Of a DNA stretch of 64,000 bases, positions 1 through 64,000 are shown piece after piece (within the stretch, counting starts at the first letter, position 1; each line of letters opens with the position of its first letter). A model generated the notes under the pieces. The model saw only the letters and a program-made list of their open reading frames with translations. It searched no databases and was not told where the DNA came from. Both the position numbers and the translations under genes were made by a program. The stretch comes from Actinoplanes derwentensis (GTDB lineage Bacteria; Actinomycetota; Actinomycetes; Mycobacteriales; Micromonosporaceae), in NCBI RefSeq assembly GCF_900104725.1, contig NZ_LT629758.1, positions 9,696,001 to 9,760,000 on the forward strand, given 5' to 3'.

Positions 1-610
1 CGGTGCGGCCGTCACCGGCGCAGGCCACGTCGTCCGGCCCGAGGATGAAGTCGGCCTGACCGGGGGCCGCGTCCGGGATCAGCGCCGGCGCGTTCGCGGT
101 GATCGCGCTGCCGCCCTCGTCGCGGGCGATCTCGGCGTCACCGGGAACGGTGTCGGTCTCCTGCCGGACCGGGGTCACCTCACTGCCGCCCGCCGTCACC
201 GGAGCCACGTCCCGGCGTACCGCGAGACCGGCCGGAGCCGGATCGGGGCCGTGCGTGCAGGTCTGGTCGAACACCTGGTACGCCCCGGCGCAGACCGAGT
301 CGGACGAGGCGAGACGCAGTCCGCTGTAGACCAGGCCCTCCTCGGGTGCGTCGGCCGGCAGGGAGGTCAGGGCGAAGTCGTCAGCGGACCGGCTGGAGCC
401 GATCACACTGGGCCCGACCACGCCGCCGACACCGAGCAGTGCCAGGCCGAGGGCTACCGGAAGGAACCGGAAAGTCGCTGAGCGTGTTCGCAGTTGCTTC
501 TGCGCGGTCGCCGCGCGGCGCCGTCCTGGCGGCGACCCGCGGAACGTCGGCCGGCGATGCGCGGACACGGCGTCTCCTTGTCGAGCTTGGTGGCGGTGGG
601 AGGGGTCCAT
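1..610 (-). CDS. membrane-anchored exported protein, C-terminal part outside window
   Basis: Function unknown. An open frame on the minus strand starts at ATG 608-610 and runs off the left edge, giving 203 visible residues. A GGGAGG ribosome binding site lies 10 bases before the ATG. The N-terminus is basic with many Arg and His (residues 1-48), followed by one hydrophobic segment at about 49-70 that looks like a signal anchor; the rest would be extracytoplasmic. It contains several Cys (for example VCAGAYQVFDQTCTHG) and ends at the edge with VACAGDGRT. Secreted actinobacterial proteins often have such a Cys-Gly-Asp-Gly stretch before a longer conserved domain, which I cannot see here. It lies 179 bases downstream of the histidine kinase gene on the same strand and may be a target of that system. 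Confidence 0.75.
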   Translation of the reverse strand, partial: MDPSHRHQARQGDAVSAHRRPTFRGSPPGRRRAATAQKQLRTRSATFRFLPVALGLALLGVGGVVGPSVIGSSRSADDFALTSLPADAPEEGLVYSGLRLASSDSVCAGAYQVFDQTCTHGPDPAPAGLAVRRDVAPVTAGGSEVTPVRQETDTVPGDAEIARDEGGSAITANAPALIPDAAPGQADFILGPDDVACAGDGRT

Positions 611-731
611 GGGGTGACCGCCTCCCACCGCGCGGTGGCTTCGCGGATCGCGGCGCGGGGGACGCGCTGCGGGATGCGAACCGGGAAACCCGATGGGATC
701 GGAGGGAACCTTGCCACTGAGGCGGTTCCGA

Positions 732-743
732 AGGAACGTTCCT
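732..743. promoter_or_regulatory. perfect 12-bp palindrome in the histidine kinase / exported protein gap
   Basis: AGGAACGTTCCT is a perfect palindrome in the 179-base gap between the kinase gene and the exported protein gene. It lies about 120 bases upstream of the exported protein start, where an operator could sit. An AT-rich stretch (ATATAAG, 751-757) follows. The binding factor is unknown; the neighbouring response regulator is one candidate, by proximity only. Confidence 0.25.
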
Positions 744-789
744 AAAGAAGATATAAGCAAGCGCTGTCCCGAACGAGGGACCCGTCGGC

Positions 790-2211
790 TCATTCGTCTC
801 CTCGCCGGCTGCGGCGTCGTTCCGGGCTCCGGTCGCGGGCCAGCCGGCCCCGGCCGACGAGCCCGAACCGGCTCGCTTGTTTCGGTGCCGCGTCGGCATC
901 GGTCAGCAGCATCACCACGCTGGCACCACCCAGAGTGGCCCGGTCCAGGCTCACCGAGCCGCCGGTGGCCTGCGCCGCCCGGCGGGCGATGTCCAGGCCC
1001 AGCCCGGTCGAACCCTGCTGGCTCTGGCCGCGGCGCAGCGCGTTCTCCGGGTCCGGGATGCCGGGGCCGGCGTCGTCGATGCGCAACGCCACCCATCCGT
1101 CCCGGCGCGACAGCGCCACCTCGAACGCGGTCCCCTGCGGGGTGTACCGGAAGACGTTGCCGAGCACCGCGTCGAGCGCGGCGGCCAGCTCGGCCCGCGC
1201 CACCGGCACCGGGATGCGCAGATGCGCCCCGATCACCCGGTACTGACGGTCCTGGTCGGCGGCGAGCGCGGACCAGAACATCATCCGTTCCCGGACGACC
1301 TCGCTGACGTCGCAGAGCCCGTCCTCCGGCTCGGCGGCGACCCGGTCCGCGACAGCCTGCCGGGTCGTGTTGATCAGGTGGTTGACCTCGTCCTCCAAGG
1401 TGCCGATCGCCTGCCGGATGCGCCTGATCCCCCGGCGCCGGTCCACCTCGTCGGCGGTCAGATCGATGATCTGGGTGTCGTCGGGGTCGAGCGCCTCGGC
1501 GTCCAGTCGCAACGCGGTCAGCGGAGTCCGCAGCCGGTGCGACAGGTCGGCGACCAATTCACGCTCGTCGGTGCGAGAGGTTACCAAGCGGTCGGCCATT
1601 CGGTTGAAGGCGTACCCCGCTTCGGTCAGCTCCCGTGGGCCGGACGGGTGAACCCGGACCGCCAGATCGCCACCACCGACCGCGAGAGCCGCGTCGACCA
1701 GATGCCGCGCCGACGAGACCGCGCCCCGGGCCAGCCGGTCCACGGCGAACACCGAGCCGCCGACCAGGACCACGGCCAGGCCGATCAGCAGCCACCAGTC
1801 CCGGGCGGTGTCCTCGTTGAGCACCGGGCCCGGCACGAACGCCTCGACCACCAGGGTCCGCCCGCTCAGGGTGACCGGCTGGAGCCGCACCACCCCGCCC
1901 GCGACGTCCTCGACGGTCGGCTCGGACGCGGTCGCCGCCCGGTCGATCAGCGCGGCGCCGGCCCGGCCACCCGGAGCCGGCGCGACACCGGGCGTGTGCA
2001 CCACCGGCTCACCACCGGCCGCCGCGATCGCCGCGGCGACACCCTTGCCGTCGGCGCCGGCCGTGATGGCGCCGGCCACCGTGGAGGTCCGCTCGGCGGC
2101 CTGCGCCAGAGCGGCGTCCCGATGGTCGTTGCGCAGACTCCAGCCCAGCGGGACGAGGAAGACGAGCGCGGCGACGGTGGTGGTGGCGGCGGTGGTGTAC
2201 GCCAGCCGCAA
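790..2211 (-). CDS. sensor histidine kinase of two-component system
   Basis: Membrane sensor kinase, 473 residues, partner of the response regulator encoded just upstream. A TTG at 2209-2211, two bases after the regulator stop codon, is taken as start; it places the first membrane segment (about residues 9-22) at the N-terminus. A sensor loop of about 110 residues follows, then the second membrane segment (about 139-158), a HAMP region, the HisKA box LVADLSHRLRTPLTAL with phospho-acceptor His near 225, an N box (GNVFRYTP), G1 (DDAGPGIPD) and G2 (STGLGLDIARRAAQATGG). All ATPase motifs are present, so the kinase should be active. The extracellular loop is Ala/Gly-rich and gives no clue to the ligand. 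Only the start codon is uncertain; in-frame codons upstream would overlap the regulator gene. Confidence 0.9.
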   Translation of the reverse strand: MRLAYTTAATTTVAALVFLVPLGWSLRNDHRDAALAQAAERTSTVAGAITAGADGKGVAAAIAAAGGEPVVHTPGVAPAPGGRAGAALIDRAATASEPTVEDVAGGVVRLQPVTLSGRTLVVEAFVPGPVLNEDTARDWWLLIGLAVVLVGGSVFAVDRLARGAVSSARHLVDAALAVGGGDLAVRVHPSGPRELTEAGYAFNRMADRLVTSRTDERELVADLSHRLRTPLTALRLDAEALDPDDTQIIDLTADEVDRRRGIRRIRQAIGTLEDEVNHLINTTRQAVADRVAAEPEDGLCDVSEVVRERMMFWSALAADQDRQYRVIGAHLRIPVPVARAELAAALDAVLGNVFRYTPQGTAFEVALSRRDGWVALRIDDAGPGIPDPENALRRGQSQQGSTGLGLDIARRAAQATGGSVSLDRATLGGASVVMLLTDADAAPKQASRFGLVGRGRLARDRSPERRRSRRGDE

Positions 2212-2213
2212 CC

Positions 2214-2903
2214 TCAGTCCGGCGCCACCAACCGGAATCCGACCCCCCGCACGGTGCGCAGGAAGCGGGGCTTCGCCGCGGACTCGCCCAGTTTCCTGCG
2301 GAGCCAGTACAAATGGACGTCGATGGTCTGGTCCTCGCCGACCGATGGCTGTCGCCATACCTCCTCCAACAGCTCACGACGGGAAACCACCCGGCCCGGC
2401 CGGGCAGCCAGGTAGGCCAGCAGGTCGAACTCCTTGCGGGTCAGCGCCAGCGGCTGATCGCCGAGGGTGGCACTGCGCTCGCCGACGTCGACCCGGAGCT
2501 CGCCCACCTCGTGCACGGCCGGTTGCGCGGCCCGGCTGGCCCGGCCCACCCGGCGCAGCACGGTGGCGATCCGGGCGTCCAGATGGGCGCCGGTGAACGG
2601 CTTCACCATGTAGTCGTCGGCGCCGGCCCGCAGCAGGCGCACGACGGTCTGCTCGTCGTCGCGCGCGGTGGCGATGATGATCGGCACATCGGTGATGCCA
2701 CGCAGCATCCGCAGCGCGTCCGAACCGTCCAGATCGGGCAGCCCGAGGTCCAGGACGACCAGATCGGGAGTCTCCGCGGCGACCCGCCGCAGAGCTTCCA
2801 GCGCGGTGCCGACGGCGTGCACGGCGTGCCCCCGGTCGGCTAGCGAACGGAGCATGGCGCCGCGCACGACATGGTCGTCTTCGACGAGCAACACCGTGGC
2901 CAT
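2214..2903 (-). CDS. OmpR/PhoB-family response regulator
   Basis: DNA-binding response regulator of 229 residues. The N-terminal receiver domain has the acidic pair Glu8-Asp9, phospho-acceptor Asp52 (LVVLDLGLPD), Thr79 and Lys101 (MVKPF). The C-terminal half (about 130-229) is a winged helix with the usual LTRKEFDLLAYLAARPG and HLYWLRRKLGE stretches. It is transcribed before the histidine kinase, with only two bases between the two frames, so the genes are translationally coupled. It is divergent from the ADP-ribosylglycohydrolase gene. Possible targets are its own promoter region and the exported protein gene downstream of the kinase. Confidence 0.95.
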   Translation of the reverse strand: MATVLLVEDDHVVRGAMLRSLADRGHAVHAVGTALEALRRVAAETPDLVVLDLGLPDLDGSDALRMLRGITDVPIIIATARDDEQTVVRLLRAGADDYMVKPFTGAHLDARIATVLRRVGRASRAAQPAVHEVGELRVDVGERSATLGDQPLALTRKEFDLLAYLAARPGRVVSRRELLEEVWRQPSVGEDQTIDVHLYWLRRKLGESAAKPRFLRTVRGVGFRLVAPD

Positions 2904-2961
2904 GCGAAGACCGTAGCGTCCCTGGCAAGGCCGGACCTAAAGGGTGATGGAGCGAGAACCT

Positions 2962-2989
2962 TTGATGACGCTCAGTGATGGAATACGAT
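2962..2989 (+). promoter_or_regulatory. candidate promoter of the ADP-ribosylglycohydrolase gene
   Basis: TTGATG (2962-2967), a 16-base spacer and TACGAT (2984-2989) make a plausible housekeeping promoter. The ATG at 3001 lies 11 bases after the -10, so the transcript would have almost no leader. This supports the 3001 start over the in-frame GTG at 2944. Confidence 0.4.
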
Positions 2990-3000
2990 CCGAAGTACCG

Positions 3001-3918
3001 ATGTCATTCACACTTTTCCCCGGTACGCGCCTCGCGCTGGCCCTCGACAGCCTGGCCGGCCTCAGTGTCGGCGACGCCCTCGGCGCGCAGTACTTCGTGC
3101 CCGGCAACAAGCCCTCCGACCTGCTCGAAGCCCGCGTTCCACCGGCGCCGTGGGAGTGGACCGACGACACCGAACAGGCCTGCTGTCTGGTGTCCGTCCT
3201 GGCCGCGAACGAGTCCGAGGGTGATTTCGATCGCGATGGTTTCGCCGAGCTGCTCGCCGCCCGTTTCGAGCCCTACCGCGGCTACGGTCCGGGCGCCGTC
3301 GTGATGCTCCGCCAGATCCGCGAGGGCCTGCCCTGGCCGATCGCCGCGTCGGCGGCGTTCAACGGTCAGGGGTCGTGCGGCAACGGCGCGGCGATGCGGG
3401 CCGCACCGTTGGGCGCCTGGCATGCGGATTCCCTGGCCCACGCGGCGATCGCGGGGGTACGCGCGGCCGAGGTCACGCACGCGCACCCGGAGGGGATCGC
3501 CGGCGGGGTGGCGGTGACCGTGGCCGCGGCGGTGGCCGCCGCCGCCCGTCTGAACGGGCACCGCCCGGACCGTGGGCAGCTGCTCCGGGCCACCGCCGGG
3601 CACACTCCGGCCGGGGCGGTGCACGACGGCCTGATCGAGGCGGCCGGGCTGACGGTGCCGGTGCCGGAGGCGGCGCATCGGCTCGGCTCCGGCGGGCAGG
3701 CGACCGCGCAGGACACCGTGCCGTTCGCGCTCTGGGTCGCCGACCGTTTCCTGGACGACTACCCGGCGGCCGTCGCGGCGTGCGTGGTCGCCGGCGGGGA
3801 CGTGGACACCACCGCCGCGATCGCCGGGGGAGTGGTGGCCGCGTACACCGGCGTGGACGGCGTCCCCGGGGCGTGGCGTGCCGCCCGCGAGCCGCTCCCC
3901 TCCTGGACCGCGTGGTGA
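3001..3918 (+). CDS. ADP-ribosylglycohydrolase (DraG/ARH-like) family protein
   Basis: Predicted to remove ADP-ribose from modified proteins, nucleic acids or small molecules with a di-metal centre. The 305-residue protein (start ATG 3001) has the family signatures in order: [13 protein letters not shown], the metal-binding [19 protein letters not shown] in the middle, [14 protein letters not shown], and the C-terminal [13 protein letters not shown] with its metal-binding Asp residues. An in-frame GTG at 2944 would add 19 residues but would swallow the promoter-like sequence. No nitrogenase or ADP-ribosyltransferase gene is nearby, so the substrate is unknown. The gene stands between the two-component system and thrS. 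Confidence 0.88.
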
Positions 3919-3970
3919 CGCCCGGCGGATAACATCAGGGCGCCTAATCGTTTTCCGAATGGAGATCACC

Positions 3971-5968
3971 GTGTCTGCACCCCGTACGCCCGTCGTGGCC
4001 GACCCCCTAGTCGTCCCGGCCGGGACTACGGCGGCCGACGCGGTGGCCGCCGCCGGGCTTCCGGCACACGGGCCGAAGGCGATCGTCGTGGTCCGCGAGG
4101 CCGACGGCCGGCTGCGTGACCTGACCTGGGCGCCCGCCGCCGACACCGAGGTGACCCCGGTCGCCATCGACACCCCGGACGGGCTCGACGTGCTGCGCCA
4201 CTCGGCCGCGCACGTCCTCGCGCAGGCCGTGCAGGACGTCTTCCCGGAGGCGAAACTGGGCATCGGCCCGCCGATCCGGGACGGGTTCTACTACGACTTC
4301 GACGTGGAGAAGCCGTTCCAGCCGGAGGACCTGACGAAGCTCGAGAAGCGGATGCAGGAGATCGTCAAGGCCGGGCAGACCTTCCGCCGCCGGGAGTACG
4401 GCACGCTCGACGAGGCCAAGGCCGAGCTGAAGGACGAGCCGTTCAAGCTGGAACTGGTCGACATCAAGGGTGACGTGGACGCGGAGGCCGCCGCCGTCGG
4501 TGCGGGCGAGCTGACCCACTACGACAACGTCGACAAGGACGGCAACCGGGTCTGGGGCGATCTGTGCCGGGGGCCGCACCTGCCGTCGACCCGGCTGATC
4601 CCGGCGTTCAAGCTGATGCGCTCGGCCGCCGCGTACTGGCGCGGTTCGGAGAAGAACCCGCAGCTCCAGCGGGTTTACGGCACGGCGTGGCCGTCACGTG
4701 ACGAGCTGAAGGCGTACCTCAATCGTCTTGCCGAAGCGGAGCGCCGCGACCACCGCAAGCTGGGCAGCGAGCTGGACCTGTTCTCCTTCCCCGACGAGAT
4801 CGGCTCCGGCCTGGTGGTCTTCCACCCCAAGGGCGGTGTGATCAAGCGGGAGATGGAGGACTACGTCCGGGCCCGCCACATCGAAGAGGGCTTCCAGTAC
4901 GTCGGCAGCCCGCACATCAGCAAGGAGAACCTCTTCCAGACCTCGGGACACCTGCCCTACTACAAGGACACGATGTTCCCGCCGATGGAGCTGGAGGGGG
5001 CGAACTACTACCTCAAGGCGATGAACTGCCCGATGCACAACCTGATCTTCAGGTCGCGCGGGCGGTCCTACCGTGAGCTGCCGATGCGCCTGTTCGAGTT
5101 CGGCACCGTCTACCGCTACGAGAAGTCCGGCGTGGTGCACGGCCTGACCCGGGTGCGCGGCCTGACCCAGGACGACTCGCACTCGTACGTCACCGCCGAG
5201 CAGGCCCCCGGCGAGATCAAGCACCTGCTGAACTTCGTCCGTTCGCTGCTGGACGACTTCGGCATGGACGACTACTACCTGGAACTGTCGACCCGGGACC
5301 CGGACAGCGACAAGTTCATCGGCACCGACGAGCAGTGGGAGACCGCCACCAAGGTCCTGGAGGACGTGGCGACCGAGTCCGGCCTCGACCTGGTGCTCGA
5401 CCCGGGCGGCGCGGCGTTCTACGGCCCGAAGATCAGCGTGCAGTGCAAGGACGCGATCGGCCGGACCTGGCAGATGTCGACCATCCAGTACGACTTCAAC
5501 ATGCCGTCCCGGTTCGGCCTCGAATACCAGGCCGCCGACGGCACCCGCCAGGAACCGGTGATGATCCACTCGGCGAAGTTCGGCTCGCTGGAGCGGTTCT
5601 TCGGCGTGCTGGTCGAGCATTACGCGGGCGCGTTCCCGGCCTGGCTGGCCCCGGTGCAGGTGGTCGGCATCCCGATCCGCGACGACCACGCCGACTACCT
5701 CGCCGAGTTCGTGGCGAAACTGAAGAAGGCCGGCATCCGCGCCGAGGTCGACTACTCCACCGACCGGATGCAGAAGAAGATCCGCACCGCGCAGCAGCAG
5801 AAGATCCCGTTCATGGCGATCGCCGGCGACGACGACGTCAACGGCGGCACCGTGTCGTTCCGCTACCGGGACGGCTCACAGCGCAACGGCGTCTCGATCG
5901 ACGAGGCCGTCGCGCACGTCGCCGACGTGGTTCGCTCCCGAATCAACACCGGCCCCTCCGCCGCCTGA
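3971..5968 (+). CDS. thrS: threonyl-tRNA synthetase
   Basis: Charges tRNA-Thr with threonine in the cytosol. The 665-residue protein has a TGS domain (about 1-60), the editing domain with [11 protein letters not shown] and [13 protein letters not shown], the class II catalytic core and a C-terminal anticodon-binding domain. Zinc ligands are visible as Cys in MNCPMH, His in the [12 protein letters not shown] region and His in MIHSAKFGS. The start is GTG 3971, preceded by GGAG six bases upstream; an ATG at 3959 would put the start inside that ribosome binding site. In actinobacteria thrS is the usual first gene of the HIT-pgsA-pimA neighbourhood, as here. No T-box leader was seen. Confidence 0.97.
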
Positions 5969-5979
5969 CCTAAGTTTCG

Positions 5980-6037
5980 GCTCCCGCCGCCCGACCTGAA
6001 CGCGGAGTAGTCACCGCTCTGGTGCGGCGGCGGGAGC
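5980..6037. repeat. 11-bp inverted repeat between thrS and the diguanylate cyclase gene
   Basis: GCTCCCGCCGC (5980-5990) pairs perfectly with GCGGCGGGAGC (6027-6037) across a 36-base loop. It could act as a weak thrS terminator. The right arm also covers the GGGAG region just before the cyclase start at 6047, so in a read-through transcript it would bury the ribosome binding site. Confidence 0.4.
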
Positions 6038-6046
6038 GGAGATGGC

Positions 6047-8053
6047 ATGCGGTTCCGGACGCCGAGACCGGCACTGGCGGGGTACGCACTGGCAGCGGTC
6101 CTGTTCGTGGTGCACGTGCTCGGAGTGGGCGGCTGGGACCTCCAGATCACCCTCTCCAAGCTCGCCGCGCCGCTGCTGAGTGGAGTACTGGCCTGGACCG
6201 GCTGGCGGGCCTGGGCCGCCGCTCGTGACGCCGGACAGGAGGCCGCCGGGCGGCACCTGTTCCTCACCGGCTGCGCCTGGTCCGCGATGGCGCTCTCCAC
6301 CGTGATCCAGCTGGTGCACCTGCTGGCGGCCGGCGACCGCTCGTTCCCGTCGGCGTCTCCACTGGTGGTCCTGCTGGACCTGCTGGTGCCGGCCTTCCTG
6401 ATCCCGGCCCTGCTGACCACGCCGGTGCGGACCCCCTGGTCGGCGAGCCGGCTGCGGCTGGGCCTGGACATGGCCACCGTGATGACCGCCGGTGCGGTCT
6501 TCGTCTACTGCTTCCTGGCCGGGCCGGGAACGTCCGCACGGTCGATCCTGACCACCGTCGCCCCACTGGCCGGGCTCTTCGCGATCGCCCGGCTCTGGAT
6601 CAGCGGGGTGGCCGGAATCAGCCGCCGGGCGATGGGCTGGGCGATGACCGCCGCGATCACCCAGCTGGCGATCGGGCTCCTGCAGCCGGTGCTGGCCGGC
6701 ACCGGGTACCCACATCTCGTACTCGCCGCGGAGCAGATCTTCATCGTCGCGGTGATCGCCGCGAACGTCGCGCACATCCGCCGAGCCACCCACGGCGAAC
6801 CGGTACGGGAGCCCTCGGTCCGCCGCCCGGCGAGCCTGCTGCCCTACGTGGCCGTCGCCGCCGTAGACCTGCTGCTGGTCGGCATGCTGAGCCGCGACGA
6901 CCTGGACCGGGGCGCCTGGGCGGTGCTGAGCGGGGCGATCCTGCTCACCGGCCTGGTGGTGGCCCGGCAGGTCGCCGGGGTACACGACAACGGCCGGATG
7001 GCGCTGCGGGTCGACGCCGGGATGACTGCACTACAGGTGGCGATCGACCGGGAACACGTTCTCAGCGACCTGGGCACCGCACTGCTGCGCACCACCGAGG
7101 CCGCCGAGGTGCACCGGCTCGCCGCCGAGGCGTCCGCCACCCTGCTCGCCGGGCAGCCGGGTGCCCGGACCTCGATCGTGATCGCCGGGCCCGAGGCTGA
7201 GTACTGGACCGTGGTGCAGACCTCCGGGGCGGACGCCGCCGACCTGCTGGGCGTCGAACTGCCCGGTTCGGCGGTGCCGTCCGCGCTGCTCGCCCGGCTG
7301 ACCGCGGGTGACGTGGTGGCGGCGGCCGGCTGGTCCGCGCTCGGCGTCACCGGGCTCGAATCGTACCCGGACCGGCCGATCTTGATTTTGCCGTTGCTCA
7401 GCGGCGAACGGTTCTTCGGCCTGATGATCGTCGCCGCCGGCCAGGAACTGCCGGACGAGCTCGTCAAAGCCCTGCACACGCTGCGGACCCAGGTGTCACT
7501 GGCACTGGGCAGCGTGGCACTGACCGCCGAACTGACCATGCAGGCGATGCACGACATGCTGACCGGACTGGGCAACCGGGCCCTGCTGCGCGAGCGGCTG
7601 ACCGGCGCGCTGGCCCGATCCCGGCGCACCGGACGCCCCGCCGGAGTGCTGCTGCTCGACCTGAACGGGTTCAAACCGGTCAACGACACCCACGGCCACG
7701 ACGTGGGGGACACCCTGCTGACGGTGATCGCGGACCGGCTGCGGACCTGTGTGCGCACCGAGGACACGGTGGCCCGGCTGAGCGGCGACGAGTTCGCGGT
7801 GGTGACCGAAGACCTGCACGACAAGATCGACGCGGTGCTCATCGCGGAACGGATCATCGCCGCCCTGAACGAACCGGTGATCATCGGCGGACACGAACTG
7901 CGCACCCCGGCGAGCATCGGCATCGCCCTGTCCCGGCCCGGCGACAGCCCCGACGACGTCCTCCGCTACGCCGACTCGGCGATGTACGCGGCGAAGCGCG
8001 CCGGCGACGGCCGGTTCCACCTGTACGGAGTGTTCCCCCAGCTGCGGAACTGA
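6047..8053 (+). CDS. membrane diguanylate cyclase with GAF-like region and GGDEF domain
   Basis: Predicted to make cyclic di-GMP from two GTP. The 668-residue protein has about eight to ten hydrophobic segments in residues 5-315, a GAF-like region (about 330-490) and a C-terminal GGDEF domain (about 500-665). The signature is SGDEF (579-583), a variant found in active cyclases. The metal and substrate residues LLLDLNGFKPVNDTHGHD are intact. An RxxD inhibitory site (R570-D573, RTED) lies the canonical five residues before the signature, so product inhibition is expected. There is no EAL or HD-GYP domain. The gene is monocistronic; a GGAG precedes the ATG. In spore-forming actinobacteria c-di-GMP controls development, a possible role here. 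Confidence 0.92.
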   Translation: MRFRTPRPALAGYALAAVLFVVHVLGVGGWDLQITLSKLAAPLLSGVLAWTGWRAWAAARDAGQEAAGRHLFLTGCAWSAMALSTVIQLVHLLAAGDRSFPSASPLVVLLDLLVPAFLIPALLTTPVRTPWSASRLRLGLDMATVMTAGAVFVYCFLAGPGTSARSILTTVAPLAGLFAIARLWISGVAGISRRAMGWAMTAAITQLAIGLLQPVLAGTGYPHLVLAAEQIFIVAVIAANVAHIRRATHGEPVREPSVRRPASLLPYVAVAAVDLLLVGMLSRDDLDRGAWAVLSGAILLTGLVVARQVAGVHDNGRMALRVDAGMTALQVAIDREHVLSDLGTALLRTTEAAEVHRLAAEASATLLAGQPGARTSIVIAGPEAEYWTVVQTSGADAADLLGVELPGSAVPSALLARLTAGDVVAAAGWSALGVTGLESYPDRPILILPLLSGERFFGLMIVAAGQELPDELVKALHTLRTQVSLALGSVALTAELTMQAMHDMLTGLGNRALLRERLTGALARSRRTGRPAGVLLLDLNGFKPVNDTHGHDVGDTLLTVIADRLRTCVRTEDTVARLSGDEFAVVTEDLHDKIDAVLIAERIIAALNEPVIIGGHELRTPASIGIALSRPGDSPDDVLRYADSAMYAAKRAGDGRFHLYGVFPQLRN

Positions 8054-8075
8054 CGGTTCCGCATAGGATGCGATC

Positions 8076-8615
8076 GTGGACGAGGGGCTGGGCACGGGCG
8101 AACCGGACGGGCTGGAGCGACTCTGGACGCCGCACCGGATGACCTACATCTCCGGGGAGGACGCGCCGGAGGGCGGTTACGACAAACCCGCCGGCTGCCC
8201 GTTCTGCCTGGCGCCAGGCCTGCCCGCAGCACAGTCCCTGGTGGTGGCGCGCGGCGAGCTGGTGTTCGCGGTACTCAACCTGTACCCGTACAACCCCGGG
8301 CACCTGATGGTCTGCCCCTACCGGCACGTCGCCGACTACACCGACCTGACCGACGCGGAGACCGTCGAGGTCGCCGCGTTCACCCGGACCGCGATGCGGG
8401 TGCTGCGCACCGTCAGCGGCCCGCACGGCTTCAACCTCGGCATGAACCAGGGCTCCATCGCCGGCGCCGGAATCGCCGCCCACCTGCACCAGCACGTCGT
8501 GCCCCGCTGGGGCGGCGACGCCAACTTCATGCCGGTGATCGGCCGGACCAAGGTGCTGCCCCAACTGCTGCACGACACCCGCGACCTGATCACCAAGGCC
8601 TGGCCGGTCACCTGA
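8076..8615 (+). CDS. HIT-family protein, probable Ap4A phosphorylase
   Basis: Histidine triad nucleotide phosphorylase/hydrolase of 179 residues starting at GTG 8076. The triad is HLHQHVVPRW with His136, His138 and His140. A CPFC pair near residue 46 resembles the zinc-binding Cys of this subfamily. Its place between thrS and pgsA equals that of the mycobacterial diadenosine tetraphosphate phosphorylase Rv2613c, so the same activity is inferred. Its last eight bases overlap the end of the convergent EF-G-like gene, leaving no room for a separate terminator. Confidence 0.88.
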   Translation: MDEGLGTGEPDGLERLWTPHRMTYISGEDAPEGGYDKPAGCPFCLAPGLPAAQSLVVARGELVFAVLNLYPYNPGHLMVCPYRHVADYTDLTDAETVEVAAFTRTAMRVLRTVSGPHGFNLGMNQGSIAGAGIAAHLHQHVVPRWGGDANFMPVIGRTKVLPQLLHDTRDLITKAWPVT

Positions 8616-10743
8616 CCGACGCGCGAACCCCTTCGGCCAACTGCGACGGCATCGGCTCGTGCCGCAGGTACCGGCGGGAGAACGTCCCGGTGCCCGACGT
8701 CAGGGCACGCAGTTCCACCGCGTACCGGACCAGCTCCGTCGCCGGAACCTCGGCCCGGACCAGGCTGACCCCGCCCGCACCGCCGGACTCACTGCCCAGC
8801 GGGCGGCCCCGCCGCCCGGAGAGATCACTCATCACCACACCCACGTAGGTCTCCGGCACCCGCACCTCGATCTCGTCCACCGGCTCCAACAGGGTGATCT
8901 GCCCGTTCTCGGCAGCCGAACGCACCGCCAGCGCCCCGGCGGTCTGGAACGCCGCATCCGAGGAATCGACACTGTGCGCCTTGCCGTCATACAGCGTGAC
9001 CCGCAGATCCACCACCGGAAAACCCGCGGTGACGCCCTTCTCCAGCTGCGCCCGGACACCCTTCTCCACCGACGGGATGTAGTGGTGCGGCACCGCACCG
9101 CCGACCACCTTGTCCACGAAGACGAAACCCGCGCCCCGCGGCAGCGGCTCCACCTCGATGTCGCAGACCGCGTACTGCCCGTGACCGCCGGACTGCTTCA
9201 CATGCCGGCCGTGCCCGCGCGCGCCACTGCCGAAGGTCTCCCGCAGCGCCACCTTGACCGGCTCGGTGTCCAACTCCACCCCACCGGAGCGAAGCCGGTC
9301 CAGGACCACGTCGGCATGCGACTCACCCATCGTCCAGAGCACCAGTTGCCGGGTGTCCCGGTTACGCTCCATCCGCAGCGCCGGATCCCCGGCCACCAGC
9401 CGGGCCAGATTCTTGGCCAGCGCGTCCTCGTCGGAACGGGTCTTCGCGACGACCGCGATCGGCAACAGCGGCTCCGGCATCCGCCACGGCGTCATCAGCA
9501 GCGGGGCATCCCTGGCCGACAGGGTGTCGCCGGTCTCGGCGCTGCCCGACTTGGTGATCGCGCACAGATCACCCGCGACCGCACCGGGGATCTCGCGCAA
9601 CTGCGCGCCGAGCGGGGCGTAGACATGCGCCACCCGCTCGTCGGCGTCGTGGTCGGGATGCCCACGTTCGGCCAGACCGTGTCCGGACACGTGCAGGGTC
9701 TGATCCGGGCGCAACGTTCCGGAGAAGACCCGGACCAGCGACACCCGGCCGACATGCCGATCGATCGTGGTCCGGACCACCTCGGCCACCAACGGACCGT
9801 CCGGATCACAGGTCAACGGGGCACGCGGCGAGCCGTCCAACCCGGTCACCACCGGCAGAGCGTGCTCCAACGGCGTCGGAAAACCACTGACCAGCAGATC
9901 GAGCAACGCGTCCAAGCCGACACCGGTGTACCCGCAGACCGGGACGACCGGGAAGAAATTGCCCTTCGCGACGGCCTTCTCCAGATCCCGGATCAGAGTG
10001 CCGGCATCGATCTCCGCACCACCGACGTAGCGGTCCATGAGAGTCTCGTCCTCACTCTCCGCGATGACACCCTCGATCAGGGTGTCCCGGTCGGCGGCGA
10101 CCAGCGCCAGCTGCTCCGGGCCGGCCAGGCCGACCCGGGGCGGATGACCGTTCGCGTAGTCCAGCACCCGCAGCGTGACCAACCCGATCAGGCCCGGACC
10201 GGGAACCGGCCGGAACACCGGCAGCACGTTGTCACCGAACGCCGCCTGACAATCCTGCAACGCCTGGTCGTAGTCGGCCCGCGGATGGTCCAACCGGGTC
10301 ACCGCGACTGCGCGCGGCATACCGACCGCGGCACACTCGTCCCACAGAGCCACCGTCGAATCGTCCACCCCGTCGGCCGCCGACACGACGAAGAGCGCGG
10401 CATCCGCGGCCCGCAGACCGGCGCGCAACTCCCCGACGAAATCGGCGAAACCCGGAGTGTCAAGCAGATTGACCTTCACGTCCTGATGCAGCAGCGGCGC
10501 ACACGACAACGCCACCGAACGCTGCTGCCGGATCGCCGCCGGATCATGATCGGTGACCGTGGTGCCGTCCGCCACGCCACCGGCCCGGGAGATCGTGCCC
10601 GTCGCGGCCAGCAACGCCTCGACCAAGGTCGTCTTACCGGAACCGGAACGGCCGACCAGCACCACGTTACGAACCCTGCCGGGCTCGGTCACCGCCGGCG
10701 CGCCAACGCCGGCCTGTCCCTTCTCCGAAGCCTTCTGCGCCAT
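8608..10743 (-). CDS. fusA2: elongation factor G-like GTPase (EF-G2 type)
   Basis: Translation-factor GTPase of 711 residues, paralogous to EF-G. It has a P-loop GRSGSGKTTLVEALLA, G3 DTPGFADF and a divergent G4 (TRLD in place of NKxD), followed by domains II-V with FGSGARGHGRHVKQSGGHGQY in domain IV. The divergent G4 and gene context match the actinobacterial EF-G2 group (Mycobacterium tuberculosis Rv0120c type), whose role in elongation is unclear. The start is ATG 10741-10743 with GGGAGC eight bases upstream; the 65 in-frame codons further upstream look non-coding. It is divergent from pgsA. Confidence 0.88.
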   Translation of the reverse strand: MAQKASEKGQAGVGAPAVTEPGRVRNVVLVGRSGSGKTTLVEALLAATGTISRAGGVADGTTVTDHDPAAIRQQRSVALSCAPLLHQDVKVNLLDTPGFADFVGELRAGLRAADAALFVVSAADGVDDSTVALWDECAAVGMPRAVAVTRLDHPRADYDQALQDCQAAFGDNVLPVFRPVPGPGLIGLVTLRVLDYANGHPPRVGLAGPEQLALVAADRDTLIEGVIAESEDETLMDRYVGGAEIDAGTLIRDLEKAVAKGNFFPVVPVCGYTGVGLDALLDLLVSGFPTPLEHALPVVTGLDGSPRAPLTCDPDGPLVAEVVRTTIDRHVGRVSLVRVFSGTLRPDQTLHVSGHGLAERGHPDHDADERVAHVYAPLGAQLREIPGAVAGDLCAITKSGSAETGDTLSARDAPLLMTPWRMPEPLLPIAVVAKTRSDEDALAKNLARLVAGDPALRMERNRDTRQLVLWTMGESHADVVLDRLRSGGVELDTEPVKVALRETFGSGARGHGRHVKQSGGHGQYAVCDIEVEPLPRGAGFVFVDKVVGGAVPHHYIPSVEKGVRAQLEKGVTAGFPVVDLRVTLYDGKAHSVDSSDAAFQTAGALAVRSAAENGQITLLEPVDEIEVRVPETYVGVVMSDLSGRRGRPLGSESGGAGGVSLVRAEVPATELVRYAVELRALTSGTGTFSRRYLRHEPMPSQLAEGVRASVR

Positions 10744-10920
10744 GCCGAGTGCTCCCGTCGTATCCCGTTCGTTACGCCGCTGTTCCTCGAATCCCACACC
10801 CGGCGCGGTATTGGTCACAAGGACCCTCAGCCCTGGAAAGCTGCCGGATGATGACGATCCGGCCAAGGCCGGGGCTGTCCCGTGCCGCTGCAGGTCGCAC
10901 GCCGATAAGGTGGGACGGCC

Positions 10921-11541
10921 ATGGCAAAGATCGTTCAAGCAACAGCCCGTGCCGTCGCCTCGTACGGCGTCAACCCGGTCGCCCGATTCCTACTCCGGAT
11001 CGGGGTCACACCCAACGCGGTCACCGTCGCCGGCACCGTCGGCGTGCTGATCGGCTCCTACTTCGGTGCGCGCGGCCACCTCTTCTGGGGCACCGTGATC
11101 GTAACCGCCTGTGCCCTCACCGACGCGCTCGACGGGACAATGGCCCGGATGCGCGGCGGCTCCGGCAAATTCGGCGCCCTCCTCGACTCCTCGATGGACC
11201 GGATCGCCGACGGCGCCGTCTTCGGAGCCGTCGTCTACTACCTCGCCACCGAGGGCAACCCCTACGGCGGAGTCGTCGCCGCCCTGATCAGCCTGGTCTT
11301 CGGACAGGTCGTGTCATACGTGAAGGCCCGCGCCCAGAGCCTCGGCCTGAACGCCGACGTCGGCATCGCCGAACGCCTCGAACGACTACTGATCGTCGGC
11401 TTCGGCGGCCTGCTCGGCGCAGCCGGACTGGACTGGGGACTCCCCGCCGCCCTGTGGGTACTCGCCGTACTCTCCGTGATCACTGCCTTCCAGCGGCTCA
11501 TCCACGCCGGCCGGACCGAACCGAAGGTGACCAGCGAGTGA
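10921..11541 (+). CDS. pgsA: phosphatidylinositol phosphate synthase (CDP-alcohol phosphotransferase)
   Basis: Joins CDP-diacylglycerol to inositol phosphate, the first step to phosphatidylinositol and its mannosides in the inner membrane. The 206-residue protein carries the complete CDP-alcohol phosphotransferase signature D68-x2-D71-G72-x2-A75-R76-x8-G-x3-D89-x3-D93 and about six membrane helices. It starts the operon pgsA - acyltransferase - pimA. Upstream, GCCGATAAGG (10901-10910) ends 10 bases before the ATG and can be read as a housekeeping -10; it also equals the FliA/WhiG -10 consensus, but no matching -35 is present. It overlaps the next gene by four bases. Confidence 0.93.
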   Translation: MAKIVQATARAVASYGVNPVARFLLRIGVTPNAVTVAGTVGVLIGSYFGARGHLFWGTVIVTACALTDALDGTMARMRGGSGKFGALLDSSMDRIADGAVFGAVVYYLATEGNPYGGVVAALISLVFGQVVSYVKARAQSLGLNADVGIAERLERLLIVGFGGLLGAAGLDWGLPAALWVLAVLSVITAFQRLIHAGRTEPKVTSE

Positions 11542-12404
11542 AGGACCGTCTGACCGAACTCGGCTACATGGCCGGGTGGAGGATCGTGCGCGCACTGCCG
11601 CTGCCGGTGGCGAAAGCCCTCTTCCGGGCCGGCGCCGACCGGGCCTGGAAAGCGAACGGCCCCGGCACCCAGCGCCTGCGCAGCAACCTGCGGCAGGTCG
11701 TCGGCGAGGACATGCCGGAGACTCTGGTCCGGGACGGGCTGCGTTCGTACGCCCGGTACTGGATGGAGGCCTTCCGGCTGCCGTCACAGAGCCGCGAGCA
11801 GTTCCTCGACGGGTACCGGATGGAGACCGAGTGGCACGAGCAGCTCAAAAAGGGCGTCGCCGACGGTGACGGGGTGATCCTGGCGCTGCCGCACGTGGCG
11901 AACTGGGACGCCGCCGGCGCCTGGGTGACCAGTCAAGGCTTTCCGCTGATCACGGTCGCCGAGCGCTTCAAACAGGAAGCGGTGTACGAGCAGTTCCTGG
12001 CGTACCGGGAAAAGCTCGGAATGAAGATCCTCCCGCACTCCGGCGGCGAGCGCTCACCCCTGGACGTGCTCGCCGAACACCTGGCGAAAGGCTGGGTCGT
12101 CGCACTCCTCGGAGACCGGGACCTGTCCCGCCGCGGGATCGAGGTCGAGTTCTTCGGCGGCCGGACCCGGATGCCGGCCGGCCCGGCGATCCTCGCCATC
12201 CGCACCGGGTCGCCGCTCTACGCGGTCGACATCTGGTTCGACGAGACCCGCGTCCAATCCCGGATGCGCCGGATCGTGCCACCTACCGACGGACCGCTCG
12301 ACGAACGGGTCAAGAAAACCACCCAACTGCTCGCCGACGCCTACGCGGCCGGCATCGCCGAACACCCCCAGGACTGGCACATGCTCCAGAAGCTCTGGCT
12401 CTAG
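11538..12404 (+). CDS. phosphatidylinositol mannoside acyltransferase (LPLAT/HtrB-like)
   Basis: Acylates phosphatidylinositol mannosides at the cytosolic face of the membrane. The 288-residue protein has the LPLAT catalytic motif HVANWD (His119, Asp124), GDRDLSRRGIEVEFFGG and an amphipathic N-terminus. Start GTG 11538 overlaps the pgsA stop (GTGA), showing coupling. Position between pgsA and pimA matches Mycobacterium tuberculosis Rv2611c (PatA), on which the function rests. Confidence 0.9.
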   Translation: MKDRLTELGYMAGWRIVRALPLPVAKALFRAGADRAWKANGPGTQRLRSNLRQVVGEDMPETLVRDGLRSYARYWMEAFRLPSQSREQFLDGYRMETEWHEQLKKGVADGDGVILALPHVANWDAAGAWVTSQGFPLITVAERFKQEAVYEQFLAYREKLGMKILPHSGGERSPLDVLAEHLAKGWVVALLGDRDLSRRGIEVEFFGGRTRMPAGPAILAIRTGSPLYAVDIWFDETRVQSRMRRIVPPTDGPLDERVKKTTQLLADAYAAGIAEHPQDWHMLQKLWL

Positions 12405-12413
12405 GAGGAGCGG

Positions 12414-13550
12414 GTGCGGATCGGGATCGTCTCGCCCTACTCGTTCGACGTCCCCGGCGGTGTACAGAACCACATCATGGACCTCGCCGAAGCCCTGATC
12501 GGTCTCGGTCACGAGGTGAGCGTGCTGGCGCCCGCCGACGACGACGCCGAACTACCCGCCTACGTGGTGCCAGCCGGCCGGGCCGTACCACTGCCCTACA
12601 ACGGCTCGGTCGCCCGGATCTCCTTCGGCCCGGTCTCCACCGCCCGGGTCCGGCGCTGGCTGCGCCGCGGCGAATTCGACGTACTGCACGTCCACGAACC
12701 GTTCACCCCCAGCCTGTCGTTCCTCGCCGTGCTGTCGGCGCGCGGGCCGGTCGTCGCCACCTTCCACACCGCGATGACCCGATCCCGGGCCCTGTCGGCC
12801 GCGCAGAACTTCCTCCAACCCGCCATGGAGAAGATCACCGCCCGGATCGCCGTCAGCGAACTCGCCCGGAAAGTACAGGTCGAACACCTCGGCGGCGGCG
12901 CGGTCGAAATCCCCAACGGGGTCGCGGTCGCCAAATTCGCCTCGGCGGCGCCATTGCCCGGATGGCCCGGCGAAGGCGGTGCACTCGGTTTCCTCGGCCG
13001 TTTCACCGAACCGCGCAAAGGCTTCCCCCTGCTGCGTACGGCGTACGTCAACCTCGCCCGTGAACGCCCCGGCCTGCGGCTGCTCGTGGCCGGGCCCGGC
13101 GACCGGGACGAACTGTTCGAAGACATCCCCGCCGAACTACACGACCGGGTCGAATTCCTCGGCCTCGTCTCCGAGCCCGACAAAGCCCGGATGCTGCGCA
13201 GCGTGGACGTCTACGTGGCCCCGAACACCGGCGGCGAGAGTTTCGGCATGATCCTCACCGAAGCGATGGCCGCCGGAGCCGCCATCGCCGCCAGCGACCT
13301 CGACGCCTTCCGCCGAGTCCTGGACGGCGGCCGCGCCGGAGCACTGTTCCCCAACGGCGACCCGGCCGCCCTCACCACCCTGCTCGGGGACCTGCTCGAC
13401 GACCCGGCCCGCCGTGCCGCCCTGTCGTCGTGCGCCCGGCAGGCGGTCGGCGCCTTCGACTGGCCGAGCGTGGCCAACCGGGTCCTCGAGGTCTACGCGA
13501 CCTCGATCGAAGCCACCGACGGCAGAGTTTTCGACGACGAGTGGTCCTGA
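12414..13550 (+). CDS. pimA: phosphatidylinositol alpha-mannosyltransferase
   Basis: GT4-family enzyme that transfers the first mannose from GDP-mannose to phosphatidylinositol. The 378-residue protein begins MRIGIVSPYSFDVPGGVQNH, with the GGVQNH loop of PimA; the acceptor and donor domains are clear, and the GT4 Glu motif is ESFGMILTEAMAAGAA. Start GTG 12414 is preceded by GGAGGAG, which overlaps the stop of the acyltransferase gene. It completes the pgsA-acyltransferase-pimA set and identifies a PIM-making actinobacterium. Confidence 0.93.
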   Translation: MRIGIVSPYSFDVPGGVQNHIMDLAEALIGLGHEVSVLAPADDDAELPAYVVPAGRAVPLPYNGSVARISFGPVSTARVRRWLRRGEFDVLHVHEPFTPSLSFLAVLSARGPVVATFHTAMTRSRALSAAQNFLQPAMEKITARIAVSELARKVQVEHLGGGAVEIPNGVAVAKFASAAPLPGWPGEGGALGFLGRFTEPRKGFPLLRTAYVNLARERPGLRLLVAGPGDRDELFEDIPAELHDRVEFLGLVSEPDKARMLRSVDVYVAPNTGGESFGMILTEAMAAGAAIAASDLDAFRRVLDGGRAGALFPNGDPAALTTLLGDLLDDPARRAALSSCARQAVGAFDWPSVANRVLEVYATSIEATDGRVFDDEWS

Positions 13551-13580
13551 CCACTGGCGTGGTAAACGCCGGGCACTACG

Positions 13581-14123
13581 ATGCCCCGCATGTGGTGGGT
13601 GGTGGGAGTCGTCGTGCTGGCCGCGATCTTCTCGGCGTACCTCGGCTGGACCGCCCAACGGGTGGAGCGTCTGCACACGCGGGCGCAGTCGGCCGAGCGC
13701 GCCCTGGACGCGCATCTGTTGCGCCGTGCGGCCGCGGCCGCGGTGGTCGCCGAACAGGTCGAATCGGTGGAGCTGTACGCGGCGGCGCGGCTCGCGCTGG
13801 ACGCCGAACCTGGTGAACGCGAGACCGCCGAGAACGACCTGACCCGGCAGCTCCAGACGGTCACGCTGGATCCGGGGGATCCGGTGGCCCGGGCTCTGAT
13901 CGGCACCAGTCGGCGCGTCATGCTGGCCCGTCAGGTGCATACCGACCTGGTGCGGGACGCGCTCAGTGCCCGGCGGCGGATCATCGTCCGGATGTTGGGG
14001 CTGACGCGGCGGTATCCGCGGCCGGAGTACTTCGACATCGTCGAGGTGGCGTTGACGGACCTGCCGCCGTTGCCGTCGCCGGCGCTGCCGGTCGAGGGCC
14101 CGTTGATAGCCCAGGCCCTCTAG
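13581..14123 (+). CDS. small membrane-anchored protein next to pimA, unknown function
   Basis: 180 residues with one N-terminal membrane segment (MWWVVGVVVLAAIFSAYLGW, about residues 4-23), then an Ala/Arg/Glu-rich helical region likely to form a coiled coil in the cytosol, and a Pro-rich tail. No catalytic motif is visible. It follows pimA by 30 bases and is probably cotranscribed. In mycobacteria the gene in this place (Rv2609c) encodes a membrane segment followed by a Nudix domain; no Nudix box is present here, so at most the N-terminal part corresponds. That relation is an inference. Confidence 0.8.
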   Translation: MPRMWWVVGVVVLAAIFSAYLGWTAQRVERLHTRAQSAERALDAHLLRRAAAAAVVAEQVESVELYAAARLALDAEPGERETAENDLTRQLQTVTLDPGDPVARALIGTSRRVMLARQVHTDLVRDALSARRRIIVRMLGLTRRYPRPEYFDIVEVALTDLPPLPSPALPVEGPLIAQAL

Positions 14124-14156
14124 GGTGGTCCCCGTTAACCCTGTTTTCTCGCGGCC

Positions 14157-14316
14157 AGCCGTAGCTCAGCGCTGTTAAACGGCTAGCCGTAGCTCAGACA
14201 TGTCTTGGCAGGTCCATAACAGTCCTGAGCTACGGCTCGAGTCGCCCGGCCGTAGCTCAGGACTGTTATCCGACCCTCATAAGACACCTGAGCTACGGCT
14301 AGCCGTAGCTCAGGAC
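14157..14316. repeat. cluster of six GCCGTAGCTCAG repeats forming two palindromes
   Basis: The 12-mer GCCGTAGCTCAG occurs six times in 160 bases. Forward copies end at 14169, 14197, 14260 and 14313; reverse copies start at 14225 and 14288. Copies 3 and 4 are arms of a perfect 21-bp inverted repeat (14216-14236 and 14249-14269) around a 12-base loop, each extended to ...GACTGTTAT. Copies 5 and 6 abut as a perfect 28-bp palindrome (14287-14314; half-site CCTGAGCTACGGCT). Copy 1 keeps most of the 22-base unit. The 12-mer resembles the D-arm part of tRNA genes, but no tRNA can be folded. The cluster fills most of the gap between convergent genes and may act as a bidirectional terminator or REP-like element. 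Confidence 0.85.
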
Positions 14317-14364
14317 GTAGTCGTGGCCGGGCGGGCGGGCCGGGCCGGGGTAGGGTGGGGTCGG

Positions 14365-15261
14365 TTACCAGCCTCGCTCGGAGAGGCGGTGCGGGACCGG
14401 CTCGTCCTCGACGTTGATGCCGACCATGGCCTCGCCCAAGCCCCGGGAGACCTTGGCGATCACATCAGGGTCGTCGTGGAACGTGGTGGCCTTGACGATC
14501 GCGGCGGCACGCAGTTCCGGATTGCCGGATTTGAAGATCCCGGAGCCGACGAAGACCCCCTCGGCGCCGAGCTGCATCATCATCGCGGCATCCGCCGGAG
14601 TCGCGATACCACCGGCGGTGAACAGCACCACGGGAAGCCGCCCGGCCTCAGCGACCTCCTTGACCAGCTCGTACGGCGCCTGAAGCTCCTTCGCGGCAAC
14701 GTACAGCTCGTCCTCCGCCAGGGTCTGCAGGCGGCGGATCTCGGCGCGGATCCTCCGCATGTGGGTGGTGGCGTTCGAGACGTCACCGGTGCCGGCCTCC
14801 CCCTTCGAGCGGATCATCGCTGCGCCTTCGGTGATCCGGCGCAGCGCCTCGCCCAGGTTGGTGGCGCCGCAGACGAACGGCACGGTGAACTGCCACTTGT
14901 CGATGTGGTTCGCGAAGTCGGCCGGGGACAGCACCTCGGATTCGTCCACGTAGTCGACGCCGAGCGCCTGCAGCACCTGCGCCTCGACGAAGTGCCCGAT
15001 CCGGGCTTTGGCCATCACCGGGATGGAGACCGCCGCGATGATGCCGTCGATCATGTCGGGGTCGGACATCCGGGAGATGCCGCCCTGGGCGCGGATGTCG
15101 GCCGGTACCCGTTCCAGGGCCATCACCGCGACGGCGCCCGCGTCCTCGGCGATCTTCGCCTGGTCGGCGTTGACCACGTCCATGATCACGCCGCCCTTGA
15201 GCATCTCCGCCATGCCGCGTTTGACGCGGGCCGTGCCGACGGCGGGCTGGTTCTCAGACAT
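14365..15261 (-). CDS. pdxS: pyridoxal 5'-phosphate synthase subunit PdxS
   Basis: Synthase subunit of the DXP-independent vitamin B6 pathway; it condenses ribose 5-phosphate, glyceraldehyde 3-phosphate and ammonia supplied by PdxT. The 298-residue protein shows the ribose-binding Asp (VIMDVV), the two catalytic Lys regions ([10 protein letters not shown] and the [11 protein letters not shown] neighbourhood) and the phosphate loop [11 protein letters not shown]. The start is ATG 15259-15261 with GAGGAG nine bases upstream; an in-frame codon at 15297 would add 12 residues. The gene faces away from pdxT, an uncommon arrangement, and ends at the palindromic repeat cluster. Confidence 0.96.
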
Positions 15262-15374
15262 GGAAATCGGCTCCTCGTGGTGTTTCGGCTTCTTCACGCC
15301 GATGTTATGAACCGGCGGTGCCGGTTCCGATAGCCAATCGGCTTGCCGGTGGACTGCTTCCCTATTGTTGGGCC

Positions 15375-15971
15375 GTGAACATCGGAGTGCTGGCCCTTCA
15401 GGGCGACGTGCGCGAACACCTGACCGCGCTGGCCGAGTCGGACGTGCTGGCCCGGCCGGTCCGCCGGCCCGAGGAGCTCGCCGAGGTCGACGGCTTGGTG
15501 ATCCCGGGCGGGGAGTCGACCGCGATCAGCAAACTGGCCGTGTCGTTCGGGTTGCTCGATCCGATCCGTAAGCGGATCGCCGACGGGATGCCCGTCTACG
15601 GCTCCTGCGCCGGCATGATCATGCTGGCCACGACCGTGCTGGACGGCCGTTCCGACCAGGAGACGTTCCAGGGCATCGAGATGACCGTACGGCGTAACGC
15701 GTTCGGCCGGCAGGTCGACTCGTTCGAGGCGTCCGTCGAGATCGACGACGTCGACGGCGGCCCGTTCCACGCCGTCTTCATCCGCGCCCCGTGGGTCGAG
15801 CAGGTCGGCGGCGACGTGCGGGTGCTGGGCCGCGTGGCGGAGGGTGCCGACGCCGGTAGGATTGTGGCCGTTCGGCAGGGGAACCTGCTCGCCACGGCTT
15901 TCCACCCGGAGCTGACCGGCGACCTTCGTGTCCACCGGTACTTCGTCGAGATGGTCCGCCAGGCCCTTTGA
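15375..15971 (+). CDS. pdxT: pyridoxal 5'-phosphate synthase glutaminase subunit PdxT
   Basis: Class I glutamine amidotransferase that feeds ammonia to PdxS. The 198-residue protein from GTG 15375 has [10 protein letters not shown] (about 45-54), the nucleophile Cys78 in GSCAGMIML and the dyad His177/Glu179 (HPEL). pdxS is on the other strand with a 113-base shared intergenic region, so the two subunits are probably driven by back-to-back promoters. yebC follows after 18 bases and is likely in the same transcript. Confidence 0.95.
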
Positions 15972-15989
15972 TCAAAGCGGAGGTTACGC

Positions 15990-16745
15990 ATGTCCGGCCA
16001 CTCCAAGTGGGCGACGACCAAGCACAAGAAGGCTGTCGTCGACGCCAAGCGCGGCAAGATGTTCGCGAAGTTGATCAAGAACATCGAGGTAGCGGCCCGG
16101 ACCGGTGGCGGCGACCCGTCCGGTAACCCCACGCTCTACGACGCCATTCAGAAGGCCAAGAAGAGCTCGGTCCCCAACGACAACATCAGCAACGCCGTCA
16201 AGCGGGGCTCCGGTCTGGAGGCCGGCGGCGCCGACTGGCAGTCGTTCATGTACGAGGGGTACGGCCCCAACGGTGTCGCCCTGCTGATCGAGTGCCTCAC
16301 CGACAACCGGAACCGGGCCGCCACCGAGGTGCGCACCCGGCTCACCCGTAACCACGGCACGTTCGCCGACGCGGGCTCGGTGTCGTACCTGTTCAACCGC
16401 AAGGGCGTGATCATCGTCCCCAAGGGTTCGCTCAGCGAGGACGACGTCATGCTGGCGGTCCTGGACGCCGGCGCCGAGGAGATCAACGACCACGGCGACG
16501 CGTTCGAGGTCGTCAGCGAGGCCACTGACCTGGTCGCGGTGCGGACGGCTCTGCAGGACGCCGGCATCGACTACGACTCGGCGGAGTCGTCGCTGGTTCC
16601 GACGATGAGCGTGCCGGTCGACGAGGACGGCGCCCGCAAGGTGCTCAAGCTGATCGACGTGCTCGAGGACTGCGACGACGTCCAGAACATCTTCTCCAAC
16701 GTCGAGATCTCCGACGAGGTAATGGCGGCCATCGACGAGGAGTGA
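15990..16745 (+). CDS. YebC/PmpR-family protein
   Basis: Conserved 251-residue protein with the family N-terminus [20 protein letters not shown], the [15 protein letters not shown] region and the acidic C-terminal domain. Members are described as DNA-binding regulators and, more recently, as ribosome-associated factors that relieve stalling; which applies here cannot be told from sequence. The gene sits in the usual actinobacterial place, downstream of pdxT and upstream of ruvC. A strong hairpin follows the stop codon. Confidence 0.93.
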
Positions 16746-16756
16746 GTGTCACTTGA

Positions 16757-16787
16757 CGAAAAGCCGGTCCGGTGGGCCGGCTTTTCG
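16757..16787 (+). terminator. terminator after yebC
   Basis: CGAAAAGCCGG pairs with CCGGCTTTTCG in an 11-bp stem with a 9-base loop, 11 bases after the yebC stop. The right arm ends in the TTTT run typical of rho-independent terminators. It separates yebC from the toxin-antitoxin pair. Confidence 0.8.
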
Positions 16788-16824
16788 TGGTTTCGGGGCT
16801 ACCCTCGGGGTGACAGGCACTTGC

Positions 16825-16866
16825 CTAGTGCGCACTGTCTAGTGACAGGTTTGTATGAGACTAGTA
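16825..16866 (+). promoter_or_regulatory. candidate vapBC operator with CTAGTG repeats
   Basis: CTAGTG occurs at 16825-16830 and 16839-16844, and CTAGTA at 16861-16866. The first overlaps AGTGCGCACT, a perfect 10-bp palindrome (16827-16836). Such short repeats just upstream of the antitoxin gene fit binding by a ribbon-helix-helix antitoxin, which autoregulates these operons. The region is also less GC-rich than the genes around it. Confidence 0.35.
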
Positions 16867-16907
16867 AGGTGGGGGTGTTGTTGATGGCTGATCTGCCGGA
16901 GGTGCAG

Positions 16908-17159
16908 ATGACAGTTATGGCAGTCCGTCCCGACGCGGAAGTCGAGACCACAGGCACCCCACCACCCATCGATCCGGAGTTGTTGGAGGAAGCACAGCGC
17001 CAGATCCAAGCCGGGTCGTCGAACGAGGCGATCAACGAGGCGCTGCGGCGGATGGTTCTGGAGGAGCGAGACAAGCGGCGTGCCGCCATGGAGTCTCTGT
17101 GGAAGATGAATGAAGAGGGCCGATTCGACTACAGCCACTTCGAGGCGGCCGACGAGTGA
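16908..17159 (+). CDS. type II antitoxin, VapB-like
   Basis: Predicted antitoxin for the downstream PIN-domain protein. The 83-residue protein (ATG 16908, GGAGG five bases upstream) has a core that fits a ribbon-helix-helix DNA-binding fold (IDPELLEEAQRQIQAGSSNE and following helix). Its acidic C-terminal tail (MNEEGRFDYSHFEAADE) would thread into the toxin active site. An in-frame ATG at 16884 is an alternative start. It overlaps vapC by four bases (GTGA), as is usual for such pairs. Confidence 0.8.
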   Translation: MTVMAVRPDAEVETTGTPPPIDPELLEEAQRQIQAGSSNEAINEALRRMVLEERDKRRAAMESLWKMNEEGRFDYSHFEAADE

Positions 17160-17491
17160 AGTATCTGGGTGATGCGAGCGCGTTGATCCGCATTCTGCGG
17201 AAACAAGTCGACGAAGCCTGGTTCGCGACCGTGCAGCGGGGCTTGGTGTCGATCTGTGAGCCCGCTGTCGCGGAAGCTTTGCTGGCCGCGGACGCGCGGG
17301 ACTACACAGCGACCGAGGCCAAGCTGGAGGCGACATATCCCGTCGCGGTCATCCCGGACGATGTCGGGGATCTCACTGCGGCGATTCGGCTGAAGATGAC
17401 CGTGCTGCACGAGGACAGCGACTTCGAGACGATCGCACGCTATGTGCCCGATTTGAAGCATCGTCGAATGAGTAAGGGCCCGGAGAACTAG
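17156..17491 (+). pseudogene. VapC-like PIN toxin with internal deletion
   Basis: PIN-domain ribonuclease toxin partner of the preceding antitoxin, 111 residues from GTG 17156. It keeps the N-terminal YLGDASALIRIL with the first catalytic Asp, a Glu in the CEPAVAEALLAA region and the C-terminal TVLHEDSDFETIA with its Asp. Full-length VapC proteins (about 130-140 residues) have 25-30 more residues between the VPDDVGDLTAAIRL-like helix and the TVLH strand, including the DLLIAATA helix with another catalytic acid. Here AAIRL runs straight into KMTVLHEDSDF in the same frame. An in-frame deletion is inferred, so nuclease activity is doubtful. The stop codon abuts the stop of the next, convergent gene with no base between. 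Confidence 0.65.
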
Positions 17492-18004
17492 TCAGAGGGG
17501 GTCGGCGCTCAGCCATGCCATGTATTGGATGAGGGCGCCGACCACCAGCAGCACGAAGAGAGCGTGGCGGAGTACGCGGTGCCGCTGTGCTCGTAGGTGG
17601 GCGTGGATCCACGCGATCTCGGCGTCGGCCAGGGCGTCCAGTGAGGCCCTGGCCGTACCGGGAATGATCGTGGCCTTGCGCAGTGCCAGGCTCCCTGCCC
17701 TGGGCCGGGCCGGCGGCGGCGGTGGGGGTAGGACGCGGACCTCGACCTCGTAGACCTGGTCCTCGCGCCAGTGGGCGGTTCGGGCTGTCAGGCGCTGCCG
17801 CATGTAGGTGTCGGTGCGGTGCAGCAGGCGCAGGCGGCGCCAGTGGCCGGCCAGGTCGGTGAGGACCGCCAGGTAGATCTCCTCGTGCACGGGGGCGCCG
17901 CCGGCCAGGCGGTGTGCTTCGGTGCGCAGGCCGGAGGCGTGCCGGGCGACGAAGGCGACGTAGTCCGATGGCGGCTCGTCGGCCATCGGCGCGATGAGGT
18001 GCAT
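17492..18004 (-). CDS. hypothetical protein with C-terminal membrane segment
   Basis: Unknown function, 170 residues, start ATG 18002-18004 with GGAGG six bases upstream. The N-terminal two thirds are predicted soluble and helical, with a long basic stretch (RRLRLLHRTDTYMRQRLTAR) and a Pro run (VLPPPPPPARPR). A single hydrophobic segment near residues 148-164 (HALFVLLVVGALIQYMAWL) ends the chain, suggesting a tail-anchored protein. It is divergent from ruvC, whose promoter region begins about 110 bases away. No family motif was recognised. Confidence 0.75.
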   Translation of the reverse strand: MHLIAPMADEPPSDYVAFVARHASGLRTEAHRLAGGAPVHEEIYLAVLTDLAGHWRRLRLLHRTDTYMRQRLTARTAHWREDQVYEVEVRVLPPPPPPARPRAGSLALRKATIIPGTARASLDALADAEIAWIHAHLRAQRHRVLRHALFVLLVVGALIQYMAWLSADPL

Positions 18005-18115
18005 GACAGACCTCCGGGAACCCGTCGGCGGGAGACGTGCCGGGTGACGTGCGTGGTGGGCCTCCGGAAACCATCGTCGGGGCGTGTCGGCGGATGGCGC
18101 AAGGTGTGGGCGTAC

Positions 18116-18138
18116 TAGGGTGTCGAACACACGTTCGC
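18116..18138 (+). promoter_or_regulatory. ruvC promoter -10 with LexA (SOS) box
   Basis: TAGGGT (18116-18121) is a good -10. One base later lies TCGAAC-ACAC-GTTCGC (18123-18138), which matches the actinobacterial SOS box TCGAAC-N4-GTTCGA at 11 of 12 positions. LexA bound here would cover the transcription start of ruvC, whose GTG is at 18152. Damage-inducible expression of ruvCA is therefore expected. Confidence 0.75.
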
Positions 18139-18151
18139 GAGGAGGCTGTCT

Positions 18152-18667
18152 GTGCGGGTGCTCGGCATCGATCCGGGGCTGACGAGGTGTGGTGTCGGCA
18201 TCGTCGATGGTGTGCCGGGGCGGCTGGGCAAGCTGGTCGGCTACACCGTGGTCCGCAGTGATCCGGACCAGGACATCGCCGAGCGCCTGCTGCATCTGGA
18301 CACTTCGCTGGGTGAGCTGGTGGCCGCCTACAAGCCGGACAGTGTCGCCGTCGAGCGGGTGTTCGCGCAGCACAACGCCCGGACCGTGATGGGTACCGCG
18401 CAGGCCAGCGGGGTGGCGATCCTGGCCGGGGCGCGGGCGGGGCTGCCGGTGCAGACCTACACTCCGAGTGAGGTGAAGGCGGCCGTCACCGGGTCGGGCA
18501 CCGCGGACAAGGCTCAGGTCACCGCCATGGTGACGCGGCTGCTGAAACTGGACGCCCCGCCGAAACCCGCCGACGCGGCGGACGCCATCGCCATCGCCAT
18601 CTGCCACATCTGGCGCGGGGGGACTCGCGCGCGGATCGAAGCCGCTGCCCGCAGGAGCCTCCGATGA
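18152..18667 (+). CDS. ruvC: Holliday junction resolvase RuvC
   Basis: Endonuclease that cuts Holliday junctions bound by RuvAB. The 171-residue protein from GTG 18152 keeps the four catalytic acids: Asp7 ([10 protein letters not shown]), Glu68 (VAVERVF), Asp141 and Asp144 ([15 protein letters not shown]). Its stop overlaps the ruvA start (ATGA). The SOS box just upstream indicates control by LexA. Confidence 0.96.
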
Positions 18668-19266
18668 TCGCCAGTGTGCGCGGTGTGGTCGCCGCGATCT
18701 TCCACGACAGTGCCGTGGTCGAGGTGGGTGGTGTCGGCATGCGGGTCTTCTGTACGCCGAACACGCTCGCCGGATTGCGGACCGGTGGGGAGGCGCGGCT
18801 CGCGACCACGCTGATCGTGCGGGAGGACTCGCTTACGCTGTTCGGGTTCGCCGACGACGCCGAGCGGCAACTCTTCGACCTGCTGCTGACGGCTAACGGG
18901 GTGGGCCCGCGGATCGCGCAGGCGGTGCTCGCGGTGCACCAGCCCGACGCGGTGCGGCGTGCGCTGGCCGGTGGTGACGTCGCCGCTCTGACGAAGGTCC
19001 CGGGTATCGGTAAGCGGGGCGCCGAGAAGATGATCGTCGAGCTGAAGGACAAGATCGGCCCGATCGCGATCGGTGACGGCGGCCCGGCCGGTGTGCTCAA
19101 CGGTGCGTGGCAGGAGCAGGTCCGGCAGGGTGTGCTGGCGCTCGGCTGGTCCGCTTCGCAGGCCGATCAGGCGGTGGCCGCGGTGGCCGAGTCGATCGAT
19201 GGGGAGACGCCGTCGGTGCCGGTGCTGTTGCGTCAGGCGATCCGGCTGCTCGGAAAATCCCGTTGA
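18664..19266 (+). CDS. ruvA: Holliday junction DNA helicase subunit RuvA
   Basis: Tetrameric junction-binding subunit that guides RuvB. The 200-residue protein has the N-terminal OB domain ([20 protein letters not shown]), two helix-hairpin-helix motifs ([13 protein letters not shown] and [19 protein letters not shown]), a flexible linker and the C-terminal domain III that contacts RuvB. It is translationally coupled to ruvC. A 210-base gap separates it from ruvB, where most bacteria have the genes adjacent. Confidence 0.96.
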
Positions 19267-19416
19267 GATCGGCTGGCGTCAATTGCTGAGAGTGATCGGC
19301 GGGCGTGGCGAATTCCGTTTGCCCGGTCCATTGCCGGAGCGTGCTCACGGTGAGTGCCGAGCGTTTTCCGGCCGTTGCGCGGGGGATGCCGCCGACGCCC
19401 GGCGCCGTCGCGACGG

Positions 19417-19441
19417 TAGGCTGATTCGAACGGTTGTACAG
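19417..19441 (+). promoter_or_regulatory. candidate ruvB promoter with diverged SOS-like box
   Basis: TAGGCT (19417-19422) is followed three bases later by TCGAAC-GGTT-GTACAG (19426-19441). The left half-site is perfect; the right half keeps three of six positions. The geometry (-10 followed directly by the box) copies that upstream of ruvC. The rest of the 19267-19476 gap shows no other feature. Confidence 0.4.
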
Positions 19442-19476
19442 GTCAGGAGGCTGTCGATGTCACGGTGTGACGCCCG

Positions 19477-20523
19477 GTGAACGACGAGATCGTCTCCCCG
19501 GATCCGTTCGACGAGGATCTGGACGCCGAGGCCAGTGTCCGCCCGCGGCGGCTGGCCGACTTCATCGCCCAGCACCGGGTCCGTGACCAGCTGGAGTTGC
19601 TGCTGCAGGCTTCGATGGGCCGCGGCAGCCCGCCGGACCACATTCTGCTCTCCGGCCCGCCCGGTCTCGGGAAGACGACCTTGGCCAACATCGTGGCCGC
19701 CGAGCTGGGCACCGGGATCCGCACCACCAGTGGGCCGGTGATCGAGCGGTCCGGGGATCTGGCCGCGATCCTGACCGGTCTGGCCCCGGGTGACGTGCTG
19801 TTCATCGACGAGATCCACCGCATTGCGAAACCGGCCGAGGAGTTGCTGTATTCGGCGATGGAGGACTTCCGGGTCGACGTGGTCGTCGGCAAGGGCCCGG
19901 GTGCGACCGCGATCCCGCTAGACGTGGAGCCGTTCACCCTGGTCGGGGCGACCACCCGGGCGGGCCTGCTGTCCGGGCCGATGCGGGACCGGTTCGGTTT
20001 CGTCGCGCATCTGGATTTCTATTCACCGGCCGATCTGGACGCGCTGTTGCACCGGTCGGCCCGGATTCTCGGGGTGCGGATCACCGCGGAGGGCGCGGCG
20101 GAGATCGCCGGCCGGTCCCGGGGCACACCGCGGATCGCCAACCGGCTGTTGCGCCGGGTGCGGGACTTCGCGGAGGTCCGGGCGGACGGTGTGGTCACCG
20201 AGGAGGTGGCACGGGCGGCCCTGCAGGTGTACGACGTCGACGCGCTCGGCCTGGACCGGCTGGACCGTGCCGTGTTGCGGGCGCTGATCGAGTCCTTCAA
20301 GGGCGGTCCGGTGGGCCTGTCCACCCTGGCCGTGGCGGTGGGGGAGCAGTCCGACACGGTCGAGGAGGTGTGTGAGCCGTTCCTGGTGCGGGCCGGGCTT
20401 CTGGCGCGAACCCCGAGGGGCCGGGTGGCCACCGAGGCCGGGTGGGCGCATCTGGGCAAAACGCCACCCACCGATGGGCGCGCCGGGGTGTTCCAAGGTG
20501 ACCTGTTCGCCCGAGACGTATAA
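19477..20523 (+). CDS. ruvB: Holliday junction branch-migration ATPase RuvB
   Basis: Hexameric AAA+ motor that drives branch migration with RuvA. The 348-residue protein has Walker [16 protein letters not shown], Walker B FIDEIHR, sensor 1 GATTRAG, the arginine-finger region GPMRDRFG and the C-terminal winged helix. The start used is GTG 19477; AGGAGG lies further upstream at 19445-19450, so the effective leader is not optimal and the start has some doubt. A separate promoter-like site lies 40-60 bases upstream. Confidence 0.95.
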
Positions 20524-20670
20524 ATATCCCTCGTGATGTGAACGTGACGTGTGCCGCATTCGTTATCTCCAGGTTGACCTATTAGACTCGCCGCCGTTCC
20601 AACCGGAATCTGCAGATCACTCCCGGCGCCCGCCCACTCGTCGCGCCGGTGGCTGACGGAAGGCTTTTTT

Positions 20671-21063
20671 GTGCTCGACGCAAGCGACGCGCCGGCCGGC
20701 GGCGGCAATTACTCGTTCCTGCTGATTCTCGTTCTGCTCTTCGGTTTCATGTACTTCGTCATGATCCGCCCGCAGCAGAAACAGCGCCGCAAGGCGATGG
20801 AGATGCAGAGTTCGCTCGGCCCCGGCGACCAGATCGTCACCATCGGTGGCTTGCACGGCACGGTCGCCGGGGTCTCCGACGACGAGGTCCTCATCGAGAT
20901 CGCTCCGGACGTGCAGGTGCGCTTCGCGCGTCCGGCGATCGCCCGGATCGTTCACAAGTCCGGTGAGGAGATCCCGGAGCCCGACGTCGAGGTGCCCACC
21001 GCTGAGGAGTCCACGCCGGAGCAGCCGGAGGGTCCCGTCACCGAAGTGCGCAAGCAGGACTGA
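20671..21063 (+). CDS. yajC: preprotein translocase subunit YajC
   Basis: Small partner of SecDF at the Sec translocon. The 130-residue protein (GTG 20671) has one membrane helix (SFLLILVLLFGFMYFVMI), the signature RPQQKQRRK, the domain GDQIVTIGGLHGTVAGV and an acidic C-terminal tail. It starts the yajC-secD-secF series. Upstream, TATTAGACT (about 20580-20588) contains a plausible -10. Confidence 0.93.
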   Translation: MLDASDAPAGGGNYSFLLILVLLFGFMYFVMIRPQQKQRRKAMEMQSSLGPGDQIVTIGGLHGTVAGVSDDEVLIEIAPDVQVRFARPAIARIVHKSGEEIPEPDVEVPTAEESTPEQPEGPVTEVRKQD

Positions 21064-21200
21064 CCAGTAAGTCCCCGCGCACCGGTCCGGTGGTGATCTC
21101 ACCGACCCGGTGCGTCAGCCCGCCGTTCGACCGTCGACGGCCGGTCACAGAAACTTAGCGCCGCGCAGCCACGCGGCCGAACACAGGGAGACCTAAAGCC

Positions 21201-23096
21201 GTGGCACGACCACCTCAGGGACAGATGCATCCTGGACGCCAACTCGGCGTGCTCGGTCTGGTCTTCGTCGTCCTGTATCTGCTCGTCTTCTTCGGAGCCG
21301 GCGCCACGGGCACCGTGGCGCAGCGGCTGGAGCCGAAGCTGGGCCTCGACCTGATCGGCGGGACCCAGGCCACCTACATCGCCACTCAGCAGGGTGCGCC
21401 GCCCACCAAGGAGGCGATGGAGCTGGCCCAGGAGATCATCGAGAGCCGGGTCAACGCTCTCGGTGTCTCCGAGGCCGAGGTGGTCATCCAGGGCAACAAC
21501 ACGATCGTCGTCTCGCTCGCGGGCAAGGCCGACGACCAGTTGAAGGACCTGTCGAAGGCCGCGAACATGCGGTTCCGGCTGCTCACCGGGGTCACCGGTG
21601 ACGTCGCTTCGGTGGCTCTGAACCCGCCGAGCCCGTCGCCGAGCGTCTCGGCCAGCGGCAGCGCCGCCCCGGCCGCGTCGGGTTCCGCCAAGCCGTCGGC
21701 GAGCGGCAGCGCCCCGGCGGTGTCGGCGTCGGCGTCGACCGGTGGTCAGGGTGGCGGCGCGGCCGCGCCGAGCCCGTCGGTGGCCCCGTCGGCCGCTCCG
21801 TCCGCGGCCCCGACCGCGTCCGCCCCGGCGGCCGAGGTCCCGGTCACCGCGGACGTGAAGGAGCAGCGCGCCGCGATCGCGAAGAAGGTCGGTGCCCCGG
21901 TCTGGGCCGCGGCCGAGAAGCTGACCGCCCCGGTGGACCTGTCCACCGACACGAAGGCCGGCCTGGCGTACAAGGCGTTCGCCACGCTGACCCCGCTGGA
22001 GGTCAACGCACTCGACCCGCAGATGCAGTTCAACGTGCCGACGATCAGCTGTGAGCAGTTGGACAAGCGGCCGAACGGCGCGATCGACGACGTCGACAGC
22101 GAGGTCATCGCCTGCTACCAGGGCGCCAAGGTGCTGCTGGACAAGGCCGAGGTCGTCGGTGACGACATCGACAAGGCCAGCCCGCAGCTCGACACCACCC
22201 AGAACCAGTGGGTCGTCTCGCTCGACTTCAAGAGCGCCGGCCAGAACAAGTGGGCCGCCCTGACCCGTAAGGCGTTCGAGGCGACCACCAGCGACCCCTG
22301 CTACATCGCGGCCAGCTCGCTCTACCCGAGCGTCGAGCACTGCGCGGTGGCGGTGGTCCTGGACAAGGAGATCGTCTCCGCGCCGCAGATCCAGGGCGTG
22401 CTGACCGGTCAGTCGCAGATCACCGGTGACTTCAACTCGGCCTCCGCCAAAGAACTCGCGGACCAGCTGAACTTCGGCGCCATCCCGGTCACCTTCGAGT
22501 CCGGCCCGGCGCAGACCGTCTCCGCGACCGTCGGTGACCAGCAGCTCGAGGCGGGCCTGCTCGCCGCCGCGATCGGCCTCGGCCTGGTGGCGATCTACTC
22601 GTTCTTCTACTACCGGATGCTCGGCCTGGTGATCTTCCTGAGCCTGGCCCTGTCCGCTCTGCTCACCTTCGGCGCGCTGGTGTTCCTGGGCCGCTCGATC
22701 GGCTTCACCCTGACGCTGGCGGGTATCGTCGGTTTCATCGTCTCGTTGGGTGTGGCGGCGGACTCGTTCGTCATCTACTTCGAGCGGTTGAAGGACGAGA
22801 TCCACGAGGGCCGGAGTCCACGCAGCGCGGTTCCACGGGCGTGGCACCGGGCCCGGCGCACGATCATCTCGGCGAACGCGATCACGATCATGTGTGCGGT
22901 CGTCCTGTACATCGTGTCGATCGGGCAGGTGCAGGGCCTGGCGTTCGCGCTCGGCCTGTCGACCGTGCTCGACCTGGTCGTGGTGTTCCTCTTCCGCCAC
23001 CCGATCATGACGGTGCTCGCCAACACCAAGGCGTTCCTGTCGCCCAGGGTGAGCGGTCTCGGCCGTGCTCTGCGTACCAGCCAGAAGGAGGCCTGA
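21201..23096 (+). CDS. secD: protein translocase subunit SecD
   Basis: Proton-motive-force-dependent export factor that works with SecF at SecYEG. The 631-residue protein (GTG 21201) has an N-terminal membrane helix, a large periplasmic-side domain with GLDLIGGTQATY, and five C-terminal helices with the family motif VAADSFVIYFERLKDE. A low-complexity Ala/Ser/Pro insert of about 70 residues (nt 21628-21840) splits the extracellular domain; actinobacterial SecD proteins often carry such variable linkers. secF follows one base after the stop codon. Confidence 0.95.
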   Translation: MARPPQGQMHPGRQLGVLGLVFVVLYLLVFFGAGATGTVAQRLEPKLGLDLIGGTQATYIATQQGAPPTKEAMELAQEIIESRVNALGVSEAEVVIQGNNTIVVSLAGKADDQLKDLSKAANMRFRLLTGVTGDVASVALNPPSPSPSVSASGSAAPAASGSAKPSASGSAPAVSASASTGGQGGGAAAPSPSVAPSAAPSAAPTASAPAAEVPVTADVKEQRAAIAKKVGAPVWAAAEKLTAPVDLSTDTKAGLAYKAFATLTPLEVNALDPQMQFNVPTISCEQLDKRPNGAIDDVDSEVIACYQGAKVLLDKAEVVGDDIDKASPQLDTTQNQWVVSLDFKSAGQNKWAALTRKAFEATTSDPCYIAASSLYPSVEHCAVAVVLDKEIVSAPQIQGVLTGQSQITGDFNSASAKELADQLNFGAIPVTFESGPAQTVSATVGDQQLEAGLLAAAIGLGLVAIYSFFYYRMLGLVIFLSLALSALLTFGALVFLGRSIGFTLTLAGIVGFIVSLGVAADSFVIYFERLKDEIHEGRSPRSAVPRAWHRARRTIISANAITIMCAVVLYIVSIGQVQGLAFALGLSTVLDLVVVFLFRHPIMTVLANTKAFLSPRVSGLGRALRTSQKEA

Positions 23097-23097
23097 C

Positions 23098-24252
23098 ATG
23101 GCCGGTTCCGGTTTCGCGAATCGCCTGTACCAGGGCGAGGCGAACATCAGCATCATCGGCCGCCGCAAGATGTGGTTCACCATCGCGGCCGTGCTCGTGG
23201 CGATCTCCCTGGGCAGCTTCATCTTCCGTGGCTTCCACCTGGGCATCGAGTTCGCCGGTGGCAGTGAGTTCACGGTTCCGGCGCAGGTCGCGAGCAAGAC
23301 GCTGACCCAGGACGAGGTCGGCAACGCGGTGGCCGACGCGGTCCGCGGGGTGGCCCCGGACGCGCAGGTCAACGCGGCCCAGCAGATCGGTGAGGGCACC
23401 GAGGCCAACTTCAAGATCCGTTCGTCGGCGCTGGACACCCAGCAGATGGCCGAGGTCAAGACCGCGCTCGAGGCCGATCTGGGGCTGGAAGCGGGTCAGA
23501 TCAGCGACCAGCAGGTCTCCTCGGCCTGGGGTGGCGCGGTCATCGACAAGGCCATCCTCGGTCTGATCATCTTCCTGATCCTGGTCACCGTGTACCTGGT
23601 GGTCCGGTTCGAGTGGCGGATGGCGGTGGCGGCCCTGGCCTCGCTGATGCTCGACATGATCGTCACGGCGGGTGTCTACTCGCTGGTCGGGTTCGAGCTC
23701 ACCCCGTACACGGTGATCGGGTTCCTGACGATCCTCGGTTTCTCGCTCTACGACGTGGTCGTGGTGTTCGACAAGATCCAGGAGAACACCCGAGGGATCA
23801 CGGCGGGCAGCACCCGGACGTACGCCGAGGCCACCAACCTGGCGGTCAACCAGACCCTGATGCGTTCGCTCAACACCGGTCTGGTGGCTCTGCTGCCGGT
23901 CGGCGGTGTGCTCTTCATCGGTGCCGGCCTGCTCGGCGCGGGCACCCTGAAGGACCTCGGCCTGGTGCTCTTCGTCGGTATGGGGATCGGCGTCGCGGCG
24001 TCGATCGTGTTCGCCGCCCCGGTCCTGAGCTACCTGAAGGACCAGGAGCCGCGGATCAAGGCCCACAACGCCCGGGTGCTGGCCCGGCGGGCCCAGCGTT
24101 CGGACGACGTGGTCCGCACCGGCGACGACCGCCCGGCTAACCTGACCGCCTCGGACGAGGTGCCGGCCTTCGCGGGCAGCACCACGCCGCGGCCGGGCGC
24201 GCGTCCCGCGCAGAAGCGCGGCGGCAACCGCCCGGGTGGCAAGCGTCCCTGA
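23098..24252 (+). CDS. secF: protein translocase subunit SecF
   Basis: Partner of SecD, 384 residues from ATG 23098. It has the N-terminal helix, FRGFHLGIEFAGGSEF in the first extracellular part and five C-terminal helices with GFSLYDVVVVFDKIQENT. The last 70 residues are a basic Arg/Pro/Gly-rich cytosolic tail. In many actinobacteria secF is followed directly by apt and rel; here an insertion-sequence remnant separates them. Confidence 0.95.
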   Translation: MAGSGFANRLYQGEANISIIGRRKMWFTIAAVLVAISLGSFIFRGFHLGIEFAGGSEFTVPAQVASKTLTQDEVGNAVADAVRGVAPDAQVNAAQQIGEGTEANFKIRSSALDTQQMAEVKTALEADLGLEAGQISDQQVSSAWGGAVIDKAILGLIIFLILVTVYLVVRFEWRMAVAALASLMLDMIVTAGVYSLVGFELTPYTVIGFLTILGFSLYDVVVVFDKIQENTRGITAGSTRTYAEATNLAVNQTLMRSLNTGLVALLPVGGVLFIGAGLLGAGTLKDLGLVLFVGMGIGVAASIVFAAPVLSYLKDQEPRIKAHNARVLARRAQRSDDVVRTGDDRPANLTASDEVPAFAGSTTPRPGARPAQKRGGNRPGGKRP

Positions 24253-24273
24253 CGCCCCGCCTGACGTCTCACC

Positions 24274-24302
24274 GGCCCGCCACCCCGCAGGGGTGGCGGG
24301 CC
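24274..24302 (+). terminator. hairpin after secF
   Basis: GGCCCGCCACCCC pairs perfectly with GGGGTGGCGGGCC around a three-base loop (GCA), 21 bases after the secF stop. No T-run follows, as is common for actinobacterial terminators. It marks the end of the yajC-secDF transcript just before the insertion remnant. Confidence 0.7.
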
Positions 24303-24309
24303 GCGTCAT

Positions 24310-25470
24310 CAGATTCTTCCGTGGATACTCCGGCTCTTCAGGCCGGAGAGGAAACGGACCCCTGCGGAGCAGGTCAGGGGTAGCCGATTCGCCGTCGAGG
24401 CGAACTCGGTGTCTACCCGCAGACCGCCCGCACGGGCGCTCGCGAACAGGTGTGCTAAAACAGGTGGCATGTCCCAGCGTGCAGTGAAGCGGGCGTTCAA
24501 GTTCCGTTTCTACCCGACTCCGGAGCAGGCCGATCTGCTGAACCGGACGTTCGGGTGTGCACAAGGTCTACAACCTGGCGTTGCAGGCCCGTACCGAAGG
24601 CTGGTCTCAGCGGCGGGAGCGGGTCGGTTACAGCGCGACCAGCGCCCTGTCGACCGCGTGGAAGAAGACCGAGGATCTGGCGTTCCTCAACGAGGTGTCC
24701 TCGGTTCCGCTGCAGCAGTGTCTGCGGCACCTGCACGGTGCGTTCGTGGCGTTCTGGGAGAAACGGGCCCGGTATCCGCGGTTCAAGTCCAAGCGTAAGT
24801 CGCGGGCGTCGGCGGAGTTCACCGCGTCCGCGTTCCGCTGGAGGAACGGTGAGCTGACCCTGGCCAAGATGTCCGTCCCGCTGGACGTCGTCTGGCCCGC
24901 GCGCAACGGGCCTTGGCCCGCAAGGAGAAGGGCTCGAAGAACCGGGACAAGGCCCGGCGTAAGGTCGCCCGCGTCCACGCCCGGATCGCCGACCGGCGCC
25001 GTGACACCCTGCATCAGTTGACCACTCGGCTCGTTCGTGAGAACCAAACGATCGTGATCGAGGACTTGGCCGTGCGCAACATGGTCAAGAACCACACGCT
25101 GGCCCGCGCCGTCAGCGACGCGGCCTGGACCACCTTCCGCGAGTTTCTGACCTACAAATGTGAGTGGTACGGCCGGACCCTGGTCGTGATCGACCGCTGG
25201 TACCCGTCGTCCAAGCTCTGCTCGCAGTGTGGAGCCATCGCTGACACCATGCCGCTCAGCGTCCGGTTCTGGACCTGTCCCTGTGGGGCCGTCCACGACC
25301 GGGACGTGAACGCGGCGCGTAACATTCTGGCCGCCGGGCTGGCGGTGTCTGCCTGTGGAGCCTGCGTCAGACCTCAACGGGGGAACCTCCGTTCGGGGCG
25401 GCGGGCTGTGAAACAGGAAACCCGGCGGGCGACCGCCGGAATCCCCGTCCCTTGAGGGCGGGGAGATGTC
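24310..25470 (+). mobile_element. decayed IS605/IS1341-type element (tnpB only)
   Basis: Remnant of an insertion sequence with tnpB and no tnpA. The left end has a 7-bp hairpin CTCCGGC/GCCGGAG (24328-24348). The right end is the typical hairpin of this group, 8 bp (25443-25450 and 25456-25463) with a CTTGA loop. The 3' part of tnpB and the right end would have encoded the guide-RNA scaffold of TnpB systems. Exact borders are not proven; no clear target duplication is expected for this family. It lies in the secF-apt interval, conserved as contiguous in relatives. Confidence 0.7.
24469..25455 (+). pseudogene. tnpB: TnpB RNA-guided nuclease, frameshifted and internally deleted
   Basis: The reading frame starts at ATG 24469 (AVKRAFKFRFYPTPEQADLL). 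It shifts near 24556 (KVYNLALQARTEGWSQR continues in another frame) and again near 24900, where ARKEKGSKNRDKARRKVARV resumes in a third frame. Between LDVVWPA and RAQRALARKEKG the segment that normally holds the RuvC-I catalytic Asp (consensus GIDLG) is missing. The RuvC-II Glu (IVIEDLAVRNMVK), the zinc ribbon (LCSQCG, CPCG) and the RuvC-III Asp (HDRDVNAARN) remain. The protein cannot be an active nuclease. Confidence 0.85.
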
Positions 25471-25479
25471 AACTAGGCT
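25452..25479 (+). promoter_or_regulatory. candidate apt promoter formed at the insertion junction
   Basis: TTGAGG (25452-25457, inside the right-end hairpin of the element), a 16-base spacer and TAGGCT (25474-25479, in flanking DNA) form a plausible promoter. The apt GTG at 25487 follows the -10 by seven bases, giving a leaderless mRNA. Confidence 0.45.
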
Positions 25480-25486
25480 GTCCGCC

Positions 25487-26050
25487 GTGAGTAGCGAGAA
25501 CGCGCCGGGGACCGGCGACAGCGGGCCCGAGATGGCGGCACTGGTCGCCAGTGGCACCGTCGACGTGCCGGACTTCCCGAAACCGGGCATCCTCTTCAAG
25601 GATCTGATGCCGTTCTTCGGTGACGGCCCGACCTTCAAGAAGGTCGTCGACGGCATCGTCACCCATTGGGGCCCGGACTCCTTCGACGTGGTCGCCGGGG
25701 TGGAGGCGCGCGGGTTCGTGCTGGCGGCGGCCATCGCGTACGCCACCGGCCTCGGGGTGGTCCCGGTCCGCAAGGCCGGGAAGCTGCCGCGACCGGCCTT
25801 CTCCGCGACGTACGCGCTCGAGTACGGCGAGGCCACCCTGGAGGTGCACGAGGGTGCTTTCGTGCCCGGACAGCGTGTCCTGGTGGTCGACGACGTGCTC
25901 GCCACCGGTGGCACGGCGGGTGCGACGATGGATCTGGTGGAGCGGGCCGGTGGCGTGGTCGCCGGTTTCACCGTATTGATGGAACTCGGTTTCCTGGACG
26001 GCCGGGAGCGGCTCAGCCCGCGTAAGGTACACGCTCTGCTGACCGTTTGA
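25487..26050 (+). CDS. apt: adenine phosphoribosyltransferase
   Basis: Salvages adenine to AMP with PRPP. The 187-residue protein (GTG 25487) has the PRPP-binding motif VLVVDDVLATGGTAGA and the type I PRTase core GVEARGFVLAAAIAYATG. An in-frame ATG at 25466 would add seven residues, but it lies in the right end of the insertion element with no proper ribosome binding site spacing. The GTG fits a leaderless start behind the -10 TAGGCT. rel follows after 96 bases. Confidence 0.93.
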   Translation: MSSENAPGTGDSGPEMAALVASGTVDVPDFPKPGILFKDLMPFFGDGPTFKKVVDGIVTHWGPDSFDVVAGVEARGFVLAAAIAYATGLGVVPVRKAGKLPRPAFSATYALEYGEATLEVHEGAFVPGQRVLVVDDVLATGGTAGATMDLVERAGGVVAGFTVLMELGFLDGRERLSPRKVHALLTV

Positions 26051-26146
26051 TCCGTCTTCGATGTTCTTCGCCCGGCCGGGCCTGCTTATTCGTAGGTTCG
26101 GCCGGGGTATTCGGCAACGCGGTGCGGGTAGGATGGGCGTTCCAAG

Positions 26147-28609
26147 GTGACCTTTGATCCCGGCGAACCTTCAGATTTCGGTGTTTCAGATTCCGGCGAA
26201 CGTGTGAGGAGGCCGGTGTCCAGCGACGTCGCCCCTTCGGCGGAGGGCACGGTGCAACCGACCCAGAACACGGGCGACGGCCCGCCCACTGATCCTGAGA
26301 CCACCCAGCCACTCGCACCAGCGGATGAGCCGGGCACCGGTTTCGGTCTGGCCAGCGCCCCCACCGGCCGGCGGGTGCGGGCCAGGCTCGCGCGCTTCAA
26401 CGCGCCCTGGCAGAGCACGCAGGTCAGCGAGGTTCTCGAGCCGCTGATCGCGACCCACCGGGCCAGCCACCCGAAAGCGGACGCGCGGGCGCTGCAGAAG
26501 GCGTTCGACGTCGCGGCCCGCTGGCATTCGGGGCAGTACCGCAAGTCCGGCGACCCCTACATCACGCACCCGCTCGCGGTGGCGACGATCCTGGCGAACC
26601 TGGGCATGGACACCACGACGCTGGTGGCCGCGCTGCTGCACGACACGATCGAGGACACCGACTACTCCCTGGAGAGCATGCGCAACGACTTCGGCGCCGA
26701 GGTGGCGCTGCTGGTCGACGGCGTGACCAAGCTCGACCGGGTCAAACTGGGTGACGCGGCGAAAGCCGAGACGATCCGCAAGATGGTCGTGGCGATGGCC
26801 AAGGACCCGCGGGTCCTGGTGATCAAGCTGGCGGACCGGCTGCACAACATGCGCACCCTGACCTTCCTGCCCCGCGCGAAGCAGGAGCAGAAGGCCAAGG
26901 AGACGCTGGAGATCCTGGCCCCGCTGGCCCACCGGCTCGGGATGAACACGATCAAGTGGGAGCTGGAGGACCTGGCGTTCGGCACGCTGTTCCCCAAGCG
27001 GTTCGAGGAGATCAACCGCCTGATCGGGGAGCACCAGCCGCAGCGTGAGGCCCTGCTCCGGCAGGTCACCAACCGGGTCAGCCTCGACCTCAAGTCGGCG
27101 AAGATCAAGGCCGAGACGACCGGCCGCCCGAAGCACCTCTACTCGATCTATCAGAAGATGATCGTGCGGGGCCGGGACTTCAACGACATCTACGACCTGG
27201 TCGGCGTCCGCATCCTGGTCGACACGGTTCGCGACTGCTATGCCGCGCTGGGTGTCATCCACGCGAACTGGCAGCCGGTGCCGGGCCGGTTCAAGGACTA
27301 CATCGCGATGCCGAAGTTCAACATGTACCAGTCGTTGCACACGACAGTCATCGGCCCGACCGGTAAGCCGGTCGAGATGCAGATCCGGACGTTCGCGATG
27401 CACCGGACCGCCGAGTTCGGTATCGCCGCGCACTGGAAGTACAAGGAGCAGAAGGGCGCGACGATCGTCGGCCCGCCGGCGCACATCGACGAGATGACCT
27501 GGCTGCGACAGTTGCTCGACTGGCAGCGGGAGGCGAGCGACCCGTCCGAGTTCCTGGACGCGCTGCGGTTCGACCTCTCCAGCCAGGAGGTCTACGTCTT
27601 CACGCCGAAGGGCGACGTGATCCCGTTGCCGACCGGCTCGACCCCGGTGGACTTCGCGTACGCGGTGCACACCGAGGTCGGGCACAAGTGCATCGGTGCC
27701 CGGGTCAACGGCAAGCTGGTGCCGCTGGAGTCCCCGCTGTCGAACGGCGACGTGATCGAGATCTTCACGTCCAAGTCGGCGACGGCCGGTCCGACCCAGG
27801 ACTGGCTCGGCTTCGTGAAGAGCCCGCGCGCCCGGACGAAGATCCGGCAGTTCTTCAACAAGGAGCGCCGCGAGGAAGCGATCGAGGACGGCAAGGAGGC
27901 GATCGTCAAGGCGATGCGCAAGCAGGGGCTGCCTCTGCAGCGCATGCTGACCAGCGAGAACCTGATGACGATCGCCCGCGATCTGCACCTGGCGGACGTG
28001 GCGTCGCTTTACGCGGCGGTCGGCGAGAGTGCCGTCTCCGCCCAGTCCGTGGTGCAGAAACTCGTCGCCGGGTTCGGGGGCGAGGAGGGCGCGGTCGAGG
28101 ACATCGCCGAGACCGCCGTCGCGACCCGTCCGCCGCGTAACCGCAGTGCCACCCAGGACCCGGGTGTCGTGGTGAAGGGCGTCTCGGACGTCTGGGTGAA
28201 ACTGGCCCGCTGCTGCACGCCGGTTCCCGGTGACGCGGTCTTCGGTTTCGTCACCCGCTCCGGCGGGGTGAGTGTGCACCGCGACGACTGCGCCAACGCC
28301 GAGGATCTGCGGGACCAGAGCGAACGGATGGTCGAGGTCAGCTGGAAACCGACGTCGGCGTCCACGTTCCTGGTGGCGATCCAGGTGGAGGCCCTCGACC
28401 GGCACAAGCTGCTGGCCGACGTGACCCGGGTGCTGTCCGAGGAACGGGTCAACATCCTCTCCGCGACGGTCACCACCACCCGGGACCGGGTGGCGGTCAG
28501 CCGGTTCACGTTCGAGATGGCCGACCCGAAACACCTGGGTCACCTGGTCGCCGCGGTGCGCAAGGTGGACGGCGTCTTCGACGCCTACCGGGTGACGTCC
28601 GGAGCCTGA
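26147..28609 (+). CDS. rel: bifunctional (p)ppGpp synthetase/hydrolase Rel
   Basis: Makes and degrades the stringent-response alarmone on stalled ribosomes. The 820-residue protein has an N-terminal Pro/Thr-rich extension, the hydrolase HD domain with intact HDTIED (His165-Asp170), the synthetase domain with RFKD (381-384) typical of bifunctional Rel enzymes, then TGS ([24 protein letters not shown]), a zinc-finger-like region with RCCTPVPGD, and a C-terminal ACT domain. GTG 26147 is used as start; GTG 26216 behind GAGGAGG is an alternative that removes 23 residues. TAGGAT at 26129-26134 is a likely -10. Confidence 0.95.
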
Positions 28610-28618
28610 GGACACGAA

Positions 28619-28652
28619 GAAGCCCCGGTGCGGATCGCACCGGGGCTTCTTT
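28619..28652. terminator. bidirectional terminator between rel and cyclophilin gene
   Basis: GAAGCCCCGGTGC (28619-28631) pairs perfectly with GCACCGGGGCTTC (28637-28649) around a five-base loop, followed by TTT. It lies between two convergent genes and can serve both. Confidence 0.8.
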
Positions 28653-28663
28653 CCTGCCGAGAA

Positions 28664-29575
28664 CTAGGCCGCGGCCATCGTCAGCGACTTGATGGCGACC
28701 TCTGTCTTGGGGTGACCGTCGCTCTGGCCGTTGGCGTTGTCGCTGCCGGCCTTCCCGACCTTCTCCACGAACTCGATACCCGAGGTGACCTTGCCGAGCA
28801 CGGTGTACTGCGCCGGCAGGGACGTCGCGGGGATGTCCTCGTAGACGATGAAGAACTGGCTGCCGGTGGTGGCCTCCTGCTGGGTCCGCGCCATGGCGAT
28901 CGTCCCCTTCGGATAGGTCACCTGCGCGTCGACCGGAAGGTTCTCCTCCGGGTACATGAAGTTCGGGCCGCCGGAGCCGTCGGTCTCGCGGTAACCCTTG
29001 CCGGTGGCGAACGGGTCACCACACTGCAGGACCTTGATGCCCTCGGTGACGATCCGGTGGCACTTGGTGTTGTCCCAGAACTTCTTGGCCGCCAGGTACT
29101 CGAACGCGGCCGCGGTGCACGGGGCCTTCGTCTTGTCCACCGTCGCCGTGATGGCGCCGATGCTGGTGTCCAGTTTGAGGGTGTCGGTGCCGGTGGCCGG
29201 GACGTTGGCCGGCGGGGTGCCACCGGTGTCCTTGACCTTGCCGCCGGTCGCCTCGTCGGAGGGGATCCAGGTGCAGTTGGCGGTGCCGGCCGGTGCGGGT
29301 GGCACGTTGGCGCCGGCGCTGGCGCTGGCATCGGGCGCGGCGGCCTCGGTGCTCTTGTCGTCGTCCTTCAGCGTCTGCACGACGAAGAACGCGATGCCGG
29401 CGATCACCACGACCGCGAGCGCCGAGCCGACGATCGCCTGCCGCTGCCGGCGCTTACGAGCGGCCGCTGAACGCTCGGCCATCTCCTTCTCGAGCCGGGC
29501 ACGCGCTGCCGCGCGCTGCCGGTCCTTGATCGACGACACGGTCTCCTCCATGCTGCTCTCTGCCTTCGCACTCAC
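28664..29575 (-). CDS. membrane-anchored cyclophilin-type peptidyl-prolyl isomerase
   Basis: Extracytoplasmic folding factor that isomerises Xaa-Pro bonds. The 303 residues comprise a charged cytosolic N-terminus with a coiled-coil-like stretch (RARLEKEMAERSAAARKRRQRQ), one membrane helix (about 47-67), an Ala/Pro linker and a cyclophilin domain from about residue 125. Active-site parts are present: CHRIVTEG with the catalytic Arg, and GSQFFIVYED. A Cys pair in the domain differs from cytosolic enzymes. The GTG at 29573-29575 overlaps the stop of the upstream paralogue; ATG 29551 is a possible alternative start. Confidence 0.9.
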   Translation of the reverse strand: MSAKAESSMEETVSSIKDRQRAAARARLEKEMAERSAAARKRRQRQAIVGSALAVVVIAGIAFFVVQTLKDDDKSTEAAAPDASASAGANVPPAPAGTANCTWIPSDEATGGKVKDTGGTPPANVPATGTDTLKLDTSIGAITATVDKTKAPCTAAAFEYLAAKKFWDNTKCHRIVTEGIKVLQCGDPFATGKGYRETDGSGGPNFMYPEENLPVDAQVTYPKGTIAMARTQQEATTGSQFFIVYEDIPATSLPAQYTVLGKVTSGIEFVEKVGKAGSDNANGQSDGHPKTEVAIKSLTMAAA

Positions 29576-30453
29576 GACTGGACACTCGCCGCGGGCGCGG
29601 CCCCGGCCGAAGCCGAGGGGGCCGTGCCGACGGTGCCCGTACCGACGGTCAGGGTCTTGATGGTGATCTTGTCCTTGGGTTTGACCTTGTCGCCCGCTTC
29701 GTTCTCGACCGCGGGGATCTTCGCGATCGCGGCCAGGGTGTCCAGGCCGCCGGTGACCGTGCCGAGTACCGAGTACTGCGGGTCGGCCGACGTGAAGTCC
29801 TTGTGGAAGATCAGGAACTGGCTGCCGTTGACGCCCTTCGGGTTACCGAGCACGGCGACAGTCCCTCGGGGGTAGGTCACCTCGGTGGTGGGGGCCGCGC
29901 TGGCGCTCGGCTCCGGCTCCGGGGCGCCGGCCGGGAGGTTCTCGTCGTAGTAGCTGTAGGTCGGGCCGCCCTGACCGGTGCCGGCCGGGTCGCCGCAGTG
30001 CAGCGCGCCTTCGGTGGTCAGCTCGTGGCATTCGGTGTTGTCGAAGAACGACCGGCCCGCCAGGTAGGAGAAGCTGGCCGCGGCACACGGCGAATTAGTC
30101 ACGTCGACGGTGACGACGATCGGGGCACCCTTGTCGGTGGTGATCGTCATCGTCTCGGTGCCGTCCTCCGGAATGTCCTTGGTGGGCGGTGTCCCGACGT
30201 TCTTGAGGTCGGGGTTGCTCTCGGTGCTCAGCGGCGTCCACAGGCAATCGTCGGAGGCCGACGTGTCGGTCTTCTCGCTGTCGAAGACGCCGCCGATCCA
30301 GGCGCCGCCCGCGGCGATCAGCAGGACTGCCAGGGTGGCGCCCACGCCGGCCGAGACCCGGCGGCGGCGGTGTTCACGATCGGCTCGGCGGGCTTGCTGC
30401 CGGTCGTATTTCGCCCGTGCGAGCTTGCGCTGCCGGTCCCTGCTGGAAGCCAC
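29572..30453 (-). CDS. membrane-anchored cyclophilin paralogue, active-site Arg missing
   Basis: 293 residues with the same layout as the next gene: basic N-terminus (RQRKLARAKYDRQQARRADRE), one membrane helix (about 36-55), an extracytoplasmic cyclophilin-like domain and a Pro/Ala-rich tail. The segment that should carry the catalytic Arg reads CHELTTEG where the paralogue has CHRIVTEG, and GSQFLIFHKD replaces GSQFFIVYED. It may bind Pro peptides without isomerising them, or act as a chaperone. It is the first gene of a two-gene operon (four-base overlap) and probably arose by tandem duplication. Confidence 0.88.
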   Translation of the reverse strand: MASSRDRQRKLARAKYDRQQARRADREHRRRRVSAGVGATLAVLLIAAGGAWIGGVFDSEKTDTSASDDCLWTPLSTESNPDLKNVGTPPTKDIPEDGTETMTITTDKGAPIVVTVDVTNSPCAAASFSYLAGRSFFDNTECHELTTEGALHCGDPAGTGQGGPTYSYYDENLPAGAPEPEPSASAAPTTEVTYPRGTVAVLGNPKGVNGSQFLIFHKDFTSADPQYSVLGTVTGGLDTLAAIAKIPAVENEAGDKVKPKDKITIKTLTVGTGTVGTAPSASAGAAPAASVQS

Positions 30454-30636
30454 CGAAAGCCTGTCCTTCCCTGTGCCTCAGGATGAGGCGCGTCGCCCCG
30501 AGAGAGGCTCTGTATGTCAAGGGGTGCGGCACGCCACACGCCCGCAAGAGTGTACGGGTACCTCCTGAGAAAGTGGCGTGCGGCCGCCCGGCTAGGCTCG
30601 TTACGATTTGCGCCCGCTCCAGAGAGGTCTGCCACC

Positions 30637-31335
30637 GTGCTCGTCACCGGCTTTCCGGCCGACGCCTTCGGCACCAATTGCTACCTGGTCGCCGTCGGTG
30701 AGGGCGAACAATGCCTGGTCGTCGACCCCGGCATCGGTGTGCTGGACCGGCTGGAGGAGACCCTCGCCAAGCACCGGCTGCACCCGGCCGCGGTGCTGCT
30801 GACCCACGGTCATCTGGATCACACCTTCTCGGTGGCGCCGGTCTGCGGCGCCCGGGGCATCACCGCCTATGTGCACCCGGCGGACCGGGAGATGCTGGCC
30901 GATCCGTCGAAGGGCCTGAGCGCCGACCTCACCTCGCTGTTCGGCGGGCGTCTGCAGTACACCGAGCCCGACGACGTCGCCGAGCTGACCGACGGCGCGG
31001 TGCTGAGCATCGCCGGTCTGGAGATCACCGTCGACCACGCGCCCGGCCATACCGGCGGGTCGGTGCTCTTCCGGCTGCCCGGGGCGGGTTCGTCCTGGGC
31101 AGCGGAGCAGATCTGCCTCTCCGGCGACGTGCTGTTCGCCGGGTCGATCGGCCGCACCGACCTGCCGGGTGGCAGCACCCCGACGATGATGACCAGCCTG
31201 CGGGACAAGATCCTGCCGCTGGCCGACGACACCGTCGTGCTGCCCGGCCACGGACCGTCCACCACCATCGGCCGTGAGCGCGCGTCGAACCCGTATCTGC
31301 GGGATCTGACCGCCGCGCCCGGCCGGGGACTCTGA
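30637..31335 (+). CDS. metallo-beta-lactamase-fold hydrolase (glyoxalase II-like)
   Basis: 232-residue hydrolase starting at GTG 30637 with AGAGG upstream. The metal motif THGHLDH is intact, and further ligands appear as His in APGHTGGSVLF, Asp in CLSGDVLFAGSIGRTDLPGG and His in LPGHGPSTT. This pattern fits the glyoxalase II / thioesterase branch. Its place between rel and hisS is conserved in actinobacteria. The physiological substrate is unknown. It is divergent from the cyclophilin pair, with 183 bases between the starts. Confidence 0.88.
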   Translation: MLVTGFPADAFGTNCYLVAVGEGEQCLVVDPGIGVLDRLEETLAKHRLHPAAVLLTHGHLDHTFSVAPVCGARGITAYVHPADREMLADPSKGLSADLTSLFGGRLQYTEPDDVAELTDGAVLSIAGLEITVDHAPGHTGGSVLFRLPGAGSSWAAEQICLSGDVLFAGSIGRTDLPGGSTPTMMTSLRDKILPLADDTVVLPGHGPSTTIGRERASNPYLRDLTAAPGRGL

Positions 31336-31359
31336 AATCTTTTCGCGCTAGGAGCAACA

Positions 31360-32706
31360 GTGCCCATTTCCGGCTTCCCTGAATGGCTGCCGCCGCAGCG
31401 CATCATCGAGCAGCAGATCCTTGACAAGATCAGATCCACATTCGAGCTGTACGGCTACGCGTCCCTGGAGACCCGGGCCGTCGAGCCGCTCGACATCCTG
31501 CTCAGCAAGGGGGAGACCTCGAAGGAGGTCTACCTGCTGCACCGTCTGCAGGAGGACGAGAACGCCAGACGCGACGATCAGCTGGGCCTGCACTTCGACC
31601 TGACCGTCCCGTTCGCACGGTTCGTCACGGAGAACCACGGCAAGCTGCAGTTCCCGTTCAAGCGTTACCAGATCCAGAAGGTGTGGCGGGGCGAGCGCCC
31701 GCAGGAGGGCCGGTACCGCGAGTTCCTGCAGGCCGACATCGACGTGGTCGGCCGGGACACCCTGCCGTTCCACTTCGACACCGAGATGCCGCTGGTGATC
31801 GGCGACGTCTTCCGGTCACTGCCCATTCCGGACGCGGTGATCCTGGTCAACAACCGCAAGGTCTGTGAGGGCTTCTACCGAGGTCTGGGCCTGGAGGACA
31901 CCGCGCAGGTGCTGCGCACCGTCGACAAACTCGACAAGATCGGCCCGGAGAAGGTGGCCGCCGCTCTGGTGGAGACGGCCGGCGCCACCGACGCGCAGGC
32001 CGCCGCGTGCCTGGCTCTGGCCGGGATCTCGGCGGCCGACGGCTCGTTCGCCGACCGGGTCCGGGCGCTCGGTGTCTCCGACCCGCTGCTCGACGAAGGT
32101 CTGGCCGAGCTGCTGCAGGTGGTCGAGACGGCCGGCGAGCACGCTCCGGGCCTGGTCCGGGCCGAGCTGAAGATCGCCCGCGGCCTGGACTACTACACCG
32201 GCACGGTGTACGAGACCCAGCTCAAGGGTTACGAGCGGTTCGGTTCGATCACCTCCGGCGGCCGGTACGACAACCTGGCGTCGGTGGGCAACACCCGGTT
32301 CCCCGGAGTGGGCATCTCGATCGGGGTGTCCCGGCTGCTCGGCCTGCTGTTCGGGCAGAACGCGCTGTCGGTGTCCCGGTCGGTGCCGACGGTCGTGGTG
32401 GTGGCCCTGCCCAGCGAGGACCGGCGGGCCGCGTGTGACCGGATCGCGGCGAAGCTGCGCCGCCGGGGCATCGCGACCGAGGTGGCGCCGGCCGCCGCGA
32501 AGTTCGGCAAGCAGATCCAGTTCGCCGACCGCCGGGGGATCCCGTTCGTCTGGTTCCCGAGTGAAGCGGGTGCGGCGAGTGAAGCGGGTGAGACGGGTGA
32601 GACGGACACCGTCAAGGACATCCGGTCCGGAGAGCAGGTCGACGCCGATCCGGAGACGTGGCAGCCGCCCACTGTTGATCTTCACCCGTCGGTGTCCGCG
32701 AGCTGA
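31360..32706 (+). CDS. hisS: histidyl-tRNA synthetase
   Basis: Charges tRNA-His. The 448-residue class II enzyme starts at GTG 31360 behind GGAG. It shows motif 1 region LETRAVEPLDIL, HFDLTVPFARFV, motif 2 KVWRGERPQEGRYREFLQADID, the histidine-specific ARGLDYYTGTVYE and motif 3 near VGISIGVSRLLGLL, followed by an anticodon-binding domain. Near the C-terminus a Glu/Gly/Ala-rich insert (nt 32566-32610) is built from GTGAAGCGGGTG-like repeats and is probably a surface loop. Confidence 0.95.
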   Translation: MPISGFPEWLPPQRIIEQQILDKIRSTFELYGYASLETRAVEPLDILLSKGETSKEVYLLHRLQEDENARRDDQLGLHFDLTVPFARFVTENHGKLQFPFKRYQIQKVWRGERPQEGRYREFLQADIDVVGRDTLPFHFDTEMPLVIGDVFRSLPIPDAVILVNNRKVCEGFYRGLGLEDTAQVLRTVDKLDKIGPEKVAAALVETAGATDAQAAACLALAGISAADGSFADRVRALGVSDPLLDEGLAELLQVVETAGEHAPGLVRAELKIARGLDYYTGTVYETQLKGYERFGSITSGGRYDNLASVGNTRFPGVGISIGVSRLLGLLFGQNALSVSRSVPTVVVVALPSEDRRAACDRIAAKLRRRGIATEVAPAAAKFGKQIQFADRRGIPFVWFPSEAGAASEAGETGETDTVKDIRSGEQVDADPETWQPPTVDLHPSVSAS

Positions 32707-32742
32707 CCCGTGTGAGCCTGGTCCGGCGGTTACCGTGAGTGG

Positions 32743-33672
32743 ATGCCGCTGGACCAGACCGCGCTGCTGATCGAGCTGGAGCCCGTCGTGGCCGCCAACC
32801 TCGACCGGCACCTGTCACTCGCCAAGGAATGGTTCCCGCACGAGTTCGTGCCGTGGAGCGAGGGGCGGACCTTCGACGGGGTCCTCGGCGGCGAGCCGTG
32901 GCAGCCGGGCGACTCGAAACTGCCCGACGTGGCGAAGACCGCGCTGATCGTCAACCTGCTCACCGAGGACAACCTGCCCTCCTACCACCACGAGATCGCC
33001 TCCCTCTTCGGCCGGGACGGCGCGTGGGGCACCTGGGTGCACCGGTGGACCGCGGAGGAGGGCCGGCACGGCATCGCGATCCGCGACTACCTGACGGTGA
33101 CCCGCGGCGTGGACCCGGTCGAGCTGGAGCGCGCCCGGATGGACCACATGCAGGCCGGGTACGTGAACGTCAACGGTCACGAGATGCTGCACTCGATCGC
33201 GTACGTCGCGTTGCAGGAGCTGGCGACCCGGATCTCGCACCGCAACACCGGCAAGGCCACCGGCGACCCGATCGCCGAGCAGATGCTGACCCGGGTCGCC
33301 GCCGACGAGAACCTGCACATGGTCTTCTACCGCAACATCCTGACCGCGGCCTTCGACCTGTCCCCGGACCAGACGATGCGGGCGGTCGCGAACGTGACGG
33401 CCGGTTTCCAGATGCCGGGTGCCAACATCGAGGGGTTCGGCCGTAAGGCGGTGCTGATCGCGCTGGCCGGCATCTACGACCTGCGCCAGCACCGCGACGA
33501 GGTGCTGCAGCCGGTGCTGCGGCAGTGGAACGTCTGGGATCGCACCGATCTGCGTGGGGACGGCGAGCGGGCGCGCGACGAGCTGGCCGCGCAGATGAGT
33601 GAGCTGGAGACGCAGGCGTCCCGGTTCGAGGAACGGCGATCTGCGCGGGCGAAGCGGCATAAGCCGGAATAA
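32743..33672 (+). CDS. acyl-ACP desaturase (ferritin-like di-iron, DesA type)
   Basis: Predicted to introduce a double bond into acyl-ACP in the cytosol. The 309-residue protein has the di-iron ligands of the soluble stearoyl-ACP desaturase family: Glu in LLTEDNLPSYHHEI, EExxH in WTAEEGRHG, Glu in VNGHEMLHS and ExxH in ADENLHMVFY. Mycobacterial DesA1/DesA2 are the nearest named relatives by motif. The gene follows hisS by 36 bases and may be read through from it. A basic, Glu/Arg-rich C-terminus ends the protein. Confidence 0.9.
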   Translation: MPLDQTALLIELEPVVAANLDRHLSLAKEWFPHEFVPWSEGRTFDGVLGGEPWQPGDSKLPDVAKTALIVNLLTEDNLPSYHHEIASLFGRDGAWGTWVHRWTAEEGRHGIAIRDYLTVTRGVDPVELERARMDHMQAGYVNVNGHEMLHSIAYVALQELATRISHRNTGKATGDPIAEQMLTRVAADENLHMVFYRNILTAAFDLSPDQTMRAVANVTAGFQMPGANIEGFGRKAVLIALAGIYDLRQHRDEVLQPVLRQWNVWDRTDLRGDGERARDELAAQMSELETQASRFEERRSARAKRHKPE

Positions 33673-33701
33673 AACTGAAACATCCGTTTAATCTCAGCAG
33701 T

Positions 33702-34508
33702 GTGGAGGGCGGCAACCGGCTTCTGATCATGGGTGGGGCGGCCGGGACCGCGCTGCTCGGCCGGTTCGTGGAACTCGCCGGAGCGGCCGCCGCCCGGATC
33801 GTGGTCATCGCCACCGCCAGTCAGGCCCCGGCGACCGCCGAACAGGTCTACCTCCAGCGGTTCTCCGATCTGGGCGCCGGCACGGTTCGCGCCCTGCGCC
33901 TGTCCTGCCGCACCGAGGCGAACGCGCCCACCTCCGAAGCCGTCCTGCGTGAGGCCACCGGGGTCTTCTTCACCGGCGGCGACCAGGAGCGGATCACCGG
34001 GACACTGGGCGGCACCGTCGTCGACACCCTGCTGCACACCCTGGTCGCCGAGGGCCGGGTGGTGCTCGGCGGGACCAGCGCGGGCGCGGCGATGATGGCG
34101 AGCACCATGATCATCGGCGGCGACGGCCCCGGCGTGACCGCGGACAGTGTGCGCACCGGCCCGGGGCTGGAGTTCCTGCCGTGCGTACTGATCGACCAGC
34201 ACTTCGCCGAGCGGGGCCGGCTCAACCGGCTGCTCAGCGCGGTCGCCCGCTACCCGCACGAACTGGGCGTGGGCATCGACGAGGACACCGCCATCCTGAC
34301 CGGGGGCGACAGTTTCGAGGTTCTCGGCAGCGGGGCGGTGACGGTGGTCGACGCCGGTGCCGCCACCGACATCCGAGTCCCGCAGGCCGGGCCGATCGCG
34401 CTCGCCGGGGCTCGCCTCCACGTGCTGCCCGCGGGCTGCACCTTCCATCTGACGGGCCGCAGTCCCGTCACCGGTCCGCCGTCGGTAGAACGGGAACGAG
34501 CCATATGA
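33702..34508 (+). CDS. cphB: cyanophycinase
   Basis: Serine peptidase that degrades cyanophycin, the multi-L-arginyl-poly-L-aspartate nitrogen reserve, to beta-Asp-Arg. The 268-residue protein has the S51-family nucleophile elbow GGTSAGAAMMAS, the FFTGGDQERITGTL loop and LIDQHFAERGRLNRLLSAVA with its conserved Gln, His and Arg. Start GTG 33702 follows TAATCT (33689-33694) by seven bases, which suggests a leaderless transcript from its own promoter. It overlaps cphA by four bases (ATGA), so breakdown and synthesis enzymes are coupled. Confidence 0.93.
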   Translation: MEGGNRLLIMGGAAGTALLGRFVELAGAAAARIVVIATASQAPATAEQVYLQRFSDLGAGTVRALRLSCRTEANAPTSEAVLREATGVFFTGGDQERITGTLGGTVVDTLLHTLVAEGRVVLGGTSAGAAMMASTMIIGGDGPGVTADSVRTGPGLEFLPCVLIDQHFAERGRLNRLLSAVARYPHELGVGIDEDTAILTGGDSFEVLGSGAVTVVDAGAATDIRVPQAGPIALAGARLHVLPAGCTFHLTGRSPVTGPPSVERERAI

Positions 34509-37243
34509 AGATCGAGAGCCTGCGCCGTCTACGGGGTCCCAACGTCTACCTGTCCCGGCCCGCGATGGTGGCCCGGCTGCACCTGGGCGGCCTGACCGGG
34601 GTGGAGACCACCGACATCACCGGGTTCACCGAGCGCCTGCTGCGGGCGATGCCCGGCCTGGCCGAGCATCACTGCGCCGCGGGCACCCCCGGCGGGTTCG
34701 TCAGCCGGCTGCGGGGCGGCACCTACTTCGGTCACGTCGCCGAACACGTCTGCATCGAGTTGTCCCAGCTCATCGGCCGCGACGTCACCTTCGGCCGGAC
34801 CGTCGGCACCGGGGCCGACGGCGTCTACGACGTGATCACCGAATGCCCGGCCGACGAGTCCCCCGAGTCGCCGCTCCCCGGTGAACTGCTGACCGCCGCG
34901 ATCGGCCTGGTGCTCCAGGTGTCCGCCGGCGGCGGCCCGGCCGCCCCGCGGCTCGCTGAACAGCTCGCCGGACTGGCCGCGCTCGCCGAACGGGAGGCCA
35001 CCGGCCCCAGCACCCGGTCGATCATCGAGGCGGCCCGCCGCCGCGGCATCCCGGTGGAACGTTTCGACGACCTCAGCCTGGTCCGGCTCGGCTGGGGACA
35101 CCGGCGCCGGATGGCCTGGGCCGCGATGACCGACCGGACCAGCGCGGTGGGCGTGGACATCGCCGGGGACAAACACGTCACCCGGCGGCTGCTCGACGAG
35201 GCGGGTGTCCCGGTCGCGGCCGGTGGCGCGGCCGGCACCGAGGCCGAGGCGATCCGGCTGTTCGGCCGGCTGGGCGGCCCGGTCGTGGTGAAACCCCGCA
35301 ACGGCCGGCACGGGCGCGCCGTGGCCCTGCACCTGACCAGTGCGGAGGACGTCCGGCGGGTGTTCGCCGCGATCGGTGGGGACGCGGTCGTCGAGCGGCA
35401 ACTCGACGGCCGGGACTACCGGGTGCTGGTGGTGGCGGGCGAAGTGGTGGCGGCGGCCGAGCGGGTGGCCGCGCACGTGGTCGGCGACGGCCGGGCGACG
35501 ATCACCGAACTGATCGACCGGGTCAACGCCGATCCGCGCCGGGGGACCGGGCACTCCCGGGTGCTGACCCGGATCACCGTGGACGAGACGGTCCGCCGGG
35601 TGCTCGCCCGCGACGGCCGTACCCCCGCGACGGTCCTCGCCGACGGCGAAGTGGCCCGCCTCCGCGACACCGCCAACCTGTCCACCGGCGGGACCAGCCG
35701 GGACGTGACCGACCAGGTGCACCCGGATGTCACCCGGATCTGCCGCCGGGTGGCCGCGCTGCTCGGCCTCGACATCGCCGGCATCGACCTGCGCCTTCCG
35801 GACGTGGCCGCCCCGGTCCCGCCGGTCGCCGGAGTCACCACCGCCGGGGTGATCGAGGTCAACGCGGTGCCGGGACTGCGGATGCACCTGGCACCGGTGG
35901 AGGGCCGGCCCCGCGACGTGGGCGACGCGATCGTGCGGGCGATGTTCCCGGGCGGCTCCGACGGGCGGATCCCGGCCGTCGCGATCACCGGCACCAACGG
36001 CAAGACCACCGTCACCCGGCTGACCGCCCATCTGCTCAGCGGAAGCGGCCTGCGGGTCGGCACCGCCACCAGCGACGGAGTCGCGATCGACGGGCGGGTC
36101 GTCCAGGTCGCCGACGCCACCGGGCCCCGCTCGGCTCAGATGGTCCTCGGTGACCCGCAGGTGGAGATGGCGGTGCTGGAGACCGCGCGCGGCGGCCTGC
36201 TGCGGCGCGGCCTCGGGTACGACTGGTCGGACGTCGGCGTGATCACCAACATCACCGCCGACCACCTGGGCCAGGACGGGCTCGACTCGGTCGAGGACCT
36301 GGCGCACGTCAAGGCGGTGGTGGCCGAGCGGGTCCGGGACGGCGGGACCCTGGTCCTCAACGCCGACGACCCGTGGGTACGCAGCCTGGCCGACCGGCCG
36401 CGGGTGCGGGCCGACCACAAACGGCTGGTCTGGTTCTCGCTGGACCCGCAGAACCCGGTGCTGGCCGGGCATCTGGCCCGGGGCGGGTCCGCCTACCTTC
36501 TGCACGACGGCTGGCTGGTGCAGGCGACCGGGGCGCGGCGTACCCCGCTGCTGCGGCTGGCCGAGGTGCCCGGGGCGTACGGCGGTGCGGCTCTGCACGT
36601 GGCCGCGAACACTCTTGCCGCGATCGCCGCCGCCCGGGCACTGGGGGCCCGCCCGGAGACCCTGGCCGATCGGCTCGCCGAGTTCGACCCGGCGGCCGAC
36701 AACCCGGGCCGGGGCACCCTGTTCCGGCTCGGCGACGTGTCGCTGTACCTGGACTACGCGCACAATCCGGCGGCCCTGGCGACCACCCTGCGGACCCTGC
36801 ACCGGCTGTGGGGCCCGGACCGGTGCGTGGGCGCGGTCACCCTGCCCGGCGACCGGCGTGCGGACCTGCTGGCGGCGTCGGCGCAGGTGCTGGCCGACGG
36901 CCTGACCCGGGTGGTGCTCTACGAGGACGAGGACCTGCGTGGCCGGCCGCGCGGGGAGGTCTCCGGGCTGGTCGAGCGGGAGATGCGGGCCCGCCGGCCC
37001 CGGCTGACCGCGGTGCGCACCGAGGGGTTCCGGGCCGCGCTGACCAGCGCACTGGAGATGGCCGAGCCGGGCGACGTGGTGCTGGTGATCTACGAGTCGT
37101 GGGGTCCGCTGCGGTCGTTCCTGGCCGGGCTGGGAGCGGTTCCGGCCGCTGGGGTGCCGGTGCACGCCGCGCTGCCGTCGGCCGGGCCCGGTGCGGGTCT
37201 CCAGCTGGCGCGCCGGCTCACCGGCAGCCCCGCACGCCGCTGA
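34505..37243 (+). CDS. cphA: cyanophycin synthetase
   Basis: Polymerises Asp and Arg into cyanophycin with ATP, without a ribosome. The 912-residue protein has the N-terminal domain (LAEHHCAAGTPGGFVSRL, GHVAEHVCIELSQL), a central ATP-grasp domain that adds Asp (GVPVAAGGAAGTEAEA, VVKPRNGRHGRAVAL) and a C-terminal Mur-ligase-like domain that adds Arg, with P-loop AITGTNGKTTVTR (P-loop Gly near 496). Length and domain order fit CphA1 enzymes of cyanobacteria. The pair cphB-cphA in an actinobacterium implies storage of nitrogen as cyanophycin granules. Confidence 0.94.
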   Translation: MKIESLRRLRGPNVYLSRPAMVARLHLGGLTGVETTDITGFTERLLRAMPGLAEHHCAAGTPGGFVSRLRGGTYFGHVAEHVCIELSQLIGRDVTFGRTVGTGADGVYDVITECPADESPESPLPGELLTAAIGLVLQVSAGGGPAAPRLAEQLAGLAALAEREATGPSTRSIIEAARRRGIPVERFDDLSLVRLGWGHRRRMAWAAMTDRTSAVGVDIAGDKHVTRRLLDEAGVPVAAGGAAGTEAEAIRLFGRLGGPVVVKPRNGRHGRAVALHLTSAEDVRRVFAAIGGDAVVERQLDGRDYRVLVVAGEVVAAAERVAAHVVGDGRATITELIDRVNADPRRGTGHSRVLTRITVDETVRRVLARDGRTPATVLADGEVARLRDTANLSTGGTSRDVTDQVHPDVTRICRRVAALLGLDIAGIDLRLPDVAAPVPPVAGVTTAGVIEVNAVPGLRMHLAPVEGRPRDVGDAIVRAMFPGGSDGRIPAVAITGTNGKTTVTRLTAHLLSGSGLRVGTATSDGVAIDGRVVQVADATGPRSAQMVLGDPQVEMAVLETARGGLLRRGLGYDWSDVGVITNITADHLGQDGLDSVEDLAHVKAVVAERVRDGGTLVLNADDPWVRSLADRPRVRADHKRLVWFSLDPQNPVLAGHLARGGSAYLLHDGWLVQATGARRTPLLRLAEVPGAYGGAALHVAANTLAAIAAARALGARPETLADRLAEFDPAADNPGRGTLFRLGDVSLYLDYAHNPAALATTLRTLHRLWGPDRCVGAVTLPGDRRADLLAASAQVLADGLTRVVLYEDEDLRGRPRGEVSGLVEREMRARRPRLTAVRTEGFRAALTSALEMAEPGDVVLVIYESWGPLRSFLAGLGAVPAAGVPVHAALPSAGPGAGLQLARRLTGSPARR

Positions 37244-37600
37244 CAGATCTTGGACAGACTTGATCTCGCCCGGTAGCGAATTGTTGACCGATCGTGAACA
37301 CCTCCACCGTGGACTCACTCGAAAGGTTGAGAGTGCAAGTTCCGACGAAGCGGGCATACACCAGCGCTGTGGTGGCCCTGCGTGTCCCACTGGTTGCGGA
37401 AAGCTGCGAACTGCTCGCAACAGACAGTAATTAGCCCCAGGTGGATCGGTATGTGACGGGTCGAACTGCGGGCCGATGGGGACTAACATCCTCGCCGTCG
37501 ATGGGGGATGCTCGGAGTCCGACGGTGGGCCCGAGCTCACCCGACGCCGGGAGCATGGCGGTGCGGCCCGGTGTTTCTCGAAGCGCGCATGTGGGGGCAC
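37244..37600 (+). other. 357-base non-coding stretch upstream of kinase gene
   Basis: No convincing gene is visible here. The stretch holds a possible promoter: TTGGAC (37250-37255), an 18-base spacer and TAGCGA (37274-37279). Downstream are several small dyads, for example CACTC and GAGTG about 37315-37340, and GTTGC and GCAAC around 37395-37425. A second -10-like TAACAT lies at 37484-37489. An untranslated leader or small RNA between 37281 and about 37440 is possible but unproven; no known riboswitch was recognised. Confidence 0.3.
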
Positions 37601-39526
37601 ATGAGCACGGCGGACCTGCCCGGGTCGGGATTGCTCGCCGGTCGATACCGACTGGTCGAGCGTCTCGGTGCCGGCGGGATGTCAGTGGTTTGGCGAGGGT
37701 TCGACGAAGTGCTCGGACGGCAGGTCGCGGTCAAGGTGCTGCCACCGTCCACGAGCGCCGATCCCTCGTTCCGGCGCAGGCTGCGCTCGGAGGCTCAGGC
37801 CGCGGCCCGGCTGACGCATCCGAACATCACCAACGTCTACGACTACGGCGAGGCCACCACAGCCGACGGCGAACCCGTGCCGTACGTCGTGATGGAACTC
37901 GTCGACGGCGAGTCCCTGGCGGCCGTGCTGGCCCGGGTGCGGACCCTGCCGTGGCCGACCGCGGTGCGGATCAGCGCCGAGGTCGCGGCCGCGCTGGCCT
38001 CGGCCCACGCCCGCGGCATCGTGCACCGCGACGTCACCCCCGCCAACGTGATGCTGACCCAGGCCGGGGTGAAGGTCGTCGACTTCGGCATCTCGGCCCT
38101 GATCGGGGAGAACGACACCGACCCGGACGGCAGCCTGATGGGCACTCCCGCCTATCTGGCGCCGGAGCGTCTGGAGGGCGGCCAGGTCAGCCCGGCCACC
38201 GACGTCTACGCGGTCGGCCTGCTGATCTACCGGATGCTGATCGGCCAGCTCCCCTGGGACGTCGGCACCACCACGGCCCTGCTGCGCGCCCATCAGTACA
38301 CCGAGCCCGAACCCCTGCCGCCGGTGGAGGGCCTGCCGTACTCGGTGGACGCCCTGATCGCCCGCTGTCTGGAGAAACACCCGGGCGACCGGCCGTCCAC
38401 CGCCGAGGTTGCCGGGGCACTGTCCGGCATCGCGGCCGGGGCGCCGCTGGTCACCTCCGGTTTTCAGGGCGACTGGCGCGACGGCGAGGACACCTTCATC
38501 CTGCCCTCGGGCTACCCGTACTCCGGGTTCGGCCCGGCCGCGGCCGCCGCCGGTGACGTGGCGACCGACCCGGTCGTTCCGTCGGCCGCCGAGCCGCCGC
38601 CGTCGTCGTCCCGGCCGCCGTCGTTGCGGCCCGGCGCCGGGGGACCCCAGCCGGCCCCGCCCGGTGGCCGCCCGCCGGTCCGGACCCACGTGCGGGTCCG
38701 CCGGATCGTGCTGGTGGCCGGGACGGTCGCCGTGCTCAGCGGTCTCACCTACGGCTGGACGGCGGTCGGCCAGCAGCACACCACCGACCGGGCCGCCGGT
38801 GCCACGCCGCAGCCGACGGTTCTGCCCGCCTCCGGCAAATGCGTGATCAGCTACGCGGTCTGGGCCGACAAGGCCGGGCGGTTCAAGGCCCAGGTGACCC
38901 TGGCCAACCGCGACGCCGTCGCGATGAACGAGTGGAACCTATGGTTCCTGCTCAACGGCGACCAGGTGCTCTCCGGCAAGGGGAAGCTCGACCTCACTCA
39001 GGACGGCCAGGCCGTCCAGGTCGCGTCGAAGACCGCGATCGCCCCGCAGCGCACCACCACCATGCAGATCACCGGACGTTACACCGAGAGCAACGCCGCC
39101 CCGATGGTCTTCAAACTCAACGACCAGACCTGCGAGACGTACGTGTCGGCGAAGCCCGGCGACCCGCCCCGCCCGGTCGAGGTCCTGCAGGACGGGCGGA
39201 TCCGTCTCGGCGAGCCGACCACCTCGCCCGGAATCTCGATCGGCCCCAGCGGCAGCGTGATCATCAACCCGACGGTGAGTCCGGGGGCGAGTGGTTCCCC
39301 GTCGGTGGTCCCGCCGAGCACCAGTGCCGGCACCTCGCCGTCGGCGTCACCGTCGCCCAGCGAGACGAGTCCGAGCCCGATTCCGCCGTCGCTACCGCCG
39401 GTGGTGGTGCCGTCGTCGGAGAACCCGGGTGTCAACGAGCCGGAGACGAGCACTTCGCCGCCGGCCCCGCTGCCGCCGGACGTGAACTGCGACGACGAGG
39501 TGGACGATCTGTGCGCCGACGGCTGA
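37601..39526 (+). CDS. transmembrane Ser/Thr protein kinase with extracellular CBM2-like domain
   Basis: 641 residues from ATG 37601 with GGGGG upstream. Residues 10-280 are a Hanks-type kinase: GAGGMSVVW loop, catalytic Lys45, HRDVTPANVML (142-152), VVDFGIS and GTPAYLAPE. The Lys usual after HRD-[IVL] is Thr146 here. A Pro/Ser-rich linker and one membrane helix (about 369-390) follow. The outside part contains a domain of about 100 residues between Cys414 and Cys511 (CVISYAVW ... NEWNLWFLL ... MQITGRYTESNAAPMVFKLNDQTC) that matches the layout of carbohydrate-binding module family 2, then a Ser/Pro/Thr-rich tail. It may sense polysaccharide. Not all surface Trp of true cellulose binders are evident. 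Confidence 0.85.
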   Translation: MSTADLPGSGLLAGRYRLVERLGAGGMSVVWRGFDEVLGRQVAVKVLPPSTSADPSFRRRLRSEAQAAARLTHPNITNVYDYGEATTADGEPVPYVVMELVDGESLAAVLARVRTLPWPTAVRISAEVAAALASAHARGIVHRDVTPANVMLTQAGVKVVDFGISALIGENDTDPDGSLMGTPAYLAPERLEGGQVSPATDVYAVGLLIYRMLIGQLPWDVGTTTALLRAHQYTEPEPLPPVEGLPYSVDALIARCLEKHPGDRPSTAEVAGALSGIAAGAPLVTSGFQGDWRDGEDTFILPSGYPYSGFGPAAAAAGDVATDPVVPSAAEPPPSSSRPPSLRPGAGGPQPAPPGGRPPVRTHVRVRRIVLVAGTVAVLSGLTYGWTAVGQQHTTDRAAGATPQPTVLPASGKCVISYAVWADKAGRFKAQVTLANRDAVAMNEWNLWFLLNGDQVLSGKGKLDLTQDGQAVQVASKTAIAPQRTTTMQITGRYTESNAAPMVFKLNDQTCETYVSAKPGDPPRPVEVLQDGRIRLGEPTTSPGISIGPSGSVIINPTVSPGASGSPSVVPPSTSAGTSPSASPSPSETSPSPIPPSLPPVVVPSSENPGVNEPETSTSPPAPLPPDVNCDDEVDDLCADG

Positions 39527-39542
39527 CGAAGCCCGGAAAATG

Positions 39543-39560
39543 ACAGGCCGAAAGGCCTGT
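39543..39560 (+). terminator. hairpin after the CBM2-like kinase gene
   Basis: ACAGGCC and GGCCTGT form a 7-bp stem with a GAAA tetraloop, 16 bases after the kinase stop, followed by TTCC. It is a plausible weak terminator. The rest of the gap to 39750 shows no clear promoter or gene. Confidence 0.5.
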
Positions 39561-39750
39561 TCCGGAGTTACGGTGAACGGAGACCGACAGGCGCTTCCGC
39601 TCGGAGACGGGTGCCCGGTTCGTGGCACTTCGGCACGGCGTGGCTGCCGGCGCGCGCGACACCCGAGTGGATGATGGGCGAGAGCCCGGGCAACCCAGGT
39701 GGTGTCAGCCGAGTTCAAGCAGGTCGTCGACATCGGGGAGTTCGACAGAA

Positions 39751-40002
39751 ATGATCAGCACAGTGAAGGACCTGGCTGCCGAGGCGTTGTTCGTCTCGTA
39801 CCTGCAGCCCTCCGAGAGCCCGAACCAGGCCGCGGTGGAGGAGGCGATCACGGTGACGATCCTGCGCTACGGCAGTGACGGATGTGCCGCCGGTGTCGCC
39901 GTCGAGTTCGGTGACCACCCGGACGTGGCCGTGCAACGCATGACGTGGGTGCACGAGGAGCTGGCCGACGTGCTGGCGCCCCGCACTCCGGTGTTGTACT
40001 GA
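39751..40002 (+). CDS. small conserved actinobacterial protein, unknown function
   Basis: 83 residues from ATG 39751 (TVKDLAAEALFVSYLQPSES). The pattern LAAEALFxSxLQPS ... GCAAGVAVEFGDHPDVAVQRMTW is shared, to my memory, with small proteins in many streptomycetes and relatives; no function is known to me. GGGGAG lies ten bases before the ATG. Codon third positions are strongly GC from this ATG onwards. The 60 bases upstream are GC3-rich in a different frame, which may reflect an overlapping short frame or chance. A terminator follows 12 bases after the stop. Confidence 0.75.
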   Translation: MISTVKDLAAEALFVSYLQPSESPNQAAVEEAITVTILRYGSDGCAAGVAVEFGDHPDVAVQRMTWVHEELADVLAPRTPVLY

Positions 40003-40014
40003 CATCCCCCTCCC

Positions 40015-40042
40015 GAACCCGGCCGTGAACGCGGCCGGGTTC
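40015..40042 (+). terminator. terminator after small conserved gene
   Basis: GAACCCGGCCG (40015-40025) pairs perfectly with CGGCCGGGTTC (40032-40042) around a six-base loop, followed by TTCGG. It isolates the small gene from the sigma factor gene. Confidence 0.75.
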
Positions 40043-40163
40043 TTCGGCGTTGCCTTCACCTCAGCCCGTGCCGCTCCTCGCCGGGCTGAGGTTTTTCGTG
40101 AAAAAACTCCACAAATACAACCGAGTTCGGCCGCCGCTGCACCCTGAGACGGCCACTGTTCTT

Positions 40164-40191
40164 CTCGTCAGCCGGCTTCATCAGCCGGTTA
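40164..40191 (+). promoter_or_regulatory. FliA/WhiG-type promoter candidate before sigma factor gene
   Basis: CTCG (40164-40167), a 16-base spacer and GCCGGTTA (40184-40191) resemble the FliA/WhiG class (-35 TAAA or CTCA, spacer 15-17, -10 GCCGATAA). The spacer and -10 contain a direct repeat TCAGCCGG (40168-40175, 40181-40188). The site lies 20 bases before the sigma factor start. Confidence 0.45.
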
Positions 40192-40211
40192 GTACCAGCG
40201 AGGAGGACTAC

Positions 40212-41126
40212 GTGATCTCCACGACGATCACCACGACTCAACTCCCCGCCACCATCGGCATCGCCCACGATGTGCCCTCCGCGCGCGACATCGAGGACCT
40301 GATCCGCGAGAACATGCCGATGGTTGGCCACCTGGTCCGGGAACTGCTCAATCGGGTACCCGGCCACGTCCACGCGGACGATCTCTCGTCCGCCGGATTC
40401 GCAGCCCTGCTCGGCGCCGCCCGGTCCTTCGACGTGACCCGTGGCATACCGTTCCACCGGTTCGCCGCCGTCCGCATCAGAGGCGCCCTGCTGGACGAGC
40501 TTCGCGGGCAGGACTGGGCCAGCCGATCGGTGCGGGCCAGAGCCCGGCGAGCGGCCACCGCCCGCCAGGAACTCACCGCCGCGCTCGGCCGCACACCCAG
40601 CGACGCCGAAGTGGCCGGGGTGCTGGGGATCGGGGTCAACGAACTCGCCAGCGTCGAGGACGACGTGCAGAAGGCCTCCCTGCTCAGCCTCCAAGGCTTC
40701 CCCACCGGGGCGGCCGAGGAGATGGTGCCGGAGACCTCTGAAGGGCCGGAGGACCTGCTGCTCAAACGGGAGCGTCTCGGATACCTGCATCAGGCGATCC
40801 AGGCCCTGCCCGAGCGGCTGCGCCAGGTGGTGGAGGAATCGTTCCTGCAGGAACAGCCGCTCAGCGAGGTGGCGTCCCGGCTGGGCGTCACCGAGTCCCG
40901 CATCTCCCAGTTGCGGACCGAGGCGCTGCGCCTGCTCCGGGAGGGCCTGAACAGCTCTCTCGCGCCCGAACTGCTCACCGTGGCGGCCGGGGGGCCGCGT
41001 ACCCGGAAAGGTTGTCTGCAGAGACGCCGCACCGAGTATTTCGCCCGGGTGGCCCAGCAGGGCAGCCTGCACACCCGGCTGGCGCTGACCGACGCCCACG
41101 GTGTGCCGATCGCGGTGGCGGCCTGA
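40212..41126 (+). CDS. FliA/WhiG-type RNA polymerase sigma factor
   Basis: Alternative sigma-70 factor of 304 residues, start GTG 40212 with AGGAGG five bases upstream. Region 2 reads VPGHVHADDLSSAGFAALL and FHRFAAVRIRGALLDELRGQDWASRSVRAR, the hallmark of the flagellar/sporulation FliA-WhiG group. Region 3 (ELTAALGRTPSDAEVAGVLG) and region 4 (LPERLRQVVEESFLQEQPLSEVASRLGVTESRISQLRTEALRLL) are complete. In Actinoplanes-like bacteria such factors drive flagellar and sporangium genes for motile spores, the inferred role. A tail of about 45 residues follows region 4. No anti-sigma gene is adjacent. Confidence 0.92.
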   Translation: MISTTITTTQLPATIGIAHDVPSARDIEDLIRENMPMVGHLVRELLNRVPGHVHADDLSSAGFAALLGAARSFDVTRGIPFHRFAAVRIRGALLDELRGQDWASRSVRARARRAATARQELTAALGRTPSDAEVAGVLGIGVNELASVEDDVQKASLLSLQGFPTGAAEEMVPETSEGPEDLLLKRERLGYLHQAIQALPERLRQVVEESFLQEQPLSEVASRLGVTESRISQLRTEALRLLREGLNSSLAPELLTVAAGGPRTRKGCLQRRRTEYFARVAQQGSLHTRLALTDAHGVPIAVAA

Positions 41127-41137
41127 CGGACGGATGT

Positions 41138-41164
41138 GGAGGGCGGCCCACCAGGTCGCCCTCC
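41138..41164. terminator. hairpin between convergent sigma factor and ureD genes
   Basis: GGAGGGCG and CGCCCTCC form an 8-bp stem with an 11-base loop in the 83-base gap between two convergent genes. It could end both transcripts. Confidence 0.5.
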
Positions 41165-41209
41165 GCCGCACCGTCCGCCGTGTCTGTCAACCCCGCGGCG
41201 GTACGTTCC

Positions 41210-42031
41210 TCAAACCGCCAGTCTCGACCGCGCCCCGGCCCCGCACAGGGGATCCAGCACCGCCTTGACCTGCCGGATGTCCACGCCCACCGCGGTCGCG
41301 ACGACCCCCGGCCCGGCCAGCCGCATGAGAGCCGCGTCCACTCCGGCCCCCACGGTCCGCCCGTCCCGGGCGCCACCCGCGGCCCGCCCCGCTCCGCCGT
41401 CGCCCGCGTCCACTCCGAGTACCGCCGGCTCCGGCAGGTCGGCGCCCGCCATCACCACGGTTCCGGTCGCCTGCCCGCCACCGAGCACCGCCGCACCGTC
41501 CCAGCCCGGCGCGCGCGGCCCGACGGTCAGCTCGTGCCGGTACAGGGTGACTCCCCCGTACCGGACAGTGGTGTCGGCCCGAACCGCCCCCGACGCCTCC
41601 GCGTGCCGCCCGCAGACCAGGTCGTCGCGCCACAGCAGCGTTCCGCCGTCGGCCACCTCCACCCGCGTCACCACGACGTGGTCGCAGCCCGCCGCCGCGA
41701 TCAGCGGTTCCGGCAGCCACCGCAGGACCCCGCCCGCGGCGACCGACGCGGTGACGGTCATCCGGGACGCCGGCGCCGGCCGTCCGGGCAGCGCCAGCGA
41801 GGCCGCCACACTCAGCATCTCCAGGCGCGCACCCGGCCCGACCTCGATGTCCAGCCGCAGTTCGTCGCCGCGTAACGGCCCGGCGGCCCCGCCGACCAGG
41901 TGAACGGTGACCCCGTCCGCGTCACGCGGCCCGGTTCGCCGCAACAGCAACGGCGACTCACCGCGCAACACGGCGAGCCGCGTCCCGCCCCGCCCGTCGG
42001 CCTCCGCGACGACACAAGCCTGAGCCCGCAT
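41210..42031 (-). CDS. ureD: urease accessory protein UreD
   Basis: Scaffold protein that binds apo-urease with UreF and UreG during nickel insertion. The 273-residue protein is Ala/Gly-rich and has the family features GDELRLDIEVGPGARLEML, AGGVLRWLPEPLIAAAGCDH and the C-terminal AVGVDIRQVKAVLDPL. It is the last gene of the urease operon, 18 bases after ureG. The sequence is more divergent than the other urease proteins, as is usual for UreD. Confidence 0.88.
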   Translation of the reverse strand: MRAQACVVAEADGRGGTRLAVLRGESPLLLRRTGPRDADGVTVHLVGGAAGPLRGDELRLDIEVGPGARLEMLSVAASLALPGRPAPASRMTVTASVAAGGVLRWLPEPLIAAAGCDHVVVTRVEVADGGTLLWRDDLVCGRHAEASGAVRADTTVRYGGVTLYRHELTVGPRAPGWDGAAVLGGGQATGTVVMAGADLPEPAVLGVDAGDGGAGRAAGGARDGRTVGAGVDAALMRLAGPGVVATAVGVDIRQVKAVLDPLCGAGARSRLAV

Positions 42032-42049
42032 CAGCGAAGCCCTCCGCGA

Positions 42050-42793
42050 TCAGGCACCGGCAGCGGCGGTCCGGGCGGCGACCAGCCCTCGGATCCAGTC
42101 GGCCACCGGCGTGGCCTGCTTGTCCTCGGCCAGCGACAGGAACACCGTCGGCAGCTCGTGCCGCCGCGCCTTGGCGTCCCGGTCCATCACCGCGAGATCC
42201 GCTCCGACCAGCGGCGCCAGATCCGTCTTGTTGATCACCAGCAGGTCGGCCGCGGTGACACCGGGCCCACCCTTGCGCGGAACCTTGTCCCCACCGGCCA
42301 CGTCCACCACGAAGATCTGCTGGTCGATCAGCCCTTTACTGAACGTGGCGGTCAGGTTGTCGCCACCGCTCTCCACCAGCACCAGATCCAGCGGCCCGAG
42401 CTTCTCCTCGAGATCCTCGACCGCGTCCAGGTTCGCCGAGATGTCGTCGCGGATCGCGGTGTGCGGGCAGCAGCCGGTCTCCACCGCGCGCACCCGCTCC
42501 TCCGGCAGCACCCCGTTGCGCAGCAGGAAGTCGGCGTCCTCAGTGGTGTAGATGTCGTTGGTCACGACCGCGAGCCGCAACTCGTCGCCGAGGGCCCGGC
42601 ACAGGGCCGCGACCAGCGCGGTCTTCCCCGACCCGACCGGCCCGCCGATGCCGATGCGCAGAGCCCGAGGCCCACCGCCCAGCGGCGTGTGCGGATCGAC
42701 CCCCGGCTCAGGGTGCGTGTGCGGAACCTCGTCAGGCCCGTGTTCATGCAGTTCAGGGTGCTGCGATTCAGGGTGCTGCGATTCAGGATGCAA
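42050..42793 (-). CDS. ureG: urease accessory GTPase UreG
   Basis: GTPase that delivers nickel to urease. The 247-residue protein has P-loop [18 protein letters not shown], the metal-binding [13 protein letters not shown] (Cys-Pro-His) and [13 protein letters not shown] for guanine. A His-rich N-terminal extension ([20 protein letters not shown]) precedes the core and probably binds nickel. The start is inferred to be TTG 42791-42793, which has GGGAGG about nine bases upstream and overlaps the ureF end by 11 bases; no ATG or GTG gives the extension in frame. Confidence 0.9.
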
Positions 42794-43427
42794 AGAGACG
42801 CACCTCCCAGGTGGCGTGGTGCTCGGCGCCGATGTCGAGCAGGGGAGCGCCCGCGGCCGGCAGTTCGTCGACCGGGTCGCCGGACCGTTCCGCGGCTTCT
42901 TCCGCGACCCGGTCACATTCAGGAGCGAGCCGCGCCAGCAGCGCGTGCACCGCATAGGGATCAAGCCCCAACAGCCGGACCGCAGCACTGGCCGCCCCGG
43001 TCACGGTCCCATGAGCAGCCGCCACCGCAGCCTCGACCGGCGTCAGCCCGGCCGCCGCCGCAAGCGTGCCGAGGGCAACGGGTTGATGAGGTTCCCGCCC
43101 GACATCCGGAAGAACCCACATCGCCCGCCCGGCCCGTAGCAGCGCGCGCCCTTGCGCACGCGATGCCTTCCGCAGAGCAACAGACGGAGTCCGGGCATCA
43201 AGCCCACCATCAAGATCAAACCACTCGCCGGTACGCCGGCAGGCAGCCGCCGCGAACGAAGCCGACACCAGCCCACCGGTGGCAAGCTTCCCCAGCAGAA
43301 AACCATGAAGTCCGCTGATGTCGCGAACCCGCCCGTTGGCGATCTGCGGCTCCAACCCTCCGGAGTGCGCATGCCCCCCAGAGGGCAACCGCCCATCCGC
43401 AAGCAACAGCAAGGTAGCCAGACTCAA
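42783..43427 (-). CDS. ureF: urease accessory protein UreF
   Basis: Accessory protein that links UreD and UreG. The 214-residue, all-helical protein has the typical opening [20 protein letters not shown] and a conserved C-terminal region with [19 protein letters not shown]. The start TTG 43425-43427 follows GAGGGGGTG. It is separated from ureC by 104 bases that hold a large inverted repeat, so accessory gene expression may be tuned independently. Confidence 0.9.
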
Positions 43428-43451
43428 CCCGTCACCCCCTCGCGCTACCTA

Positions 43452-43525
43452 GGTTTTGGGCCGGGTGTGGCCCACGGAGGGATCAAGCCTGACCGCCCGG
43501 AGCGGGCCACGCCCGGCCCAAAACC
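43452..43525. repeat. 22-bp inverted repeat between ureC and ureF
   Basis: Two 22-base arms (43452-43473 and 43504-43525) are complementary at 21 positions; the arm ends are GGTTTTGGGCCGGG and CCGGCCCAAAACC. The loop is 30 bases. In the urease transcript (minus strand) the one mismatch is C-A. It fills most of the ureC-ureF gap and could be an attenuator, a processing signal or a REP-like element. Confidence 0.8.
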
Positions 43526-43531
43526 GACCCA

Positions 43532-45250
43532 TCAGAAGAGGAAATACCGCTGAGCCATCGGCAGAACGTCGACCGGATCGGGCTCGATCACTTGCCCGTC
43601 GATACGCACCTCGAAAGTGTCAGCCTTGACCTCGATCCGAGGCATAGCGGCGTTCCGGACCATGTCCTCCTTGCCCACCGAGCGGGTGTCGGCCACCGGG
43701 ACCAGCGCCCGTTTCACGCCGATCCGGTCGCTGAGCAGCGCGTCGATGGCCGCCGGGGCGACGAACGCGACCGAGGTCTGCGCCGGCACCACGCCGTAGG
43801 ACCCGAACATCGGTCGGGGGAGCATCGGCTGCGGGGTGGGGATGGAGGCGTTCGCGTCGCCCATCTGCGCGTACGCGATCATGCCGCCCTTGATCACCAG
43901 GGCCGGCCGGACGCCGAAGAAGACCGGGTCCCAGAGCACCAGGTCGGCGAGTTTGCCCGGTTCGATCGAGCCGACCTGTTCGGCCATGCCGTGAGCTTGG
44001 GCCGGGCAGATCGTGTATTTGGCGACGTACCGCTTGGCCCGGTTGTTGTCGGCGGCCCCGTCACCCGGCAGGGATCCGATACGGGCCTTCATGACGTGCG
44101 CGGTCTGCCAGGTCCGGGTGATGACCTCGCCGACCCGCCCCATCGCCTGCGAGTCGGAGCCGATCATCGAGATCGCGCCGAGGTCGTGCAGGTAGTCCTC
44201 GGCGGCCATGGTGGACGGCCGGATCCGGCTCTCGGCGAACGCCAGGTCTTCGGGCACCGACGAGTTCAGGTGGTGGCAGACCATCAGCATGTCGAGGTGT
44301 TCGCTGAGGGTGTTGCGGGTGTACGGCCGGGTCGGGTTGGTCGACGACGGCAGGATGTTCGGGTGCGACGCGACGGTGATGATGTCCGGTGCGTGCCCGC
44401 CACCGGCGCCTTCGGTGTGATAGGCGTGGATGGATCGCCCGCCGATGGCCCGCAGCGTCTCCTCGACGAAACCCGCTTCGTTCAGCGTGTCGGTGTGGAT
44501 GGCGACCTGGACACCCGAGGCGTCGGCGACCTTGAGGCAGGCGTCGATCGCGGCCGGGGTGGTGCCCCAGTCCTCGTGCAGTTTGAACCCGCCGGCCCCG
44601 CCGCGCAGCTGTTCCCACATCGACTCGGCGGACATCGTGTTGCCCTTGCCGAGCAGCAGCACGTTGATCGGCCAGGTGTCCAGGGATTCCAGCATCCGGG
44701 CCAGGTGCCAGGCGTTCGGGGTGACCGTGGTGGCCTTGGTGCCCTCGTCCGGCCCGGTGCCGCCGCCGATGATCGTGGTGATGCCGGAGGCGAGCGCGGT
44801 GTCCAGGATCGTCGGGCTGATCAGGTGCACGTGACTGTCGATCGCGCCGGCCGTGAGGATCTTGCCGTTGCCGGCCAGGATCTGGGTGCCGGGGCCGATG
44901 ACCAGGTCGGGGTGTACGCCGTCCATGGTGTCCGGGTTGCCGGCTTTGCCGATGGCCACGATCCGGCCGTCGCGGATGCCGACGTCGGCCTTGACGATGC
45001 CCCAGTGGTCGAGCACGACGACACCGGTGATGACGGTGTCCGGGGTGCCTTCGGCGCGGGTGGCGGCGGCCTGGCCCATCGACTCGCGGATCACTTTGCC
45101 GCCGCCGAAGACGACCTCGTCGCCCGGGACCGGCCCGGCGCTGTGGTCCTCTTCGATCTCGATCAGCAGGTTGGTGTCGGCGAGCCGGATCCGGTCGCCT
45201 TTGGTGGGGCCGAGCAGCGCCGCGTAGCGACGGCGGTCGAGGCTGGTCAC
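43532..45250 (-). CDS. ureC: urease subunit alpha
   Basis: Catalytic subunit with the di-nickel centre that hydrolyses urea. The 572-residue protein has the metal ligands HVHLISP, the carbamylated Lys in [13 protein letters not shown], His in AIHTDTLNE and [14 protein letters not shown], the active-site flap Cys/His region VCHHLN and Asp in GSDSQAMGR. The start GTG 45248-45250 is preceded by GGAGGAG. All catalytic residues are present, so the enzyme should be active. Confidence 0.96.
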
Positions 45251-45278
45251 GCCGCTCCTCCGAAGTCGGTCTCCAGGG

Positions 45279-45698
45279 TCACCGGGGGCTCCCGTTGTGT
45301 TCGCCCTCACCGGTGTCCTCGTCGAGGGAACCGGCCGGCTCGATGTCGGTGGGGTCGGGTTCCGGCGCTGATGCCGGCGTGTCCAGCGGGCCGCCGGCCA
45401 GGCCACGCAGGCCGGGCACGACGCGCCGGCCGGCGAACGCCACCAGGGTGATGTCGCGGGGGATGCCGGGTTCGAAGCGGGCCGACGTGCCGGCCGGGAT
45501 GGCCAGCCGGTGCCCCCAGGCGAGTTCGCGGTCGAAGTCCAGGGCCGCGTTGGTCTCGGCGAAGTGGAAGTGCGAGCCGACCTGGACGGGCCGGTCACCA
45601 GTGTTGCGGACGGTGAGCGTCACGGTCGGGCGGCCCGGGTTGATCTCGATCTCGCCGTCGCCGAAGAGGATCTCGCCCGGAATGATCGGCCCGGTCAT
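45279..45698 (-). CDS. ureB: urease subunit beta
   Basis: Structural beta subunit of 139 residues. It contains [19 protein letters not shown] and [23 protein letters not shown], both family hallmarks. An acidic tail of about 35 residues ([20 protein letters not shown]) exceeds the usual length. The ATG at 45696-45698 overlaps the ureA stop. Twenty-eight bases separate it from ureC. Confidence 0.94.
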
Positions 45699-45997
45699 GA
45701 GATCGGCCCGTGCACCGTGACGAGCTTCGTACCGTCCGGGAAGGTGGCTTCGACCTGCACCTCGGCGAGCATCTCGGGCACGCCGTCCAGCACGTCGTCG
45801 CGGGTCAGCACCCGGCGGCCGGAATCCATCAGCTCGGCGACCGTCCGCCCGTCCCGGGCACCTTCCAGCAGGAAGGCCGTGATGATCGCGGTGGCCTCGG
45901 GGTAGTTGAGCCGCAGGCCCCGTTCGCGGCGGCGCCGCGCCACGTCGGCCGCGACATGAATGAGCAGGCGTTCCTGCTCGTGCTGGCTGAGGAACAA
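45695..45997 (-). CDS. ureA: urease subunit gamma
   Basis: Small structural subunit of 100 residues with [40 protein letters not shown] and [15 protein letters not shown]. The start is TTG 45995-45997 behind AGGAGGG. It is the first gene of ureABCFGD; a GlnR-type box lies 42 bases upstream of the start. Confidence 0.94.
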
Positions 45998-46038
45998 AGG
46001 GAACCCTCCTGATCGCCACGGAATGCTCGCAGGGGGAA

Positions 46039-46054
46039 GTTTCGGACGTGTAAC
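46039..46054 (-). promoter_or_regulatory. GlnR-type box upstream of the urease operon
   Basis: On the minus strand the sequence reads GTTAC-ACGTCC-GAAAC. This matches the GTnAC-N6-GAAAC half-site pair of the actinobacterial nitrogen regulator GlnR. It ends 42 bases before the ureA start. A second pair is not evident. Confidence 0.6.
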
Positions 46055-46075
46055 CCCGGACTGATCAAAACACGG

Positions 46076-46119
46076 AACGGCCCCGCCACTGTGTGCTTCG
46101 GTGGAGTGGCGGGGCCGTT
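46076..46119 (-). terminator. terminator after acyltransferase gene
   Basis: AACGGCCCCGCCACT (46076-46090) and AGTGGCGGGGCCGTT (46105-46119) form a perfect 15-bp stem with a 14-base loop, 11 bases beyond the end of the acyltransferase gene. It separates that gene from the urease operon on the same strand. Confidence 0.8.
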
Positions 46120-46129
46120 TCCGAACTGT

Positions 46130-48268
46130 TTACTTCGGGAGCCGGGCTCCCAGCAGCGGGGCCAGCATCGTCGCGTACTTCGTGGTGATGTGGTCGTCGT
46201 CACGCCACACCAGCAGGTTGCCGACCACCGAGGGGCAGGAACCGCCGACGCAGAACCACGGCGCCGGGTCGATCACCGAGACACCGTCGGCCTTCACCGT
46301 CGCCGCGACCAGGGCCTGCCGCTCCGGCAACGCGACCGACTCGCTGGCCGGCGCGACACAGCGGGAGATCTTGCGGGAGTGTTCGGCCAGGCATTCCGGG
46401 ACGTTGCGGCCGGGCCACGGGGTGTCCTGGATCAGCGCGATCCGGGTGCCCCTGGCCTTGATCGCCTTGATGGTGCCGGTCCAGCCGGCTGCCCACTTCG
46501 GGTCGATCTCGGCGGCCGTGCCCTTGAGACGGCCACCCGACTCGTTCAGCAGCGGGTTGCCGTCGTTGGCGCTGGAGGAGATCACCACCAGGTACGGCTT
46601 GGCCTGCTTGATCTCGGTGAGCACCTGGTCACGCCAGGCCGGGCATTCGGTGTAGGCACGCTTGAGAGCCGTGCTGTAGACGGCGACCGAGGCCGCGTGG
46701 CAGGCGCTCTTGGTACGGACCAGCAGCTTCCAGCCACGCTGTTTGGCGATCGCGTCGACCGCCGGGAACCAGTGCGCGGCGTGCGAGTCCCCGTACAGAT
46801 AGACGGTCCTGGTCCCGGCGGGGTCGCCGAAGGCGCACTCGCTCGGCGCGACCGTGTCCAGGTATTCCAGGTGGCACTTGACGTCGTAGTACGTCGGCTT
46901 GTCCCGGCGGGCCGTCTGCACCCGCGGCGTGGTGTTGGCCGGCAGTTCACCGGTGCCGGCCGAGGCGGTGATGATCCGCTGCAGCTCGGCCTGCGGGTCG
47001 GCGGCGGTGGCCACCACCTGCGTGGTGTCGACGGCCGGGTCACCCTTGGCGAGCTGCGGCGGCTTCATCGCGCCGACCTGGGCGACCAGGGCGGCGAGGC
47101 AGGACAGGGCCAGGCCGACGGCGATCCCGCGGCGGGCCTTGGCCTTGGCCCACTTCTGGTTGCGGGCCGGGTTCTCGATCAGGTGGTACGAGGCGACGGC
47201 CAGCAGCAGGGCACCGGCCGCGAGACCGAGGTTGAGCGGGATGTTCGGCTCGACGTCCAGCATGTGCGGGACGATCATCAGGACCGGCCAGTGCCACAGG
47301 TACCAGCTGTAGGAGTACCTGCCGATCTGCTGGAACGGCCACGTCCTCAGGATCGCGACCACACCGTGTGGCGAGCCCGCGGCGCCACCGGCGATGATCG
47401 CTGCCGCGCCGAAGACGGGGAGGGCGGCGGCGTACCCGGGGAAGGGTGTCTCCTCGGTGAACAGGAACGCCGCGACCACGATGGCGGCGAGACCCACCCA
47501 GGTCAGGGTTGCGGCCAGAGCTTTGGGGAGCCCGGCGAACCGGGCCGCGCCGACCGCGATGAACGCGCCGATCGCCAGCTCCCAGGCGCGGGTGTGCGCC
47601 CCGAAGTAGGCCCACGGCGCCGACGACGCGGTCTGCAGCACGCTCACGGTCAGGGACGCGGCCACCACCAGGATCAGCGAGATGATCACCGGGGCGCGGC
47701 GCTTGCCGAAGAGCAGCGCGAAGATCAGCAGGAGCAGCGGCCAGACCAGGTAGAACTGTTCCTCGACCGCGAGTGACCAGAAGTGCTGAAGCGGGGAGGG
47801 TTCGGCGTCGGCGTTGAGGTATTGCACGCCCTCGTTCGCGAGCCGCCAGTTGATCCCGTAGAAGGTCGCGTAGATCGCGTCCAGCGAGATCGACTTGAAC
47901 CGGGTGGCCGGCATCCACAGCCAGCTCGCCGTGACGGTGACCAGCAGCACCACGGTCGACGCGGGCAGCAACCGGGTGGCCCGCCGGGCATAGAACGTGG
48001 CGAGCGAGATCTTGCCGGTCCGATCCAGCTCCTTGAAGAGGAGCGTGGTGATCAGGAATCCGGAGATGACGAAGAAGACATCGACGCCTACATAGCCGCC
48101 TTCCAAGCTCGCGATGCCGGCGTGCGAGAGCACGACGAGCACGACCGCGATGGCCCGCATACCCTCGATATCCGGTCGGAAACCGAGGTGTGGGCGTGCG
48201 GTCTGAGGCCCTGCGGAAGACGACTCCGGGCGGGCACTGTGGAGTTGATTGTCGTAAGCGACCGACAT
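46130..48268 (-). CDS. acyltransferase-3 / SGNH two-domain O-acyltransferase
   Basis: Probably O-acetylates or acylates a cell-surface glycan. The 712 residues comprise an acyltransferase-3 membrane domain (about 30-400, ten helices; RPDIEGMRAIAVVLVVLSHAG and GYVGVDVFFVISGFLIT) and an extracytoplasmic SGNH domain with block I YLYGDSHAAHW and catalytic dyad DDDH near the C-terminus. This OafA-like layout is complete. A paralogue of nearly equal length lies at 52179-54302 in the same orientation. The ATG 48266-48268 is preceded by AGGTAGGAC. No promoter was identified in the 104-base gap to tetR. Confidence 0.9.
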   Translation of the reverse strand: MSVAYDNQLHSARPESSSAGPQTARPHLGFRPDIEGMRAIAVVLVVLSHAGIASLEGGYVGVDVFFVISGFLITTLLFKELDRTGKISLATFYARRATRLLPASTVVLLVTVTASWLWMPATRFKSISLDAIYATFYGINWRLANEGVQYLNADAEPSPLQHFWSLAVEEQFYLVWPLLLLIFALLFGKRRAPVIISLILVVAASLTVSVLQTASSAPWAYFGAHTRAWELAIGAFIAVGAARFAGLPKALAATLTWVGLAAIVVAAFLFTEETPFPGYAAALPVFGAAAIIAGGAAGSPHGVVAILRTWPFQQIGRYSYSWYLWHWPVLMIVPHMLDVEPNIPLNLGLAAGALLLAVASYHLIENPARNQKWAKAKARRGIAVGLALSCLAALVAQVGAMKPPQLAKGDPAVDTTQVVATAADPQAELQRIITASAGTGELPANTTPRVQTARRDKPTYYDVKCHLEYLDTVAPSECAFGDPAGTRTVYLYGDSHAAHWFPAVDAIAKQRGWKLLVRTKSACHAASVAVYSTALKRAYTECPAWRDQVLTEIKQAKPYLVVISSSANDGNPLLNESGGRLKGTAAEIDPKWAAGWTGTIKAIKARGTRIALIQDTPWPGRNVPECLAEHSRKISRCVAPASESVALPERQALVAATVKADGVSVIDPAPWFCVGGSCPSVVGNLLVWRDDDHITTKYATMLAPLLGARLPK

Positions 48269-48372
48269 GTCCTACCTAGCGATGAGTGACCGGGCCGGGA
48301 TCGGGGGGAGCTTACCCGCGATGACACAGGTCTTCCACAGTCGGTTCATCACCACTTCATCGCGAAGTAGGT

Positions 48373-48942
48373 TCAGGTTCGCGCGGTGATCCCGTCGATC
48401 AGGAGCTCCACCGCGAGCGCGAAACCCGTGTCGTCGGCCTGATCGGCCCCGACCAGGCGGCGCATGGTGCCGTTGACCTCGGTGTGCAGCAGTCCACCGA
48501 CCAGAACGACCAGGACCGCCCCGGTACGGTCCACCTCGGTCTCGGGAAGTCCGGCCGAACGGAGGACGGCGCGCAGGGTCCGCCACATCGGCCCGTCCCT
48601 CTGGATGAAATCGTCACCCGCGAAGGCGTACCGCAGCAGATTGCGATGGGCGAGGCTCTGCGCGCGAAACGCGTACGCCAGTCTCCGCAGTTGATCCTGC
48701 CAGGGGCCGTCACCGACAGTGAGCTCGTTCGCTCCATCGGTGACCAGGCGGGTGATCCCGTCCAGCAGTGCGGCCTTGTTGTCCACATGGTGGTAGATCG
48801 ACATCGGATTGACGCCCAGGTCGGCGGCGAGCTTGCGCATGCTCAGCGCCTCCACGCCGTCGGTGTCGACGATTCTGAGTGCGGATCGGAGGATCACGTC
48901 CTTTGTTAAACGTTGATCACCGACTTTCCGGTTTTCAGCCAT
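48373..48942 (-). CDS. TetR-family regulator, divergent to CYP102 gene
   Basis: 189-residue repressor candidate. The N-terminal helix-turn-helix is ALSMRKLAADLGVNPMSIYHHVDNKAAL; the rest is a helical ligand-binding and dimer domain of the TetR_C type. The start ATG 48940-48942 lies inside the first of two palindromes shared with the P450 promoter region, so autoregulation is likely. In Bacillus megaterium the TetR-type BM3R1 represses the related P450 BM3 and is released by fatty acids; an equivalent role is inferred. Confidence 0.9.
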   Translation of the reverse strand: MAENRKVGDQRLTKDVILRSALRIVDTDGVEALSMRKLAADLGVNPMSIYHHVDNKAALLDGITRLVTDGANELTVGDGPWQDQLRRLAYAFRAQSLAHRNLLRYAFAGDDFIQRDGPMWRTLRAVLRSAGLPETEVDRTGAVLVVLVGGLLHTEVNGTMRRLVGADQADDTGFALAVELLIDGITART

Positions 48943-48974
48943 ACGCCGTATGGTAGCTGCCATACACCGTATGG
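48939..48974. promoter_or_regulatory. double palindromic operator between tetR and CYP102
   Basis: CCATACGCCGTATGG (48939-48953) is a perfect odd palindrome with 7-bp arms. CCATACACCGTATGG (48960-48974) is a second copy with one changed base. The centres are 21 bp apart, two turns of the helix, so both sites face the same side. The first covers the tetR start codon; the second lies 17 bases before the P450 start. Confidence 0.75.
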
Positions 48975-48990
48975 CTGAGGAGGATCCCCT

Positions 48991-51900
48991 GTGACCGCCG
49001 AGATTCCGAACCCCCGCGGACTCCCGATCGTCGGCAACGCCCTGCAGCTCCCGGTGGAGGGCACACACCAGTTCCTCGCCGATCTGGCGGCCCGCAACCC
49101 CGGCGGCATCTTCAAGCTCAACCTGGCCGGCCGGCACGTCGTCTTCGTCTACGACCCCGACCTGGTCGCCGAGGTCTGCGACGAGTCCCGCTTCGTCAAA
49201 CCGATCGACCCGCCGCTCGCCCACGTCCGCGACTTCGCCGGTGACGGCCTCTTCACCGCGAGACAGGACGAGCCGGTGTGGGGTCAGGCGCACCGTATCC
49301 TGCTGCCGGCGTTCAGTCAGCGGTCGATGAAGGCCTACTTCCCGCAGATGCTGGAGGTCGCCGACAAGCTGGTCGCGCACTGGTCGGCGCGCGGCGCGGT
49401 GGACGTCACCGACGACATGACCCGGCTCACCCTGGACACCATCACGCTCGCCGGGTTCGGCCAGACCTTCGACTCCTTCGACCAGGCCGAACTGCACCCG
49501 TTCCTGCAGGCCATGGGCCGCGCACTGACCGAGGCGATGAACCGGACCCGGCAACTCCCGATGGTCACCGGCCTGAAGAAGAAGGCCGACGCCGCCTACC
49601 AGGCCGACATCGCCGTCATGCAGGAGACCGTCGACGAGGTCATCCGCACCCGCCGGACCTCCGGGGTCAAGGCCAACGACCTGCTCGGCCTGATGCTCGA
49701 CGCCGCCGACCCGGTCACCGGCGAGAAGCTCTCCGACGAGAACATCCGTAACCAGGTCCTCACCTTCCTGATCGCCGGGCACGAGACCACCAGCGGCACT
49801 CTCTCCTTCGCGCTGCACCTGCTGCTGCGCAACCCGCACGTGCTCGCGCAGGCCTACGCCGAGGTCGACCGGATGCTGCCCGGCGACACCGTGCCCACCT
49901 ACGAGACGATCATGAAGCTGGACGTGATCCCGCGGATCCTCGACGAGACACTGCGGCTGCTCTCGCCGATCCCCTTCATCGGGCTCGCCTCCCGCGAGGC
50001 CGGCACGCTCGGCGGACGCTACGAGATCCCGGCCCGGCAGAAGATCGCCGTGCTGCTCAGGCCGCTGCACACCTCGTCGGCCTGGGACGACCCGGAGGCC
50101 TTCGACATCGACCGCTGGCTGCCCGAGGCCAAAGCCGGGCACCACCCGCACGGCTACAAGCCGTTCGGCAACGGCGAGCGGGCCTGCATCGGCCGGCAGT
50201 TCGCGCTCACCGAGGCCCGGCTCGCCCTCGCCCTGATCCTGCAGCGGTTCGCGATCGCCGACCCGGACGGGCACCAGCTGCACATCAAGCAGACCCTGAC
50301 GATCAAGCCGGAGGACTTCCGGCTGCGGATCCGGCCCCGGCAGGAACACGAGCGGATCGCCGCCGCACCGTCAGCCGAGGTCGACGCGGCGCCGGCGGTG
50401 GCCGACGTCCAAGCCGCGGGCGTACGGATGAGAGTCGCCTACGGATCCAACCTCGGGACGTCCGAGGACCTCGCTCAGCAGATCGCCGACCGGGCCCGGC
50501 GCTCCGGGTTCGACGTGACCGTGCAGACCCTCGACGAACTCGCCGGTGACCTGCCCACCGAAGGGCTGCTCGCCGTCGTCACGTCCAGCTACAACGGTCA
50601 CGCGCCGGACAACGCGCTGGCCTTCGACGAGCTGTCCATTCCCGCCGGGGCACTGGACGATGTCCGGTTCGCGGTGCTCGGGAACGGCAACACCCAGTGG
50701 TCGACCTATCAGGCGTACCCGCGCCGGGTCTTTGAAAAGCTCTCCGGCGCCGGGGCGCGACCGGTTGTCGACCGCGGTGAGACCGACGCCTCCGGCGACT
50801 TCGACGGCATGGCCCAGGCCTGGCTCGACAAGCTGTGGGGTGCCCTGGGGAGCGAGTTCGGGACGGCCGCCGCGATCGGCCCGCGTTACCGGGTCGAGGT
50901 GCTCGGCGAGGACCAGATCCGGCCCGCCGTCGTCTCCGGGCAGGCGCACCCGGTGACGATCGTGGCCGTCGACGAGCTGGTCGGTGACCCCACCGGGCTG
51001 TGGGACTTCAGCCGGGAAGCGCCCCGGCCGGGAGTCAAGGCGATCACCGTCCGGCTGCCCGCCGGTGTCACCTACCAGGCCGGTGACCACCTGGCCGTCT
51101 ACGCCAAGAACGACCCGGAACTCGTCGAGTGGGCGCTGACCACCCTGCGGGTGTCCCGTGACCTGGTGATCCGTCTCGGACAGGACGGGGAACGGCCCAC
51201 CGGGCTGCCGATCGGCGTGCCGGTCACCGCCGGGCTACTGCTCACCGACTTCGTGGAACTCCAGGACCCGGCGGGCCGCGGACAGATCGAGGTCCTCCTC
51301 CAGCACACCCGGTGCCCGTGGACCACCCGGCAGCTCACCGAGCTCCTCGCCGGTTCCGGGTACGCCGACGAGATCCTCGCCAAACGGGTCTCGCTGCTCA
51401 GCCTGCTCGAACGGTTCCCGGCCATCGAACTGCCGTTCGGGGTCTTCCTCGAACTCGTCGGCACGATCAAACCGCGCTTCTACTCCATCTCGTCGTCGCC
51501 GCGGGTCGACGAGTCCCTCGTCACGATCACCGTCGGGCTCGTCGACGGGCCGTCCCGGACCGGCAACGGCCGCTACCGGGGGATGTGCTCCCAGTACCTG
51601 GCCCGGCTCCAGCCCGGTGACGTCTTCTACGGGCACGTCCGTGTCCCGGCTCCGCCGTTCCGCCCGCCGGCCGACCCCGCCACCCCGATGATCCTGATCG
51701 GTCCCGGCACCGGCTTCGCCCCGCTGCGCGGTTTCCTCCAGGAACGGGCGCTGCTCCCCGGACGCGGGCCCGCCAAACTGTTCTACGGCTGCCGGCACCC
51801 CGAGCACGACTGGCTCTACCGCGCCGAGATGCAACAGTGGGCCGCCGCCGGCGTCGCCGACCTGCACCTGGCCTTCTCCGCGGTGCCGGACCACCCGCAC

Positions 51901-52128
51901 CGGTTCGTCCAGGAGGCGCTGGCCGCCGAGGGCGACGCGGTGTGGGAGCTGCTGGAACAGGGCGGACACGTCTACCTGTGCGGCGACGGCGCCCGGATGG
52001 CGCCCGCGGTCCGGGGCGAACTGCTGACGCTGCACCGCCGCAACACCGGATCCACCGCCGAACAGGCCGAGGCGTGGCTGCGGTCCCTCGAAGCGGCCGG
52101 GCGCTACCAGCAGGACGTCTTCGCCTGA
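48991..52128 (+). CDS. self-sufficient cytochrome P450-reductase fusion (CYP102 / P450 BM3-like)
   Basis: Single-chain fatty-acid-type monooxygenase of 1045 residues. The P450 part (1-455) has the I-helix AGHETTSG, ExxR in ETLR, and the haem loop FGNGERACIGRQ with axial Cys399, almost the same position as in P450 BM3. After a linker the FMN domain begins with RVAYGSNLGTSEDLA (about 480), followed by the FAD domain (RFYSISSSP) and NADPH site (GPGTGFAPLRGFL). All cofactors can be bound, so electrons pass from NADPH within one polypeptide. The start GTG 48991 has GGAGG seven bases upstream. It is probably repressed by the divergent TetR. Confidence 0.95.
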   Translation: MTAEIPNPRGLPIVGNALQLPVEGTHQFLADLAARNPGGIFKLNLAGRHVVFVYDPDLVAEVCDESRFVKPIDPPLAHVRDFAGDGLFTARQDEPVWGQAHRILLPAFSQRSMKAYFPQMLEVADKLVAHWSARGAVDVTDDMTRLTLDTITLAGFGQTFDSFDQAELHPFLQAMGRALTEAMNRTRQLPMVTGLKKKADAAYQADIAVMQETVDEVIRTRRTSGVKANDLLGLMLDAADPVTGEKLSDENIRNQVLTFLIAGHETTSGTLSFALHLLLRNPHVLAQAYAEVDRMLPGDTVPTYETIMKLDVIPRILDETLRLLSPIPFIGLASREAGTLGGRYEIPARQKIAVLLRPLHTSSAWDDPEAFDIDRWLPEAKAGHHPHGYKPFGNGERACIGRQFALTEARLALALILQRFAIADPDGHQLHIKQTLTIKPEDFRLRIRPRQEHERIAAAPSAEVDAAPAVADVQAAGVRMRVAYGSNLGTSEDLAQQIADRARRSGFDVTVQTLDELAGDLPTEGLLAVVTSSYNGHAPDNALAFDELSIPAGALDDVRFAVLGNGNTQWSTYQAYPRRVFEKLSGAGARPVVDRGETDASGDFDGMAQAWLDKLWGALGSEFGTAAAIGPRYRVEVLGEDQIRPAVVSGQAHPVTIVAVDELVGDPTGLWDFSREAPRPGVKAITVRLPAGVTYQAGDHLAVYAKNDPELVEWALTTLRVSRDLVIRLGQDGERPTGLPIGVPVTAGLLLTDFVELQDPAGRGQIEVLLQHTRCPWTTRQLTELLAGSGYADEILAKRVSLLSLLERFPAIELPFGVFLELVGTIKPRFYSISSSPRVDESLVTITVGLVDGPSRTGNGRYRGMCSQYLARLQPGDVFYGHVRVPAPPFRPPADPATPMILIGPGTGFAPLRGFLQERALLPGRGPAKLFYGCRHPEHDWLYRAEMQQWAAAGVADLHLAFSAVPDHPHRFVQEALAAEGDAVWELLEQGGHVYLCGDGARMAPAVRGELLTLHRRNTGSTAEQAEAWLRSLEAAGRYQQDVFA

Positions 52129-52138
52129 CCGGCCGTCA

Positions 52139-52173
52139 CCGTCCGCCGGGGAGAAGACTCCCCCGGCGGACGG
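52139..52173. terminator. bidirectional terminator after CYP102
   Basis: CCGTCCGCCGGGG and its near-complement CCCCCGGCGGACGG form a long stem with one bulged base and a small AAGA-type loop. It occupies the 50-base gap between convergent genes. Confidence 0.75.
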
Positions 52174-52178
52174 CGATC

Positions 52179-54302
52179 TCAGACCGGCAGACGGGCCGAC
52201 AGCAGAGGCACGAGCATCGCCGCGTACCTGGTGCTGATGTGGCTGTGATCCCGCCAGGTGACGATGTTGCCGACCACGGCCGGGCACACCTGATCGGTGC
52301 AGAACCAGGGCCGGGTCGGGATCACCGTGACACCCAGCGCCCGCGCCTGCTCCGACACCAGCGCCTGCCGGGCCGGGAAGGCGAACGAGTCACCGGGCGG
52401 CCGGGCACACCGGGCGGCGTGCTCCGAATGGGTCGCCAGACAGTCCGGGACGTCCTTGCCCGGCCATGGCGTGTCCTCGATCAGCACCAGCTTCGTGTCG
52501 GTGTTGCGGATCGCCCGGAACGTGGCCGACCAGCCGGCCGCCCACAGGGCGTCCCGCTCCGGCGCCGGGCCCTCATCGATCCGGTTCCCGGCGGCGTCCA
52601 GCAGACCGCCGTTGTTGTTGCCGTTCGACGAGATCACCACCATCGCCGGACGGGCCTGCCGGATCTCGGCGAGCACGCCGTCGCGCCACTGCTCGCACTC
52701 GGTGTAGGGCCGCTTGAACTCGACGGCGTAGGTGCGGACCAGCGGAGCCTGACAGGCGCTCTTGGTCCGGACCATCAGCTTCCAGCCACGTTCCCGGGCG
52801 ATCAGTTGCATCGCCGGGTACCAGTGCGCGGCGTGCGAGTCGCCGAACAGGTACATCGACTTCGTGCCGGCCGGATCGCCGAAGACACACGGCCCCGGCG
52901 CGGCGACGTCCTCGAACTCCAGATGACACTTGCTGGCGTAGAACTTCGGCAGATCCCAGCGGGCCCGCTCGACCTTCGGCGTCACGTTCACCGGCAGCTC
53001 ACCCAGCCCTGCCGACGCGGCCAGGATCCGCTGCAACTCGGCCTCCGGGTCGGCGGCCGCGGCGACGGCCTTCCTGGTGTTCACCGCCGGATCGCCCTTG
53101 GCCAGCTGCGGCGGATTCATGATGCCGACCTGGGCCACGATGGCGGCGATCGCGGACAGCGCGAGACCGACAGCGATCCCGCGCCGGGCCCGGGCCTTCG
53201 CCCACCCGTGCTTGCGGGCCGGGTCCTCGACCAGGTGGTACGAGCCGACCGCCAACAGCAGCGCACCGGCGGCCAGACCCAGGTTCAGCGGCAGATTCGG
53301 TTCCACGTCCAGGATGTACGGGACGATCATCAGGACCGGCCAGTGCCACAGGTACCAGCTGTAGGAATACCTGCCGATCTGCTGGAACGGCCACGTCCGC
53401 AACAACGTGACCACACCGTGCCGCGGGGCCGCGCAGCCACCCGCGATGATCGCCGCCGAACCCAGGACGGGAAGGGCCGCGGCGTACCCGGGGAAGGGTG
53501 TCTCCTCGTTGTAGAGAAACGCCGACACGACGACAGCGGCCAGGCCGCCCCAGGTCAGGACCGCCGCGATGGTACGGGGGAGTCCGGCCAGCCGCACCGC
53601 GCCGACCGCCACGAACGCGCCGATCGCCAGCTCCCAGGCGCGGGTGTGCGCCCCGAAGTAGGCCCACGGCGCCGACGACGCGGTGAGCAGCACACTGACC
53701 GTGAGCGACGTCGCCACCACCAGGACCAGAGCCACGATCACCGGGGTCCGGCTGCGGCCCCGGAACAGCGCGAAGATCAGCAGCAGCAGCGGCCAGATCA
53801 GATAGAACTGCTCCTCGACCGCGAGCGACCAGAAGTGCTGCAACGGCGACGGGGCGGAGCCGGCGTTCATGTACTGCACGCCCTCGCTGGCCAGACGCCA
53901 GTTGATGCCGTAGAAGGTGGCGTAGATCGCGTCCGTCGCGATCGAAGCGAACCGGGTGGCCGGCACCCACAACCAACTCGCCACCACCGTGACCAGCAGA
54001 ACCACAGTCGACGCGGGCAGCAGGCGGGTGGCCCGGCGCGCGTAGAACGTGGCGAGCGAGATCCGCCCGGTCCGGTCCAGCTCCTTGAGCAACAGCGTGG
54101 TGATCAGGAAGCCGGAGATCACGAAGAAGACGTCGACGCCTACATAGCCACCTTCGAGGGTCGCGATGCCCGCATGCGAGAGGACCACGAGTGTGACCGC
54201 GATCGCTCGCATGCCCTCGATGTCGGGGCGGAACCTCAGGTGGGCCGGTGTCGAGACGGGTGCTTCGGTGCGCTCTTCAGTTGTGGTGCTTATCGATGAC
54301 AT
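52179..54302 (-). CDS. acyltransferase-3 / SGNH O-acyltransferase, second copy
   Basis: 707-residue paralogue of the gene at 46130-48268, with the same ten-helix acyltransferase-3 domain (RPDIEGMRAIAVTLVVLSHAG, GYVGVDVFFVISGFLIT) and C-terminal SGNH domain (YLFGDSHAAHWYP, dyad DHSH). Long stretches are nearly identical in DNA between the copies, notably around 47270-47340 and 53325-53395; the SGNH parts differ more. Substrates may therefore differ in the acceptor. The ATG 54300-54302 is preceded by GGCAGGAC, as in the first copy. The gene is convergent with CYP102. Confidence 0.9.
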   Translation of the reverse strand: MSSISTTTEERTEAPVSTPAHLRFRPDIEGMRAIAVTLVVLSHAGIATLEGGYVGVDVFFVISGFLITTLLLKELDRTGRISLATFYARRATRLLPASTVVLLVTVVASWLWVPATRFASIATDAIYATFYGINWRLASEGVQYMNAGSAPSPLQHFWSLAVEEQFYLIWPLLLLIFALFRGRSRTPVIVALVLVVATSLTVSVLLTASSAPWAYFGAHTRAWELAIGAFVAVGAVRLAGLPRTIAAVLTWGGLAAVVVSAFLYNEETPFPGYAAALPVLGSAAIIAGGCAAPRHGVVTLLRTWPFQQIGRYSYSWYLWHWPVLMIVPYILDVEPNLPLNLGLAAGALLLAVGSYHLVEDPARKHGWAKARARRGIAVGLALSAIAAIVAQVGIMNPPQLAKGDPAVNTRKAVAAAADPEAELQRILAASAGLGELPVNVTPKVERARWDLPKFYASKCHLEFEDVAAPGPCVFGDPAGTKSMYLFGDSHAAHWYPAMQLIARERGWKLMVRTKSACQAPLVRTYAVEFKRPYTECEQWRDGVLAEIRQARPAMVVISSNGNNNGGLLDAAGNRIDEGPAPERDALWAAGWSATFRAIRNTDTKLVLIEDTPWPGKDVPDCLATHSEHAARCARPPGDSFAFPARQALVSEQARALGVTVIPTRPWFCTDQVCPAVVGNIVTWRDHSHISTRYAAMLVPLLSARLPV

Positions 54303-54440
54303 GTCCTGCCTAAAAGGATCGCCGTGCCAGCCTTCGCGCCTCGATCAAGGGCTGGCAGATCCTACATAGGTAGTTCACAGGTCTCGCACAGTCCGCGCTT
54401 GGCTTTCCAGCCGCCGATCCGGGGTGGGCCGTTCGTCGGA

Positions 54441-54537
54441 TCTCGGGGTCACGGCTGCTCCCGTGCCGTCCGTTCTCGGGGTCACGACTGCTCCGTGCTG
54501 TCCCTTCTCGGGGCTACGGCTGCTCTGCGGTGCCCGT
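54441..54537. repeat. three tandem 32-33-bp repeats at the 3' end of the kinase gene
   Basis: The unit TCTCGGGGTCACGGCTGCTC plus a variable 12-13 bases begins at 54441, 54474 and 54506. The third copy overlaps the last codons and stop of the kinase gene (stop at 54514-54516); the other two lie beyond it. Copies differ at a few positions. Confidence 0.7.
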
Positions 54538-56067
54538 TGCGGGGGCGCTCTCCTCGGGTTCAGCCGGTTCGGTGTCGTCGCTGGTCGGCTCCGTCGTCGG
54601 TGGAGTCGTCTCCGGTTCCTCTTCGGCGGGCGGTGTCGTCGCCGGGGCCTCCTGCGGGCGGGTCTGCTCCGGGCTGGGGGAACGGGCCGGATCCGACCGT
54701 TCCCGGCCTCCGGGTTCCTTCCGGGCCGGGTTCTCGTCCGCCGTGTCGTCGCCGCCGCCCTTCGCCTCGGTGGGTGCCGGGGCGACACTCGCCGGGACCA
54801 CCGGAGTGCTGATGGACGGCTTCGGACCGTCTTCGAAGAGCCCGGCCACGTTCGCCAGCCCGAAAGCCGCCGCCACGACGGCGACGAACGAGACCAGCAC
54901 CACGACCGGCCCAAGCCGCCGCGAACCGGCCCTACCGACAGCGCTCACCGAACCCAGCCCGGCGCCCGAGCCCCCGCCCGAGCCCCCGCCAGGGCTTGAA
55001 CCCACGCCAGCGCCTCCGCCGGGGCTTGAACCCACGCCAGCGGCTGAGCCTCCTCCAGCTCTTGAGCCCCATCCAGCGCCGGAGACTTGGGTGGCGTCGA
55101 CATCGGCGTCATAGGCGGCGACATCGGCGTCATAGGCGGCGTCGGCGTCGTCATCGTCGGTGTCGGCGGAGACCGGGACCGGGACCGGGACCGGGCTGAC
55201 GCCGAGCCATGCGACGGCGACCTTGGTCGCGGCGAGGTCGTCCACCGGGCTCGCGGTCTTGGCCGCGTCGGCGGTCTCGGCCATCGCGCCCGCCGAGGGG
55301 AAACGGTCGGCCGGTTGTTTGGCCATCGCCCGCATCACCAGTGCCCGCACCTCGGCCGGCACGTCCCCGGGCAGCGGCGGCGGTTCGTCCTCGATGTGCT
55401 GGAGGGCGATCGCGATCGGGTTCGCCCCCTGGAACGGCGGATGCCCGGCAAGACAGTGGTAGGCCAGGGCACCCAGCGCGTAGACGTCCGCTGGCGGCCC
55501 GGTCTCCTGCCGGGTGACCTGCTCGGGCGCGATGTAGAGGGCGGTGCCCACCACTTCCCGGGCGCCGGTGAGGGTGGCCGAGCCGGCCGACCGGGCCACC
55601 CCGAAGTCGACCAGGACCACCGTCCCGTCCGGCTCGACGATCAGGTTGCCCGGTTTGACGTCGCGGTGCACGATCCCGGCGACGTGGGCGGTCTCCAGAG
55701 CCCGGCCCGCCTGCGCCACGATCGCCATCGTCTCGGCAGCCCCGAGACGCCCGCGATCGGCGAGGACGTGATTGAGCGCCCGCCCGTCGACGCGGGCCAT
55801 CACCAGATAGGCGTCCTCGTCCTCGGTGCTCCCGAAGTCGTAGACGGGCACCACGCCGGGGTGGCGCAGCGCCGCCAGGGCCTGCGCCTCGTGCCGGAAC
55901 CGGCGCTGGAATCCCGGGTCGGTGGCCCGATCGGCGAGCAGCGTCTTGACCGCCACCGGCCGTTCGAGCACGGTGTCGGTCGCCTGCCAGACTTCGCCCA
56001 TGCCTCCGGCGGCGATGGGATCGTCCAGCCGGTAACGTCCGCCGAGCAACTCTCCGGGGTGAGGCAT
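54514..56067 (-). CDS. transmembrane Ser/Thr protein kinase
   Basis: Hanks-type receptor kinase of 517 residues. The kinase domain (about 10-265) has GGMGEVW, the Lys in VAVKTLLA, HRDVKPGNLIV, LVDFGVARS and GTALYIAPEQ, all intact. A juxtamembrane region of about 115 residues is rich in Asp/Ala and then Gly/Ser and is built from short repeats. One membrane helix (about 383-409) leads to an extracellular Pro/Thr/Glu-rich tail with no recognised sensor domain. The gene lies 44 bases downstream of ridA on the same strand and may be cotranscribed. Confidence 0.92.
   Translation of the reverse strand: MPHPGELLGGRYRLDDPIAAGGMGEVWQATDTVLERPVAVKTLLADRATDPGFQRRFRHEAQALAALRHPGVVPVYDFGSTEDEDAYLVMARVDGRALNHVLADRGRLGAAETMAIVAQAGRALETAHVAGIVHRDVKPGNLIVEPDGTVVLVDFGVARSAGSATLTGAREVVGTALYIAPEQVTRQETGPPADVYALGALAYHCLAGHPPFQGANPIAIALQHIEDEPPPLPGDVPAEVRALVMRAMAKQPADRFPSAGAMAETADAAKTASPVDDLAATKVAVAWLGVSPVPVPVPVSADTDDDDADAAYDADVAAYDADVDATQVSGAGWGSRAGGGSAAGVGSSPGGGAGVGSSPGGGSGGGSGAGLGSVSAVGRAGSRRLGPVVVLVSFVAVVAAAFGLANVAGLFEDGPKPSISTPVVPASVAPAPTEAKGGGDDTADENPARKEPGGRERSDPARSPSPEQTRPQEAPATTPPAEEEPETTPPTTEPTSDDTEPAEPEESAPATGTAEQP
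54992..55139. repeat. in-frame tandem repeats in kinase linker
   Basis: A 21-bp unit (GGGCTTGAACCCACGCCAGC plus one base) occurs at 54992-55012 and 55022-55042 within a 30-base period, encoding Gly/Ser-rich linker. A second, perfect 21-bp tandem duplication lies at 55098-55118 and 55119-55139 and encodes Ala/Tyr/Asp/Val repeats. Such repeats probably vary in number between strains. Confidence 0.75.
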
Positions 56068-56111
56068 GGATGTCCCTCTACCCAGGAGAGTGCCCGGTTA
56101 CCCGTGTGGTG

Positions 56112-56492
56112 TCAGGCTCCGATGTAGAGAACGGCGTCGATCTCGATGTCGAAACCGACGAGCGGGACCGGCAGTGTGGTGCGTACCGGCAGGTCGTCGC
56201 CCTTGATGTACTGCCGGTAGATCTCGTTCATCTCCGGGAAGTCGGCGAAGTCGCGCAGGTAGACACCGACCCGCACGGCGTCGTCCAGACTCGACCCGGC
56301 CGCCTCGGCGACCGCGGCCAGGTTCTGGAAGGCGGAGTGCGCCTGCTCGGCGAAGGTGCCGGTGATCCGGGTGCCGTCCGGCAGCGCGGGAATCGCACCG
56401 GCCAGGTAGATGGTGTCGCCGGCGACGACGGCGTGCGAGTACGGCCCACCGGCCGGCGCCGCCTTGTCGGTGATCACAGCGCGCTTGGGCAT
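56112..56492 (-). CDS. RidA/YjgF-family enamine/imine deaminase
   Basis: 126-residue trimeric RidA-type protein. It has SHAVVAGDTIYLAGAIP, LDDAVRVGVYLRDFADF and PVRTTLPV with the Arg that binds the carboxylate of imine intermediates. Members hydrolyse reactive 2-aminoacrylate-like imines. The ATG overlaps the stop of the amidohydrolase gene (TGATG), so it is coupled to it. This suggests that a deamination step occurs in the same pathway, though no PLP enzyme is adjacent. Confidence 0.9.
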   Translation of the reverse strand: MPKRAVITDKAAPAGGPYSHAVVAGDTIYLAGAIPALPDGTRITGTFAEQAHSAFQNLAAVAEAAGSSLDDAVRVGVYLRDFADFPEMNEIYRQYIKGDDLPVRTTLPVPLVGFDIEIDAVLYIGA

Positions 56493-57703
56493 CAGGAACT
56501 CCTCGGTTCTGTTCTCGGGAACTGCTCGGCCAGCCCGTCCACCCCCACCAGGGGAGTGGTGAGCAGGGCACGGATGTCACGGTCGCGGCGCTGCAGGGCC
56601 GCGTGCTGCGCCTCGGTGAGGGGGATCCACGGGGCGGGCGGCGCGGGTAGTCGCGGGGCCAGCAGACGGCCGCCCACGTAGGTCGCCTCGTTGATCAGCC
56701 GCACCGGGGAGGTCCGGATCTGCCGGTGGGCGTCGACGAGATCGAGCGGTTCCGCCCGTACGTCGAAGATCGCCAGGTCCGCGGGCTCGCCGACGGCGAG
56801 GGAGCCGCCCGGCAGGCCCAGCGCCCGGGCCGGACGTGCGGTGACGGCATCGATCACCTCGGCCATCGGCACTCCGACCGCCAGGAGTTTCGCCATCGTG
56901 GTGGGCAGGTCGAAGACCGGCCCGTGCAGGGACCGGGCGTGCAGATCGGTGGAGACGGTGAACGGCCGCAGCCCCGCCGCCAGCTGCGCCTCCAGCACGT
57001 CGAAGGCGAATCCGCCGGAGCCGTGCCCGAGGTCCAGCAGCACGCCCCGAGCGGCGGCGGCGCGCACCGCCGGGCCGAGCGGCGCCGCGATGCCGCTGGC
57101 GCAGTGGGTGACCAGGTCACCGGGCCGCATCAGGTCGAGCACCTCGTCCAGAGCCGGTGGTGCGGTGCCGATGTGCGCCATCACCGGCACGCCGCACGCC
57201 TGCGCCGCCGCCAGCCCACGGCGCAGTGGTTCCACCCCGTTGGTGCCGACGGTGTCGCTGTCGATGCGCACCTTGACACCGTGGAACAGGTCACGGTTGG
57301 CCTGGATGGTGTCGATCGCCAGTGGCACGTCGCAGTTGGCGAGGTCGCGGCTCTCTCCGGTGCGCCCGGCGAGACCGACCGCGGAGATGTTGAGCAGCGC
57401 GCGGACCCGGACCGCGCTGGTCTGCGCGACGTGGCGCAGGCCGGCCACCGTGTACGCCCCGGCTGACCCGGCGTCCACCCAGGTGGTGACGCCGGAGCAC
57501 CACGCGACGGGGTCGGGATCGATGCCCCAGTAACCGGGGCCGACGTGGGTGTGCGCGTCGATCAGGCCCGGGGTGACCAGGCGCCCGGTGACGTCCACGA
57601 TCCGGTGCGCGTCCCGTGACAGGTCCGCGCCGACCGCGGCGACCAGCCCGGCACGGACCGCGATGTCCTGATCGGTGCCGGTGAACAGCAGGTCCCAGGT
57701 CAT
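56492..57703 (-). CDS. amidohydrolase-superfamily metal-dependent hydrolase (dihydroorotase/deacetylase-like)
   Basis: 403-residue hydrolase of the amidohydrolase superfamily. Metal and active-site elements are visible: PGLIDAHTHVGP, a Lys in FHGVKVRIDSD that could be carbamylated, His in VMAHIGTAPP and THCASG, and Asp in VSTDLHARS. By these features it resembles the COG3964-like group often named amidohydrolase/deacetylase, some of which cleave N-acetyl or O-acetyl compounds. The substrate is not known. It is cotranscribed with the regulator upstream (four-base overlap) and RidA downstream, opposite an amino-sugar uptake operon. Confidence 0.85.
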   Translation of the reverse strand: MTWDLLFTGTDQDIAVRAGLVAAVGADLSRDAHRIVDVTGRLVTPGLIDAHTHVGPGYWGIDPDPVAWCSGVTTWVDAGSAGAYTVAGLRHVAQTSAVRVRALLNISAVGLAGRTGESRDLANCDVPLAIDTIQANRDLFHGVKVRIDSDTVGTNGVEPLRRGLAAAQACGVPVMAHIGTAPPALDEVLDLMRPGDLVTHCASGIAAPLGPAVRAAAARGVLLDLGHGSGGFAFDVLEAQLAAGLRPFTVSTDLHARSLHGPVFDLPTTMAKLLAVGVPMAEVIDAVTARPARALGLPGGSLAVGEPADLAIFDVRAEPLDLVDAHRQIRTSPVRLINEATYVGGRLLAPRLPAPPAPWIPLTEAQHAALQRRDRDIRALLTTPLVGVDGLAEQFPRTEPRSS

Positions 57704-58944
57704 AGCGCCGCCGTGATGGACAGCCGGTAGAGACGGGTGGGCCGGCCCTTGCGGTTCTCCTGGGCGCTACCGGTCTCCTCGACCAGGCCGGCGACGGTGA
57801 GTTTGCGGATCAGGCGCCGGCCGCTGGGGTCGGTGATGCCGAGGGCTCGGGCCAGCTCACCGGGGGAGATCGGGCGGCCCTCCAGACTCCGCTCGATCGC
57901 GGTGAGCCGGGAGAGTGTCGCGGGGCTGAGCCCGGCCCGGCCGGCGAGCTGCTCCAGCGGGCCGTGTTCCCGGTAGGTATAGGTGAGCGGCATGCCGGTG
58001 GCGCCCATCGGGCCGATCGTCATGCCGTCGCCGGTGAAGAGATAGGCGCCGGGATCCGGATCCTGCTCGGCCCGGGCCGCGGCCCGCTCGGCCAGGGCGA
58101 CGCTCAACCGGGCCGAGGAGCCCATGCCGAACCCGGCCACCGCCTGCGCCTCGCTGAGGATCGGCAGGCCAACCCACTGGTTGGTGACCGTCTCGAACAG
58201 CGAGGCGGGCGCCAGCACCAGCACGCCCCGGCCGCCGTGCCGGTCGATCCAGGCGTCGGCGAACTCCGGGGTGCCGGTCAGCAGCCGCTGCAGGGCCGGA
58301 CGCTGCTCCGGGTCGCGGGCCAGGAACAGGCCGGCGGCGAAACGGTGGCCGTCGGCGCGTTTGTTGCGAATGCGCAGGGCCAGTTCGTGCAGGTCGGCGC
58401 GGATGGTGCCGGGGGTGGCGAGAGCGTGCAGCACCGGGGTCTGCCCGTCCAGCGCGGCGGCCACACCCATCCGGACACTGATCACGTAGGGCGCGCCGGT
58501 GCGGGACAGGTGCTGCCGGTGGAAGCCGACGACCTCGTCGATCGGCTGGTCCGGGTCGAACGGCAGCGCGGAGATCGCGGTCCGGTCCAGGCCGAGCGCG
58601 GACGCCACCTCGTCGATCGTCTCGCTGGCGAAGGTGTCGACGCTGACCGGGGTGGCTGGCCAGCCGTTACCCCGGGCCCGGGCCCAGGCCAGGGCCAGGT
58701 CGAGCGCGGCCGAGCGGGTGACCGAGAACGGCAGGTCGGCGGGGATCAGGTCGCGGGCCCTCGCGAACGGCACCAGGCCCAGCAGCAGCCCGCCGAGCCG
58801 GTGGTCGCGGAGCAGCCCGGCGACCCGGTCACGGACCTCGTCCTCGCGCTGGTAGACCGCCCAGGCGAAGTCCACGCCGGTGAGCGTGCTCGCCGCGTCG
58901 GCGAAACGTGCCCGGTGACCGGTGTGCACCACCAATCCGATCAT
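57700..58944 (-). CDS. transcriptional regulator with sensory N-terminus and winged helix
   Basis: 414 residues from ATG 58942-58944. The N-terminal third (IGLVVHTGHRARFADAASTL) recalls the PrpR_N-type sensory domain. The middle (ARLSVALAERAAARAEQ before GAYLFTGDGMTIG) resembles the degenerate GGDEF/GTP-cyclohydrolase-III-like domains of CdaR-type regulators. The C-terminus (about 330-414) is a winged helix with LARALGITDPSGRRLIRKLTVAGLVEE. It is divergent from the ABC importer operon across about 200 bases and probably controls both. Family assignment of the first two domains is tentative. Confidence 0.7.
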   Translation of the reverse strand: MIGLVVHTGHRARFADAASTLTGVDFAWAVYQREDEVRDRVAGLLRDHRLGGLLLGLVPFARARDLIPADLPFSVTRSAALDLALAWARARGNGWPATPVSVDTFASETIDEVASALGLDRTAISALPFDPDQPIDEVVGFHRQHLSRTGAPYVISVRMGVAAALDGQTPVLHALATPGTIRADLHELALRIRNKRADGHRFAAGLFLARDPEQRPALQRLLTGTPEFADAWIDRHGGRGVLVLAPASLFETVTNQWVGLPILSEAQAVAGFGMGSSARLSVALAERAAARAEQDPDPGAYLFTGDGMTIGPMGATGMPLTYTYREHGPLEQLAGRAGLSPATLSRLTAIERSLEGRPISPGELARALGITDPSGRRLIRKLTVAGLVEETGSAQENRKGRPTRLYRLSITAAL

Positions 58945-59075
58945 GTCGGCCCCGTCCCCGTGCCAGTTCCCAAGTGGTTCGTTTGTCGCCAGCGTAGCGT
59001 GGCCGACCCGCGGCGCCCGGGTCAAGTCACATCCTTGTTTCCACGGTTACGACGCAGATTCAGGCCTTGACGGCC

Positions 59076-59094
59076 AGTGCCTCGGCCGAGCACT
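59076..59094. promoter_or_regulatory. quasi-palindrome in divergent promoter region
   Basis: AGTGCCTCGGCCGAGCACT contains the perfect palindrome CTCGGCCGAG and flanking AGTG/CACT arms offset by one base. TTGACG lies just upstream (about 59068-59073). It sits between the regulator gene and the ABC operon and is a candidate binding site. The rest of the 58945-59146 gap shows no other clear element apart from TATTTA at 59116-59121. Confidence 0.35.
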
Positions 59095-59146
59095 CTTGGC
59101 CGCACTGAAACGAACTATTTACGAACCTGGCTCGCTGGGAGTGCTG

Positions 59147-60409
59147 ATGAGACTGCGCATCGCGGTGGCCGCCGCGCTGGTTTTGACTGTGACCGCCTGT
59201 GCCCCTTCCACTTCGGCGCCCACCGGCACCGTGACGGATGGCGGCCCGAAAACCGGGGCCCTGAAAGTGTGGCTCTTCGACGAGCCCAACCGCGCGCCGA
59301 AGGAGGCCGTGGTCCAGGAGGCGATCACCGAGTTCACCGCCGCCCACCCGGACACCACCGTCGACGTGCAGTACATCGCCGTCGACACCCGCGGTGAGCG
59401 TTTCAAGGGCGCCTTCAACGACCCGGCGAGCGCGCCCGACGTGGTGGAGTTCGGTAACACCGACCTCCCCGAGTACGCCGCGGCCGGTGGCCTGGCCGAC
59501 CTGGGTTCGATCGTCTCCGGCTGGTCCGAGGGCGCCGACCTGCCCGCCGACGCCAAGGCCAGTGCCACCTATCAGGGCACCCTGCTCGGCGTGCCGTGGT
59601 TCGTCGGCGTCCGCGCCCTCTACTACCGCACCGACGTCTTCCAGGAGCTGGGCCTGAAAGTGCCCACCACCCTGGCCGAGCTGACCACCACGGCCCGGGC
59701 CGTGCGGGCGAAGAAGCCGGACATGTTCGGCATCGCGGTCGGTGGTAAGTACACCTTCGGCGCTCTCCCCTTCGTCTGGGCCAACGGCGGTGACATCACC
59801 TCGATCGACTCGGCGCCGTCACGGGCCGGGCTCACGGCCTACACCGGCCTGATCGCCGAGGACAACTGCCCGCCGCAGAACTGCGCCGACCTGACCGGCG
59901 GCAAGACCGTCGAGCTGTTCGCCAGCGGCAAGGCCGCGATGGGCATCATCGGCAACTTCAACCGCGCCGCCGTCGACGCCGGTGCCGCCAAGGGGAAGTA
60001 CGCCGTCGTCCCCCTGCCCGGCGTCACCGCCGGCTCGGTCGCGCCCGCCTTCGCCGGTGGCAACAACCTCGGCATCATGAAGAACGCCCAGCGTCCGGCG
60101 CTGGCCGCCGACTTCCTCACGCTGCTGGCGAGCAAGAAGTACCAGGGCAAGATGTATGACGCGATGGGCAATCTGCCGACGCTGAAGTCCGCAAGCGACG
60201 AGGTCGCCGCCAAGGACCCCTTCGTCAAGCCGTTCGTCGACACCATCAACGCCGGTACCAGGTTCGTCCCGCTCGACCCGGGCTGGGGCAAGATCGACGC
60301 CTCCGCCGTGCTGCCCACCATGATCGAGAAGGTGGCCACCGGCAAGGCGAGCGTCGACCAGGCCACGACCGAGGCCGCCAAGCAGATCGACGAGGCGCTC
60401 ACCCAGTGA
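59147..60409 (+). CDS. ABC transporter sugar-binding lipoprotein
   Basis: Family 1 extracellular solute-binding protein, 420 residues from ATG 59147 with GGGAG upstream. The lipoprotein signal ends LTVTAC with Cys18 as lipid-anchored residue. The mature part starts GALKVWLFDEPNRAPKEAVV and has the usual two-lobe pattern with GVPWFVGVRALYY and FVWANGGD. Together with two permeases and a GH20 enzyme it resembles the streptomycete DasABC-type chitobiose/GlcNAc systems; the ligand is inferred. No ATPase gene is in the operon, so a shared MsiK-type ATPase is expected. Confidence 0.9.
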   Translation: MRLRIAVAAALVLTVTACAPSTSAPTGTVTDGGPKTGALKVWLFDEPNRAPKEAVVQEAITEFTAAHPDTTVDVQYIAVDTRGERFKGAFNDPASAPDVVEFGNTDLPEYAAAGGLADLGSIVSGWSEGADLPADAKASATYQGTLLGVPWFVGVRALYYRTDVFQELGLKVPTTLAELTTTARAVRAKKPDMFGIAVGGKYTFGALPFVWANGGDITSIDSAPSRAGLTAYTGLIAEDNCPPQNCADLTGGKTVELFASGKAAMGIIGNFNRAAVDAGAAKGKYAVVPLPGVTAGSVAPAFAGGNNLGIMKNAQRPALAADFLTLLASKKYQGKMYDAMGNLPTLKSASDEVAAKDPFVKPFVDTINAGTRFVPLDPGWGKIDASAVLPTMIEKVATGKASVDQATTEAAKQIDEALTQ

Positions 60410-61293
60410 GCCGGGTCCGCGCCGTGGTGCGGGCACCGCTGTGGCTGCTTCTGCCGGCCACGGTGGTGCTCGGGGGCCTGTTCCTCTACCCGATGTACCA
60501 GCTCGGCCTGCTCTCGGTGCTCGACTTCACCCAGGCGCAGGTCAGCGGCGGGCAGCCGACCCGATTCGTCGGCGCGGAGAACTACACCCGGCTCTTCGCC
60601 GACTCCCGGTTCTGGGAGGTGCTCACCGCCACGGTGCTCTTCGCCGCCGCGTGCGTGCTCGCCACGCTCGCGGTCGGCGCCGGGCTCGCCGTCCTGCTGA
60701 CCCGGATCAGCCGGATTCCGCGGCTGCTGCTGTCGCTGGCCGCGATGGCCGCCTGGGCGGTGCCCGCCGTCTCCGGGTCGACCACCTGGATGTTCCTCTT
60801 CGACACCGACCTGGGGTTCGTCAACCAGCTTTTCGGCATCGAGGGATTCAACTGGATGTACGACCGGTACACCGCCTTCGGCCTGGTCGGCGCGGTGGTG
60901 GTGTGGGCGTCCTTCCCGTTCGTGATGGTCACCCTCTACGCCGGGATCGAGGCCATCCCCCGGTCGGTCCTGGAGGCTGCCGCGCTGGACGGCGCGAGCA
61001 CCTGGCGCACCTTCTGGCAGATCATGGTGCCGATCCTGCGCCCGGTGCTCGCCATCGTCGTCATCCAGTCGATCATCTGGGACTTCAAGGTCTTCACCCA
61101 GATCTACATCATGACCCGTGGCGGCGGCCTGGCCGGTCAGAACATGACCCTCAACGTCTACGCCTACCAGCAGGCCTTCGCGTCCAGTGAGTACGGCCGC
61201 GGTGCCGCGATCGGCGTGGTGATGATGCTGATCCTGCTCGCCGTCACCCTCGTCTACCTTCGTGCACTGCGCCGGTCGGGAGAACAGTTATGA
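60406..61293 (+). CDS. ABC transporter permease, MalF type
   Basis: Inner-membrane permease of 295 residues with six predicted helices and the EAA loop EAAALDGASTWRTFWQIMVPIL, which docks the ATPase. GTG 60406 overlaps the stop of the binding-protein gene. It pairs with the next permease to form the channel. Confidence 0.92.
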   Translation: MSRVRAVVRAPLWLLLPATVVLGGLFLYPMYQLGLLSVLDFTQAQVSGGQPTRFVGAENYTRLFADSRFWEVLTATVLFAAACVLATLAVGAGLAVLLTRISRIPRLLLSLAAMAAWAVPAVSGSTTWMFLFDTDLGFVNQLFGIEGFNWMYDRYTAFGLVGAVVVWASFPFVMVTLYAGIEAIPRSVLEAAALDGASTWRTFWQIMVPILRPVLAIVVIQSIIWDFKVFTQIYIMTRGGGLAGQNMTLNVYAYQQAFASSEYGRGAAIGVVMMLILLAVTLVYLRALRRSGEQL

Positions 61294-62129
61294 GACTCGG
61301 CAGGAGGATGCTCGACGCGGTGGCGGTGCTCATCGCGCTGATCACCGTCTTCCCGATCTACTGGATGGTCCTGTCCGCGGTGAAACCCGCCGGCGAGATC
61401 CAGTCACTGGACCAGCGACCGTGGACCCTGGCGCCCTCCCTCGACGCCTTCCGCCGGGTCCTCGCGGTCAACGACTTCGGTCGCTACCTGCTCAACAGCC
61501 TGATCGTGGCAATGGTCGTGGTCGCGATCTCCGGACTGATCGCCTTCCTCGCCGCGGTCGCGCTGACCCGGTTCCGGTTCAGGTTCCGCACCACCATCCT
61601 GGTGACCTTCCTGATCGCCCAGATGGTGCCGATCGAAGCCCTGACCATCCCACTGTTCTTCCTGGTCCGCGACATCGGCGGGGTCGTACCGGGCATCGGG
61701 CTCAACACGCTCGGCTCGCTGATGCTGGTGCACACCGCGTTCACGCTGCCGTTCGCCATCTGGATGTTGCGCGGTTTCGTTCAGGCGATCCCCGAAGAAC
61801 TCGACGAGGCGGCCCAGCTCGACGGCGCCGGCCGGTTCACCGTCCTGTGGCGCATCCTCTTCCCACTCGTCGCCCCCGGACTAGCCGCGACCAGCGTGTT
61901 CTCGTTCATCCACGCGTGGAACGACTTCCTGTTCGCGCGCACCTTCATCATCAGCGAAGCGGACAATCAGACACTGCCGATGGCACTGCTGGTCTTCTTC
62001 AAACCCGACGAGAACGACTGGGGCGCGATCATGGCCGCTTCGACGCTGATGACGGTGCCCGTGCTGATCTTCTTCCTCATCGTCCGGCGCCGCCTCGTCG
62101 CGGGTCTCGGAGGGGCGGTCAAAGATTGA
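61290..62129 (+). CDS. ABC transporter permease, MalG type
   Basis: Second permease of 279 residues with six helices and the EAA loop DEAAQLDGAGRFTVLWRILF. ATG 61290 overlaps the previous stop (ATGA). Its own stop overlaps the TTG start of the hexosaminidase gene, so the four genes form one tightly coupled operon. Confidence 0.92.
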   Translation: MRLGRRMLDAVAVLIALITVFPIYWMVLSAVKPAGEIQSLDQRPWTLAPSLDAFRRVLAVNDFGRYLLNSLIVAMVVVAISGLIAFLAAVALTRFRFRFRTTILVTFLIAQMVPIEALTIPLFFLVRDIGGVVPGIGLNTLGSLMLVHTAFTLPFAIWMLRGFVQAIPEELDEAAQLDGAGRFTVLWRILFPLVAPGLAATSVFSFIHAWNDFLFARTFIISEADNQTLPMALLVFFKPDENDWGAIMAASTLMTVPVLIFFLIVRRRLVAGLGGAVKD

Positions 62130-63511
62130 TTCCCAAGCCCGCTTCGGTACGGATGACGCCCGGTCCCGTTCCGCCCGGCGCGGAGGTCCGGACCCGTGTC
62201 GACCCCACCCTCGCCGCGGAGGGCTACGTCCTGTCCTGCGGGCCGGCCGGCATCGACCTCGCCGGTGGCTCCGAGGCCGGCGTCTTCTACGGACGGCAGA
62301 CGTTGCGCCAACTGGGGCCGGACGTGCCCGGAGTACACATCGAGGACGCGCCCCGATTCACCTGGCGGGGCGTGATGCTCGATGTGGCACGGCACTTCAT
62401 GCCCGTACCCGATGTGCTCAGGTTCGTTGATCTGATCGCCTTCCACAAACTCAACGTGCTGCACCTGCACCTCACCGACGACCAGGGCTGGCGCATAGAG
62501 GTGCCCGGCTGGCCACGGCTCACCACGGTCGGCGCGTGGCGTTCGTCGACCATGCTCGGATCTCGCGTCCACGACCTCCACGACGGCGAACCGCACGGTG
62601 GCTTCTACACCACCGCCGACCTGCGGCAGATCGTCGAGTACGCGGCGCGGCGGCACGTCACCGTGGTTCCCGAAGTGGACATGCCCGGGCACATGCAGGC
62701 GGCCGTCGCGGCGTACCCCGCGCTCGGCAACGGTTTCGACGGCCCGGTCCGGACCGGCTGGGGCATCTCCAGCCACGTCCTCAACCTGTCCGAGGCGACC
62801 TTCGACTTCTGCCGCCGGGTCCTCGACCACGTCTGCGACATCTTCCCGTCCGAGTTCATCGGCATCGGCGGCGACGAGTGCCCCACCGTCGAATGGCCCG
62901 GCGGCCGCGAGCTGCAGGCCGACTTCACCGCACGGATGGCGTCCCACCTGGCCACCCGGGGCCGCCGTGTCTACGGCTGGGACGAGATCCTGGCCGGTGG
63001 GGCACCCGACGGGGCGGTGATCGCCGCGTGGCGCGGTGTCGAACCCGCCGACGTGGCTATCCGGGCCGGCCACCAGGTCGTCTGCTGCCCCGACGTGAAG
63101 CTCTACCTCGACTACCGGCAGTCCGACGACCCCGGCGAACCCACCCCCGTCGGTACGCTGCTCACCCTCGAAGACGTCTACACCTACGAGCCACCGAGCT
63201 CGCCGCTCGTCCTCGGTGCCCAGGCCAACATCTGGACCGAACACATGGAGTCGCGCAGCCGGGTCGAATACATGGCGTTCCCGCGACTGTGCGCCCTGGC
63301 CGAAGTGGTGTGGGGCCCGGCGGAACGCGACTTCGGCGACTTCACCGCACGCCTGCCCGCGCACCTGGCCCGGCTCGGCGCGCTCGGCGTGAACTACCGC
63401 CCGCTGAGCGGCCCGCGGCCCGCCGACGCGCGACCGTCCGCTCCCGGCAACCCACGGACCCTCGCCGACCGCCTGGCCGAACTGCACGAGATGACCGCGG
63501 ACCTGCGATGA
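62126..63511 (+). CDS. beta-N-acetylhexosaminidase, GH20
   Basis: Releases terminal N-acetylglucosamine or galactosamine from imported oligosaccharides. The 461-residue protein begins at TTG 62126 (IPKPASVRM, the usual GH20 opening). It has HLTDDQGWRIEVPGWPRLT, VPEVDMPGHMQAAVAAYPAL and the catalytic Asp250-Glu251 pair in GIGGDECPTVEWP, needed for substrate-assisted catalysis. No signal peptide is seen, so it works in the cytosol after uptake. ATG 62152 is an alternative start lacking nine residues. Confidence 0.92.
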   Translation: MIPKPASVRMTPGPVPPGAEVRTRVDPTLAAEGYVLSCGPAGIDLAGGSEAGVFYGRQTLRQLGPDVPGVHIEDAPRFTWRGVMLDVARHFMPVPDVLRFVDLIAFHKLNVLHLHLTDDQGWRIEVPGWPRLTTVGAWRSSTMLGSRVHDLHDGEPHGGFYTTADLRQIVEYAARRHVTVVPEVDMPGHMQAAVAAYPALGNGFDGPVRTGWGISSHVLNLSEATFDFCRRVLDHVCDIFPSEFIGIGGDECPTVEWPGGRELQADFTARMASHLATRGRRVYGWDEILAGGAPDGAVIAAWRGVEPADVAIRAGHQVVCCPDVKLYLDYRQSDDPGEPTPVGTLLTLEDVYTYEPPSSPLVLGAQANIWTEHMESRSRVEYMAFPRLCALAEVVWGPAERDFGDFTARLPAHLARLGALGVNYRPLSGPRPADARPSAPGNPRTLADRLAELHEMTADLR

Positions 63512-63609
63512 CGCCGCCGCTGCCCACACGGTCGTCATCGCGCTCGCCGGCTTCCGCACCGTGTTTGCCGATCTTCTCGCCCCGCCCGTCAGTTTCCTCG
63601 CCGGGTCCG

Positions 63610-64000
63610 TCAGCTCAGCAGCGGCAGCAGCCGTTCCGCCAGGCGCAGCGCCCGGGTGTTCGCCACCCCGTCGCCTTCGAAGGTCCACACCTCGGAGAGG
63701 ACACCCTTGACGAAACCCCAGGCCAGCACCCGCTCCACCGGCATACCGAGGCCGTCAGCGAGCTGCTCGGCCCGAGTCTCGGCCAGATCCAGGACGGTGT
63801 CGTCCGTACCCGCCGGGTCCGGGTTGTAAAGGAGGGCCCCCACCTCATAGCCGGGATCACCCACGACCCCGTGCGGATCGATCGCCAGCCACGGCTCCCG
63901 CTCCGCCGCGAGAACATTGTCGTGATGCAGGTCCCCGTGCAGAACCACCCGCCCGGTCGCCGACGCGCAGAGCTCGCCGAAGAGCCCCGCCGCCCGCACC
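63610..64000 (-). CDS. aminoglycoside/hydroxyurea phosphotransferase-like protein, 5' end outside window
   Basis: C-terminal part (about 130 residues) of a small-molecule kinase; the start lies beyond the right edge. It shows the phosphotransferase catalytic loop VVLHGDLHHDNVL and the metal-binding IDPHGVVGDPGYE, followed by ALLYNPDPAGTDD. This pattern is that of the streptomycin 6-kinase / hydroxyurea kinase group. Actual resistance cannot be claimed; many chromosomal members have unknown substrates. It is convergent with the hexosaminidase gene, with a 98-base gap in which nothing else was seen. Confidence 0.85.
   Translation of the reverse strand, partial: VRAAGLFGELCASATGRVVLHGDLHHDNVLAAEREPWLAIDPHGVVGDPGYEVGALLYNPDPAGTDDTVLDLAETRAEQLADGLGMPVERVLAWGFVKGVLSEVWTFEGDGVANTRALRLAERLLPLLS

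Follow-up and report, generated by a model that had tools for sequence, protein, structure and literature searches.

Palindromic repeats located between genes are usually explained as leftovers of mobile elements. In the chromosome of Actinoplanes derwentensis, a compact cluster of such repeats takes up the greater part of the space separating a 180-aa ORF from pdxS, and it raises the question of whether these sequences are mobile remnants or binding sites for a protein. The same motif is also present within genes, where it appears to have been written by base substitution, and this makes the choice between repeat and binding site directly testable; the latter would point to a putative DNA-binding system that acts across the chromosome, in a genus known for producing antibiotics.

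Organization of the repeat cluster

The window is the whole 64-kb stretch of chromosomal DNA that was analysed. An earlier examination of its letters, without database searches (the sequence-only reading), described six copies of a 12-mer, four forward and two reverse, within 160 bases between convergent genes. The recount is exact: GCCGTAGCTCAG lies at 14158, 14186, 14249 and 14302 on the + strand and at 14225 and 14288 on the - strand, all within 14158-14313, and the cluster is flanked by the 180-aa ORF (+) and pdxS (-). The perfect 21-bp inverted repeat with a 12-base loop is located at 14216-14236 and 14249-14269 (12 nt between the arms), and the perfect 28-bp palindrome is likewise placed (Table 1). 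An exact search of the 64 kb found no GCCGTAGCTCAG elsewhere, in agreement with that reading; at up to two mismatches the window contains 13 matches, a number reached by 3 of 100 shuffles.

The repeating unit, a half-site, spans 23 bp and is bipartite: TAGCCGTAGCTCAG-N4-GTNAT. Facing half-sites form a pair of 50-51 bp, and two pairs joined by a 12-nt linker form a compound of approx. 114 bp (51+12+51), in the order half-site, inverted half-site, linker, half-site, inverted half-site. The repeat period within the compound is 62-63 bp, or approx. six helical turns, which is compatible with a protein array and proof of nothing.

Table 1. Features of the repeat cluster and its flanks (positions in the window)
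Feature	Position	Strand	Remarks
Upstream flank, 180-aa ORF	13581..14123	+	without Pfam match; homologue in 67/67 genus genomes
Outer half-site	14156..14178	+	2 mismatches to TAGCCGTAGCTCAGNNNNGTNAT; G000:C1:9710156-9710178
Compound element (two inverted pairs, linker of 12 nt)	14178..14307	.	covariance model R1: 120.5 bits (+), 117.5 bits (-); the 20 sequences used to build the model include this copy
Half-site H1	14184..14206	+	1 mismatch
Half-site H2	14216..14238	-	1 mismatch
Linker/loop, 12 nt, between the two inverted pairs	14237..14248	.	
Half-site H3	14247..14269	+	2 mismatches; perfect 21-bp stem with H2
Half-site H4	14279..14301	-	1 mismatch
28-bp palindrome	14287..14314	.	cores tail to tail over TA; terminator-like on - strand
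Outer partial half-site, core only	14302..14313	+	
Downstream flank, pdxS (pyridoxal 5'-phosphate synthase subunit)	14365..15297	-	

Copies in the A. derwentensis genome

The A. derwentensis genome (G000) is a single contig of 10.65 Mb. It carries at least 11 compounds, including one that is interrupted by an insertion sequence, from a genome search in which 50 candidates were scored; ten align over 144 columns with a mean identity of 77%, and these ten aligned together with ten compounds of A. lutulentus (G075) still share 74%. Dyads alone (tail to tail over TA) and half-sites alone are also present. The sequence-only reading had proposed an undescribed palindromic repeat family, to be sought in the whole genome and in relatives. 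Such a family does exist, with at least 11 compounds at gene ends, 55 exact 12-mers in the genome and members in 12 of 67 genomes of the genus; moreover, no description of an Actinoplanes repeat of this kind was found in the open-licence PMC literature, searched by titles and the beginnings of abstracts.

Certain single copies among the 55 are chance or tRNA matches, including one within tRNA-Met. At up to one mismatch, the 12-mer gives 171 genome matches versus 274 for its reversed control; as it is rarer than the control, the 12-mer is a useful probe only when matched exactly or in extended form. For the extended half-site TAGCCGTAGCTCAGNNNNGTNAT, up to three mismatches yield 78 matches versus 19 for the reversed control, 36 of the 78 with no more than one mismatch and 63 with no more than two.

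Compounds are found mainly where genes end. According to a home-made codon-usage gene caller, which was used in place of annotation, the 10 classifiable compounds of A. derwentensis lie between convergent (7) or tandem (3) genes and never between divergent ones, while the 44 units in 41 A. lutulentus loci comprise 21 convergent, 14 tandem and 2 divergent cases and 7 that are unclassifiable next to a locus end, with none inside a gene. Five A. derwentensis compounds are situated at 5.53-5.79 Mb, and a link to replichores or the terminus was considered; the coding-strand bias, assessed in 15 samples of 20 kb, switches near 4.1-4.8 Mb.

The insertion sequence that splits one compound (locus L010, approx. 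3081-4484; G000:C1 approx. 2518780-2520183) is approx. 1.4 kb long, encodes an IS4/5-type DDE transposase (PF13340, PF01609) and has the inverted ends AGGGCGGT/ACCGCCCT. CTCAG is present on both sides, a duplication of up to 5 bp whose boundary is ambiguous.

Distribution and spelling in the genus

At E 0.01, 12 of 67 Actinoplanes genomes, A. derwentensis included, contain matches to a covariance model built from the compound, and three of these carriers have a single weak match each; match counts per genome are limited by the number of candidates scored, weak matches may have dropped out, and each near-palindrome can score once per strand. With one copy as the query, blastn found 5 of the 67 genomes. 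The closest relative (G065) has neither a model match at E 0.01 nor a blastn match; thus, the genus can do without the family. The exact paired-core pattern, searched for in a collection of 84,980 species, was found in 42 stretches, 41 from A. lutulentus and one from a deltaproteobacterial MAG, and A. derwentensis itself is absent from these matches. The paired core has 0 exact matches in viral contigs, and the plasmid search returned 9 records, all of them matched via the pdxS part of the query only.

The spelling of the motif varies with the species. The outer end reads CGGCTAGCC in A. derwentensis and GGCGAGCC in A. lutulentus, and the cores are different again in G076 and G086. At locus L308 of G086 (1598-1717), the units retain the inner CAGGTTATTCGG part while their outer core differs, which points to a faster change of the outer 12-mer than of the inner block.

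Other repeats were seen along the way. In two intergenic regions of A. lutulentus (L288, L329), further repeats near the elements were detected by eye, e.g., GCTCGTGCTCGTGGTCGC and variants of TGTCGA(G/C)TTCGGG. The gap before pdxS in G021 (L090) and G019 (L092) contains a different long inverted repeat, in L090 GCCGGTGTCGAGGCAAGTGATTTGCC ... GGAAATCACCTGCCTCGACACCGG, which may represent a separate family of palindromes or a remote dialect of this one.

Candidate identities that were tested

A derivation from the tRNA D-arm, as advanced by the sequence-only reading, did not hold: TAGCTCAG is not retained in the units read from other species (the G086 unit, for instance, is built around CGTCGCCCACGCAGGTAA), and no tRNA gene was found in the window. 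A RAYT-type transposase, which the same reading had suggested looking for, does not accompany the repeats either. The PF01797 (Y1_Tnp) search, positive in the E. coli control, gave 0 matches in A. derwentensis; the domain occurs in 21 of 67 genus genomes, of which only 2 belong to the 12 carriers, and does not track the family. Rfam has no match to the element at the gathering level, and four weak matches (E 0.00018-0.94), all to microRNA models, score well short of the respective cut-offs and are due to the hairpin shape.

Hairpin formation and possible transcription termination

Folded as DNA, positions 14171-14314 reach -56.5 kcal/mol, whereas shuffled sequences average -20.2 (z -12.6), and none of 200 shuffles folds as well; all four copies that were folded surpass their shuffles (z -6.7 to -13.2). 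When the alignment is read as one long hairpin of 42 pairs, its covariation score is equalled by 0 of 500 shuffles and its 83.9% of paired positions by 3, while doubly changed pairs are equalled in 59 and pair types in 38. For a two-hairpin pairing (81.3% paired), the shuffle counts are 55, 26, 103 and 96 of 500. Many N4 positions are unpaired. Covariation support for the long hairpin is thus weak, because related sequences can beat shuffles in score and percentage without any structure, and the two measures that resist relatedness (59/500 and 38/500) are unremarkable. A terminator-like match is present on the - strand at 14314-14287, and none was detected on the + strand in 13900-14500. As candidates, both a hairpin or terminator role and a protein-binding role of the compound are plausible.

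Copies within genes

In-gene copies are demonstrated in one genome only, that of A. derwentensis. The exact 16-mer dyad CTACGGCTAGCCGTAG occurs there in 12 places, 7 of which are inside predicted genes (L014, L015, L031, L034, L036, L208 and L209), and six of the seven are read in the same frame, xLRLAVAx. A rough estimate from codon usage, based on 2 LRLAV in a sample of 103,098 codons and an assumed 3.2 million codons per genome, gives approx. 1e-4 in-frame copies of the first 15 bases of CTACGGCTAGCCGTAG per genome. Base composition does not favour the dyad, since at up to three mismatches it has 124 matches per strand versus 545 for the reversed control; when the latter is scaled down, approx. 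0.03 exact copies are expected.

Fourteen genes with an in-gene half-site were compared with their closest homologues, taken from G065 for 13 genes and from G021 for L036 and assumed to be orthologues (protein identity 72-91%). Thirteen of the 14 align without gaps across the 23 nt, the proteins being of equal length at the site; therefore, these in-gene copies are not insertions. Over all 14 genes, differences amount to 100/247 positions in the core, 21/60 in N4 and 385/1715 in the flanks, or to 90/234, 14/52 and 327/1494 without the gapped L036, and it should be noted that choosing sites by their match in A. derwentensis inflates the apparent core differences in relatives. N4 differs at near the flank rate, far from the 75% expected had a random donor copy overwritten it; this argues that no copied element was written over these sites. 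The alignments thus indicate that the in-gene motifs arose by base substitution around a near-native N4. The N4 result is evidence against copying, yet not against chance at the weakest in-gene sites, which have 2-3 mismatches and include some chance matches (L209 and L221 have 3).

In particular, GLRLAVDQ in G065 corresponds to GLRLAVAQ in A. derwentensis, and in a type III restriction/helicase-like protein GRGLRLAVD, conserved in three relatives, is replaced by GRGLRLAVA. Some changes are silent: LAVAQ is encoded by CTA GCC GTA GCT CAG in A. derwentensis and by ctc gcc gtg gcc cag in the relative. The L036 protein shows a 7-aa gap relative to G021, and its copy may be an insertion; L034, which is outside the 14 compared genes, allowed no alignment. 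In A. lutulentus, only 1 of 123 half-sites lies in a gene, at 2 mismatches, as counted in 41 element-centred loci that are 79.5% coding.

Possible gain of elements at loci shared with relatives

Element-bearing intergenic regions of A. derwentensis are longer than those of G065 at all nine loci compared (421/44, 561/122, 247/0, 513/351, 816/673, 339/115, 399/49, 622/192 and 241/109 bp), both neighbours being the same at six of them (L020, L022, L023, L024, L032 and the window). This suggests a gain of DNA or of whole elements but does not prove it, since the loci were picked because an element is present. The sequence-only reading had advised aligning flanks in search of empty sites; the length difference agrees with gain, but the comparison with G065 revealed neither a target-site duplication nor a clean empty site, as the intergenic DNA is too diverged for a duplication to be defined. 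Furthermore, no parent transposon with exact ends was found: among the 55 exact places, no two 12-mers lie 0.2-20 kb apart besides those of the split element.

At the pdxS locus, 30 regions (A. derwentensis and 29 relatives, pdxS being seen in 28) reveal a variable gap, which in G065 measures 109 bp and has no element, in A. lutulentus contains a compound of its own and in certain relatives contains ordinary terminators. Nine A. derwentensis loci were compared with up to 10 relatives each (80 regions), and at four of them another species shows a model match next to the corresponding gene. These are A. lutulentus at pdxS, L020 and L023, and G076, G086 and, with a weak match (E 0.007), G085 at L029, with the purH-side neighbour alone in common in G086 and G085. 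Not counted are scattered matches in L328 and L317 (E 0.73 and 0.99), L303 in a neighbouring gap and G065 at L023 (E 0.23). At L021, L022, L024, L032 and L033, the gap in relatives received no match at thresholds up to E 1. A. lutulentus carries approx. one further element per 100 kb near the focal ones (3 non-focal places in 326 kb), and fewer than one shared place is estimated to arise by chance in this species. The excess of shared positions is no more than suggestive; with elements at this density, shared position is weak proof of common ancestry.

Comparison with known systems

In placement, the family may be said to resemble REP/BIME/REPIN elements: both consist of short palindromes in many copies per genome, mainly intergenic, that form inverted pairs and cluster at gene ends. 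In contrast to REPs, it has no RAYT/Y1 in the A. derwentensis genome and no link to it in the genus, leaves N4 free and includes in-gene copies made by substitution. The foot of a REP hairpin bears a GTAG/GGAG tetranucleotide; in A. derwentensis units GTAG is inside the stem core, and it is not retained in the G086 units read.

In behaviour, the family resembles DNA uptake sequences (DUS/USS). DUS have 9-12 informative positions and occur in thousands of copies per genome, and their intragenic copies arise by base change. We know of no competence in this Actinoplanes. DUS are described as having copies inside genes, inverted pairs located at terminators, dyads that overlap and dialects that differ between species (PMC3630211), all of which have counterparts here, the intragenic copies in A. 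derwentensis only. Unlike DUS, the family has far fewer copies, a much longer motif and one preferred reading frame, while no frame preference was seen for the S. muelleri dyads (PMC3630211).

Rickettsia palindromic elements (RPEs), which are integrated elements of approx. 150 bp (PMC10969869), likewise place a palindrome in frame inside unrelated genes. The A. derwentensis copies differ from them, as 13 of 14 genes contain no inserted codons. Thus, the family lacks a defining property of REPs (the transposase), of RPEs (insertion) and of DUS (copy number). parS and matS are dispersed chromosomal protein-binding sites whose motif is also found inside genes and can arise by point mutation. The present motif is similarly specific, occurs within genes and could arise by point mutation, but it is longer, forms arrays of four half-sites and occurs in a minority of species in one genus.

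Possible nature of the repeats

The explanation considered here as the leading candidate, with a confidence that falls somewhat short of even, is that the repeats are recognition sites for a sequence-specific DNA-binding factor of certain Actinoplanes. The half-site would be the DNA motif read by this putative protein, and the compound, an array of facing half-sites, would serve as a site for a multimer. At 3' ends, mostly convergent, the transcript would fold into a long hairpin that ends or protects both messages, so that the hairpins would also terminate transcription, and selection or a comparable bias would maintain the motif. A broader version, in which the repeats form a genome-wide DNA address system, is more doubtful; it would combine a long bipartite motif, species dialects and four-half-site arrays at gene ends with copies written into genes by base changes (at least in A. 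derwentensis), for which amino-acid substitutions are the price, all read by a putative factor of fast-evolving specificity.

The main rival is a mobile REP/BIME- or MITE-like palindrome that some transposase spreads to gene ends, any termination being incidental. Tentatively, this deserves serious weight: the distribution is patchy (12/67 genomes), the intergenic regions of A. derwentensis exceed those of G065 at 9/9 loci, and all but 1 of the 123 A. lutulentus half-sites are intergenic. Against it stand the in-gene copies, which are substitutions, the failure to find a target-site duplication, a clean empty site against G065 or a parent transposon with exact ends, and Y1_Tnp, the transposase family surveyed, which gave no match in A. 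derwentensis and has no phyletic link to the repeats. The binding-motif and mobile-origin readings are compatible, as the motif may have travelled with a spreading array and acquired a function later, or it may have been functional first and then been built into an array.

That the repeats are just the ordinary bidirectional transcription terminators of this lineage, sharing a hairpin sequence and having no protein partner, is improbable. The convergent location in both A. derwentensis and A. lutulentus and the - strand match at the 28-bp palindrome would be expected of terminators, and ordinary hairpin terminators occupy the same region in L085, L087, L103 and L104 (by eye) and in G065 at L020; but a 23-bp bipartite sequence that recurs from locus to locus is not a property of ordinary terminators, in-gene copies that keep to one frame would make no sense in that role, no match was detected on the + strand in 13900-14500 and covariation support is weak. 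Least likely by far is the view that biased recombination maintains the repeats as signals for the uptake or transfer of DNA, in the manner of Neisseria DUS. Although the in-gene copies, inverted pairs at gene ends, dyads and dialects recall those described for DUS (PMC3630211), 63 half-sites at up to two mismatches in 10.65 Mb are few, the motif has 18 informative positions, and its preferred frame sets it apart from the S. muelleri dyads of that source.

Other features of the window

Two Rfam models score above their gathering thresholds in the window, ASdes with 80.6 bits at 33058-33125 (-) and 5_ureB_sRNA with 56 bits at 44799-45094 (+); both matches may stem from conserved protein-coding sequence. 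A pair of small genes precedes ruvC (16746-17491). The first matches VapB_antitoxin with 23.1 bits, against a Pfam cut-off of 23.4, and the second, for which Pfam gave no match, presumably resembles a PIN-domain toxin.
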